Assembly: GCA_012031565.1 (NCBI GenBank)
Contig: JAAUUM010000014.1
Span: forward strand, 1 to 37,618
Reading direction: 5' to 3'
DNA: 37,618 nucleotides
From: Synechococcaceae cyanobacterium SM2_3_2
GTDB lineage: Bacteria; Cyanobacteriota; Cyanobacteriia; Thermostichales; Thermostichaceae
A program made the position numbers and the translations under genes. The notes beneath the pieces were generated by a model, which worked only from the letters and a program-made list of their open reading frames with translations, was not told the origin of the DNA and ran no database searches. Positions 1 to 37,618 of the stretch are shown here, one piece after another; position 1 is the first letter of the stretch, and the number at the start of each line of letters is the position of its first letter.

Positions 1-315
1 TCGGTGATAAAAGCTGCATGGTGTTAGCGGTTCAAGCAGCCGATTTGGCCGTGACCACCATTGAGGGGCTGGCACCCGACGGCAACTCACTGCCTTGCAA
101 CAGGCTTCTGGGAGCGCCACGGTCTCCAGTGTGGCTATTGCACCCCGGCTATGGTGCTGGCTTTGACTGATCTGCTTGATCGCAACCCCAACCCCACCGA
201 GGCGGAGATTCGCATCCACATAGATGGCATTCTCTGCCGCTGCACTGGATACCAAAAAGTTGTGGAGGCAGTGCAATACGCCGTGAAGCAAGCAGGTGAA
301 AGTTTGAGGGTTTGA
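1..315 (+). pseudogene. Molybdenum hydroxylase [2Fe-2S] small subunit, 5'-truncated by window edge and frameshifted
   Basis: This is the C-terminal part of the iron-sulfur subunit of a xanthine/aldehyde dehydrogenase-type enzyme, which passes electrons from the Mo centre to FAD. The all-helical second [2Fe-2S] domain is clear: QCGYCTPAM supplies the CxxC pair and CRCTGY the CxC pair. The reading frame is broken twice. Frame 3 gives SCMVLAVQA and [10 protein letters not shown] up to about base 94, frame 2 gives LQQA (95-106), and frame 1 gives [12 protein letters not shown] from 106 to the TGA at 313-315. Two single-base deletions about 12 bases apart explain this. The N-terminal ferredoxin-like domain lies outside the window. 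It heads a cluster with the other two subunits (3120-6449). Family assignment is firm. Whether the lesions are real decay or sequence error cannot be decided here. Confidence 0.85.
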
Positions 316-431
316 GAGTTATTTTGCTCCAATTGTTCTGAAAACTCACTGACTACATGATGGGTTAAAGGTTTTCTGCTTCTGTTTGCATCGAAAACTG
401 GTTGCCTACTGACTCAACTACGAAGGTGCTT

Positions 432-1184
432 ATGCAACTTGAAGCAGCCAAGGTTTTGATTACGGGAGCCAATGGCGGCATTGGACAGCAGTTTATTCAA
501 GCACTGCTGGCGGCGGGGGTGAGCAAGATTTACGCTGCAGCCCGAAAGTTGGAGGCGCTAGAGCCGATTGTGTCCCTGGATCCCACCCGCATTGTTCCGA
601 TTGGTCTGGATGTGACAATGCCTAAGGGGGTAGAGCAGACGGCGGTTCAGTGCTCCGATGTGACGCTGCTCATAAACAACGCAGGGGTCAGTAAAGATGT
701 AGGGCTAATCGCTGCCGATAGCACCGAGGGGGCGCGGCTGGAGATGGAAACCAACTACTTTGGCATGCTCAACATGTGTCGGGCGTTTGCGCCGATTCTT
801 AAGTCCAATGGGGGCGGCACCATCTTAAATATGCTGTCACTGGTCTCGAAGGTGAATTTGCCCTTTATGGGATCCTACTGCGCCTCAAAAGCGGCCTGCT
901 TGTCACTGACCCAGGGTATTCGGGCGGAGCTGGCAGATCAGGGCACCCTGGTGGTGGGGGTTATGCCCGGTACAGTGGATACGCCTTTTGCGGTGCATTA
1001 TCCACCGCCGAAGGTGCCTCCAGAGGAGGTGGTGCGGGTGGCCTTGCGGGCTGTGGAAGACGGCGTGGAGGATGTCTACCCCGGTGAACAGGCGACTTAT
1101 ATGGTGGACATGCTTCTGAGGGATCCCAAGGCGGTGGAGCGGCAGGTGGCTGGGCTGCTGCCGGAGCTATATCCGTTTGCTTAG
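432..1184 (+). CDS. SDR-family NAD(P)-dependent oxidoreductase
   Basis: A 250-residue classical short-chain dehydrogenase, soluble and cytoplasmic. The nucleotide-binding motif TGANGGIG lies at the N-terminus, LLINNAGVSK gives the NNAG motif, a serine in the LSLVSK stretch fits the catalytic Ser, and YCASK is the catalytic YxxxK. Length is normal for the family. I chose the ATG at 432 because beta-strand 1 (AAKVLITGA) follows directly; a TTG 30 bases upstream is in frame but adds nothing typical of the fold. The gene sits between the Mo-hydroxylase small subunit and its maturation genes, so interconversion of an alcohol and carbonyl upstream of the hydroxylase is a reasonable inference. The substrate is unknown. 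Confidence 0.88.
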   Translation: MQLEAAKVLITGANGGIGQQFIQALLAAGVSKIYAAARKLEALEPIVSLDPTRIVPIGLDVTMPKGVEQTAVQCSDVTLLINNAGVSKDVGLIAADSTEGARLEMETNYFGMLNMCRAFAPILKSNGGGTILNMLSLVSKVNLPFMGSYCASKAACLSLTQGIRAELADQGTLVVGVMPGTVDTPFAVHYPPPKVPPEEVVRVALRAVEDGVEDVYPGEQATYMVDMLLRDPKAVERQVAGLLPELYPFA

Positions 1185-1262
1185 CAATCTCTTGCAAGGA
1201 GATTGCTCATATCGAACATTGCCCACCCTAGAGCACCTACCCTTTCATCCATCAACTTCCCT

Positions 1263-2477
1263 ATGAAATTGGTTCTCTCCGATATTGATCGCTGGCTGGC
1301 CCAGGGGCACGAGGTAGCCCTGGCAACGCTGGTGGCGACTATGGGGTCGAGTCCCCGCGAGGTGGGGGCGACTCTAGCGGTGAATAGTGCTGGGGAAGTA
1401 GCCGGCTCGATCAGCAATGGCTGTTTGGAAGGGGTGCTGGTGGAGGAAGCGCTGGGGGTGATCGCTACCGACAGCCCCCGACTTCTCACCTTTGAGCCGC
1501 CCGACAACGGGGAAACCGATCTGCTGAGCCTGTCCCTGGGGTTAACCTGTGGGGGCACCATGCAGGTGTATGTGGAGAGATTAACCTCCCCCTCCAGAGC
1601 CGGACAATTGCCCCTGTCAGTGCTTTTGGAGGTGGTTCGCAACGCCAAGCAGCATCCGGTGGCGATCTGTACGCGGCTGCGAGTGGTGGATGGAGAGGGC
1701 AATCGCCCCTCAGAATCCCCAAATCTAGACACTTCCGCTCCTGACAAGCTGGTGGTGTTTGAGGATGGCCAGTGCCTGGGTAGTTTGGGTAACCCCGGTA
1801 TCGATCACGCCGTCGCGAACAAGGCTAAAGGGCTATTAGGGCAAGGTCAGAGCCACCAAAGTCAGTTTGGACTCCAAGGCGAGTGCGGCCACAGCGATGT
1901 TGCAGTTTTTATCGAAGCATTGACCGCGCCACCCCACCTTTTGATGTTTGGGGCAGTGGCTTTTAGCCGAGCCCTATGCCAGTTTGGCCGATTGTTGGGC
2001 TACCAAACCACCGTGTGCGATGCAAGATCAATGTTTGCGACCCCAGCCCGCCTGCCCGAGGCTGATAGCCTCGAAACCCTCTGGCCTCAAGACTACTTTG
2101 AGCAGTATGGCGCAACCATTGGCGATCGAACTGCCATTCTGGTACTTACCCACGACCCCAAATTCGATATCCCAGCTCTGGAGCAGGCGGTGAAGACCAC
2201 GGCCTTCTACATTGGCGCGATGGGGAGCCGCAAAACCCACGCTGAGCGTCTGGCGCGGTTGCGAGAAGCAGGGCTGAGCGAGACCCAAATCCATCGCATT
2301 GCTGCCCCCACGGGGTTAGATCTAGGTGGTCACACCCTTGAAGAAACAGCGCTATCTATTTTGGCAGAAATGGTAGCCCTACGCCACGGGCGGCAAGGAG
2401 GGCGATTGGCTCACAGCCGCGAGCCTATTCATAACGTGTCCATCCAGGAACCACAGGTTCAGGAGGTGTGGCGATGA
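1263..2477 (+). CDS. XdhC/CoxF-family molybdenum hydroxylase maturation factor
   Basis: A 404-residue protein of the XdhC family, chaperones that bind and sulfurate molybdenum cofactor before insertion into xanthine-dehydrogenase-type enzymes. The N-terminal XdhC/CoxI domain is seen in GSSPREVGATLAV and GSISNGCLEGVLVEEA, and the C-terminal Rossmann half runs from about residue 220 (HLLMFGAVAFSRAL to FYIGAMGSRKTHAERL). The usual glycine-rich turn GAGxxG reads GAVAFS here, so nucleotide binding may differ. ATG 1263 is chosen over an in-frame TTG at 1203 because the conserved domain begins right after it. The stop overlaps the next start in an ATGA, so it is translationally coupled to the MocA-like gene. 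Confidence 0.88.
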   Translation: MKLVLSDIDRWLAQGHEVALATLVATMGSSPREVGATLAVNSAGEVAGSISNGCLEGVLVEEALGVIATDSPRLLTFEPPDNGETDLLSLSLGLTCGGTMQVYVERLTSPSRAGQLPLSVLLEVVRNAKQHPVAICTRLRVVDGEGNRPSESPNLDTSAPDKLVVFEDGQCLGSLGNPGIDHAVANKAKGLLGQGQSHQSQFGLQGECGHSDVAVFIEALTAPPHLLMFGAVAFSRALCQFGRLLGYQTTVCDARSMFATPARLPEADSLETLWPQDYFEQYGATIGDRTAILVLTHDPKFDIPALEQAVKTTAFYIGAMGSRKTHAERLARLREAGLSETQIHRIAAPTGLDLGGHTLEETALSILAEMVALRHGRQGGRLAHSREPIHNVSIQEPQVQEVWR

Positions 2478-3127
2478 GCGTGGCGATTGCCATTCTGGCC
2501 GCAGGGCACGGCTCACGGTTTGGGGGGGCTCAGCCCAAGCCCTTGGTGCTTTGGAGAGGCATTCCGCTACTGGATCATGCTATCTCTGCCGCTCTTGCTA
2601 GCGGAGCTAGCCCGGTGGTGGTGGTGGTGGGGTATCAGGCCGATCAAGTGATTCTCCGTGTGTCCGCCCGGGTTCAAACAGTGGTCAATCTCAAGTGGCA
2701 AGAGGGGTTGGCCTCCAGTTTGAAAGCCGCCCTGATTGCCCTGGAATCCCTGGTGGATTTGGCTGGAGTCTGCATTGGCCTAGCGGATCAGCCCCTGATT
2801 GGAACAAACTCGTATCGCCGTTTAATCACCGCAGCAAACCAGGGAGCAGAGCTAGCCGTGGCCACCTATGACGGGCAGAGGCGCAACCCCGTTTACCTGA
2901 GCCGCAAGCTCTGGCCTCAGGTTATGCAGCTTACAGGGGACAGTGGCGCTCGTCAGCTGATGGCCACCCACTTGGTCACTGAAGTCTCCTGCGATGACAC
3001 TGGGGATCCCTTCGATGTCGATACCCCCGCTGATTTAGCGTATCTGTTAGCCCAGACACCTCGCCTACCGGCATATACCGCCATCCCACTCCCCCTCTCT
3101 CCATCCCACTCCCCCCACCATGACTAA
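2474..3127 (+). CDS. MocA-like molybdenum cofactor cytidylyltransferase (NTP transferase)
   Basis: A 217-residue MobA/MocA-type nucleotidyltransferase. The signature LAAGHGSRFGGAQPK (residues 8-22) is the NTP-binding loop, and GLADQPLIG matches the second conserved acidic motif. Relatives of the MocA branch attach CMP to molybdopterin to give the cytosine-dinucleotide cofactor used by CoxL-type hydroxylases. Placement next to an XdhC gene and the Mo-binding subunit supports that branch rather than the guanylyltransferase MobA. The start overlaps the XdhC stop (ATGA) and its own stop overlaps the large-subunit start by 8 bases, so these genes form one transcription and translation unit. The C-terminal tail is a short proline/serine-rich stretch. 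Confidence 0.85.
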   Translation: MSVAIAILAAGHGSRFGGAQPKPLVLWRGIPLLDHAISAALASGASPVVVVVGYQADQVILRVSARVQTVVNLKWQEGLASSLKAALIALESLVDLAGVCIGLADQPLIGTNSYRRLITAANQGAELAVATYDGQRRNPVYLSRKLWPQVMQLTGDSGARQLMATHLVTEVSCDDTGDPFDVDTPADLAYLLAQTPRLPAYTAIPLPLSPSHSPHHD

Positions 3128-5483
3128 CACCATTCTCGGCACCTCAGTTAAACGGCGCGAAGACCCCGAATTTCTCTCGGGACAGGCCAAGTTCACTGCC
3201 GACATCACTCTGCCCAACATGGCGCACATCGCGCTCCTCCATAGCCCTCACGCCCACGCGCTGATCAAAGCCATTGACACCAGTGCCGCATTAGCTATGC
3301 CGGGGGTGATTGACATCATTACTGGGGCCGATACCGCTGCCATTCTGCCGCTGCCGGTGATCATGAACCCCAGTGGGGCCAAGGCCAAATTTCCGCCCCA
3401 CCCTTGGGGGGTACCCGCCGCCCAAACGGTTCTGGCGACCGATCGCGTCCGCTACGTGGGCGAACAAGTAGCCGTGGTGGTGGCCGAAACTCGTCAGCAA
3501 GCCTACGACGCCCTGGACGCCATTCGTGTTGACTACGAGCCCCTGCCTCTAGTGCTAGACGCTCGCTCAGCCCTAGAACCCAATGCCCCCCAACTCCATG
3601 ACACGGTGCCAGGTAACCTCAATCAGTACGTTAGCTACGGCGATAAAGAGGCGACCTTGAAGGCGATGGAAGAGGCCGACGTCGTGGTGCGGCAGCACCT
3701 GCCCTTTCAGCGGGTCATCCACCATGCAATCGAAACCCGCGCCACCATTGCCGCCTATGACTCCGACACCGAAGACTACACCCTCTGGACAAATAGCCAA
3801 ATTCCCCACGGCAACCGGTTTTTGCTCTCTCAGCTGGTGATGGGCATTCCCTACAACAAGCTGAGAGTGGTTGCACCCCACATTGGCGGTGGATTTGGGT
3901 CGAAGGGTTACCTCTATGCCGACACGGCGATCGCTCTATTCCTAGCCAAGCGCGTCGGTCGCCCGGTGAAATGGGTGGACACCCGCACCGGTCTAGCCCG
4001 CACTACCGTCCAAGCCCGAGGGCAGGATATGGACGGAGCGATCGCGGGTAATCGCGACGGTATAATTACCGCCCTCTACTGCACCAACTACTCAAACCTG
4101 GGAGCCTACCCCGCCACCAACGGCCCTGGGGCACCTACTAGCCTGACGGGCCGTAGTATCACTGGAGCCTACGCTATTCCTCACCCCTTCTACGAGGTTT
4201 ACTGTGCCTTCTCCAACACTGTGTTGGGAGGGCCAATTCGCGGGGCCGGGCGCACCGAGGGACTGTACCTGATAGAACGCTTGGTGGACTTGTTTGCGGC
4301 GGAAATTGGCCTGGATCCCGTGGAGGTGCGGCGCAAAAATTTCGTGCAGCCTGACCAGTTTCCCTACGCCAACGGACTGGGCTGGGTCTACGACACCGGC
4401 GACTACGAAACCGCCCTGGATAAAGTTCTGGCCATAGCTAACCTAGAGAATCTGGAAGTGGTCAAGGCAGAAGCCAAGAGCAGGGGCAAACGGCTGGGGG
4501 TGGGTGTCAGTTCCTATGTGGCGGTCACTGGGGTTGGCCCTTCCCGCTTTATGGGACAAGAGATTGGGCTGAATGGCAGCACCTGGGGCAGTGCCCACCT
4601 ACGGGTACATCCCACTGGCGATATTTCTCTCCAGATCGGTAGCCAACCTCATGGCCAAGGCCATGTCACAACCTTTTCGCAGATCGTAGCCGAAGAACTG
4701 GGGGTCGAGCTGGAGCAGATCGAGGTGCTGCACTCTGATACAAGAGGGGCTGTCTACGCCCAGGGCAGCTACGGCTCACGTTCATACAGCGTAGAGGGGG
4801 GCACGGTATACCTAGCCTGCCAAAAGGTGCTGACCAAGGCCAAGCAGATGGCGGCTCATATATTTGGCGTGTCCGAGGCAGAGATTATGGTCGATCACGG
4901 CAAATTCTCAACCCAGGCCAATCCTGAGGAAGTGAAAACCATCAAAGACATCGCTCTCGCCCTCTGGTACGCATGGGATCTACCCCCCGGCATGGAGCCA
5001 GGGCTAGAGGTAATCACTTTCTTCGACCCGCCGGACTTTAGCTACCCCTTCGGTAGCCACGTGGCAATCGTTGAGGTAGATGAGGAAACTGGCGAAGTCG
5101 CCGTGCTGCGCTACGTAGCCGTGGACGACTTTGGCACTGTCGGCAACCCCATGGTGGTGGATGGCCAGACCCACGGCAACCTACACCTAGGCATCAGCCA
5201 AGCACTGGTGGAAGAGGTGATCTACGACAACCAGGGTCAGATCGCCACCGCCGACTTCATGACCTACCCCATCGTCCGCGCCTCTCAGTTGCCCAACTTT
5301 GAGACCGATCGCACCGTTACCCCCACTCCCCATAGCCCCCTCGGGGCCAAGGGCGCAGGTGATGTGCCGGTGAATGGGGTACCTCCTGCGATCGTCAGTG
5401 CGGTATGTAATGCCGTCGGCGTGCAGCATATCGATATGCCCCTGACGCCGGAGAAGCTGTGGCGAGCGATGCAGTCGGGTTGA
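3120..5483 (+). CDS. Xanthine dehydrogenase-family molybdopterin-binding large subunit
   Basis: A 787-residue catalytic subunit of a Mo hydroxylase, normal length for CoxL/XDH-type chains. The N-terminal a/b hammerhead domain starts at SVKRREDPEFLSGQAKF. GGGFGSKG and the GPIRGAGR segment mark Mo-cofactor binding, and HGQGHVTTFSQI is the second conserved cofactor loop. The active-site loop is GPIRGAGR, close to the AYRGAGR of so-called form II enzymes, and not the AYRCSFR of true CO dehydrogenases. The position where the family has its catalytic Glu (GVGE pattern) appears to read GAGDVP, an Asp by eye alignment. Partners are the small subunit (1-315) and FAD subunit (5637-6449). The substrate, whether aldehyde, purine or another heterocycle, cannot be read from sequence. 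Confidence 0.92.
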   Translation: MTNTILGTSVKRREDPEFLSGQAKFTADITLPNMAHIALLHSPHAHALIKAIDTSAALAMPGVIDIITGADTAAILPLPVIMNPSGAKAKFPPHPWGVPAAQTVLATDRVRYVGEQVAVVVAETRQQAYDALDAIRVDYEPLPLVLDARSALEPNAPQLHDTVPGNLNQYVSYGDKEATLKAMEEADVVVRQHLPFQRVIHHAIETRATIAAYDSDTEDYTLWTNSQIPHGNRFLLSQLVMGIPYNKLRVVAPHIGGGFGSKGYLYADTAIALFLAKRVGRPVKWVDTRTGLARTTVQARGQDMDGAIAGNRDGIITALYCTNYSNLGAYPATNGPGAPTSLTGRSITGAYAIPHPFYEVYCAFSNTVLGGPIRGAGRTEGLYLIERLVDLFAAEIGLDPVEVRRKNFVQPDQFPYANGLGWVYDTGDYETALDKVLAIANLENLEVVKAEAKSRGKRLGVGVSSYVAVTGVGPSRFMGQEIGLNGSTWGSAHLRVHPTGDISLQIGSQPHGQGHVTTFSQIVAEELGVELEQIEVLHSDTRGAVYAQGSYGSRSYSVEGGTVYLACQKVLTKAKQMAAHIFGVSEAEIMVDHGKFSTQANPEEVKTIKDIALALWYAWDLPPGMEPGLEVITFFDPPDFSYPFGSHVAIVEVDEETGEVAVLRYVAVDDFGTVGNPMVVDGQTHGNLHLGISQALVEEVIYDNQGQIATADFMTYPIVRASQLPNFETDRTVTPTPHSPLGAKGAGDVPVNGVPPAIVSAVCNAVGVQHIDMPLTPEKLWRAMQSG

Positions 5484-5636
5484 GACCTCATCCCCCACCC
5501 CCTTCCCTCCAGGGAGAGAAGACCCAGAGGACACCCCCAAAATCACCAATCCAAAATTTCCTGATGGCCCTTACCCCCAGCCCCTTGCTGTCTGGGAGGT
5601 GGAAGCCAGAGAAAACCTCCCTACCCCCGAGCCGCT

Positions 5637-6449
5637 ATGCTTCCCACTACCTTTGACTACGCTGCCCCAGACACCCTGGATGCCGCCCTAGCCTTACTGC
5701 AAACTCCCGGTGCCCAAGTCTTGGCCGGTGGGCATAGCCTGATTTTAGAGATGACGGCTAAACGGATGGCACCGTCACTGGTAGTAGATTTGCGCCATTT
5801 ACTGGGGATGATAGGCATAACCCCAATCGAGGGCGGTCTGCGAATTGGGGCGCTAACCCCCCTGTCCCAAGTGAGGGGGGAAGGGATGATTCAGGCAAGT
5901 TACCGGGCTTTGGCTGAGGCGGCAGGGCTGGTGGGCGATGCTCAGATCCGCAATCGGGCTGTGATTGGCGACCCAGTTTCCTACGATGGTTTGACCAACG
6001 GTCTGCTGGCGGCATTTCTGGTACTGGAGGCTGGCTTTGTGTGGGCCAGCGGTTCGGGGGAGATGCTCCACCGCAAACCGACCTTCAGGGCAGGGGAGGT
6101 GTTGAGGTCGATCGATCTTCCCGCCCTTTTTGGCAACAGCGCCTACGAGGTGCTGCCTCACGCCGCCAGCCAGTTCCCGATTGTCGGGGTAGCGGCCTAT
6201 GTGGAACAAGCTGACGATCAAATTCAAACCTGCCGGGTGGCGGTGACGGGCATTGGCATTCCTGCTGCTCGTTTGAGCAAGGTGGAAGAGACGTTGGTGG
6301 GCAAAGCCGCAACTCCAGAGAATTTGGCAACGGCAGCGGCGATCGCCACCATCTCTGCCCCCGCCGTCACCTCAGTCTCCCCCGACTACATGGCCCACCT
6401 AGTCAAGGTCTTCACTCGCCGTGCTCTGGCCCGCGCCAGCCACCAATAG
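5637..6449 (+). CDS. Molybdenum hydroxylase FAD-binding subunit (CoxM/XdhB-like)
   Basis: A 270-residue medium subunit that carries FAD between the Fe-S subunit and the electron acceptor. The N-terminal FAD_binding_5 domain shows the first flavin loop as AGGHSLILEM and the IRNR segment near residue 108. The second FAD loop, normally GGxxAHxDP, reads GDPVSYDG here, a notable divergence. The C-terminal CO_deh_flav_C domain covers about residues 165-267. It is separated from the large subunit by 153 bases of C-rich spacer without a gene. The ATG at 5637 puts the conserved FDYAAPDTLDAAL start at residue 5, as in relatives. Confidence 0.85.
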   Translation: MLPTTFDYAAPDTLDAALALLQTPGAQVLAGGHSLILEMTAKRMAPSLVVDLRHLLGMIGITPIEGGLRIGALTPLSQVRGEGMIQASYRALAEAAGLVGDAQIRNRAVIGDPVSYDGLTNGLLAAFLVLEAGFVWASGSGEMLHRKPTFRAGEVLRSIDLPALFGNSAYEVLPHAASQFPIVGVAAYVEQADDQIQTCRVAVTGIGIPAARLSKVEETLVGKAATPENLATAAAIATISAPAVTSVSPDYMAHLVKVFTRRALARASHQ

Positions 6450-6488
6450 ACCACTTTTGCCCACTGTCTTTTCTTTGGAGCCACCCCT

Positions 6489-7640
6489 ATGCCGACAGCT
6501 ATTCCTGGCCCCGACAACCTCACCAAGGACAGCGTAATCGAAGGATTTCGCACCAATCCTGCCGCTTTTACTACCGAGCTGGCGGCTCAGGAAGTGGGCT
6601 TTAAAGGCATGCCCTGGGACTTTAACGCCGAGCAGCAGGAGGGAGCTGCCGCCTTTACCCAGTCCACCACCACCCAAGATGGGAAACGCGCCAGCACTGC
6701 TGTCTGCTACGTTCGCCCCATTCTTGATCGCCCCAACTTCACCCTGATCACCCGAGCCCATGCTACCCGAGTAATTTTAAAGGGCACTAAGGCAGTGGGG
6801 GTGGAGTACCTTACCGACATCGGCAGCGGTACCCCTACCAGCCACCAAGTCGAAGCCACAGGGGAGGTCATTCTCAGCGCTGGGCCGTTTCAGTCGCCTA
6901 AACTACTGATGTTGTCTGGTATTGGCCCTGCAGAGCACCTCAAGTCCTTTGATATTCCAGTGGTGATTGACTTACCGGGGGTAGGCGAAAATCTGCAAGA
7001 CCACCTACTGGCCCGGGTCTGCTACACCACCACTGTGCCCCAGCACATCCCCAGCATTATCTGCGAGGCCAGCCTGTTTACCTACACCCGCCCTGATATG
7101 GGGGCCGCATCACCAGATTTACAATTTTTCTTTGGCGGCTTTCTATTCCCCGACCTGGGCACCACTGAGCCAGGTTTTACAATGTGCCCTGTGGTCACTC
7201 AGGCTCAGAGTGTAGGGGATGTGAAGCTGCGATCGTCTGACCCGCTGGAAGCTCCCATTGTACGCATGAACTACCTCTCCAGTGATGTGGATATGAAGGT
7301 TCTACTTTACGGGATCCAGCTAGCGCAAGAAATTATCCACACCAAAGCTTTTGATGGTATGCGCGGCAAGGAATTGATCCCCGGCCCTGAGGGCAAGGAC
7401 GAAGCCAGCCTACGCAACTATATTCGCAACACCTGCATCACCGACTGGCACCCCTCCTGTAGCTGCAAAATGGGCTACGACCTGATGGCCGTTGTCGATC
7501 CGCAACTGAGGGTGCACGGGGCCGAAAATCTGCGGGTGATCGATTCCTCGATCATGCCGTTTATCACGAACTGCAACCTCAACTCCACGGCGATCATGAT
7601 TGGCGAAAAGGGCGCGGATTTGGTGCTGGCGGATAAGTAG
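6489..7640 (+). pseudogene. GMC-family flavin oxidoreductase, N-terminal FAD domain missing
   Basis: The 383 residues match the C-terminal two thirds of a glucose-methanol-choline oxidoreductase, which is usually about 500-550 residues. Visible family landmarks are RASTAVCYVRP, GEVILSAGPFQSPKLLMLSG (the second GMC signature), GVGENLQDH, DWHPSCSCKMG carrying the catalytic His, and NSTAIMIGEKGADLVL at the end. The dinucleotide fold with GxGxxG that should open the protein is absent, and only 39 bases separate the gene from the upstream stop, so the first roughly 150 residues are gone. Without them FAD cannot bind in the usual way. It is probably a remnant, although its frame stays open and an ATG is present. 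Family members oxidise alcohols or sugars. Confidence 0.75.
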
Positions 7641-7652
7641 GTAGGCAGTTTT

Positions 7653-7674
7653 AGGAGGGGGAATCTCCTTTTTT
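7653..7674 (+). terminator. Rho-independent terminator after the Mo-hydroxylase/GMC cluster
   Basis: AGGAG and CTCCT form a 5-bp stem around a 7-base loop, followed at once by a T run (CTCCTTTTTT). It starts 12 bases after the GMC stop, in the right place to end the cluster transcript. Confidence 0.6.
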
Positions 7675-7792
7675 GGCGTTACCCCCAAGTTCCACTCTCA
7701 AGGGAAAAGGGATTTGGGGGCATTGACGAGTTATAGATTGCCGAGCTATGGGATGATCACTATCCATCATCGGAAATCTTATGAGAAGTTGC

Positions 7793-8245
7793 CTAGGGCA
7801 ATTGGGAAGGTTGCAGAGCAATTTTGACGGTATGCCAAGGGAGGATCGCACACTTGATTCTGGCGGGAGATTGGGCAATACCTTTCATCACATTCAATAT
7901 TCGGAATTCATGAGGGAATTCGCCTTCACCTCGCATCATGGCCTCAAATTTTTGAATTAAGGCCAGCGCCTGATCGGATGTTTTGCCAACCAAAGCCTCA
8001 GACATTAAATCGGCAGAAGATATGGATAGAGCACAGCCGTAGCCATCAAATTTGATATCTTCAATTTGGTGATTGCCTGGGCTAAATTTTAGGGTGATCT
8101 CGATCTGATCACCACAGGCAGGAATGTGCCCTCTATGAATACGATCAATGGGATCTGTCTTGCCCCGATGACGCAGACTTTTGGAACGTTCTAAAATCAC
8201 ATGATGGTAAAGATTACGATGACGAAGCTGAGACTCTGGAGTCAT
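7793..8245 (-). CDS. SufU/IscU-type iron-sulfur cluster scaffold protein
   Basis: A 150-residue U-type scaffold on the minus strand, on which Fe-S clusters are built before transfer to target proteins. The start resembles the family pattern LYxxVILxH (NLYHHVILERS). The three ligand cysteines are in PACGD, GYGCALS and RIKCAILPW, with the spacing of SufU. Helical text between the second and third Cys (SADLMSEALVGKT) also fits SufU. It faces away from the NTF2-like gene, with about 320 bases of shared upstream sequence. It lies close to a cluster encoding an Fe-S enzyme, but the opposite strand and intervening terminator mean it is a separate unit. Confidence 0.82.
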   Translation of the reverse strand: MTPESQLRHRNLYHHVILERSKSLRHRGKTDPIDRIHRGHIPACGDQIEITLKFSPGNHQIEDIKFDGYGCALSISSADLMSEALVGKTSDQALALIQKFEAMMRGEGEFPHEFRILNVMKGIAQSPARIKCAILPWHTVKIALQPSQLP

Positions 8246-8566
8246 AGTAAATCTAGAATTTCGTTTAATCTAAACACTAGCAGCCTTTTTCCTAATTTTG
8301 TACTTCCCTTGAAAAACCCTACAAGGAGAATCGACGCAACCATTCCTTCAATCCTGTTGATAAGCACGACGGAAATCTGATGAAATCTTTATTTTTGTTT
8401 AACGCACGGTAGTTAAACCTAAGTCTAGGATAATGTAATGGAAGATCTCTATGTCTGATTAATTCCCTCAAAGGCTCATAGTTTTCTTAAGAAACAGTGG
8501 CAAAATTACTAGTAAAAAAATCTGTCTTGACCGAAAGCATTGACTGATCACTCTGGAGGCAAATCG
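8246..8566. other. Divergent intergenic region, no gene seen
   Basis: This AT-rich spacer separates the minus-strand sufU-like gene from the plus-strand NTF2-like gene and should hold both promoters. The only ordered structure I find is the dyad at 8397-8418 and a GATAAT hexamer at 8429-8434 that could serve as a -10 element. Confidence 0.5.
8397..8418. promoter_or_regulatory. Operator-like inverted repeat GTTTAAC-N8-GTTAAAC
   Basis: Two perfect 7-base arms, GTTTAAC (8397-8403) and GTTAAAC (8412-8418), flank 8 bases. The centre-to-centre spacing suits a dimeric helix-turn-helix regulator. It lies just upstream of a possible -10 hexamer GATAAT (8429-8434), so a bound protein would cover the -35 area of the NTF2-like gene. 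No known consensus is matched. Confidence 0.4.
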
Positions 8567-8959
8567 ATGAAAGGCATTCCCGATACAGCTCTTGGCCAGC
8601 TATACCGTGAGCATATTCAGCTCATTTTGGACAAAAATATTGAATCTCTGCTTGATCAATATACCGATGATGCTTTGCTGATCAGCAGCTTTATGAAAGA
8701 ACCTAAATACTATAAAGGACGTGAGCAGCTCAAGGAGCATATGCAGGGTATTCTCGGCATTGAAGGGCTAGAAACTGAAATCGCCTTTTGGGCTGAGACC
8801 GAAGACCCGCAAACATTAATGATCGTAGAAGCTATTACCCTGAACGCTGGTGGTCAAGAGGCAAAAATGCGCTTTGCCGACAGTTGGGTGCTGCGAGATG
8901 GCAAGATCGCCATCCATTTTGCCGGCATGACTCAATACCCTGATGGCACTGTGGCCTGA
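8567..8959 (+). CDS. NTF2/SnoaL-like cone-fold protein
   Basis: A 130-residue protein with the look of the NTF2-like superfamily: an N-terminal helix (LGQLYREHIQLILDKN), then IESLLDQYTDDALLIS, the usual first strand after helix 2, and a C-terminal sheet ending WVLRDGKIAIHFAGM. Members are either small enzymes or ligand-binding proteins, and no catalytic set is conserved enough to call. ATG 8567 is preferred because a strong ribosome site TGGAGG lies 8 bases upstream; the in-frame TTG at 8540 has none. It is a single gene or the first of a pair with the VOC gene 150 bases on. Confidence 0.7.
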   Translation: MKGIPDTALGQLYREHIQLILDKNIESLLDQYTDDALLISSFMKEPKYYKGREQLKEHMQGILGIEGLETEIAFWAETEDPQTLMIVEAITLNAGGQEAKMRFADSWVLRDGKIAIHFAGMTQYPDGTVA

Positions 8960-9108
8960 GAACATTTTAGAGGCAGTGCATAAAAGCCCTGCTCCTGGAT
9001 GACCTGGCTTGCCTGCCTCAGTTGTCCCTACCAATCCTTAACATTGCGGTGCGTTGAGAAACTACCGAAATATACACTACAGCTAATTTCGTATTCTAGG
9101 AGATTTCA

Positions 9109-9546
9109 ATGCTTCAAATTTTTTCCCAGTTGGCTATAACCTGCCAAGATCCAAACACCACTGAAAAATTCTATTGTGATTACTTTAACTTCAAGCGGGC
9201 CAGAGTGGCTAAATTGCCAGATGGAAACCAGATTGTGTTTATTAAAATGGCCGACAGTGGCTTTTATTTAGAGTTATTCAAAGCCAGCGAAACCAATCCT
9301 CTGCCCCCTGCGACCAATGACGGTTATACCTTTCCTGGTGTGCGCCACTTGGCTTTTAAGGTAGACAATGTCGATGCCAAATTGGCTGAATTGGGCGACG
9401 CCGCTAAGATTACCCTTGGCCCGCTTGATTTTGACGCTTGGATCCCTGGTTGGCGCACCGTATGGATCGCTGACCCCGATGGCAGAATCGTCGAAATCAG
9501 CCAGGGCTTTACTGATGAAGAGAACCCTCCCCTGATGGAGGTATAG
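9109..9546 (+). CDS. VOC-family (glyoxalase/dioxygenase fold) protein
   Basis: A 145-residue vicinal-oxygen-chelate protein. Two babab modules are visible: the first starts QLAITCQDPNTTEKFYCDYF and ends DSGFYLELF; the second starts GVRHLAFKVDNVDAKL and ends RTVWIADPDGRIVEISQ. The ends LELF and VEIS place the usual Glu metal ligands. In the first module the His found in glyoxalase I is not at the expected place (LAIT), while the second module keeps H in RHLAF. Metal-dependent isomerase, dioxygenase or resistance roles are all possible. AGGAG lies about 6 bases before the ATG. Confidence 0.78.
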   Translation: MLQIFSQLAITCQDPNTTEKFYCDYFNFKRARVAKLPDGNQIVFIKMADSGFYLELFKASETNPLPPATNDGYTFPGVRHLAFKVDNVDAKLAELGDAAKITLGPLDFDAWIPGWRTVWIADPDGRIVEISQGFTDEENPPLMEV

Positions 9547-9662
9547 AGGTTCTTGGTTCTTGCTCCTTGTGGGATCCCTATGGGACAGGGAAGGATAGGA
9601 CGAGATCATTGGGCAAACCCACCCCAAAAGCAATGTAATGAGAGCAACTTTGGGAAACGACG

Positions 9663-11554
9663 ATGACACAGCTTTGGAAAGAGGGGATCGAACCGACCAC
9701 CAGTGCCGTCCGAGCAGCGGCAGGCTTTCAGGCTGACTTGCAGCACGAACTCGACTTTTTGTTTACCCGAGAGATTGAGTTTCGCCAAGAAACAATCTAC
9801 TTCATCATCGTCGATCGCTTCTTTCAGGGGGGCAACCCAATCCAGGATCCAACCCGGAGCTATTTGACCCCACCCGAACTGCCTGGGGCAAATATTGGGG
9901 CGGTGACTTGCCGGGGGTAATCGATAAACTCAACTATCTCAAAAATCTTGGTATCACTGCTCTGTGGATTTCGCCGCTGTTTGAACAGGTGGAAGACCTG
10001 ATGCTGGGCCAGTACACAGCCATGCATGGCTACTGGACGAAGGACTTTAAGCGCATCAATCCCCGTTTTTTGCCTCCCGGTGCCTCAAATTCCCTGAGTA
10101 CTTGTTCCGCTGTCACGAGTCTGGTGACGGCCATGCACGCTCGCGGCATGAAGCTGATACTTGATATTGTCTGCAACCACAGCAGCCCCAATGTAAATGG
10201 CCAAAAGGGCCGTCTCTACGATGATGGGGTTCTGATTGCTGATTATTATATTGCTGATTATTATAACGACAGCAAAAACTGGTACTAGCACAACCCTGAA
10301 ATCACTGATTGGGAAGACGAACACCAGCTGCTCTACTACGAGATGGCGGGGCTGGCCACATTTAATGAGTCCAATATCAACTACCGCAATTACATCAAAG
10401 CAGCCATCAAGCAGTGGCTCGACTTGGGGGTAGACGCCCTACGGGTCGATACGGTCAAGCACATGCCCCTGTGGTTTTGGCAGGAGTTCACCAGCGACCT
10501 CCGCACCCACAAGCCCTCCACCTTTATTTTTGGGGAATGGGGGTTTGGCAAACCTTGGGAGCCCAACTGCGTGCGCTTCACGAACCACTCGGGCATGTCG
10601 ATTCTTGACTTTGCTCTATGTGAGGCAGTGCGGGCGGCGATCGCACGTCATGCCCCCGGCGGCTTTCATCGGGTGCAAGAGGTGCTGGCTTACGATAACG
10701 CCTACGACACCGCCACTGAGTTGGTCACCTTCATTGACAACCACAATATGCCACGGTTCCAAAGCCTCAACGGGGATCCGGCGGCACTGCACCTGGCTAT
10801 GGTGCTGATCATGACCTCACGGGGCATTCCCTGCATCTATTACGGCACTGAGCAGTACCTGCACAACGACACCAACGGAGGCAACGACCCCTACAACCGC
10901 CCCATGATGAAATTCTGGGACATTGACTCGCCCCTTTATCAACTGCTGCCCCAACTGGGCAAACTGCGCCGCCTGAATCCGGCGATTTCCCTGGGTAGCC
11001 AGGTGGAAAAGTATCTTACTGATGATATCTATTGCTACCTGCGCCGCTACCGTGACTTCCGTTGCTTTGTGGCACTGAACAAGGGCCCTGACACCACCAT
11101 TCAAGTGGCTAACATTGATTTGGGAGATGGCACCTACTTTTGTCCCCTCACCCGCCGGGAGTTTACGGTTTACAACGGCCAACTGCGCGACCTCTTGCTC
11201 AATTCTCAGGAGGCTATCGTACTCAGTTACTTTGGCAACCGGGTGGAGGGGCAAACCCTAGTACGCGCTCAGCTCAACGGCTACCGCACTCAGATTGGGG
11301 AGGAAGTAGTGGTGGTGGGCGACTGCCCCGAACTGGGTAACTGGGACATCGACCAAGCCTACGCACTAGAATACATCAATGACAACACCTGGTTTGGCGA
11401 GATTTCTTTCAACCAAACAGCGGGCAAGGCAGTGTGCTACAAATACGCCATTCGCCGTAATCGTGAAGCCCCACGCTATGAAAACCTAGTCAGCCGTCGC
11501 TGGATTTTGAGCGATCGCGGCACCGTGAGATGGCGCGACACCTGGGCGGGCTAG
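9663..11554 (+). pseudogene. GH13 alpha-amylase-like enzyme with C-terminal CBM20, disrupted
   Basis: When the breaks are read through, this is an about 630-residue GH13 (beta/alpha)8 amylase. It opens with IYFIIVDRFFQGG and shows GH13 region I DIVCNH, region II ALRVDTVKH (nucleophile Asp), region III FGEWG (acid/base Glu) and region IV FIDNHN. A CBM20 starch-binding domain follows from about 11240 (VVVVGDCPELGNWD). There are three defects. A 1-base deletion near 9883 shifts TPPELP out of frame from WGKYWGGDLPGVIDKL. An in-frame TAG at 10286-10288 follows NWY. The third catalytic Asp of region IV (normally DNHD) is Asn. A 15-base duplication (IADYYIADYY) sits just before the stop. The parts are ORFs 9663-9920, 9908-10288 and 10343-11554. 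It is most likely a decaying, formerly secreted or cytosolic alpha-glucan enzyme. Confidence 0.85.
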
Positions 11555-11669
11555 CATCCCCCTGATGGGAAAATTTTATCCAGTCTTTTGTCCCTAGAGC
11601 TAAAGATCTTCGAGATAGCGGCGTTCTGTTGGGCTTTAGGCAAGGGAACAGGGATCCAATCCAAGATCT
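11555..11669. other. Junction between HIP1-type and GGGATCCC-type sequence
   Basis: This short spacer lies between the converging amylase remnant and the HAS-barrel gene. The last GCGATCGC is at 11511 and the dense GGATCC series starts at 11651. I see no terminal inverted repeat, tRNA or att-like duplication in it, so the mechanism that joined the two blocks is not shown. Confidence 0.5.
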
Positions 11670-12311
11670 CTAAATCGAGAGCTTGCTGACAATGGCCCGC
11701 AGCTGGTCATAGTTTTCTCGCAACAGCACACTCAACTGCTGCCCGACAGCCACCAACCAGTCTCGGTCATAATGCACAATCCGATGGCAGTGCCTCAACA
11801 CCGCCGCCATCAGTTCTTCAGATGGGATCCCGGTCACCTGCAATAAGGTTCGTAAGAATCCCAGATCTTGGCAAAATTGAGCCACCGTCTCATCGGCACA
11901 GCGGTAAACCGGCTGATGAATCTGGGGCGGGCGAGGTGGCAAAAAATGATGGGTGCGCCGGGGTTCCGACCCGGTGGCAAAACCGACGATGGCCACCTGA
12001 AAATCGGTTCGTAACATGGCAAAGATCTGAGGTTGTTGATCCCGCAACTGGTCTGGGCTCAGCCCCAATGCCCGCACTCGATGCACCGCATCCACAGGCA
12101 CAATGCTGGCATGGCAGACCACCCCATAAATGTGATTGCCCGTCTCATCATCCTGAGATCGCACCCAACTGCCCAACGCGGGCACCGTCGGAAACGATAG
12201 GTCATCGGGATCCAAACATTGCGCCACAAAACCCGTTGTCGAAGCCTCCACCACCTCGCCGATATGATCCGCAGGTCGCAAGAGAGGATCGAGAGATAAT
12301 GGCAATCTCAT
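11670..12311 (-). CDS. HAS-barrel domain protein, conserved cyanobacterial
   Basis: A 213-residue soluble protein. The first about 110 residues resemble the HAS barrel found at the N-terminus of HerA-type ATPases and ATP synthase subunits: IGEVVEASTTGFVAQC, GSWVRSQDDETGNHIYGVVCHASI, then a strand ending FQVAIVGF. The rest is helical (LGFLRTLLQVTG, LRHCHRIVHYDRDWLVAVGQQL) with no ATPase motif. Standalone proteins of this shape occur across cyanobacteria and have no known function that I can cite. It is transcribed away from the amylase remnant and is the first gene on the GGGATCCC side. Confidence 0.55.
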   Translation of the reverse strand: MRLPLSLDPLLRPADHIGEVVEASTTGFVAQCLDPDDLSFPTVPALGSWVRSQDDETGNHIYGVVCHASIVPVDAVHRVRALGLSPDQLRDQQPQIFAMLRTDFQVAIVGFATGSEPRRTHHFLPPRPPQIHQPVYRCADETVAQFCQDLGFLRTLLQVTGIPSEELMAAVLRHCHRIVHYDRDWLVAVGQQLSVLLRENYDQLRAIVSKLSI

Positions 12312-12415
12312 AACTCCATTAAGCCCCTGAGAGAAATGGGAGGAGATTTGAAAGTCTTACCCTGGGTGAATCCTGGTAGGTACTCCGCTAGCCCTAGTTT
12401 AGCCATGATCACAAA

Positions 12416-12454
12416 CTTGTCAGTCTTTTGAGTTTTTGCCTTATCTCTGACAAG
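12416..12454 (-). terminator. Hairpin downstream of ktrB-like gene
   Basis: CTTGTCAG (12416-12423) and CTGACAAG (12447-12454) are perfect 8-base inverted arms with a 23-base AT-rich loop, 9 bases past the stop of the minus-strand potassium channel gene. A T run after the stem is short (TTTGTG on the minus strand), so termination is plausible but not certain. Confidence 0.4.
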
Positions 12455-12463
12455 GGATCCTGA

Positions 12464-13846
12464 TCACCCAATCAAAATCTGTTCTTCTGGAAAACTGACC
12501 AGTTGGCGGGGGGGCTGTTGGGCCAAAGCCAAAACGATGGTGAGAGCCCCTAATCGGCCCCAAAACATCATAAAGATAATCACAAGCTGGCCAAAGAGAT
12601 TCAGTTCTGAGGTGAAATTGAGGGTTAATCCACAGGTGGCAAAAGCTGAAATCACTTCAAATAAAGCGGAATCGAGATCAATATCATGAGTCACCAAAAT
12701 CAACCAAGTTGCCAGCAGGACGATAAAGAGAGATACCGTTAACACCGCCGAAGCTTTGCGTACCATGTCTGTGCCCAAGCGGCGTCCCCCAATTTGAACG
12801 GGGTCATGGCCTCTTGCATAGCCCCACAACGTCAACACGAGGGTGGCAAAGGTGCCCGTGGTAATGCCCCCTCCCATCGAAGCCGGAGCGGCCCCAATAA
12901 ACATCAAGATCATCATCAACAATTGACTCGGCGCAGTCAGATCGGTCAAGGATACCCCCGCAAACCCTGCTGTCCGGGCGGAGATAGACTGAAAGGTGGT
13001 TCGCAAGAGGCGGCGAGGCCAGGGATCCGTCAGTAGAGCTGAGCTGGTCGTGCTCTCGGCCAGAAATATCCCCAGCCCGCCCACAACAATCAGGATCATC
13101 GCCACCCATAGCGTCACCCGTGTGTGGAGGGATAGCCGCCGCTCCCGATGAAAGACCAAGACATCTCCCAGTACCGGGATCCCCAAGCCCCCCAAGACAA
13201 TCAGGGATCCCAAAATCAATAGTGTGACATTGTCAGTCGGCAGGCCATTCGGGTACTCGGGCAATCCCCCAAACAAATCGAAGCCCGCGTTACAAAAAGC
13301 TGACACCGAATGGAATAAGGCATAAAAGACAGCCCGACCTGGCCCCAGTTGATCCCGCCAATGCACCCACAAAAAAGCGGCTCCTATCAACTCAATCGTG
13401 GCCACCGTCAGGAGCACCCGTTGGGTCAGTTGCAGGATGGCCTCAGGTCGCAATAGGCCCAACGAATCGCAGAGGGCTTGCCGCTCCACCAAAGAGATCC
13501 GCCGTCCAATCAGGCGAAACAGCACCACCGCCATAACCATAAACCCGACCCCACCCACCTGGATCAATAACAACAGCACCACTTGCCCCAGCCCAGTCAG
13601 TTGCTGTACCGGGGTGATGATTGACAACCCTGTCACCGCCAGAGCAGAGGTGGCCGTAAATAAAGCTTCAATTGGGCTCAGCATTTGGCCTTGCCCCATA
13701 CCGGGCAACATCAACAACAACGTGCCGATGATCAACAAGATGGCCAGACCCAGTACCAAGCGCAGCGGCGTGGGGAAGCGTCTGAGTTCTTTGCTAGAAC
13801 TGTCTAGACCCCGTTTGCGGGTTGTCCGAATATGGTGAGAATCCAT
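12464..13846 (-). CDS. TrkH/KtrB-family potassium uptake channel subunit
   Basis: A 460-residue inner-membrane protein with four M1-P-M2 repeats, the pore-forming subunit of a Ktr/Trk system that imports K+, usually with Na+ or a gating ring subunit (KtrA/TrkA, not in this window). The four selectivity-filter loops are visible as TSALAVTGLS, SVSAFCNAGFD, SISARTAGFAG and VISAFATCGLT, each with its conserved Gly. The ATG at 13846 (MDSHHIRTTRKRG) gives a short basic cytoplasmic tail before the first helix. An upstream frame extension to 13966 would overlap the divergent pentapeptide gene and is rejected. Length matches KtrB better than the longer TrkH. Confidence 0.9.
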   Translation of the reverse strand: MDSHHIRTTRKRGLDSSSKELRRFPTPLRLVLGLAILLIIGTLLLMLPGMGQGQMLSPIEALFTATSALAVTGLSIITPVQQLTGLGQVVLLLLIQVGGVGFMVMAVVLFRLIGRRISLVERQALCDSLGLLRPEAILQLTQRVLLTVATIELIGAAFLWVHWRDQLGPGRAVFYALFHSVSAFCNAGFDLFGGLPEYPNGLPTDNVTLLILGSLIVLGGLGIPVLGDVLVFHRERRLSLHTRVTLWVAMILIVVGGLGIFLAESTTSSALLTDPWPRRLLRTTFQSISARTAGFAGVSLTDLTAPSQLLMMILMFIGAAPASMGGGITTGTFATLVLTLWGYARGHDPVQIGGRRLGTDMVRKASAVLTVSLFIVLLATWLILVTHDIDLDSALFEVISAFATCGLTLNFTSELNLFGQLVIIFMMFWGRLGALTIVLALAQQPPRQLVSFPEEQILIG

Positions 13847-13959
13847 TATGGGTGTGAGTTGAAACTGCTGGCCTTGCTCATTATCAGAGTTTTCTAGGCT
13901 GTTTCCCACAGGTCTGGGCCAGAGCAACCGCAGTGGCAAACCCAGCACAGGATAGACGG

Positions 13960-14490
13960 GTGGCAAAAGTTGAAAGCGTGACAGAGCTATGGCAACAGAT
14001 TGCCTTAGGAGAACGCTCCTTTGTGGGGATCCGGCTGCCCAAAGCTCAACTGACAGGATGTCGCCTCTGGGGGCTCAATTTGCAGGGGGCTGACCTGAGT
14101 CGGGCTGAGTTGGAGGGATCCAGTCTTTATCAGCTCAATCTGTCTCAGTCTGACCTCAAGCTGATTCGATTGAGTCGGGCACGTATGCACGGTATCAATC
14201 TACAGGGTAGCGATTTGCGGCTGGCGGTGGTGCGGGAGGCCCAGCTCCTGCAAGCCAACTTATCAGGGGCCAATCTCAGGGGAGCCATTTTGACCCAGGC
14301 GGTGCTGATTGGGGCTGATTTGTCGGGAGCCGATCTGCGGGGATCCCTGTTGCAAGGGGCAGATTTGAGGTTTACAAACTTACAGGGATGTTTGTATGAC
14401 GCCAGTACCCGTTGGCCCGACACCTTTAATCCCGCTCAAGCTGACATGCAACAGACAGGATCCCAAGACACAGGAGCTAAGACCCACTAG
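13960..14490 (+). CDS. Pentapeptide-repeat protein
   Basis: About 176 residues made almost wholly of A(D/N)LXX repeats, for example LNLQGADLSRAELEGSSL, LQANLSGANLRGA and GADLSGADLRGS, from about residue 35 to 145. Such repeats fold into a right-handed quadrilateral beta-helix. No signal peptide or other domain is present, and the function of most cyanobacterial members is unknown. I chose the GTG at 13960 with AGGAT 6 bases upstream; an in-frame GTG at 13933 would add nine residues of no clear merit. It diverges from ktrB with 113 bases between starts. Confidence 0.85.
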   Translation: MAKVESVTELWQQIALGERSFVGIRLPKAQLTGCRLWGLNLQGADLSRAELEGSSLYQLNLSQSDLKLIRLSRARMHGINLQGSDLRLAVVREAQLLQANLSGANLRGAILTQAVLIGADLSGADLRGSLLQGADLRFTNLQGCLYDASTRWPDTFNPAQADMQQTGSQDTGAKTH

Positions 14491-14493
14491 GCT

Positions 14494-14580
14494 CTGTGCC
14501 CACAGCCTTATAGCCTGTTCATCTGTGCCCACAGCCTTACAGCCTGTTCATCTGTGCCCACAGCCTTACAGCCTGTTCAG
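14494..14580. repeat. 29-bp tandem repeat, three copies
   Basis: Units start at 14494, 14523 and 14552 with exact 29-base period and one visible substitution (CCTTATAG in unit 1, CCTTACAG in units 2 and 3). The array begins 3 bases after the pentapeptide stop and ends 20 bases before the 3' end of tRNA-Cys. There are no spacers between units, so it is not CRISPR. Confidence 0.9.
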
Positions 14581-14599
14581 GGGCCAATCAGTTTCATCA

Positions 14600-14671
14600 A
14601 GGTGGCGGCCAGATTTGAACTGGCGAATGGGGGCTTTGCAGGCCCCTGCCTTACCACTTGGCTACGCCACC
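14600..14671 (-). tRNA. tRNA-Cys (anticodon GCA)
   Basis: On the minus strand the 7-bp acceptor stem GGTGGCG/CGCCACC is perfect. The anticodon arm GGGGC-CTGCAAA-GCCCC carries GCA, and the T arm GCCAG-TTCAAAT-CTGGC is perfect. The discriminator base is U, the identity element of tRNA-Cys. CCA is not encoded. Total length is 72 bases. Confidence 0.96.
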
Positions 14672-14809
14672 AACAGACATTCATCTCTGTTGCTTGGCTA
14701 TTCTAGCAGTTCAGGCCAAAGCTGGGGATCCTGCCTGAGCCATAATTCTAGGATCCCGTCTTGATGAGGTGAGTTAGTCTAATAACGGCTCTTTGCTTGG
14801 CCCACAAGA

Positions 14810-15475
14810 ATGTTTACTGGTCTGATACAGACACTTGGCAGCGCAGAGTGGGCAGGATCGGGAGGGACACAACTCCGGGTCTTATTTGACTGGGATCCCC
14901 TGCAAAAGAACCTCGAAATAGGAGACAGCGTGGCGGTAGACGGGCTTTGCCTCACGGTGGTGACTATCTTGGCAGATGGGTTTGTGGCGGATATTTCCCC
15001 CGAGACTCGGCAGCGATCCACATTGGCAACTCGGCGCGGACAATGGCGGGTCAATTTGGAGGGATCCCTGCGAGCGGGCGACAAAATTGGCGGGCATTTT
15101 GTCTCCGGCCACATCGACGGGCTGGGACATCTGGTGGCCCGTCAAGATCAGGTCAATGCGTGGTTGTTGGATTTTCGGGTCTCGGCGGCAATAGCCCGCT
15201 ACATTGTGCCCAAGGGGAGCATTGCCATCAATGGCATCAGTTTAACAATCGCAGATTTACAGGAAGACGGCTGTCGGTTGCAGGTGGCGGTCATTCCTCA
15301 TACCTATGAACATACCAGCCTGAAGGGGTTAGAGCTGGGGGATCCCGTCAATATTGAGGCCGATATATTGGGCAAATATGTGGAAAAACTGCTCATCTGT
15401 CGGGATCCTGGCGGGCACAGTCAGGCTGATCCCGGCTTGTCTCTGGGTTTTTTGGCGGAACATGGCTATGCCTAG
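14810..15475 (+). CDS. ribE: Riboflavin synthase alpha chain
   Basis: A 221-residue enzyme that dismutates two 6,7-dimethyl-8-ribityllumazine molecules to riboflavin, the last step of vitamin B2 synthesis. The start MFTGLIQ is diagnostic. The two lumazine-binding barrels cover about residues 1-96 and 97-195, each with its conserved cofactor pocket (GDSVAVDGLCLTVV; GSIAINGISLTI), joined by GGHFVSGHIDG. The active form is a homotrimer. The last about 20 residues form a non-conserved tail. No FMN riboswitch-like structure is seen upstream, where the tRNA-Cys lies. The gene appears to stand alone. Confidence 0.96.
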   Translation: MFTGLIQTLGSAEWAGSGGTQLRVLFDWDPLQKNLEIGDSVAVDGLCLTVVTILADGFVADISPETRQRSTLATRRGQWRVNLEGSLRAGDKIGGHFVSGHIDGLGHLVARQDQVNAWLLDFRVSAAIARYIVPKGSIAINGISLTIADLQEDGCRLQVAVIPHTYEHTSLKGLELGDPVNIEADILGKYVEKLLICRDPGGHSQADPGLSLGFLAEHGYA

Positions 15476-15845
15476 TCTTAGTCAAATCACTTGCAGATTA
15501 CTTGCAGACGCCTTCAGCATGAGGCGAACCCCAGTGTCATCGAACACCCCCAGAATCTCAATGTCATCCTGCTAATCTGATTCTGCCTACACTCAGGTAA
15601 AGCGCCATTCTGAGAGAATCTATTAGGCGGCAACCGACCGGATCAGCCTGCTTCTACAACACCATTGCCACAACATTTACAGGGATCCCCCGTTGATTGG
15701 GAGCATCACCTTTAGTCATATCAGCACTTACAGATGTATCCCCCTCAGGGGTATATGAGTTAAGCTAGCCAGAACAGGATCCGAATCTGGCCCAGATCAG
15801 TAGGATCCCTGTGCTAATCTTTGTAAAGAGTTTTATCGAAATATT
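15476..15845. other. Intergenic region, no gene seen
   Basis: It holds three GGATCC sites (about 15681, 15779 and 15804) and a direct repeat ACTTGCAGA near 15488-15511. I see no reading frame of note, no tRNA and no convincing terminator. Confidence 0.5.
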
Positions 15846-16577
15846 TTGTCATCCTCATCTTTCCCCTACCAATCGCAAAGCCCGGTAACGGCATGGCTGA
15901 TCAAAACCTTGGCCCCGTTGCTGAGCGTTAAAGCGCAGTTGGGGTTGACAGCCGCCTTTTTGGTCTCGATTCCGGTTTTTGTCCAGGCTCCGTTGGTGCG
16001 GAATGCCCCTTGGGTCAGTCTGGTCTTGACTCTGGGCTGGCTTGCATTGAGCATGCATTTGATGTCTGAACCTCGCCAACGGGCTTGGGGCAGTTTGCTC
16101 TACGGGTTCACCCTAACGTGGTTAGCGGGATCCCTATATTGGGGGTGGTTACGGGCTGATCCCCTATGGCATATTCCGGTAGAGGCGTTGGGATTGCCCC
16201 TGGCTTGGTGGAGCTTACGTCAGCCCCATAGCCCGACTCGATTGGGGACTTTTTTCTATTTGGGATCCCTGTTTGGCACTGTTGTCACCGATCTCTACAT
16301 CCACTCGGTTGGCCTACTGGCAGAATGGCGATTGGTGATGGCCGCTCCTGCCTTTGACAGCATGGGTTGGGTGTTGGGATCCGCTTTGTCCAAAATGCAA
16401 AGTCCCCTTGGCATCCTATGGGCTTGGGAAGCCTGTCTGCTGCTATTCGTGGCTGGAATGTTGAGTCTGAGACGGCAAAGTACCTGCTGGAAAGTCTTTG
16501 GGGCCGCAGTGTTGAGTACGTTGGTGGTGGATGGTCTGTTTTGGTGGGGATCCAGCGTGGTTGCAACCGGGCTATGA
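15846..16577 (+). CDS. DUF3120-like integral membrane protein
   Basis: A 243-residue protein with about six hydrophobic segments (for example LTAAFLVSIPVFVQAPLV, WVSLVLTLGWLALSM, LLYGFTLTWLAGSLYWGW, GTFFYLGSLFGTVVTDLYI and ACLLLFVAGML). The motif SIPVFVQAPLVRNAPW and the DLYIH region resemble a cyanobacteria-specific family annotated DUF3120; the match is from memory, so moderate. The first possible start in the frame is TTG at 15846, since no ATG precedes the first membrane segment. The function is unknown. Confidence 0.6.
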   Translation: MSSSSFPYQSQSPVTAWLIKTLAPLLSVKAQLGLTAAFLVSIPVFVQAPLVRNAPWVSLVLTLGWLALSMHLMSEPRQRAWGSLLYGFTLTWLAGSLYWGWLRADPLWHIPVEALGLPLAWWSLRQPHSPTRLGTFFYLGSLFGTVVTDLYIHSVGLLAEWRLVMAAPAFDSMGWVLGSALSKMQSPLGILWAWEACLLLFVAGMLSLRRQSTCWKVFGAAVLSTLVVDGLFWWGSSVVATGL

Positions 16578-16637
16578 CTCTGGGCAGCTCTATTAGACGA
16601 GAAGTTGGGGGGAGAAGGTTGGGGCGAGATATCCAAG

Positions 16638-16667
16638 TTTATATCTATTAAATTTATATCTATTAAA
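16638..16667. repeat. 15-bp exact tandem duplication
   Basis: TTTATATCTATTAAA occurs twice head to tail (16638-16652, 16653-16667), about 65 bases before the MscS gene. The AT-rich unit could contribute to its promoter. Confidence 0.8.
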
Positions 16668-16730
16668 GAGACGATTCTCTGCGGCAGTCTGAAAGGCTAA
16701 CCTGTCCGAGGGATCCTCTCACCTGCCACA

Positions 16731-18614
16731 ATGACCGACTCATCAGTATTTTCAAGACTGGCAAAATGTGTTGCTCTCAAAGTCCCTAAGCGCCGGTGCA
16801 GCACTGCTCCTGCAATCCTGTCCGTCGTGCTTGGGTTGACGGCTGGGCTGACAACGACTAGCTCTATCTCTTGGGCGCAATCACCCCAACCCCCCCTCTC
16901 CCCGGATGCCGTTCTGAGACAGTTGGGAGGGGATTTATTGCTGCAATCGACACCTGCTGACACCAGTGGTGAGGTGGAAACAGGTGAGGTCAGGCTGGAT
17001 GGACGGATTCTCTTTGCGGTGGCTGGGAGCCAGCCCGTCGATATCGAAGCTGCCTTTCCCTTACAGCAGCGCATTAAATTCATTGAAGATCGGCTGCTGC
17101 AACTGGCTCAATCGGATTTCCGCCCGCACTCGTTACGGGTTGAATCACAGATGGATCCCGATACCAATCAACCGGTGATCACGGTCAATGGCCAGTATTT
17201 GCTCACCATTACTTCTTTGGATGCCCAGCTCCAGGGGCTGGATCCCGAGATTTGGGCAGAGCAGGTCAGCGAAATCATCAGGGAAGCGCTATTGCTGTTT
17301 CGCCAGGAACGCCAGCCAGAGTTTCTGTGGCGGCGGGGGGGGATCAGCCTGAGTTTACTGGTGGGGACTTGGCTGTTGTCAGCGGGTCTGGAACGCTGGC
17401 GACGGCAACTGATCCTTCGTCGTGACCGGGTGCACACAGAATTATTGCAGATCCCAAAATTTCCCGTCATGGCGGATGCTGAGCACCGATCAGATCCCAC
17501 CGATCTCTCCTTAGATCACGGTGACAATCCGGACAATGCCCCAGACAGTGAACAAGACTTGGGATCCCCGCATGATGCCCAGTTCGTGCAGCGGTTGCAT
17601 CGATTAGAGCTGCGGCTTGATCTGGAACAACGGCTGTTGTGGCTGGTGCAAGTGATGGCCTGGGGCAGCGCCTTTGGTATTGGCGTTGGTCTCTTTCCCC
17701 AGACCCGGTGGATTCAGGTGATGGGATTACGGTGGTTGCAAGGCCCAATTCTGCGACTGGGATCCACGGCATTGGCGACCTACGTGGCAGTGCGGATCAG
17801 TGCCTACAGCATCGAGACCATCTTTCGGGCGGTGCGGCAAAATCAATGGCTGATCATCCAGCCCGAAACCACCACCCAAGACCGGATCAGTAAACGCATC
17901 GTCACCCTCAGCAGTGTGGTCAAGGGGGTAACCGCCACCTTGCTCTCCCTGATTGGGGTCATCGCTGCCATTGGTCTATTGGGGATCAATGTGGTGCCCT
18001 TGGTGACCAGCTTGGGGGTGATTGGCCTGGGGGTTTCCTTAGCGGCCCAAGATCTGATCAAGGATTTGATCAACGGACTGATGATCCTGCTGGAGGATCA
18101 ATATGCCGAAGGGGATGTGATCATGATCGATGGGCGGGGCGGGCTGGTGGAGCGCATCAACCTGCGGATCACCCAATTACGCAACACCGAGGGTACCCTC
18201 ATCACCATCCCCAACAGCGCCATCCGAGTGGTGGAGAATCTTTCCAATGGCTGGGCTCGGGTGGATTTAAGCATTTTGGTCAGCTATTCCACCGATCTTG
18301 ATCGAGCCATGCAGGTGATTGAGACAGTGGCGGTACGCATGAGCCGAGATTGGGAATGGAAGGAGCGGATTCTTGACAATCCCCAAATGTTGGGGGTGGA
18401 TAAATTTGATCCTGACGGTGTGATCTTGCGAATCTGGATCAAAGTGCGTCCCTTGGCGCAGTGGGATGTGGCCCGCGAGTTTCGCCGCCGCGTCATGATT
18501 GCCCTCAACCAAAACGGGATCCAACTGCCCGTACCTCAGCGGCAGATCTGGATCCAAACTTCTGGTGGATCCCAGGGATCCTCTGCTCTTGCTCCCGAGT
18601 CTGGGCCAGACTAG
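16731..18614 (+). CDS. MscS-family mechanosensitive channel with exported N-terminal domain
   Basis: A 627-residue envelope protein. An N-terminal hydrophobic segment (ILSVVLGLTAGLTTTSSISWAQ) looks like a signal peptide with an AxxAQ-like end near residue 50. A periplasmic domain of about 150 residues follows, then membrane segments near 205-225, 300-320 and 335-355, and the pore helices from about 390 to 445. The MscS core is clear: GLGVSLAAQDLIKDLINGL (pore helix to beta domain), EGDVIMIDG and TIPNSAI. It probably releases osmolytes when membrane tension rises. A charged loop of about 60 residues between helices 1 and 2 is cytoplasmic or variable. It is a single gene. Confidence 0.9.
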   Translation: MTDSSVFSRLAKCVALKVPKRRCSTAPAILSVVLGLTAGLTTTSSISWAQSPQPPLSPDAVLRQLGGDLLLQSTPADTSGEVETGEVRLDGRILFAVAGSQPVDIEAAFPLQQRIKFIEDRLLQLAQSDFRPHSLRVESQMDPDTNQPVITVNGQYLLTITSLDAQLQGLDPEIWAEQVSEIIREALLLFRQERQPEFLWRRGGISLSLLVGTWLLSAGLERWRRQLILRRDRVHTELLQIPKFPVMADAEHRSDPTDLSLDHGDNPDNAPDSEQDLGSPHDAQFVQRLHRLELRLDLEQRLLWLVQVMAWGSAFGIGVGLFPQTRWIQVMGLRWLQGPILRLGSTALATYVAVRISAYSIETIFRAVRQNQWLIIQPETTTQDRISKRIVTLSSVVKGVTATLLSLIGVIAAIGLLGINVVPLVTSLGVIGLGVSLAAQDLIKDLINGLMILLEDQYAEGDVIMIDGRGGLVERINLRITQLRNTEGTLITIPNSAIRVVENLSNGWARVDLSILVSYSTDLDRAMQVIETVAVRMSRDWEWKERILDNPQMLGVDKFDPDGVILRIWIKVRPLAQWDVAREFRRRVMIALNQNGIQLPVPQRQIWIQTSGGSQGSSALAPESGPD

Positions 18615-18787
18615 CAGCAAAAAGATGCTGACAAGAATTCGACTACAGTGGGATCAAATCTTAACCATGCCTTTTTTCTTTCAAATCTCTATCTCTCGAT
18701 CTCTTGGTAGACCCTCTGGTGAGGGATGAGATGTCTTAAATGCACCTGTCCCACCTCAGCAACTGACCCATTCTCCACCGCTTTGAC

Positions 18788-20008
18788 ATGGATCCCCAAC
18801 CCAGCACCCTACTCGACAGCCCAGTGCCATCCCAGTCCTCTGATTCTGGGGGTAACGCGGGAGTAACTGTTGCCGGAGACATCGCTCGCCGTCTGATTGA
18901 GGTGGGCATCGCTCTATCTGCCGAATTAGATCTGAGCAATCTGCTCTTTCTCATCGTCAGCAAGGCCCAAGAATTGACCTCCTGCGATCGGGGCACCCTG
19001 TATTTGCGTGACGGGGATCAACTGCAATTTTTCTTGAGTGATGAGCATGCCTTGCAAAATCAGAGTATGCCTCTGACCCCCGATAGTATTGCTGGCTTTG
19101 TGGTGCTCAATGGCAAAACTCTGGATATTCCCGACGTCTATGCCCTCTCCAGCCAGTTGCCCTATCGGTTCAATCCTTCTTTTGACCAGCAAACCGGCTA
19201 TCGCACCCAGTCCATCTTGACGGTGCCGATGCGAGAGCCCTCCGGCCAAATTGTGGGGGCACTCCAACTGATCAACCGCCAGGATCCCATCGATCGAACC
19301 CCCATCCCCTTTTCGGCTATTGATATCAGTGTGGCGGAAGCGCTAGCCTCCCAAGCCGCTGTTGCCCACCACAATGTCCGCCTGCAAGAGGAACTCAAAT
19401 CCGCCTATTTTGAGACCATTACCTGTCTATCCATGGCGGCAGAATACCGAGACCATGACACCGCTCTGCACATCAAACGCATGAGCAACTATTCTCGCAT
19501 CATCGCCAAATATCTGGGTTTTTCCCCTCAAAAGCAAGAGCTGATCCTCTATGCCAGCCCCATGCATGATGTGGGCAAAATCGGGATCCCGGATGCCATC
19601 CTGCTCAAACCGGGCCTGCTCACCCCGGAAGAACGGCAAGTCATTCAACAGCACCCTGAGATCGGCTCCAAGATTCTGGGCCAGTCCACCTCAGAACTGA
19701 TGAAACTCAGCGCCTTGATTGCCCTCACCCATCACGAAAAATTTGATGGTTCGGGCTATCCTCGCGGGCTGGTGGGAGAAGAGATCCCCATCGAAGGCCG
19801 AATCGTTGCCCTAGCAGATGTTTTTGATGCCCTCAGCAGTCGTCGTCCCTACAAAAAGCCCTGGACTCTAGAAGAGGTCTATGCCTTGATCGACCGTGAC
19901 ACGGGCACCCATTTCGATCCGGTGGTGGTCAGAGCCTTCAGGGAAGCTGAAAGTGAAATTATGGCGGTCTACCATCGCTATCGTGATGAAATAATCGGCG
20001 AGAAATGA
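18788..20008 (+). CDS. GAF-HD-GYP cyclic-di-GMP phosphodiesterase
   Basis: A 406-residue soluble signalling protein. The GAF sensor domain covers about residues 35-195 (LIVSKAQELTSCDRGTLYL to GALQLINRQD). The HD-GYP hydrolase follows: HDTALHIKRMSNYS, the metal motif HDVGKIGIPD near residue 259, HPEIGSKIL, and HHEKFDGSGYPRGLVGEEIP, whose GYP is intact. This set normally cleaves cyclic-di-GMP. The final LADVFDALSSRRPYKKPW and THFDPVVVRAF segments are typical. GAF may bind a tetrapyrrole or nucleotide, but the Cys in TSCDRG is at the general GAF position and not proof of a bilin site. No ribosome site is strong. Confidence 0.92.
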   Translation: MDPQPSTLLDSPVPSQSSDSGGNAGVTVAGDIARRLIEVGIALSAELDLSNLLFLIVSKAQELTSCDRGTLYLRDGDQLQFFLSDEHALQNQSMPLTPDSIAGFVVLNGKTLDIPDVYALSSQLPYRFNPSFDQQTGYRTQSILTVPMREPSGQIVGALQLINRQDPIDRTPIPFSAIDISVAEALASQAAVAHHNVRLQEELKSAYFETITCLSMAAEYRDHDTALHIKRMSNYSRIIAKYLGFSPQKQELILYASPMHDVGKIGIPDAILLKPGLLTPEERQVIQQHPEIGSKILGQSTSELMKLSALIALTHHEKFDGSGYPRGLVGEEIPIEGRIVALADVFDALSSRRPYKKPWTLEEVYALIDRDTGTHFDPVVVRAFREAESEIMAVYHRYRDEIIGEK

Positions 20009-20147
20009 TGACACAATAGCTGGATGCCTGATCCCTGAATGACGCAGAGAGACTGCTTGCAAAGGTCTTGAAAAGAACTAGCAACAAGAGGATTACGCTA
20101 GGATCCGTGCTATCAAAGGGCCTTTGACCCTCTCTCCTGGCCTGACT

Positions 20148-20173
20148 CTCAACTCCACATCTCAACTCCACAT
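20148..20173. repeat. 13-bp exact tandem duplication
   Basis: CTCAACTCCACAT is present twice in a row (20148-20160, 20161-20173), 69 bases before the RDD gene start. No function is evident. Confidence 0.8.
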
Positions 20174-20241
20174 TAGGATTTGGGGCTGGGACGTTAAGAT
20201 AGAACAACCATTCACCTGCTGTATTCACGCGGTTGCTGCCG

Positions 20242-21306
20242 ATGCCAGATCCTCGCGATCCCCGCAATCCTTATCCCCCTCGCCCTCACCAACCTCCCTA
20301 TCGATCGGGAGACAACCCGCCGCGCCCAATGCCCCCCCACCCCCATGATGGTCATGATGGAAGAGCAGGCACACCGGGATCCCCGCATCGGCCACCCCAT
20401 GATCCGGGCTCAGGATCCTACCGACCCATACCCCCCCACGACGGCAGACCCCTTCCCCCCAGACCTCTCCCTGCCCGTCCCCCCAGTGCTTCTCCCCGGC
20501 CCTACCGCGAACCCGGACGGGTGGATGAATGGCAGACCTTCAATGCCTTGCCGATGGAAGCAGCACAAATGGGGTTGCCGGGGACTGAGACCAACACAGT
20601 ACCAGACATAGAAATCCCCACCCTCAAAGCAGCGCCGTGGCGGCGGCGGTTGGGAGCCTTTGCGGTTGACTTTGGGATGGGCTTGGGGGCTGCCTATCTG
20701 GCTCAAGGAGTGGCTGGACTGTTGGGCAGTGGCACAGCAGCCGTGGATATGGCGGGCTATGGAGCCTTTTTTGCCACCTGGCTGATCAATCGGGGCTACT
20801 TTCAATCCCGTGTTCAAGGCCAAAGCGCTGGCAAGTGGCTATTTAATCTCAAGACGATTGATACCGAGACGGAGACATCCCCCTCGGTGGTCAGATCAGT
20901 GGCACGGGAAGGGGTGGTTTCCCTCTTTGTGCTGACGGAAGCTCTCTTGGTGCCCCTGGGGGCCGATGCCCTGTTCGCCCTTTTTGATCCCGAAAAACGG
21001 CAGGCTCTGCATGATAAAGCTGGACGAACCCAAGTGGTGGAGTCTGAGGAGGGCTATCAACTCGATGTCAGAGCTGCTCAGGCTCTAGAAGAGCTGTTGC
21101 AGAGTGATGCTGGCCAAGAGGTGCGGGAAGCCATGACACGCTTGACCAAACAGGCCAAACGCAACAGCGCCATCGCCAATTTCAGCGATCAAGTGGGGCG
21201 GATCAAAAAAGATTTAGGCCAAAATACCCGCTCTGTGCGCCAACAAAGTGGCAAACAGGTCAAAACATGGGTTGATGGTGTCAAGAAGACGTTGGATAAT
21301 GAATGA
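20242..21306 (+). CDS. RDD-family membrane protein with Pro/His-rich N-terminus
   Basis: 354 residues in three parts. Residues 1-100 are low complexity, rich in Pro, Arg, His and Asp (PHPHDGHDGR, LPPRPLPARPP). The RDD domain spans about 130-255: WRRRLGAFAVDFGMGLGAAYL carries the Arg and Asp that name the family, followed by a middle helix (GYGAFFATWLINRGYF) and GQSAGKWLFNLKTI. The tail is charged and helical (AAQALEELLQSDAGQEVREAMTRL), possibly a coiled coil. RDD proteins have been linked to transport or membrane stress, with no function settled for this type. ATG 20242 is chosen over TTG 20233. It ends just before rpmG. Confidence 0.75.
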   Translation: MPDPRDPRNPYPPRPHQPPYRSGDNPPRPMPPHPHDGHDGRAGTPGSPHRPPHDPGSGSYRPIPPHDGRPLPPRPLPARPPSASPRPYREPGRVDEWQTFNALPMEAAQMGLPGTETNTVPDIEIPTLKAAPWRRRLGAFAVDFGMGLGAAYLAQGVAGLLGSGTAAVDMAGYGAFFATWLINRGYFQSRVQGQSAGKWLFNLKTIDTETETSPSVVRSVAREGVVSLFVLTEALLVPLGADALFALFDPEKRQALHDKAGRTQVVESEEGYQLDVRAAQALEELLQSDAGQEVREAMTRLTKQAKRNSAIANFSDQVGRIKKDLGQNTRSVRQQSGKQVKTWVDGVKKTLDNE

Positions 21307-21330
21307 TCGCGTCTCAATTTGGAGTCCTTA

Positions 21331-21525
21331 ATGGCTAAGTCCAAAGATATCCGTCTGGTGATCACGTTGGAGTGCACCGAATGTCGGAGCAATACTGATA
21401 AGCGCTCCCCCGGCGTCAACCGTTACACCACCACCAAGAACCGACGGAACACCACGCAGCGACTAGAGCTGAAAAAGTTCTGCACCCATTGCAACCGTCA
21501 TACCGTCCACAAAGAGATCAAATAG
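21331..21525 (+). CDS. rpmG: 50S ribosomal protein L33
   Basis: A 64-residue zinc-ribbon ribosomal protein starting [18 protein letters not shown] and ending [14 protein letters not shown], with both CxxC pairs kept, so this is the zinc-binding form. ATG 21331 has GGAG 7 bases upstream. It forms the usual cyanobacterial pair with rpsR, 45 bases downstream. Confidence 0.97.
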
Positions 21526-21570
21526 ACCCTTTCTTTTTTCCCCTTAAGTTTTTTTCAAGGATCCTGACTC

Positions 21571-21864
21571 ATGGCCTACATGCGCAAGCGGCTCTCGCCG
21601 ATCAAACCTGGCGACCCGATTGACTACAAAGACACCGAACTGCTAAAGCGATTTGTTACCGAACGGGGCAAGATCTTGCCTCGCCGCATCACCGGACTGA
21701 CCGCCAAGCAGCAGCGGGATCTGACGGTGGCGATCAAGCGGGCCCGAGTCATGGGACAGCTCTTTTTGTTAACAAAGAGGGCTAGGTTCTCGATCAGTCC
21801 ACAAGGTCAACGATCAACAACGATCAAAATTGACAGGACAGCATTGACAGGACAGCCACGGTGA
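21571..21864 (+). CDS. rpsR: 30S ribosomal protein S18 with frameshifted C-terminus
   Basis: Residues 1-64 are standard S18 ([49 protein letters not shown]). After QL the frame continues into 33 atypical residues to a TGA at 21862-21864, giving 97 instead of about 71. In the -1 frame the expected end, FVNKEG followed by TAG at 21783-21785, is present. One missing base in the T5 run at 21763-21767 explains it, and restoring it gives exactly 71 residues. S18 is essential in the 30S platform, so sequencing error, recent mutation or slippage at the T run are the options. It is the partner of rpmG. Confidence 0.92.
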
Positions 21865-21964
21865 ACTGTGCCTTGCTATCGGGATCCCTGAGCAAGCTTC
21901 TTGTCAAGGCTCCAGTTGACCTCATGGCACAAACCCCAAAGCATCACCCCACCCAGCCGCGTTC

Positions 21965-22996
21965 ATGGCCCATCTGACCCTTTCTCCAGATCTGCGGGAT
22001 CGCCTCTCTGCCCCTTTGCGGGTGGGGTCTGTTGTGCTGAATAGCCGTGTGTTTCAGGCTCCATTATCAGGGGTGACTGATAGTGTCTTTCGGCATTTCG
22101 TCCGTCGTTATGCTCCCCAGAGTATGGTCTACACCGAGATGGTTAATGCCACTGGGCTGCACTTTGCCCGTGAGCTGCCCCAAATTATGGAGATCAGGCC
22201 GGGGGAGGATCCGATCGGGATCCAGCTGTTTGACTGTCGGCCTCATTTTTTGGCGGAAGCGGCCAAGATGGCTGTCGCAGAAGGGGCCACGTTGGTGGAT
22301 ATCAATATGGGCTGCCCGGTGAATAAAATCACCAAAAATGGGGGCGGCTCCTCTTTGCTGCGGGATCCCGATATGGCGGCACGGATTGTGGAAGGGGTGG
22401 TGGCGGCGGTGGATGTGCCCGTCACCGTCAAGACTCGCCTGGGCTGGTGTGATGACGAGATCAACATCTTAGATTTTGCCAAGCGGCTAGAAGATGCTGG
22501 CGCTCAACTGCTGACCCTACATGGTCGCACCCGTGCCCAAGGGTTTAATGGCACGGCTCGCTGGGAGTGGATTGCCCAGGTCAAACAGATCTTAGGGATC
22601 CCGGTGATCGCCAATGGGGATATCTTTTCGCCTGAGTCGGCCATCCAATGCCTAGAGGCCACCGGAGCCGATGGGGTGATGTGCTCACGGGGCACGATGG
22701 GCAATCCCTATTTGGTGGGACAGGTGGATCAGGCCCTTAAAACGGGATCCCTGCCCGTCATGCCCACCATCAGCGAGAAATTGCAACTGGCCCGCGAACA
22801 TCTAGAAGGACTGTGGGAGACCAAAGGAGCCTCAGGGGTGCGGCAGGCTCGCAAGCATCTGAGTTGGTATGCCAAAGACTTTGTGGGAGCGGCGGCCTAT
22901 CGGGCAGAATTGTGCCAGATTGAAACGGTTCAACAGGGAGCCGATATCTTGCAGCGGGCGATGGAGGCAGTATCCCTCAATGAGAACCCTGCCTGA
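21965..22996 (+). CDS. dus: tRNA-dihydrouridine synthase
   Basis: A 343-residue FMN-dependent reductase that makes dihydrouridine in the tRNA D loop using NADPH. The TIM-barrel start RVFQAPLSGVTDSVFR, the catalytic Cys in DINMGCPVNKITKNGGGSSL (near residue 116), VKTRLGW, LTLHGRTRAQGF and PVIANGDI are all present, closest to the DusB branch. The C-terminal helical tRNA-binding domain (SWYAKDFVGAAAYRAEL) is complete. It starts 100 bases after the S18 stop and has no obvious partner. Confidence 0.94.
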   Translation: MAHLTLSPDLRDRLSAPLRVGSVVLNSRVFQAPLSGVTDSVFRHFVRRYAPQSMVYTEMVNATGLHFARELPQIMEIRPGEDPIGIQLFDCRPHFLAEAAKMAVAEGATLVDINMGCPVNKITKNGGGSSLLRDPDMAARIVEGVVAAVDVPVTVKTRLGWCDDEINILDFAKRLEDAGAQLLTLHGRTRAQGFNGTARWEWIAQVKQILGIPVIANGDIFSPESAIQCLEATGADGVMCSRGTMGNPYLVGQVDQALKTGSLPVMPTISEKLQLAREHLEGLWETKGASGVRQARKHLSWYAKDFVGAAAYRAELCQIETVQQGADILQRAMEAVSLNENPA

Positions 22997-23180
22997 GGCT
23001 TAGGTCGGGATCCCAATCAGCTTCCATCGGCTTTCTTACTTTCTCAATTAGCTATTAGCTTTTCAAGAGGGGTTGATGTCCGCAGTCCTGCGTGGAATCT
23101 TGGGGTTTGGTGTTGATTAAACCTGTTGGCAGAGAGGAGATGTGATTAGAATGGATCTCGGACTTTAGCCGAAAGCCCTC

Positions 23181-24386
23181 ATGGATTTTGGAGTCGGATT
23201 CCTCTCGAACAAAGTAATGCTGCCGATCCTAGATTTTTTCTATGGCATCGTGCCCAGCTATGGCTTAGCGATCATCTTTTTGACCCTGGTGATTCGCTTT
23301 GCTCTCTATCCCCTCAACGTGGGATCCATCCGCAATATGCGAAAGATGAAGGTGGTCAACCCCCTCATGCAAAAGCGTATGAAAGAGATTCAGCAAAAGT
23401 ATGCTGATGATCCCCAGAAACTGCGGGAGGCTCAAAGCAAAATCTACAGTGAATTGCAGGTCAATCCGCTGGGGGGCTGTCTGCCTCTGTTCATCCAGAT
23501 GCCGGTGCTGTTCGCGCTGTTTGCCACCCTACGGGGATCGCCATTTGCCGCTGCCACCTTTGATATCAATCTGCAACTGCTGGAACCTCAGGCTGCTGCC
23601 GAGATCGTCTTTGCCCCCACCAGCTCTGCCCCCAAGACTGTCTTCTTGACCGAGACAACTCACCGACCCATCCTCTTGGTCAACCCCAAGGGATCCAAGT
23701 TGGCCGTCGGCGATCAGGTGCAGTTCCAGCTCCAGAGCGAAACCGGCATGCCGTTGGCGGATCTCTTGACTGAAACCGAGGCGGATCCGGCTCGACTCAC
23801 CCCCACTTGGGCGGTGACGAAAGGGGAAGATCGGGTTCAGCTGGAACCGGATGGCACTCTGGTGGCGTTGGCTCCAGGGGATGTGACGATCCAGGCTTCG
23901 GTTCCGGGTCTAGCCGCCGAAACAGGCTTCCTCTTCATCGAAAAGCTGGGCCATGTGGGCGCGTTTGACGAGGACGGCACCCCCAAGTGGGATATTTTGG
24001 GCATGATCGCCATCTTTGGGGCTAGCATTTTCGTCAACACCAGTTTGACTGCCAAAGGTAATGACTCTGCGGATGCTAATTCCAGCCAAAATTCTCTGAA
24101 TAAGATCACACCGGTCTTGCTCTCTGGGATGTTCTTGTTCTTCCCCTTGCCGGCTGGGGTGTTGCTCTACATCGTGGTCTCCAATATCTTTCAGACCGTT
24201 CAGACCTATATCCTCTCGCTGGAACCACTGCCGGAAAACCTGCAAAAGCTGGTGGATGAAGAACGGCAGACAGGTAAGGCCAGCGCCCAAGTGGTGGATG
24301 TGGAGGCTGAAGCTGTCAAGCCCAAAAAAAAGGCCAAGTCTGATGTGGTAGATACCGGTCGGGAATCCTTGCCGTTTGAACCTTAG
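23181..24386 (+). CDS. yidC: YidC/Oxa1 membrane protein insertase, cyanobacterial type
   Basis: A 401-residue insertase that places proteins into the plasma and thylakoid membranes with or without SecYEG. The conserved start MDFGVGFLSNKVMLPILDFF is followed by the coiled cytoplasmic loop KVVNPLMQKRMKEIQQKY and the transmembrane hairpin NPLGGCLPLFIQMPVLFALF. A lumenal insert of about 120 residues (near 130-255), beta-rich with a late Ig-like repeat (LEPDGTLVALAPGDVTIQAS), separates this from the last helices (MFLFFPLPAGVLLYIVVSNIF). Such an insert is normal in cyanobacteria. The tail is basic (KPKKKAKSD). jag follows 58 bases on, the usual arrangement. Confidence 0.95.
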   Translation: MDFGVGFLSNKVMLPILDFFYGIVPSYGLAIIFLTLVIRFALYPLNVGSIRNMRKMKVVNPLMQKRMKEIQQKYADDPQKLREAQSKIYSELQVNPLGGCLPLFIQMPVLFALFATLRGSPFAAATFDINLQLLEPQAAAEIVFAPTSSAPKTVFLTETTHRPILLVNPKGSKLAVGDQVQFQLQSETGMPLADLLTETEADPARLTPTWAVTKGEDRVQLEPDGTLVALAPGDVTIQASVPGLAAETGFLFIEKLGHVGAFDEDGTPKWDILGMIAIFGASIFVNTSLTAKGNDSADANSSQNSLNKITPVLLSGMFLFFPLPAGVLLYIVVSNIFQTVQTYILSLEPLPENLQKLVDEERQTGKASAQVVDVEAEAVKPKKKAKSDVVDTGRESLPFEP

Positions 24387-24444
24387 TGCTCCCTGCTCTG
24401 TCTCGCCCATCTGGATCCCTGTTGTTCCATGACCTGTTGAACCG

Positions 24445-25032
24445 ATGACCTCCCCGCAACCGCCTGACTTGCAATTGGAGCAAGCCCAACAATGGCTGTG
24501 TGATGTCTTGAAGGCAATGGGGATCCCTGCGGAGGTTGTGGTTGCCCAGGATGTAATGGTGGGCACCCTACTCCAGATCAAGTCAGATAGCCTTAGCGAT
24601 CTACAGCGACAGGCTTTGATGGATCCTGGCTTCGCCCAAGAGGAGGGAGCCGAGAGCAACATCATTAGTCTGGACTCATTGCAGTTCTTGATGAATACCG
24701 TCCTCAACTTGCACCAACCCAAAGAAGAGCAACGGTCTTATCAGATTGATCTAGATGGTCACCGCGCCCGTCGGCAGCAAGAACTCGAAGCTCAGGCCGA
24801 GTCTGCCGCTGAGCAAGTGCGCTCTACGGGGCAACCCACCGAGATGAAGGGGCTATCTGCTGCCGAGCGCCGCCAAGTGCACACCTATCTCAGCCTGCCT
24901 CAGTTTGAGGATCTGGCCACCGAGAGCCAAGGGCGGGAGCCTGACCGCCGCCTCCTGATTCAGCTTGTAACTAAGCCTGATTTGTTGCCTGATCAATCCT
25001 CTCATCCATCCCCTGACCTTTCAGTGGACTAA
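24445..25032 (+). CDS. jag: Jag/SpoIIIJ-associated protein with KH and R3H domains
   Basis: 195 residues. The N-terminal region (LEQAQQWLCDVLKAMGIPAEV) and LDSLQFLMNTVLNL fit the KH domain of Jag. The C-terminal R3H domain is recognisable in LSAAERRQVHTYLSLPQFEDLATESQGREPDRRLLIQ, with the R-x3-H core as RRQVH. Jag proteins bind RNA and are encoded next to yidC in many bacteria; the role in cyanobacteria is not settled. The usual GKxGRTLxALQ-like KH loop is replaced by a shorter, acidic stretch, so RNA binding by KH may be weakened. Confidence 0.88.
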   Translation: MTSPQPPDLQLEQAQQWLCDVLKAMGIPAEVVVAQDVMVGTLLQIKSDSLSDLQRQALMDPGFAQEEGAESNIISLDSLQFLMNTVLNLHQPKEEQRSYQIDLDGHRARRQQELEAQAESAAEQVRSTGQPTEMKGLSAAERRQVHTYLSLPQFEDLATESQGREPDRRLLIQLVTKPDLLPDQSSHPSPDLSVD

Positions 25033-25051
25033 CCCTTCTCAAGCAACCCCC

Positions 25052-25384
25052 ATGCGGATCCCTGGCATATTTTTGTACCAAGCCTTCAAGCGAGGACTCC
25101 GTAACCCCCAAGTACGGCCCTGGTTGCTGACCGCTAGCATCGCCTATCTGATCAGCCCCATCGATTTGATCCCAGCGTTTTTTCCGGGGGTGGGACAACT
25201 GGATGATCTGCTGGTTCTCAGCTTTTTGGTGCGGGCCTTGATCTCTCTCTGGCTGGAGGATCCCTTGGCTATTCTGCGACAAGCGGTACAACAGTCCGAT
25301 CCGGGATCCCTGCAAGACCAAGCCAACCAACGCAGCTCTGTTGGCAACGATGTGATCGATGTGACGGCAACCCCTATCGATTGA
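25052..25384 (+). CDS. DUF1232 (YkvA-like) membrane protein
   Basis: A 110-residue small membrane protein with the DUF1232 core IAYLISPIDLIPAFFPGVGQLDDLLVLSF in residues 30-60, then a second hydrophobic stretch and a polar tail. The SPxDLIPxxxPxxGxxDD pattern defines the family, whose function is unknown. It begins 20 bases after the jag stop, probably on the yidC-jag transcript. Confidence 0.85.
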   Translation: MRIPGIFLYQAFKRGLRNPQVRPWLLTASIAYLISPIDLIPAFFPGVGQLDDLLVLSFLVRALISLWLEDPLAILRQAVQQSDPGSLQDQANQRSSVGNDVIDVTATPID

Positions 25385-25868
25385 GCCGCTGAGCGGGGTG
25401 AAGCTAAGGCGAGACAGGTTTGGTTCAGCTTTTGGAACTCACAACTCAAGGCCCAGCCTTTAGCCCCAAACAGCCTTAGTAGGCTAGTTGTAACGTCACA
25501 TGAAGCCTTGATGGAGTGGCCCATAGGCAAGCAAAGAACCGTAAATTGACTCTAACCTCTATCGGAGTGGTAGCCCTCTGGGGTTGCCGCTTTTTGTTTT
25601 GGCACACGTTTTGCCAGACACTTTGCCGGATAAGGTGGGTATGAGCGAAATTGGGGGCACAGAGATCATACGGTTGAACGAGATCTAGATTAGATGCTTA
25701 GGACAGGCAGGTATTGGGGTAATTCGCTATGCTGATCGAGATCTAAAACTTAGATTATCTAAAACTTAGATTATCTAGAACTTAGATTATCTAGAACTTA
25801 GACCGAGTTAGCCGGGATCCCACGGATCTTCAGCTATATCTGCCCCGACTCCTGAGGATTTTCGCTCA
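25385..25868. other. Long intergenic region with tandem palindromic repeats
   Basis: No gene is seen. The first half is mixed; a short hairpin TGGCA-N7-TGCCA lies at 25600-25616. The second half becomes AT-rich around ATCTAGATTAGAT near 25683-25695 and then holds the 16-bp repeat array described separately. It is the probable promoter region of the exported-protein pair that follows. Confidence 0.6.
25741..25802 (+). promoter_or_regulatory. Four 16-bp tandem repeats with ATCTA-N5-TAGAT dyads
   Basis: Units start at 25741, 25757, 25773 and 25789, each close to ATCTARAACTTAGATT (R is A in units 1 and 2, G in 3 and 4), the last one diverging after CTTAGA. Each unit holds an inverted repeat ATCTA-N5-TAGAT, so the array is a row of potential dimer sites spaced about one and a half helical turns. 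A related ATCTAGATTAGAT lies 50 bases before. The array ends about 65 bases upstream of the ATG at 25869, a promoter-like distance. Confidence 0.6.
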
Positions 25869-27959
25869 ATGAGCGCAGGTTTTTCCGCCAAACTAGCCCA
25901 TCTCACAGGGATCCTGCTGGGGGCATTATTGCTGTCCAGTTCTAGGGCTGTGGCACAAGAGTCTGGCTCAGCGCCCATGCTGGAACCCAGTAATTTGTTG
26001 CCTGCTCCCGGCACAGAGGATCCCGTTTTCACTGATTTAGAGCCTGCGCTGGCAGCACCCCAGACAGATCAATCTCAGGAGTTTCAATCTCAGGAGTTTC
26101 AATCTCAGGAGTTTCAATCTTCAGAGAGGCAATCTCAAGAATCAGAGGATAGCCGCCTCCAATCGCTGCAACGGATCCCGCTGGATTCTTCGGCAGATCG
26201 CATCGATCGGGTGCCCGCCCCTGAGCAGCAACTGGTGGTGGTGGGCCTGCTAGAGGAGCAGGTGGTGGCATTGATCGATGTGGAGAACGGGGATCCCGTG
26301 TGGCGTACCCCCGTCGGCTTTGGCCCCAGCGTCGTCCGGGTGGATCCGGTTCGGTTGCGGGTCTATGTGTCTGGGCCTGATGCCCCTGGCATCATCGCTC
26401 TTGACCTGAGTACGGGAGCCTTACAACAGGCGTATGGTTTACCGGGCGGAGCTTTGGACTTGGAGCTGGATCTGGACAGTGGCAGGCTGTTTGCCCCCTT
26501 GCCTCGGTCTGGCAGTGTGGCGGTGATCACGCCTGGGCAAGATGAAGCCCGTGAGCTGCCCATGCCTAGCGCCCCGCTATCGTTGGTTTTTGACCCACAG
26601 CGACAGCACCTCATCGTCGGTCTCGGCAGCGAGGATCCCCTTAGTCTGTTGGTGGTCAATCCTGAAAATGGAGAGCTATTGGCCCGGTGGCGGGGGGGAC
26701 GACTGCCCGAAATGCTGGCCCTAGATGTCGAGCGGCAGCAGTTGGTGGCCCTCAACTCCGGTAGCCAAGACCTCTCGGTGGTGGATCTGAACAGTAACGG
26801 TCAAGGGGTGGAATCGATTGGGCTGGATTGGCGACCGACTCGCCTCGTCATTGTGGGATCCCGGGCCTATGTCACCGCCCGGGATAGCAATCGCTTGCAG
26901 GTGGTGGATCTGGATAATCTGCGTTTAGAGACCACCTATGGCCTGGGATCCCAACCCACAGGGATCCTCAGCTTTCCCTCCCCGGAGGGGGCAGGTTTGT
27001 TGCTCGTAGAAGCCGGGATCCCTCAATTGCACTGGATTGAGTTACCCGCCCCTGTTGCTGTGACGATGGCCAGCGCCGAAAATGACGTTCAGATCGGAGC
27101 CATTACCGGGCGGATTCGAGATGTCGCAGGGCAAGAGGCGACGGCAGGCACCCTGACCATTGCCCCCACCGGATCCTTTAGTGGCCGTCAAGAGCTGATT
27201 GAGCCAGATGGCAGCTTCATGATCAGCGATCTGCCAGCAGGGATCCATCTTTTGGATGTGATGGTGCCCGGTTTCGCCCCCACCACTGTGCAGGTGCAGG
27301 TGCGCGCAGGCTTTGTCTCCACTCAAGATGTGCAACTGCCGCCCGTAGGGGTCAGTCAGGAGGCGAATGGGATCGGCATACTGCCCGATCTACCCACCTA
27401 TTCTGATGAATTGGCTCGGCATCTCAGCACAGCATTGGCTGAGTTAGAACCGGAGCGACAAGTCCTGCTGCTGAGCGGCCCATTGGGGCCAGACGATGTC
27501 TTTGCGGATTTGGCCCCTCTGGTTCAAGATCTGGTGTTACTGGATCGGGACGAACGCTATACCAACGATCTGCAACGGCTTCAGGTGATTGGGGGGGCAC
27601 TGGGGTTGCGGTATGTGATTTTGACACAGTTACAGATCACCCAAGGCTATGACCGTCGGGGCAGTGCTCTGCTCAATACGGCGGTACGATTCCTGGCTCC
27701 TGTGGTGCCGGTGGATATCCCCAACTTTACCCCCAACCAGTTGCGAAGTCGGGGCTTGGTGGTGGTGGTGGATCTGCATACCGATCAGCCCGGTGATCAG
27801 GCCCGCTACTACGAGGCTTATGGCCGCGATGATGTGGGGGGGCAGCCGATGTTTGATGATGCGGCGGCAGGACTGTTTCGCCTCCAGGTTCGCAACATGA
27901 TCCCGGTGTTTATGGATCAACTGCGTAATGCCAATCCCTTTCAGGATCCCCCGGCCTGA
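25869..27959 (+). CDS. Exported beta-propeller protein with carboxypeptidase-regulatory-like domain
   Basis: A 696-residue secreted or periplasmic protein. A signal peptide ends at SSRAVAQES near residue 28. A Ser/Gln/Glu-rich region includes a repeated QSQEF unit (about residues 67-85). A YVTN/beta-propeller-like domain fills about 115-400 with recurring pairs such as VVALIDVENGDPVWRT and LSVVDLNSNG. A carboxypeptidase-regulatory-like beta-sandwich follows near 408-490 (ITGRIRDVAGQEATAGTLTI, SFMISDLPAGIHLLDVMVPGF). The last 200 residues form an alpha/beta domain that starts GIGILPDLPTYSDELARHLS and contains ALGLRYVILTQLQIT, broadly like CsgG/LpoB-type domains. The next gene has a matching end. 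The function is unknown; an envelope assembly role is a guess. Confidence 0.7.
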   Translation: MSAGFSAKLAHLTGILLGALLLSSSRAVAQESGSAPMLEPSNLLPAPGTEDPVFTDLEPALAAPQTDQSQEFQSQEFQSQEFQSSERQSQESEDSRLQSLQRIPLDSSADRIDRVPAPEQQLVVVGLLEEQVVALIDVENGDPVWRTPVGFGPSVVRVDPVRLRVYVSGPDAPGIIALDLSTGALQQAYGLPGGALDLELDLDSGRLFAPLPRSGSVAVITPGQDEARELPMPSAPLSLVFDPQRQHLIVGLGSEDPLSLLVVNPENGELLARWRGGRLPEMLALDVERQQLVALNSGSQDLSVVDLNSNGQGVESIGLDWRPTRLVIVGSRAYVTARDSNRLQVVDLDNLRLETTYGLGSQPTGILSFPSPEGAGLLLVEAGIPQLHWIELPAPVAVTMASAENDVQIGAITGRIRDVAGQEATAGTLTIAPTGSFSGRQELIEPDGSFMISDLPAGIHLLDVMVPGFAPTTVQVQVRAGFVSTQDVQLPPVGVSQEANGIGILPDLPTYSDELARHLSTALAELEPERQVLLLSGPLGPDDVFADLAPLVQDLVLLDRDERYTNDLQRLQVIGGALGLRYVILTQLQITQGYDRRGSALLNTAVRFLAPVVPVDIPNFTPNQLRSRGLVVVVDLHTDQPGDQARYYEAYGRDDVGGQPMFDDAAAGLFRLQVRNMIPVFMDQLRNANPFQDPPA
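26070..26114 (+). repeat. 15-bp in-frame tandem repeat, three exact copies
   Basis: CAATCTCAGGAGTTT is repeated at 26070, 26085 and 26100 and encodes QSQEF units in the exported beta-propeller protein. A degenerate fourth unit follows. Exact copies indicate recent expansion. Confidence 0.9.
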
Positions 27960-28020
27960 ACTCATATTTACCTTCGGTGCCCTTCTCTTTTTGCCTTTCT
28001 GATTGGGACAAGCAACTGTG

Positions 28021-29241
28021 ATGACTCTGTGGCTATCAACTCAACATCGGATCCCTGTCTTACAAAGCGGGAGACAATCGGTTGCCCAGGAGATTAGCCG
28101 TGACAGTTGGCTGCAATCTCAAATCTTCTTGCTGTTGATGCTGACCAGCAGTGGCATCATCCTGTCAGTTCCCGCCTGGGCTCAGGGTGTCTTGAGGGAT
28201 CCCGCCCCGGATCCTGTGCCTACTGTCTTGGATTTTGGCCAGGATCGACTCTTTCAGCCTCCCACAGGTGCGACTGGTACCCCTGAAGGTGAGGGTGAGC
28301 AGATTGAGACGATGGGATCCCAGGGTCGCCTCATCGGACAGGTCTTTAATGACGTGGGGCAACCCGTGGTAGGGGCGCAGATCCGCATCGGTGAGGCCGA
28401 GGATAACGAAGAAGCCGTCCTCACCTCCCCGATCACCACTGATGAGCGGGGCGGTTTTGAGCTGGTTTATGACGATCCGGGCCGCTGGATGTTGGCGGTC
28501 TGGCATCCCAACTATGAGCTGTTGCAAACAGAGGTGTGGATCCAGCCCGGATTAACCACCCCTGTGGATGTGGTGTTAGAAACCCCATTGATGGTGCAAC
28601 CTCGGACTCGATTAGGGATTTTGGGGGTGGGTGGCATCGACCGCACCCAGATCTTGAGCCAACGATTGGCGGCGGAAACCTTACGCTTGGGTTTGGTTCC
28701 AGCGGTGGAGGAGGTGGTCGCCCTCGATAATCGTCGCCTACAACCGGTGTTGCGGCAGGTCGGATGGCCGATCTATGAACTGTTTGAGTGGGATCGGCGG
28801 CGACCTGAGGCGGTGGCTGAGTTCTTTGACTATCTTGGCCTACAGGCCATCGTGATCACACGGGTGGATATGTTGACTCGTCCTTCCTCCGCCAGCGAGC
28901 TACAACTCCAGTCCCGCAGCCGGATGGAATTGTGGACTTTTGATCAAGGAGCTAACCTCCAGGTGACGGTCTTGGCGGAGGCCAGCCGCTCTCAAACTGA
29001 ATCCAATACCCTGAATGGGGCCGAGGTGAGTCAGCTCCTCCAGGTACAGGTGACGGAGATGGCCCAAGAGGTGCGGGATCGGTGGCAAGGGGAAGGGAAT
29101 AGCAATCCGCTGGCGGGTTATTTCAACCCAGATCAACCGCTTCTGTCGCCTTTACCCTCTCAACTAGACACCACCGTCGAGCTGCAAATTCCCGATGCCC
29201 TGCAACAGGTTCCTGATTTGAGCAGTGACCCTGAGCCTTAG
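28021..29241 (+). CDS. Exported protein with carboxypeptidase-regulatory-like domain, paired with upstream gene
   Basis: 406 residues. A hydrophobic segment IFLLLMLTSSGIILSVPAWAQG at about 35-57 is a signal peptide or anchor after a longish polar N-terminus. A Pro/Asp linker leads to a carboxypeptidase-regulatory-like sandwich near 100-190 (GRLIGQVFNDVGQPVVGAQIRI, GRWMLAVWHPNYELL). A C-terminal alpha/beta domain opens LGILGVGGIDRTQILSQRLAAETLRLG and includes FDYLGLQAIVITRVDML, parallel in order and spacing to the end of the preceding protein (GALGLRYVILTQLQIT). ATG 28021 is preferred over TTG 28003. The gap to the upstream stop is 61 bases, so one operon is likely. The downstream spacer has a perfect palindrome AAACTATAGTTT at 29265-29276. 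Confidence 0.65.
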   Translation: MTLWLSTQHRIPVLQSGRQSVAQEISRDSWLQSQIFLLLMLTSSGIILSVPAWAQGVLRDPAPDPVPTVLDFGQDRLFQPPTGATGTPEGEGEQIETMGSQGRLIGQVFNDVGQPVVGAQIRIGEAEDNEEAVLTSPITTDERGGFELVYDDPGRWMLAVWHPNYELLQTEVWIQPGLTTPVDVVLETPLMVQPRTRLGILGVGGIDRTQILSQRLAAETLRLGLVPAVEEVVALDNRRLQPVLRQVGWPIYELFEWDRRRPEAVAEFFDYLGLQAIVITRVDMLTRPSSASELQLQSRSRMELWTFDQGANLQVTVLAEASRSQTESNTLNGAEVSQLLQVQVTEMAQEVRDRWQGEGNSNPLAGYFNPDQPLLSPLPSQLDTTVELQIPDALQQVPDLSSDPEP

Positions 29242-29482
29242 CCTTCTGGAGCAGATGGCATTTGAAACTATAGTTTTGTGACTATATTTGTAAATATAAT
29301 TTTGAAGACTGATTGAGAGAGAACAGGATAGGACAGTACAAATCGGGATCCCTTGTAAAGAACCCGCCAGTCTGTTCCCCCGTCACACTATGGTGAATAG
29401 GTGAATAAAGGTCATTTTTGCCTTGCGCTTCAGCATTGAGATTGTGACCAGTAGATTGTGACCACCAGGAGAACAGGATCCC

Positions 29483-29980
29483 ATGAGCCAGAGCATATCC
29501 CCGATCACTAATATCCAATCCAATGATGTCCAAGGGTTGGAATACATTGTGCTGGGGGTAGCCACCTGCTATCAGCGGGATGATGAAGGTCGTCTCACCG
29601 AGGTGCAAGTGGCCGAACCTATCCCTGCGGCGGATCTGGATTGTTTGGCCCGCGAGGTACGCTCCACCTCCTACAGCCTGCTCTATGCCACCACCTACGC
29701 TGAAATCATCCACGACGATCAGCCTCATCTGCCCTCAGATATCTTTCCCGCAGGGGCGATCCCTGGCGAAAACTTTATCCGTCGCGTCCAAGCCGCCACC
29801 CGCACCTATCGCAGCAAACCAGAGTTTCGTCATCTGCCCCTGCACGATACTTGCACCCCCGAAGCTGGGGTCTTTAAGCTGAATTATGATCCTGAGCCCC
29901 GCCGCGTCATCAATGCCACCGCTGAGGTTTCAGAGTCTGATAACGTCAAACAGCACGCCCATACCCATAACGTTCTTTAA
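29483..29980 (+). CDS. Conserved-looking protein of unknown function
   Basis: A 165-residue soluble protein without signal peptide or membrane segment. I do not recognise a family. Composition is that of a folded protein (LEYIVLGVATCYQRDDEGRL, LAREVRSTSYSLLYATTYAEII), with a motif-like GAIPGENFIRRVQAATRTYRS and a His-rich end (QHAHTHNVL). Codon use matches the neighbours and a GGATCC lies in its leader, so it belongs to the resident genome. ATG 29483 follows CAGGAGAACAGG. An upstream direct repeat (GATTGTGACCA, twice near 29437-29464) may be regulatory. Confidence 0.65.
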   Translation: MSQSISPITNIQSNDVQGLEYIVLGVATCYQRDDEGRLTEVQVAEPIPAADLDCLAREVRSTSYSLLYATTYAEIIHDDQPHLPSDIFPAGAIPGENFIRRVQAATRTYRSKPEFRHLPLHDTCTPEAGVFKLNYDPEPRRVINATAEVSESDNVKQHAHTHNVL

Positions 29981-30093
29981 CTAAAGCGGCGAAAGCTTCC
30001 CAATACTAGCCATTCAGCCAGGGATCCCGGTGGGACATTGTTCTGCACTTTAGATCACTATAGATAGTGACCTTGGATCCTGGGCTGGGCACC

Positions 30094-32151
30094 ATGCAAA
30101 TCCAATTGAGCTGGGATGATCCGATCACCCTAGAGCCTCAACAAGCCCTGTTGACACCTCCCGTCGGGCTAGGCCGCTGGCTAGAGCAGATCCCGGAACA
30201 GCATGACGGTCAAGCGATGGCCAAATTGTTGGTGATCGGGGACAGTATCTCCCGATTTCATTGCCTGATTGTGGAGCAACAGGGGCAGATCTGGCTGGAG
30301 GATCGCAGTGCCAACGGCACCCTCGTCAACGGCCAAAAGGTGAAGCAAGACCGCATCCGATTACAGGAAGAGGCAGTCATTGGACTGGGATCCCATACCC
30401 TGACGATCCGACTTTTGCCCGATCCGTCCACAGCAACGGTGATCGACGGCTCTACCTTGGCTCCCATTCACCTGGATCCCCTCCCCAAGGGCACCCAAAT
30501 CCTGTCCCAGCTCGGTGGTTTGGATCCCAGATCTTCCACGATTCTTCCTCCTCCCCAGTCTTTAGGCCCCCAGTCTTTGGGCCCACAGCCTTTAGCCCCA
30601 CCACCTCAGGCTCCCCTCCTGAGCAGTTTTCCGCCGCCGCGTCTGTTTGCCCAACAGCAGATCTCTCTGGAGGCGTTATACCAAACAGGACTGCCAGTTC
30701 AAGAGAGCGACTATCTAGCCCTGGGAGGGGGCATCGGCAGCTTTATCTGGGTGGATACTCTGCGGATCTATGGGGTGTCCCAGGATCAAATCCGTGTCCT
30801 CAGCATCAATCAAAAGCCCTATGAGCGCTATGAAAAGCTGTTGACCAATTGCCAGATTCCCCGCTGGAAACGGATTCGCTCAGGTTCCGACTCCACCCCC
30901 GACAACCTATGGGGGTGGCCGGGTTACGCCCTGCGGGACAGTTGGCGGTCGCTCACCCAAGCCAAGCTGAGGGAAGCGGGATCCTTTTTGTGGCAGGTGT
31001 TTAGCGAGCCGCTGTTGGCAGAAACCTATACCCCACGGGCGGGAGATGTGTTTGAGTCGATGGATCGGGAGGTGGCCCGCATCGGCTGGGATCAGATGTT
31101 GATCTATGGCAATATCCGCGCCATCCGCAAGACCACAGACGGGCGCTATGGGGTGGCCTATTCGGCGACGCGACCAGGGCAGCCTCCTGATTACCGCTTT
31201 TGGGTGGCCCGTCATCTCCATCTGGCGATTGGCTATCCGGCCATCAAATTGCTGGATGATTTGCAAGACTTTCGCCAGCGCAGCGGCAATCTGACGGCGG
31301 TGGTGCATGGCTACGAAACCCATGATCATATCTACGACCACCTGGAGCAGCATGGTGGCACCGTGGTGATTCGGGGCTTTGGCATTGTGGCCTCACAGGT
31401 AATGGATCGGCTCAATCGGGCTCGGCAAAAGCATCCCAAAATTGATATCGTTCATCTCACCCGCTCGGCCAAACCGGGCAACCGCTATGGTCTGGCCAAG
31501 CGAAAGGTGAGCAATCACTGGGAGTTTCAGCCCTATAACTGGCCCAAAGCTTGCTGGGGGGGATCCCTGCGGGCCAAGCTGGAGGCGGCATCGCCCCAAA
31601 AACGCAAAGAATTGCTCTCGATCTGGGGCGGCACCACCACCGCCAATCGACAGGCATGGCGAGAGATTGTAGAACGAGGGATCCAGGAGGGCTGGTATTC
31701 CACCATGTTTGGCACCGTGGAACGGGTGGAGTTGGATGAGGTGGGCCGACCGATCACCTTTATTCAGGGCAAGATTGGCAGCAGCCAGCTCAAGGTAACA
31801 GCTGATTTTGTCATCGACTGTACGGGATTAATCTCGGATCCCAACGCTCATCCGCTGCTCAAAGATTTGATCGAACATTACAGTTTGCCCCTCAATTCCT
31901 TGGGACGTTTGGATGTCACCAATGATTTTGAATTGGCCAGGATGCGGAATGATTCAGGCCGAATCTATGTGTCTGGGATCGTCACATTGGGTGGGCCTTA
32001 TGCTGCGGCAGATTCCTTTTTGGGACTGCAATATACCGCCCATCGCTCGGTAGAACATCTGGCGGATGTGGATGCTCCTGGCCTAAAACCGCTCTATGGC
32101 ATTCGGTCTTTGCAACAGTGGCTCAAGTGGGCTACCAATCAGTCTCCTTGA
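30094..32151 (+). CDS. FHA domain fused to FAD/NAD(P)-dependent oxidoreductase
   Basis: A 685-residue cytoplasmic protein in three parts. An FHA phosphothreonine-binding domain covers about residues 20-108, with the conserved GDSISRFHC and DRSANGTLVNG surfaces. A Pro/Gln linker (145-183) has a QSLGPQ duplication. The rest is a two-dinucleotide-fold flavoprotein: GGGIGSFIWVD at 211-221, a second fold TVVIRGFGIVASQVMDRL near 421-438, VIDCTG near 572, and a C-terminal GGPYAAADSFLGLQYTAHRSV that resembles the FAD-closing segment. The oxidoreductase could be a monooxygenase or a reductase-like protein; the substrate is unknown. ATG 30094 is chosen over GTG 30067 since the FHA strand begins there. 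FHA recruitment to phosphorylated partners is known for the domain; its use here is inferred. Confidence 0.8.
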   Translation: MQIQLSWDDPITLEPQQALLTPPVGLGRWLEQIPEQHDGQAMAKLLVIGDSISRFHCLIVEQQGQIWLEDRSANGTLVNGQKVKQDRIRLQEEAVIGLGSHTLTIRLLPDPSTATVIDGSTLAPIHLDPLPKGTQILSQLGGLDPRSSTILPPPQSLGPQSLGPQPLAPPPQAPLLSSFPPPRLFAQQQISLEALYQTGLPVQESDYLALGGGIGSFIWVDTLRIYGVSQDQIRVLSINQKPYERYEKLLTNCQIPRWKRIRSGSDSTPDNLWGWPGYALRDSWRSLTQAKLREAGSFLWQVFSEPLLAETYTPRAGDVFESMDREVARIGWDQMLIYGNIRAIRKTTDGRYGVAYSATRPGQPPDYRFWVARHLHLAIGYPAIKLLDDLQDFRQRSGNLTAVVHGYETHDHIYDHLEQHGGTVVIRGFGIVASQVMDRLNRARQKHPKIDIVHLTRSAKPGNRYGLAKRKVSNHWEFQPYNWPKACWGGSLRAKLEAASPQKRKELLSIWGGTTTANRQAWREIVERGIQEGWYSTMFGTVERVELDEVGRPITFIQGKIGSSQLKVTADFVIDCTGLISDPNAHPLLKDLIEHYSLPLNSLGRLDVTNDFELARMRNDSGRIYVSGIVTLGGPYAAADSFLGLQYTAHRSVEHLADVDAPGLKPLYGIRSLQQWLKWATNQSP

Positions 32152-32224
32152 TCCCGTCTAAAGTCAAGTGTTGATCAAGATGAGTCTGGTGATTGAGATA
32201 TGGTTGTTTTGGAGGTAGTGAAAT

Positions 32225-32674
32225 ATGACCCCTTCGCTATTGGGCCGCTGGCAAACCCGATTATTTCTGTTAGGAACGGTGGGGGTGATCTCTACTCTGC
32301 CTTTTGCTGTGGGCTGGTTGGGAGCAGGGGCTAGCTTTGTGTATTTTTGGGTACTGTTTTACGTCGGCCTGTTGGGATTAGGGTGGGATGTACTCTATGA
32401 CTTTGCTATCCGTTTTTCGTGGGATTATGACTGGCCAGGGATCCTACAGTTAGGGACCGGGGTTTGGGAGGGACTCTTTTTGTCTGTGCTGCTTAGTCAA
32501 GTGGGACTGCCTTTTTTGAATCGGAACGGGTTTATTGGCTGGGATTTTTGGCTGCATTACAGCTGGGTTTGGGTCTGGATTTATCTCAGTTCTTGGGTGG
32601 TGATGCGGCTACTATTTCCCCGCTGGCGACACCGAGGCGGCGAATGGATCCATCGCTGGCCACACCAAAAATAG
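32225..32674 (+). CDS. Small multi-pass membrane protein, unknown function
   Basis: A 149-residue, aromatic-rich protein with about four hydrophobic helices: LFLLGTVGVISTLPFAVGWLG, FVYFWVLFYVGLLGLGW, VWEGLFLSVLLSQVGL and YSWVWVWIYLSSWVVMRLLF, ending in a basic tail. A GGAGG site lies about 9 bases before the ATG. It starts 73 bases after the FHA-oxidoreductase gene and may share its transcript, so the pair could work together at the membrane. I recognise no family. Confidence 0.65.
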   Translation: MTPSLLGRWQTRLFLLGTVGVISTLPFAVGWLGAGASFVYFWVLFYVGLLGLGWDVLYDFAIRFSWDYDWPGILQLGTGVWEGLFLSVLLSQVGLPFLNRNGFIGWDFWLHYSWVWVWIYLSSWVVMRLLFPRWRHRGGEWIHRWPHQK

Positions 32675-32876
32675 GGTGAGACTGACTAAAAAAACTGTAG
32701 GGTCTAACTTTTGGCCCAAATAGATTATATTAACGTTTATCAACCAAATTTTTTGAGGATTTTAAGATAGCAGAATTGAGATTCTTTTCAATGTTAACAA
32801 TGATTTTAGTGATTCCATTATGCCTGCTAAAACTCAGGGATCCCAGTTAGGTCTACATTTTTGCCAAGATCTTTGG

Positions 32877-33950
32877 TTACCGAGACGGTGCTTTGAACTC
32901 TGTATTAAATTGCGTATTAAGTTGCCCACAAGCGGCATCTTTATCCATGCCTCTGGTCTGACGGACAGTGGCGGCGATGTGATGATCTTCTAGCTCCTGT
33001 AAAAACCGTTGTACCATGACTGAATTGGGCCGTTGATAAGTACCCAAACTGATGGGGTTATAAGGGATCAAATTGACATGAGACAGCAAGCCCTGCCGCC
33101 GATAGTGGCGCAGCAAATCTGCCAGCAGTTGGGCATGACGGGGCTGATCGTTGACCCCAGCCAGCAGCGTATATTCAAAACTGATCCGTCGTCCGGTGAT
33201 CTGAACGTACTCGCAGCAGTCAGTCAACAGTTGGTCGAGAGTATAGTGGTGGGCCGATGGGATCAGCTGTTCCCGGAGGGATTGTTCGGGGGCATGGAGA
33301 CTCACCGCCAGCGTCACCTGCAAGTTCTCTTGGGCTAGGGCGGGAATCTGCTTGGGCACCCCCACCGTCGAAACCGTGACATGTCGCTGGCTGATGCCGA
33401 TATCGGTATTGAATGAGCGCACCGACTGCACCACGGGATCCCGATTCAGTAAGGGTTCCCCCATGCCCATATAGACCACATGGCTGACCCGCCGACCCAT
33501 CACCTCCTGGATCGTCAAAACTTGGTCAAGAATCTCATGAGCGGCCAAATTGCGTCGTAACCCCATCTTGCCGGTGGCACAAAAATCGCAGGCCATCGGA
33601 CAGCCAATCTGTGATGACACACAAGCGGTCAGCCGTTCGGAGGTCGGGATCCCCACGGTTTCGATCGTTTGGCCATCCTGAAGCCGCAGCAACAGCTTGG
33701 TGGTTTTGTCGGGGGCAACCGTGGTGTGGGCAATCTCGGAGCGACCGACAGGGATCCCGGCGATCTGCTGCCGCCAGCCCTTGGGCAAGACCGTGATCTC
33801 CTCCAGCGAATGGATCCCTTTGTGATAGATCCAGTCGTGGATCTGCTGACCTCGGTAGGCGGGCTGCTCTTGGGTTGTGGCCCATGTTTTCAAGTCAGCC
33901 AAAGATTGGCCCAGCAGGGGTTGGAGGTCAGGCACAACGGTCGTGGTCAT
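32877..33950 (-). CDS. rlmN: Dual-specificity 23S rRNA/tRNA adenine-C2 methyltransferase
   Basis: A 357-residue radical SAM enzyme that methylates A2503 of 23S rRNA and A37 of tRNAs at C2. The [4Fe-4S] motif CPMACDFC has Cys at 117, 121 and 124. The conserved mechanistic cysteines at 110 (LTACVSSQ) and 341 (DAACGQL) are both present, and [12 protein letters not shown] and SLHAP are family motifs. The end [15 protein letters not shown] is typical. The start MTTTVVP at 33950 is the first ATG. It is transcribed toward the membrane-protein gene; the roughly 200-base spacer at 32675-32876 is AT-rich and shows no gene. Confidence 0.96.
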
Positions 33951-34480
33951 CGGGGGATTACCGAAAGATAGGGTTTAAAGCCTCCCGCTTTTAGGGAGAC
34001 ATTTACGTTGTAGTGTGTTGAAACCCGAATGCTGTCAGGGAATTGGGCAACGCGGCACACTCTACAACCAGTCTAAGAACTAAGTCCCATAGGGCATACA
34101 GAAACTGTGTCAGCAATGGCTCAACCGCCTGGGGGCATGAACATCGCTGAATTGTTCTGTCGACTGGTCAGACGAAGGGCTGTGGATCAACCGGGAATCA
34201 TAAGACTCGGAGAATCGCCGCAATTCTTGGCGGTTTAGCCAATTAATCATATCGTTTCAGCTTGACATTTGTTAGCTGTCACAAAAGCAACACTTTGTAA
34301 ACCAGTGCTGAAGGCTGAAGACTCAAGCCATCTTATCGCAATATTTCTTCATCGCATTGTTTGCTACCACACTTGACATTCAAGAATGGTAGACAATGGG
34401 TCTGCCTCATCAAGGCGGCTATTCAATCTTTTAGCGTTTTCTTCTATACATTTCAACTCATGTGGGGATAAGGGGCATCC
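33951..34480. other. 530-base intergenic region, possible decayed insertion sequence end
   Basis: No intact gene is seen. A hairpin CTCCC-N7-GGGAG lies at 33982-33998. Bases 34140-34250 read, in one plus-strand frame, AVDQPGIIRLGESPQFLAV and stop, followed by a small CCGC/GCGG hairpin. This is a pattern that reminds me of the 3' ends of IS200/IS605 tnpB genes but is too short to call. The last 120 bases are AT-rich and should hold the promoter of the large toxin-like gene. Confidence 0.3.
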
Positions 34481-36757
34481 ATGCTGAAACAGTTGCGACG
34501 CTTGTCCCAAAGACTGCGACTATTCTTGCCCTGGATCGGGATCCTGCTGGCCTTGACCGGGATCCTATTGCTGAAAAGTTGTGGCAGTTCTCAACCCACC
34601 ATCTCTTCCACCGAGCCTTCACCCGCTGTGGTGGGGGAAGATGCCCGTCGCGGCTGGCTACCGATTCGTCCTGGATCCCCGCTTCAGAGTTTGACTCAGA
34701 TTCTCAATGCGGCTGAGATAGACGGGATCCCGCTCACGGTTGGGCAGAGCATTACCCTGCAAGGAACTTCTCCAGCAATTGAATGGCGAGATAGCACTGG
34801 GCGAGTTTTGGGTCGGGGATCCAAGGTGGTCTATCAGGCCCAAAGAGTGGGCATGGAGACGATTACGGCTCAGATTGGGCAGATAGCTCAGTCACGGGTC
34901 AGTTTTACGGTCAGTACACCCGATGTGGTGGTAGCTCCCCATGTCAAGGTGCTCCCGGATGTAAGCAATGCCTTAGAACTGGATCTGGCCAATGGGATCC
35001 TGCAACTAGCCGATGATCGAGGCCTCCCCACTTTATTTGCTGGGGATGTGGTGGTAGGGACTGTTGAGACAATCCCGGCTTTACAGATAGACACCGTGGG
35101 GGTGGTTGATGGTCTGCTGACTCTCTCCGTTCGCCCTGCCCAGCCTAACCAAGTAATTCGCCAGGGCACGGTATCGTTTGCAGATCTGGAGATTGCCATT
35201 GAGCAGTCTGGCGATTTCGTCACTTTGCTGGATATCCCTGGGATCCCTCAACCTTTTGACCCTCGCCCCCAATGGTCTCAATTCCAGATCACTGGGGATC
35301 CCATATCGGTAGGATTGACCGCAAAAGCCTCGGGGTTCTGGTCTTATCAAGCGGGCGCGTCGGGCTATCTGAGCTTTGATGCCAGCAGTGCCGATGGCTT
35401 AGCGGATGCTGAGATTACTTTGTCTGGCAGTCTCAGCGGTGGGTTGAATTTGCAAGCTGAGGAGTTTAGTCGTTGGCGCGAGGCTCCTGCTCATCAAGTG
35501 GTGGTTTCCCCCAACCAGGGCGGGGTGGGTCGAATCTGGGCAGGGCCAGTCCCGTTGCCCCTTGAACTCAATACCCAAACCGAGATTCTCTGGGATCCCA
35601 ATCTCTGGCTGAATGGCCGCTTGGGGTTGAGCTTGGCCTATGAGGGTGGGACATTTCAAGAGCAGATTAAGCACAACGGCACCCGAGCGGGATCCCTGGC
35701 ATCAGGACAGTGGCGGGCAGAGGTGGAGACGGGAAGTTCTATGTCTGGTCTGCTGAAGATGGCTTTGTACCCACGAGTCCAGGTGAGGGTGCTGGGATCT
35801 GAGACCACGGGCGGCTTTGTCTTGGGAGGGGTGGCGGCAGGTAGACATCAACAGGTGAGCGTGGAGCAATTGCCAGGATCCCCAGGTCAGCTCTTGGGGC
35901 AGGTGAGGGGTGAGGTACGGGTGACGTTGTCGGGGCAGATAGTTCATGTCCAGGAGGGGGCTGAGCCGAACGGCGGTGCGCCTTCTGTAGGACGGTTTAT
36001 TGAGCGTCCAAGACTCTTTCCATTTGTGACTTTCTTGTTTGACGTGTTAGAGGGTATCTTCAATGCCCTGGATCCTGGCCCTAGTCTGACCAATCCTTCT
36101 CCGACTCTACCTTCGCCGTCCCCTACCCCCTCTCTCACCCCAGAAGAGATTGAGCAGATTATCTGTGAGATTACAGGAGATTGTGAGCCGCAAACGGATC
36201 CCGGTGGTAACGGTGGACAATGTACCCCGCCTCCAAGTCCGCCACCTGGAGAGTGCGAAGCTCCTGAGCCAGGTTCACAACCTCTGGAGGGAGATGCAGC
36301 AAGATCATTGATTCAGCAGCTTATAGAATCAGGAACTGAGATAGTTTTAGATATCTTTGGAGGAAGTGTTTCTCAGCTCCCAGGCGCAGTCAATGTGGAT
36401 ATCATTGCACAAGAGGGAATTAGAGCCTCTGTCGCTGAACTTCCAAATATTGTGCCTCCTGGATCTGTGTCAGAAATCATTGCTAGTGGGCCACAAGCAC
36501 CATTTATCGAAGAAGTTGCTGGATTGCTCAAACCAGGCGGAACGATATTCATTAATGCTAATCTAAGCAATAGATTTGGCAGACTTCCTGACTCAGCTAC
36601 GTTAGAACGATTAGGCTTGAGGGTAATCCAACAAAGCGGAACTCTTGATCCAAGATTTGAAAGTCAGATCTTCTGTAGGCAAGATCCTCGCGAAGATGGG
36701 ACGAAAGATATTGACATCTCTACTGTTAGAACAACTATTCTTGAGAGAATATTATGA
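34481..36757 (+). CDS. Polymorphic toxin-like envelope protein with C-terminal methyltransferase-like domain
   Basis: 758 residues. The N-terminus MLKQLRRLSQ plus hydrophobic FLPWIGILLALTGILLLKSC suggests a lipoprotein signal with Cys34 (the lipobox is imperfect, LKSC). An Ig-like strand set (about 75-150) and a long beta-rich region (150-490, with glycine-rich pairs) follow. A Pro/Ser linker (about 530-573, PSPTPSLTPEEIEQIICEI) precedes the C-terminal domain, residues about 603-758. That domain has a class I SAM-methyltransferase-like order: LDIFGGSV (motif I), VNVDII (acidic end of strand 2), ASVAELPNIVPPGSVSEII and LLKPGGTIFIN. From about 36290 the DNA turns AT-rich with no GGATCC, unlike the 5' part, as expected for an exchangeable toxin tip. 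The activity is inferred; the target is unknown. Confidence 0.7.
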   Translation: MLKQLRRLSQRLRLFLPWIGILLALTGILLLKSCGSSQPTISSTEPSPAVVGEDARRGWLPIRPGSPLQSLTQILNAAEIDGIPLTVGQSITLQGTSPAIEWRDSTGRVLGRGSKVVYQAQRVGMETITAQIGQIAQSRVSFTVSTPDVVVAPHVKVLPDVSNALELDLANGILQLADDRGLPTLFAGDVVVGTVETIPALQIDTVGVVDGLLTLSVRPAQPNQVIRQGTVSFADLEIAIEQSGDFVTLLDIPGIPQPFDPRPQWSQFQITGDPISVGLTAKASGFWSYQAGASGYLSFDASSADGLADAEITLSGSLSGGLNLQAEEFSRWREAPAHQVVVSPNQGGVGRIWAGPVPLPLELNTQTEILWDPNLWLNGRLGLSLAYEGGTFQEQIKHNGTRAGSLASGQWRAEVETGSSMSGLLKMALYPRVQVRVLGSETTGGFVLGGVAAGRHQQVSVEQLPGSPGQLLGQVRGEVRVTLSGQIVHVQEGAEPNGGAPSVGRFIERPRLFPFVTFLFDVLEGIFNALDPGPSLTNPSPTLPSPSPTPSLTPEEIEQIICEITGDCEPQTDPGGNGGQCTPPPSPPPGECEAPEPGSQPLEGDAARSLIQQLIESGTEIVLDIFGGSVSQLPGAVNVDIIAQEGIRASVAELPNIVPPGSVSEIIASGPQAPFIEEVAGLLKPGGTIFINANLSNRFGRLPDSATLERLGLRVIQQSGTLDPRFESQIFCRQDPREDGTKDIDISTVRTTILERIL

Positions 36758-36894
36758 TCTATTCTAATCAATTTGATTTAATTGAAACAACTTCATGCAA
36801 TTATCCGAACCCGAAAATAATCATCGGAGAGAAAGATATTGAGATTTTTTCGGAAAATGTTTATGTTCTTCCTCCTCATGCATTGTTTCATTAA
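36754..36894 (+). CDS. 46-residue reading frame overlapping the toxin stop (ATGA)
   Basis: A short frame begins at the ATG of an ATGA that contains the toxin's TGA, so it could be read by ribosome re-initiation. The product starts MIYSNQFDLIETTSCN and ends VYVLPPHALFH, is AT-rich in codons and acidic, and lacks a membrane segment. It could be an immunity protein, the first fragment of a broken one, or the product of chance. It is separated by 23 bases from the 123-residue gene, in a different frame. Confidence 0.4.
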   Translation: MIYSNQFDLIETTSCNYPNPKIIIGEKDIEIFSENVYVLPPHALFH

Positions 36895-36917
36895 AAACAG
36901 CAAATCTCTATCAATCT

Positions 36918-37289
36918 ATGTCAAAAATAACTTATTGTAAAATGCGTTTTAAAAATGTCAAATTATCAGAAAGAGAGATGCACGAAATTATTGGAAGCAA
37001 AGAAACAATACATAACAACAAGACGATAAATAGGTCTATATGGGCTAGCTCCTACATAGTTAATGATCAGAACTTTAAGTCATCTTCTTTACCAGTAAAA
37101 CTCTATGAACTAGGAGGATGCATTTATGGTTTAGAGGGATCAATTACTTTCATAAATCCAACTACGTATCAATCCGATGTCTATTGGAAAATTGAAGCAG
37201 AATCTTTTGAGCTTGAGGTTGATGATGAACTAGTTAAGTATTTGATTGAAGGTAAAGAAAGAGAAGAATCATCTAATTCTATGAATTAA
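36918..37289 (+). CDS. Candidate immunity protein, AT-rich, unknown family
   Basis: A 123-residue soluble protein (MSKITYCKMRFKNVKLSERE, later LEGSITFINPTTYQSDVYWK, an acidic ESFELEVDDELVKYLIEG). There is no signal peptide. Base composition and codon use match the toxin's C-terminal region and not the resident genes, and no GGATCC occurs in it. Polymorphic toxins carry an immunity gene immediately downstream, which is the only argument for the role. I see no strong ribosome site. I recognise no immunity family. Confidence 0.5.
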   Translation: MSKITYCKMRFKNVKLSEREMHEIIGSKETIHNNKTINRSIWASSYIVNDQNFKSSSLPVKLYELGGCIYGLEGSITFINPTTYQSDVYWKIEAESFELEVDDELVKYLIEGKEREESSNSMN

Positions 37290-37346
37290 AATGATTTTAT
37301 TGTTCTCTATCTTTGATTGTATCCACAGCAAAATCAAGAGGCAAAG

Positions 37347-37460
37347 ATGAAAACCATCAATAAAGCCATTCCATACCTCCTAGCACTAGGCTCCCTACTT
37401 TTGCTGTGCATGGGCTGTGGCATCTCTAGCAAGGATCCGATCCCTATTGAGGAATCATAA
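37347..37460 (+). CDS. Short lipoprotein-signal reading frame
   Basis: A 37-residue frame, MKTINKAIPYLLALGSLL to CMGCGISSKDPIPIEES and stop, with a classic lipoprotein signal peptide whose Cys is in CMGC. An AGAGG ribosome site lies 5 bases upstream. It ends one base before the duplicated pre-toxin linker in another frame, so it looks like the truncated N-terminus of an anchored protein, or a secretion signal left over from a second toxin-bearing gene. GGATCC reappears here (37431), so this is resident-type DNA. Confidence 0.5.
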   Translation: MKTINKAIPYLLALGSLLLLCMGCGISSKDPIPIEES

Positions 37461-37618
37461 GGATCTTCAATGGTTCGGATCCTGGCTATAGTCTGTTTGA
37501 GTTGACCAATCCTGATCCGACACGGCCTTTGCCGTCCCCCACCCCCTCTCTTTCTCCAGAAGAGATTGAGCAGGTTATCTGTGAGATTACGGGTGATTGT
37601 GAGCCGCAAACGGATCCC
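37461..37618 (+). pseudogene. Orphan pre-toxin linker, partial second copy of 36053-36201
   Basis: This stretch repeats the proline-rich linker of the toxin-like protein. It reads RIFNGSDPGYSL through PSPTPSLSPEEIEQVICEI and CEPQTDP in frame 2, against GIFNALDPGPSL through PSPTPSLTPEEIEQIICEI and CEPQTDP upstream. The copies differ by substitutions and a 9-base insertion that keeps the frame, so both evolved as coding sequence. No start codon precedes it in frame: frame 2 stops at 37448-37450. It continues past the window. The structure fits a displaced toxin cassette that recombines with the linker of the full-length gene. Confidence 0.7.

Follow-up and report, generated by a model that had tools for sequence, protein, structure and literature searches.

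A change of palindromic word marks the edge of a probable decaying genomic island in Synechococcaceae cyanobacterium SM2_3_2

The window analysed here is a stretch of 37,618 nt that forms contig C78 of the draft genome of a hot-spring-type cyanobacterium (3.93 Mb, 323 contigs, 89.8% complete). Its left 11.55 kb is very probably a decaying genomic island that came from at least one other cyanobacterium, most likely a HIP1-rich one. Word use, dinucleotide composition, and gene histories change together at one place, and the best reading of the change of palindromic word is that it marks an old gene import.

Results

Palindromic words in the window

Exact counting located the HIP1 word GCGATCGC at 3927, 4038, 6339, 10637, and 11511 (the last site spanning 11511-11518) and nowhere right of 11550, as an earlier sequence-only reading of this DNA had counted. 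GGATCC occurred 10 times left and 109 times right of 11.55 kb, the latter slightly more than the approximately 106 given previously, and GGGATCCC occurred 3 and 40 times, respectively. When two Poisson rates were fitted to GGATCC, the best break was at 11,650, where the ln-likelihood gain was 17.8; none of 300 random placements gained more than 9.0. The dense run of GGATCC in native DNA starts with the copy at 11652-11657. The proposed sharp switch at 11511-11660 was thus reproduced by the fit; break positions from 9030 to 13020 all lay within 2 units of the best one, so that the words alone resolve the switch to about 4 kb.

These counts were compared with those in synonymous-codon shuffles. 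The five HIP1 sites in the left genes (0.64 expected) and the 79 GGATCC in the right genes (25.4 expected) were each reached in none of 400 shuffles, whereas GGATCC in the left genes was near chance (8 observed, 5.0 expected, p 0.11). As the own-genome background, 409 windows of 11.55 kb were drawn from the right block and a sample of 20 contigs, partly picked because they carry HIP1. All 409 had more GGATCC than the 10 of the left block (minimum 13), and its five HIP1 sites were matched in contig C25 alone. GATC overall also switched, from 6.4/kb on the left to 12.6/kb on the right. The dinucleotide distance to the genome was 68 for the left block; the right block gave 18-28, and ten other contigs gave 17-53. 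Word use and composition of the left block are thus unlike those of the rest of the genome. GATC outside GGATCC and CGATCG was present at 8.2/kb in positions 11650-37618, about twice the expected density, and at 4.5/kb in the left block.

The resident word of the host

The own genome contains 5581 copies of GGGATCCC (1.42 per kb) against 36 of the reversed control word, together with 65 HIP1 sites. Genomes of the host family include ones with 3094-4959 copies of GGGATCCC and few HIP1 sites. Most other cyanobacteria are HIP1-rich whereas the host family is GGGATCCC-rich; one genome of the same order is HIP1-rich, with 8312 copies. Because the own genome and its family use GGGATCCC, this is the resident word, and it is the right block that is native and the left block that is the exception.

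With GGGATCCC as the resident word, the genome resembles those described for highly iterated palindromes: the word is in excess genome-wide, HIP1 is scarce, and a GATC methyltransferase gene is present, namely a Dam-family gene on contig C85 that scored above its curated cut-off and whose GATC specificity is predicted. Dam-type enzymes are present in nearly all HIP genomes, and GGGATCCC has been described as the highly iterated palindrome of Synechococcus JA-3-3Ab and JA-2-3B, at 1160 and 1345 copies per megabase against 23 and 19 of HIP1, respectively (PMC4390886). Word and family are the same here, and the published densities agree with our counts in the family genomes G006 and G001; the own genome belongs to another genus of the family than those two strains.

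Another genome of the family, G002 (genus g3), is dominated by neither word (392 GGGATCCC and 121 HIP1 in 4.4 Mb). In all six of its contigs sampled (L025-L030), GATC was present at 10.6-13.6/kb against about 3.9 expected, with no flanking base favoured. G002 thus combines an abundance of GATC with the lack of an extended palindrome, within a family that uses GGGATCCC.

Gene content of the left block

The HIP1-bearing, GGATCC-poor block, considered imported on the basis of words, dinucleotide distance, trees, and synteny, covers 1-11554 and has its left end outside the contig. All its genes are on the plus strand except one. At the contig end is a remnant of a 2Fe-2S subunit gene (9-303) with a frameshift near 90; in tblastn, the FeS proteins of loci L013 and L015 matched it in two frames, 9-95 and 88-303, at 56-62%. 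It is followed by an SDR oxidoreductase (402-1184; PF00106; 64-68% identical to its counterparts in the Nostoc and Calothrix clusters), an XdhC-type Mo-enzyme maturation factor (1203-2477; PF13478/PF02625; 51-52% to the Nostoc cluster), and an NTP transferase resembling MobA or Mo-cofactor cytidylyltransferase (2468-3127; PF12804; TIGR03310 below its cut-off). Next are the large, molybdopterin-binding subunit of a Mo-hydroxylase of the xanthine oxidase family (3120-5483; PF20256/PF02738/PF01315, orthologues, and tree) and the FAD subunit (5637-6449; PF00941/PF03450). Assignment of the large subunit to aerobic CO dehydrogenase CoxL form I was rejected, as it scored 647 bits with TIGR02416, whose cut-off is 991. 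Its motif reads PIRGAGR, which we take to be a form II-like active-site motif and not that of form I.

Downstream, a GMC oxidoreductase gene (6489-7640) lacks the N-terminal third including the FAD-binding start; GMC_oxred_N was matched only from position 89, and full-length relatives aligned from their residues 167-180 onward, at 6582. The sole minus-strand gene encodes a NifU-like Fe-S scaffold protein of low G+C (7793-8245; PF01592), which formed a long branch with no supported placement in its tree. A SnoaL-like protein of the NTF2 fold (8540-8959; PF12680; 80-81% identical to its counterparts in the Nostoc and Calothrix clusters) and a VOC/glyoxalase-fold protein (9109-9546; PF00903; 72-77% to four genomes) precede the last gene, an alpha-amylase with a CBM20 domain (9741-11554). 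The latter is a pseudogene with a frameshift near 9840 and an in-frame stop at 10286-10288; intact relatives of 630-642 aa matched it in two frames and read through the stop (tblastn). Three genes of the block are therefore broken (2Fe-2S subunit, GMC, and amylase). The amylase pseudogene also carries a perfect 15-base tandem duplication, ATTGCTGATTATTAT, at 10235-10264, located 21 bases upstream of the stop.

Relatives of the left genes

Orthologues of the Mo large subunit, 69-73% identical, were found in Nostoc, Calothrix, Phormidesmis LEGE 11477, and the genomes G268, G266, and G186. Among 386 genomes of the phylum, they were present in three, own one aside, and identity elsewhere was at most 33%. 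VOC had close homologues in 8 of the 386 genomes; three of the four genomes with VOC relatives at 72-77% also carry the Mo-hydroxylase. The host family was represented in both searches only by G001 and G003, from which the Mo subunit orthologue was missing (G003 has a 33% paralogue only). Both genes are thus patchily distributed and missing from the close relatives covered, as is expected of a genomic island.

Shared gene sets and order elsewhere indicate that the Mo cluster, SnoaL, and VOC belong together and are at home in other cyanobacteria. The clusters of Nostoc carneum NIES-2107, Calothrix membranacea FACHB-236, and Phormidesmis LEGE 11477, with large subunits 69-72% identical to that of the window, have SnoaL, the 2Fe-2S subunit, SDR, XdhC, and the Mo large subunit as neighbours, as here, and SnoaL of the Mo-subunit loci is 75-81% identical to the window copy. 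The order is not the same: in the window, SnoaL follows the Mo genes, and GMC, NifU-like, and amylase genes adjoin. In G268 and G266, VOC is present as well, at a distance of 4 to 20 kb from the Mo subunit; GMC, SnoaL, and VOC are ordered in G012 as in the window, and in genomes of the small-genome family f3 SnoaL immediately precedes VOC, again as here.

The relatives of the Mo-hydroxylase, SnoaL, and VOC genes, 70-81% identical, are restricted to few, mostly HIP1-rich cyanobacteria, as the sequence-only reading had supposed of the donor. Three carriers of VOC/SnoaL, however, fall in family f3, whose three word-sampled genomes are HIP1-poor. A plasmid origin was considered and dropped, since plasmid relatives of the Mo subunit reached only 44% and none of the ten best was cyanobacterial; SnoaL had two plasmid matches, in Runella (77%) and Nostoc (50%).

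Gene histories on both sides of the junction

In the amylase tree, the window copy fell in a 100/100 clade with four genomes of the families f6, f30, f34, and f42 (G235, G068, G012, and G188), and the host-family copies (G004, G005, and G007) sat apart from it. Constraining it with the host-family copies cost 53 ln-likelihood units and was rejected (AU p 0.0024). Its branch is long, as expected for a pseudogene, so that the exact nearest neighbour is unsure. The first gene to the right, 116 bases beyond the amylase and encoding a HAS-barrel protein (11670-12311, minus strand), grouped with the host-family copies (96/94) and with the order (99/98), and its GGGATCCC at 11824 is common to five family members. 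A native TrkH-type cation transporter (12464-13966, minus strand; PF02386) was 67-68% identical to host-family copies, and YidC (23181-24386, plus strand) grouped with the host family (SH-aLRT 92) and with the order (99). The last left gene thus conflicts with the host, as genes of genomic islands do, whereas the HAS-barrel and YidC genes follow it; these genes of the two sides do not share one lineage. The change of history thus falls in the spacer at 11555-11669 between the amylase and HAS-barrel genes.

This spacer contains a remnant, with stops, of an IS630-family transposase gene (11581-11636, minus strand), 80% identical over 56 bases to the start of a transposase gene at 8694-8749 of contig C82 of the own genome; the ORF on C82 matched NF033545 (transpos_IS630) with an E value of 2.3e-23. 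A remnant of a mobility gene therefore lies at the edge of the block, and the IS630 sequence perhaps took part in the transfer. Integrase, flanking repeat, and tRNA were looked for at the join and none was found; insertion at a tRNA or direct repeat, which is not required of all islands, is thus not seen at the right edge. A candidate flanking direct repeat (8437-8487 against 11658-11718) was dropped, as its score of 24 was exceeded by shuffles reaching 29. The only tRNA is tRNA-Cys (14600-14671, minus strand), 3 kb into native DNA; three tandem 29-base repeats (TCTGTGCCCACAGCCTTAYAGCCTGTTCA) occupy 14493-14579 just before its gene.

Donor word and resident word in the left genes

The HIP1 site at 3927-3934 is shared with orthologues in the same codons, with identical GCGATCGC in G268 (locus L066) and Phormidesmis LEGE 11477 (locus L015). 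At the positions aligned with the other four sites, the orthologues lacked HIP1. The left genes contained eight GGATCC, as against two in a set of 36 copies of orthologous genes with a total length of about 37 kb. GGATCC density was about 0.05/kb in the orthologues, about 0.9/kb in the island, and 4.2/kb in resident DNA. This is a hint that the left block is partly adapted and has spent some time in the host; alternatively, the true donor may simply avoid GGATCC less. The sequence-only reading held that the block had not yet acquired the local word; it is GGATCC-poor and near chance, but seems already to have gained some copies compared with orthologues.

Discussion

Words, composition, and the amylase tree as set against the native HAS-barrel and YidC genes all support the import of the left block that the sequence-only reading had proposed. 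Foreign DNA may have entered by recombination, perhaps with the help of an insertion sequence, and would retain the donor word until mutation replaced it; the resident genome would maintain or gain its own words in place, probably via GATC methylation and repair. Weighing against import are that five HIP1 sites are few, that four of them have no counterpart in orthologues, that the join shows neither integrase, flanking repeat, nor tRNA, that the left edge falls outside the contig, and that the IS630 evidence is one 56-base match.

The main rival is a chimeric contig, in which the left 11.5 kb would come from another cyanobacterium of the sample and would have been misjoined at 11.55-11.67 kb in assembly or binning. 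The genome is indeed a fragmented, incomplete draft, and composition and phylogeny break at one point, as they would in a chimera. We nevertheless consider it unlikely: the GGATCC content of the left genes relative to orthologues looks partly adapted, even if the donor rate may differ, and the junction match to another contig is too short and too poor to mislead an assembler. Moreover, C25 has a low-GGATCC, HIP1-bearing stretch in a contig whose other end shows host-type words. Loss of the local word from a native region, through relaxed selection in decaying genes, is highly improbable. Some left genes are broken, as it would have them, but the intact Mo subunit, XdhC, and VOC genes are just as word-poor, losing GGGATCCC would not create HIP1, and the trees, including the amylase AU test, and the rarity of the genes in the host family contradict vertical descent.

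A different question is whether the island has one source. The amylase and the Mo cluster differ in nearest kin, and the island may derive from one import or from several. Mo-hydroxylase/SnoaL/VOC, NifU-like, and amylase pieces may have been imported separately and lie side by side in a variable region, which we regard as a serious possibility of somewhat less than even chance. The amylase kin belong to families f6, f30, f34, and f42 and the Mo-subunit kin to Nostocales and Phormidesmis, the amylase has no Mo-cluster gene nearby in any of the four loci of its clade, and G+C drops from 59% to 42-49% at 7.7-9.6 kb. On the other hand, GMC, SnoaL, and VOC are ordered in G012 as in the window, and in G268, G266, and Nostoc either SnoaL or VOC is found close to the Mo subunit, which ties the first 9.5 kb together. 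Several imports are a variant of the import reading, not an alternative to it.

The case may be compared with the xenologous islands of Synechococcus elongatus PCC 7942, where imports are recognised by a shortage of the resident palindrome combined with unusual composition and gene kinship, as here (PMC3025956; oligomer method, PMC3497702). Detection of imports by HIP1 content is thus already published. In PCC 7942, however, the resident word is HIP1 and alien genes are without it, whereas in the present genome GGGATCCC is resident and HIP1 is found in the alien genes. The left block thereby also indicates what sort of donor it had. What is new is a clean example in which the foreign word can itself be seen.

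A second HIP1-bearing stretch was observed at 1-9146 of contig C25 (locus L045), with five HIP1 sites and zero GGATCC in sliding 4 kb windows over its first 9 kb. It encodes an Ssp/Dnd phosphorothioation system (PADLOC: the end of SspD, SspF, SspG, SspH, and DndA/SspA), with SspH split into four frames and the DndA-like gene running to 10369. This stretch, too, appears to be an imported island that has partly decayed.

Tentatively, and with the odds rather against it, palindromic words may turn over in place after transfer and could serve as a clock, with GATC excess arising first and the flanking word later, lineage by lineage. If so, the island keeps some donor HIP1 and is moving toward the resident GGATCC density; the GATC excess of G002 without a favoured flank, together with such turnover in the island, would suggest that GATC excess precedes the flanking word.

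The gene content of the island is itself ordinary. Where donor and host use different iterated palindromes, these show where an imported stretch ends and also what sort of donor it had. The difference gives a handle on the rate of word gain and loss as well, a matter relevant to the role of HIP sequences, which is still unsolved.
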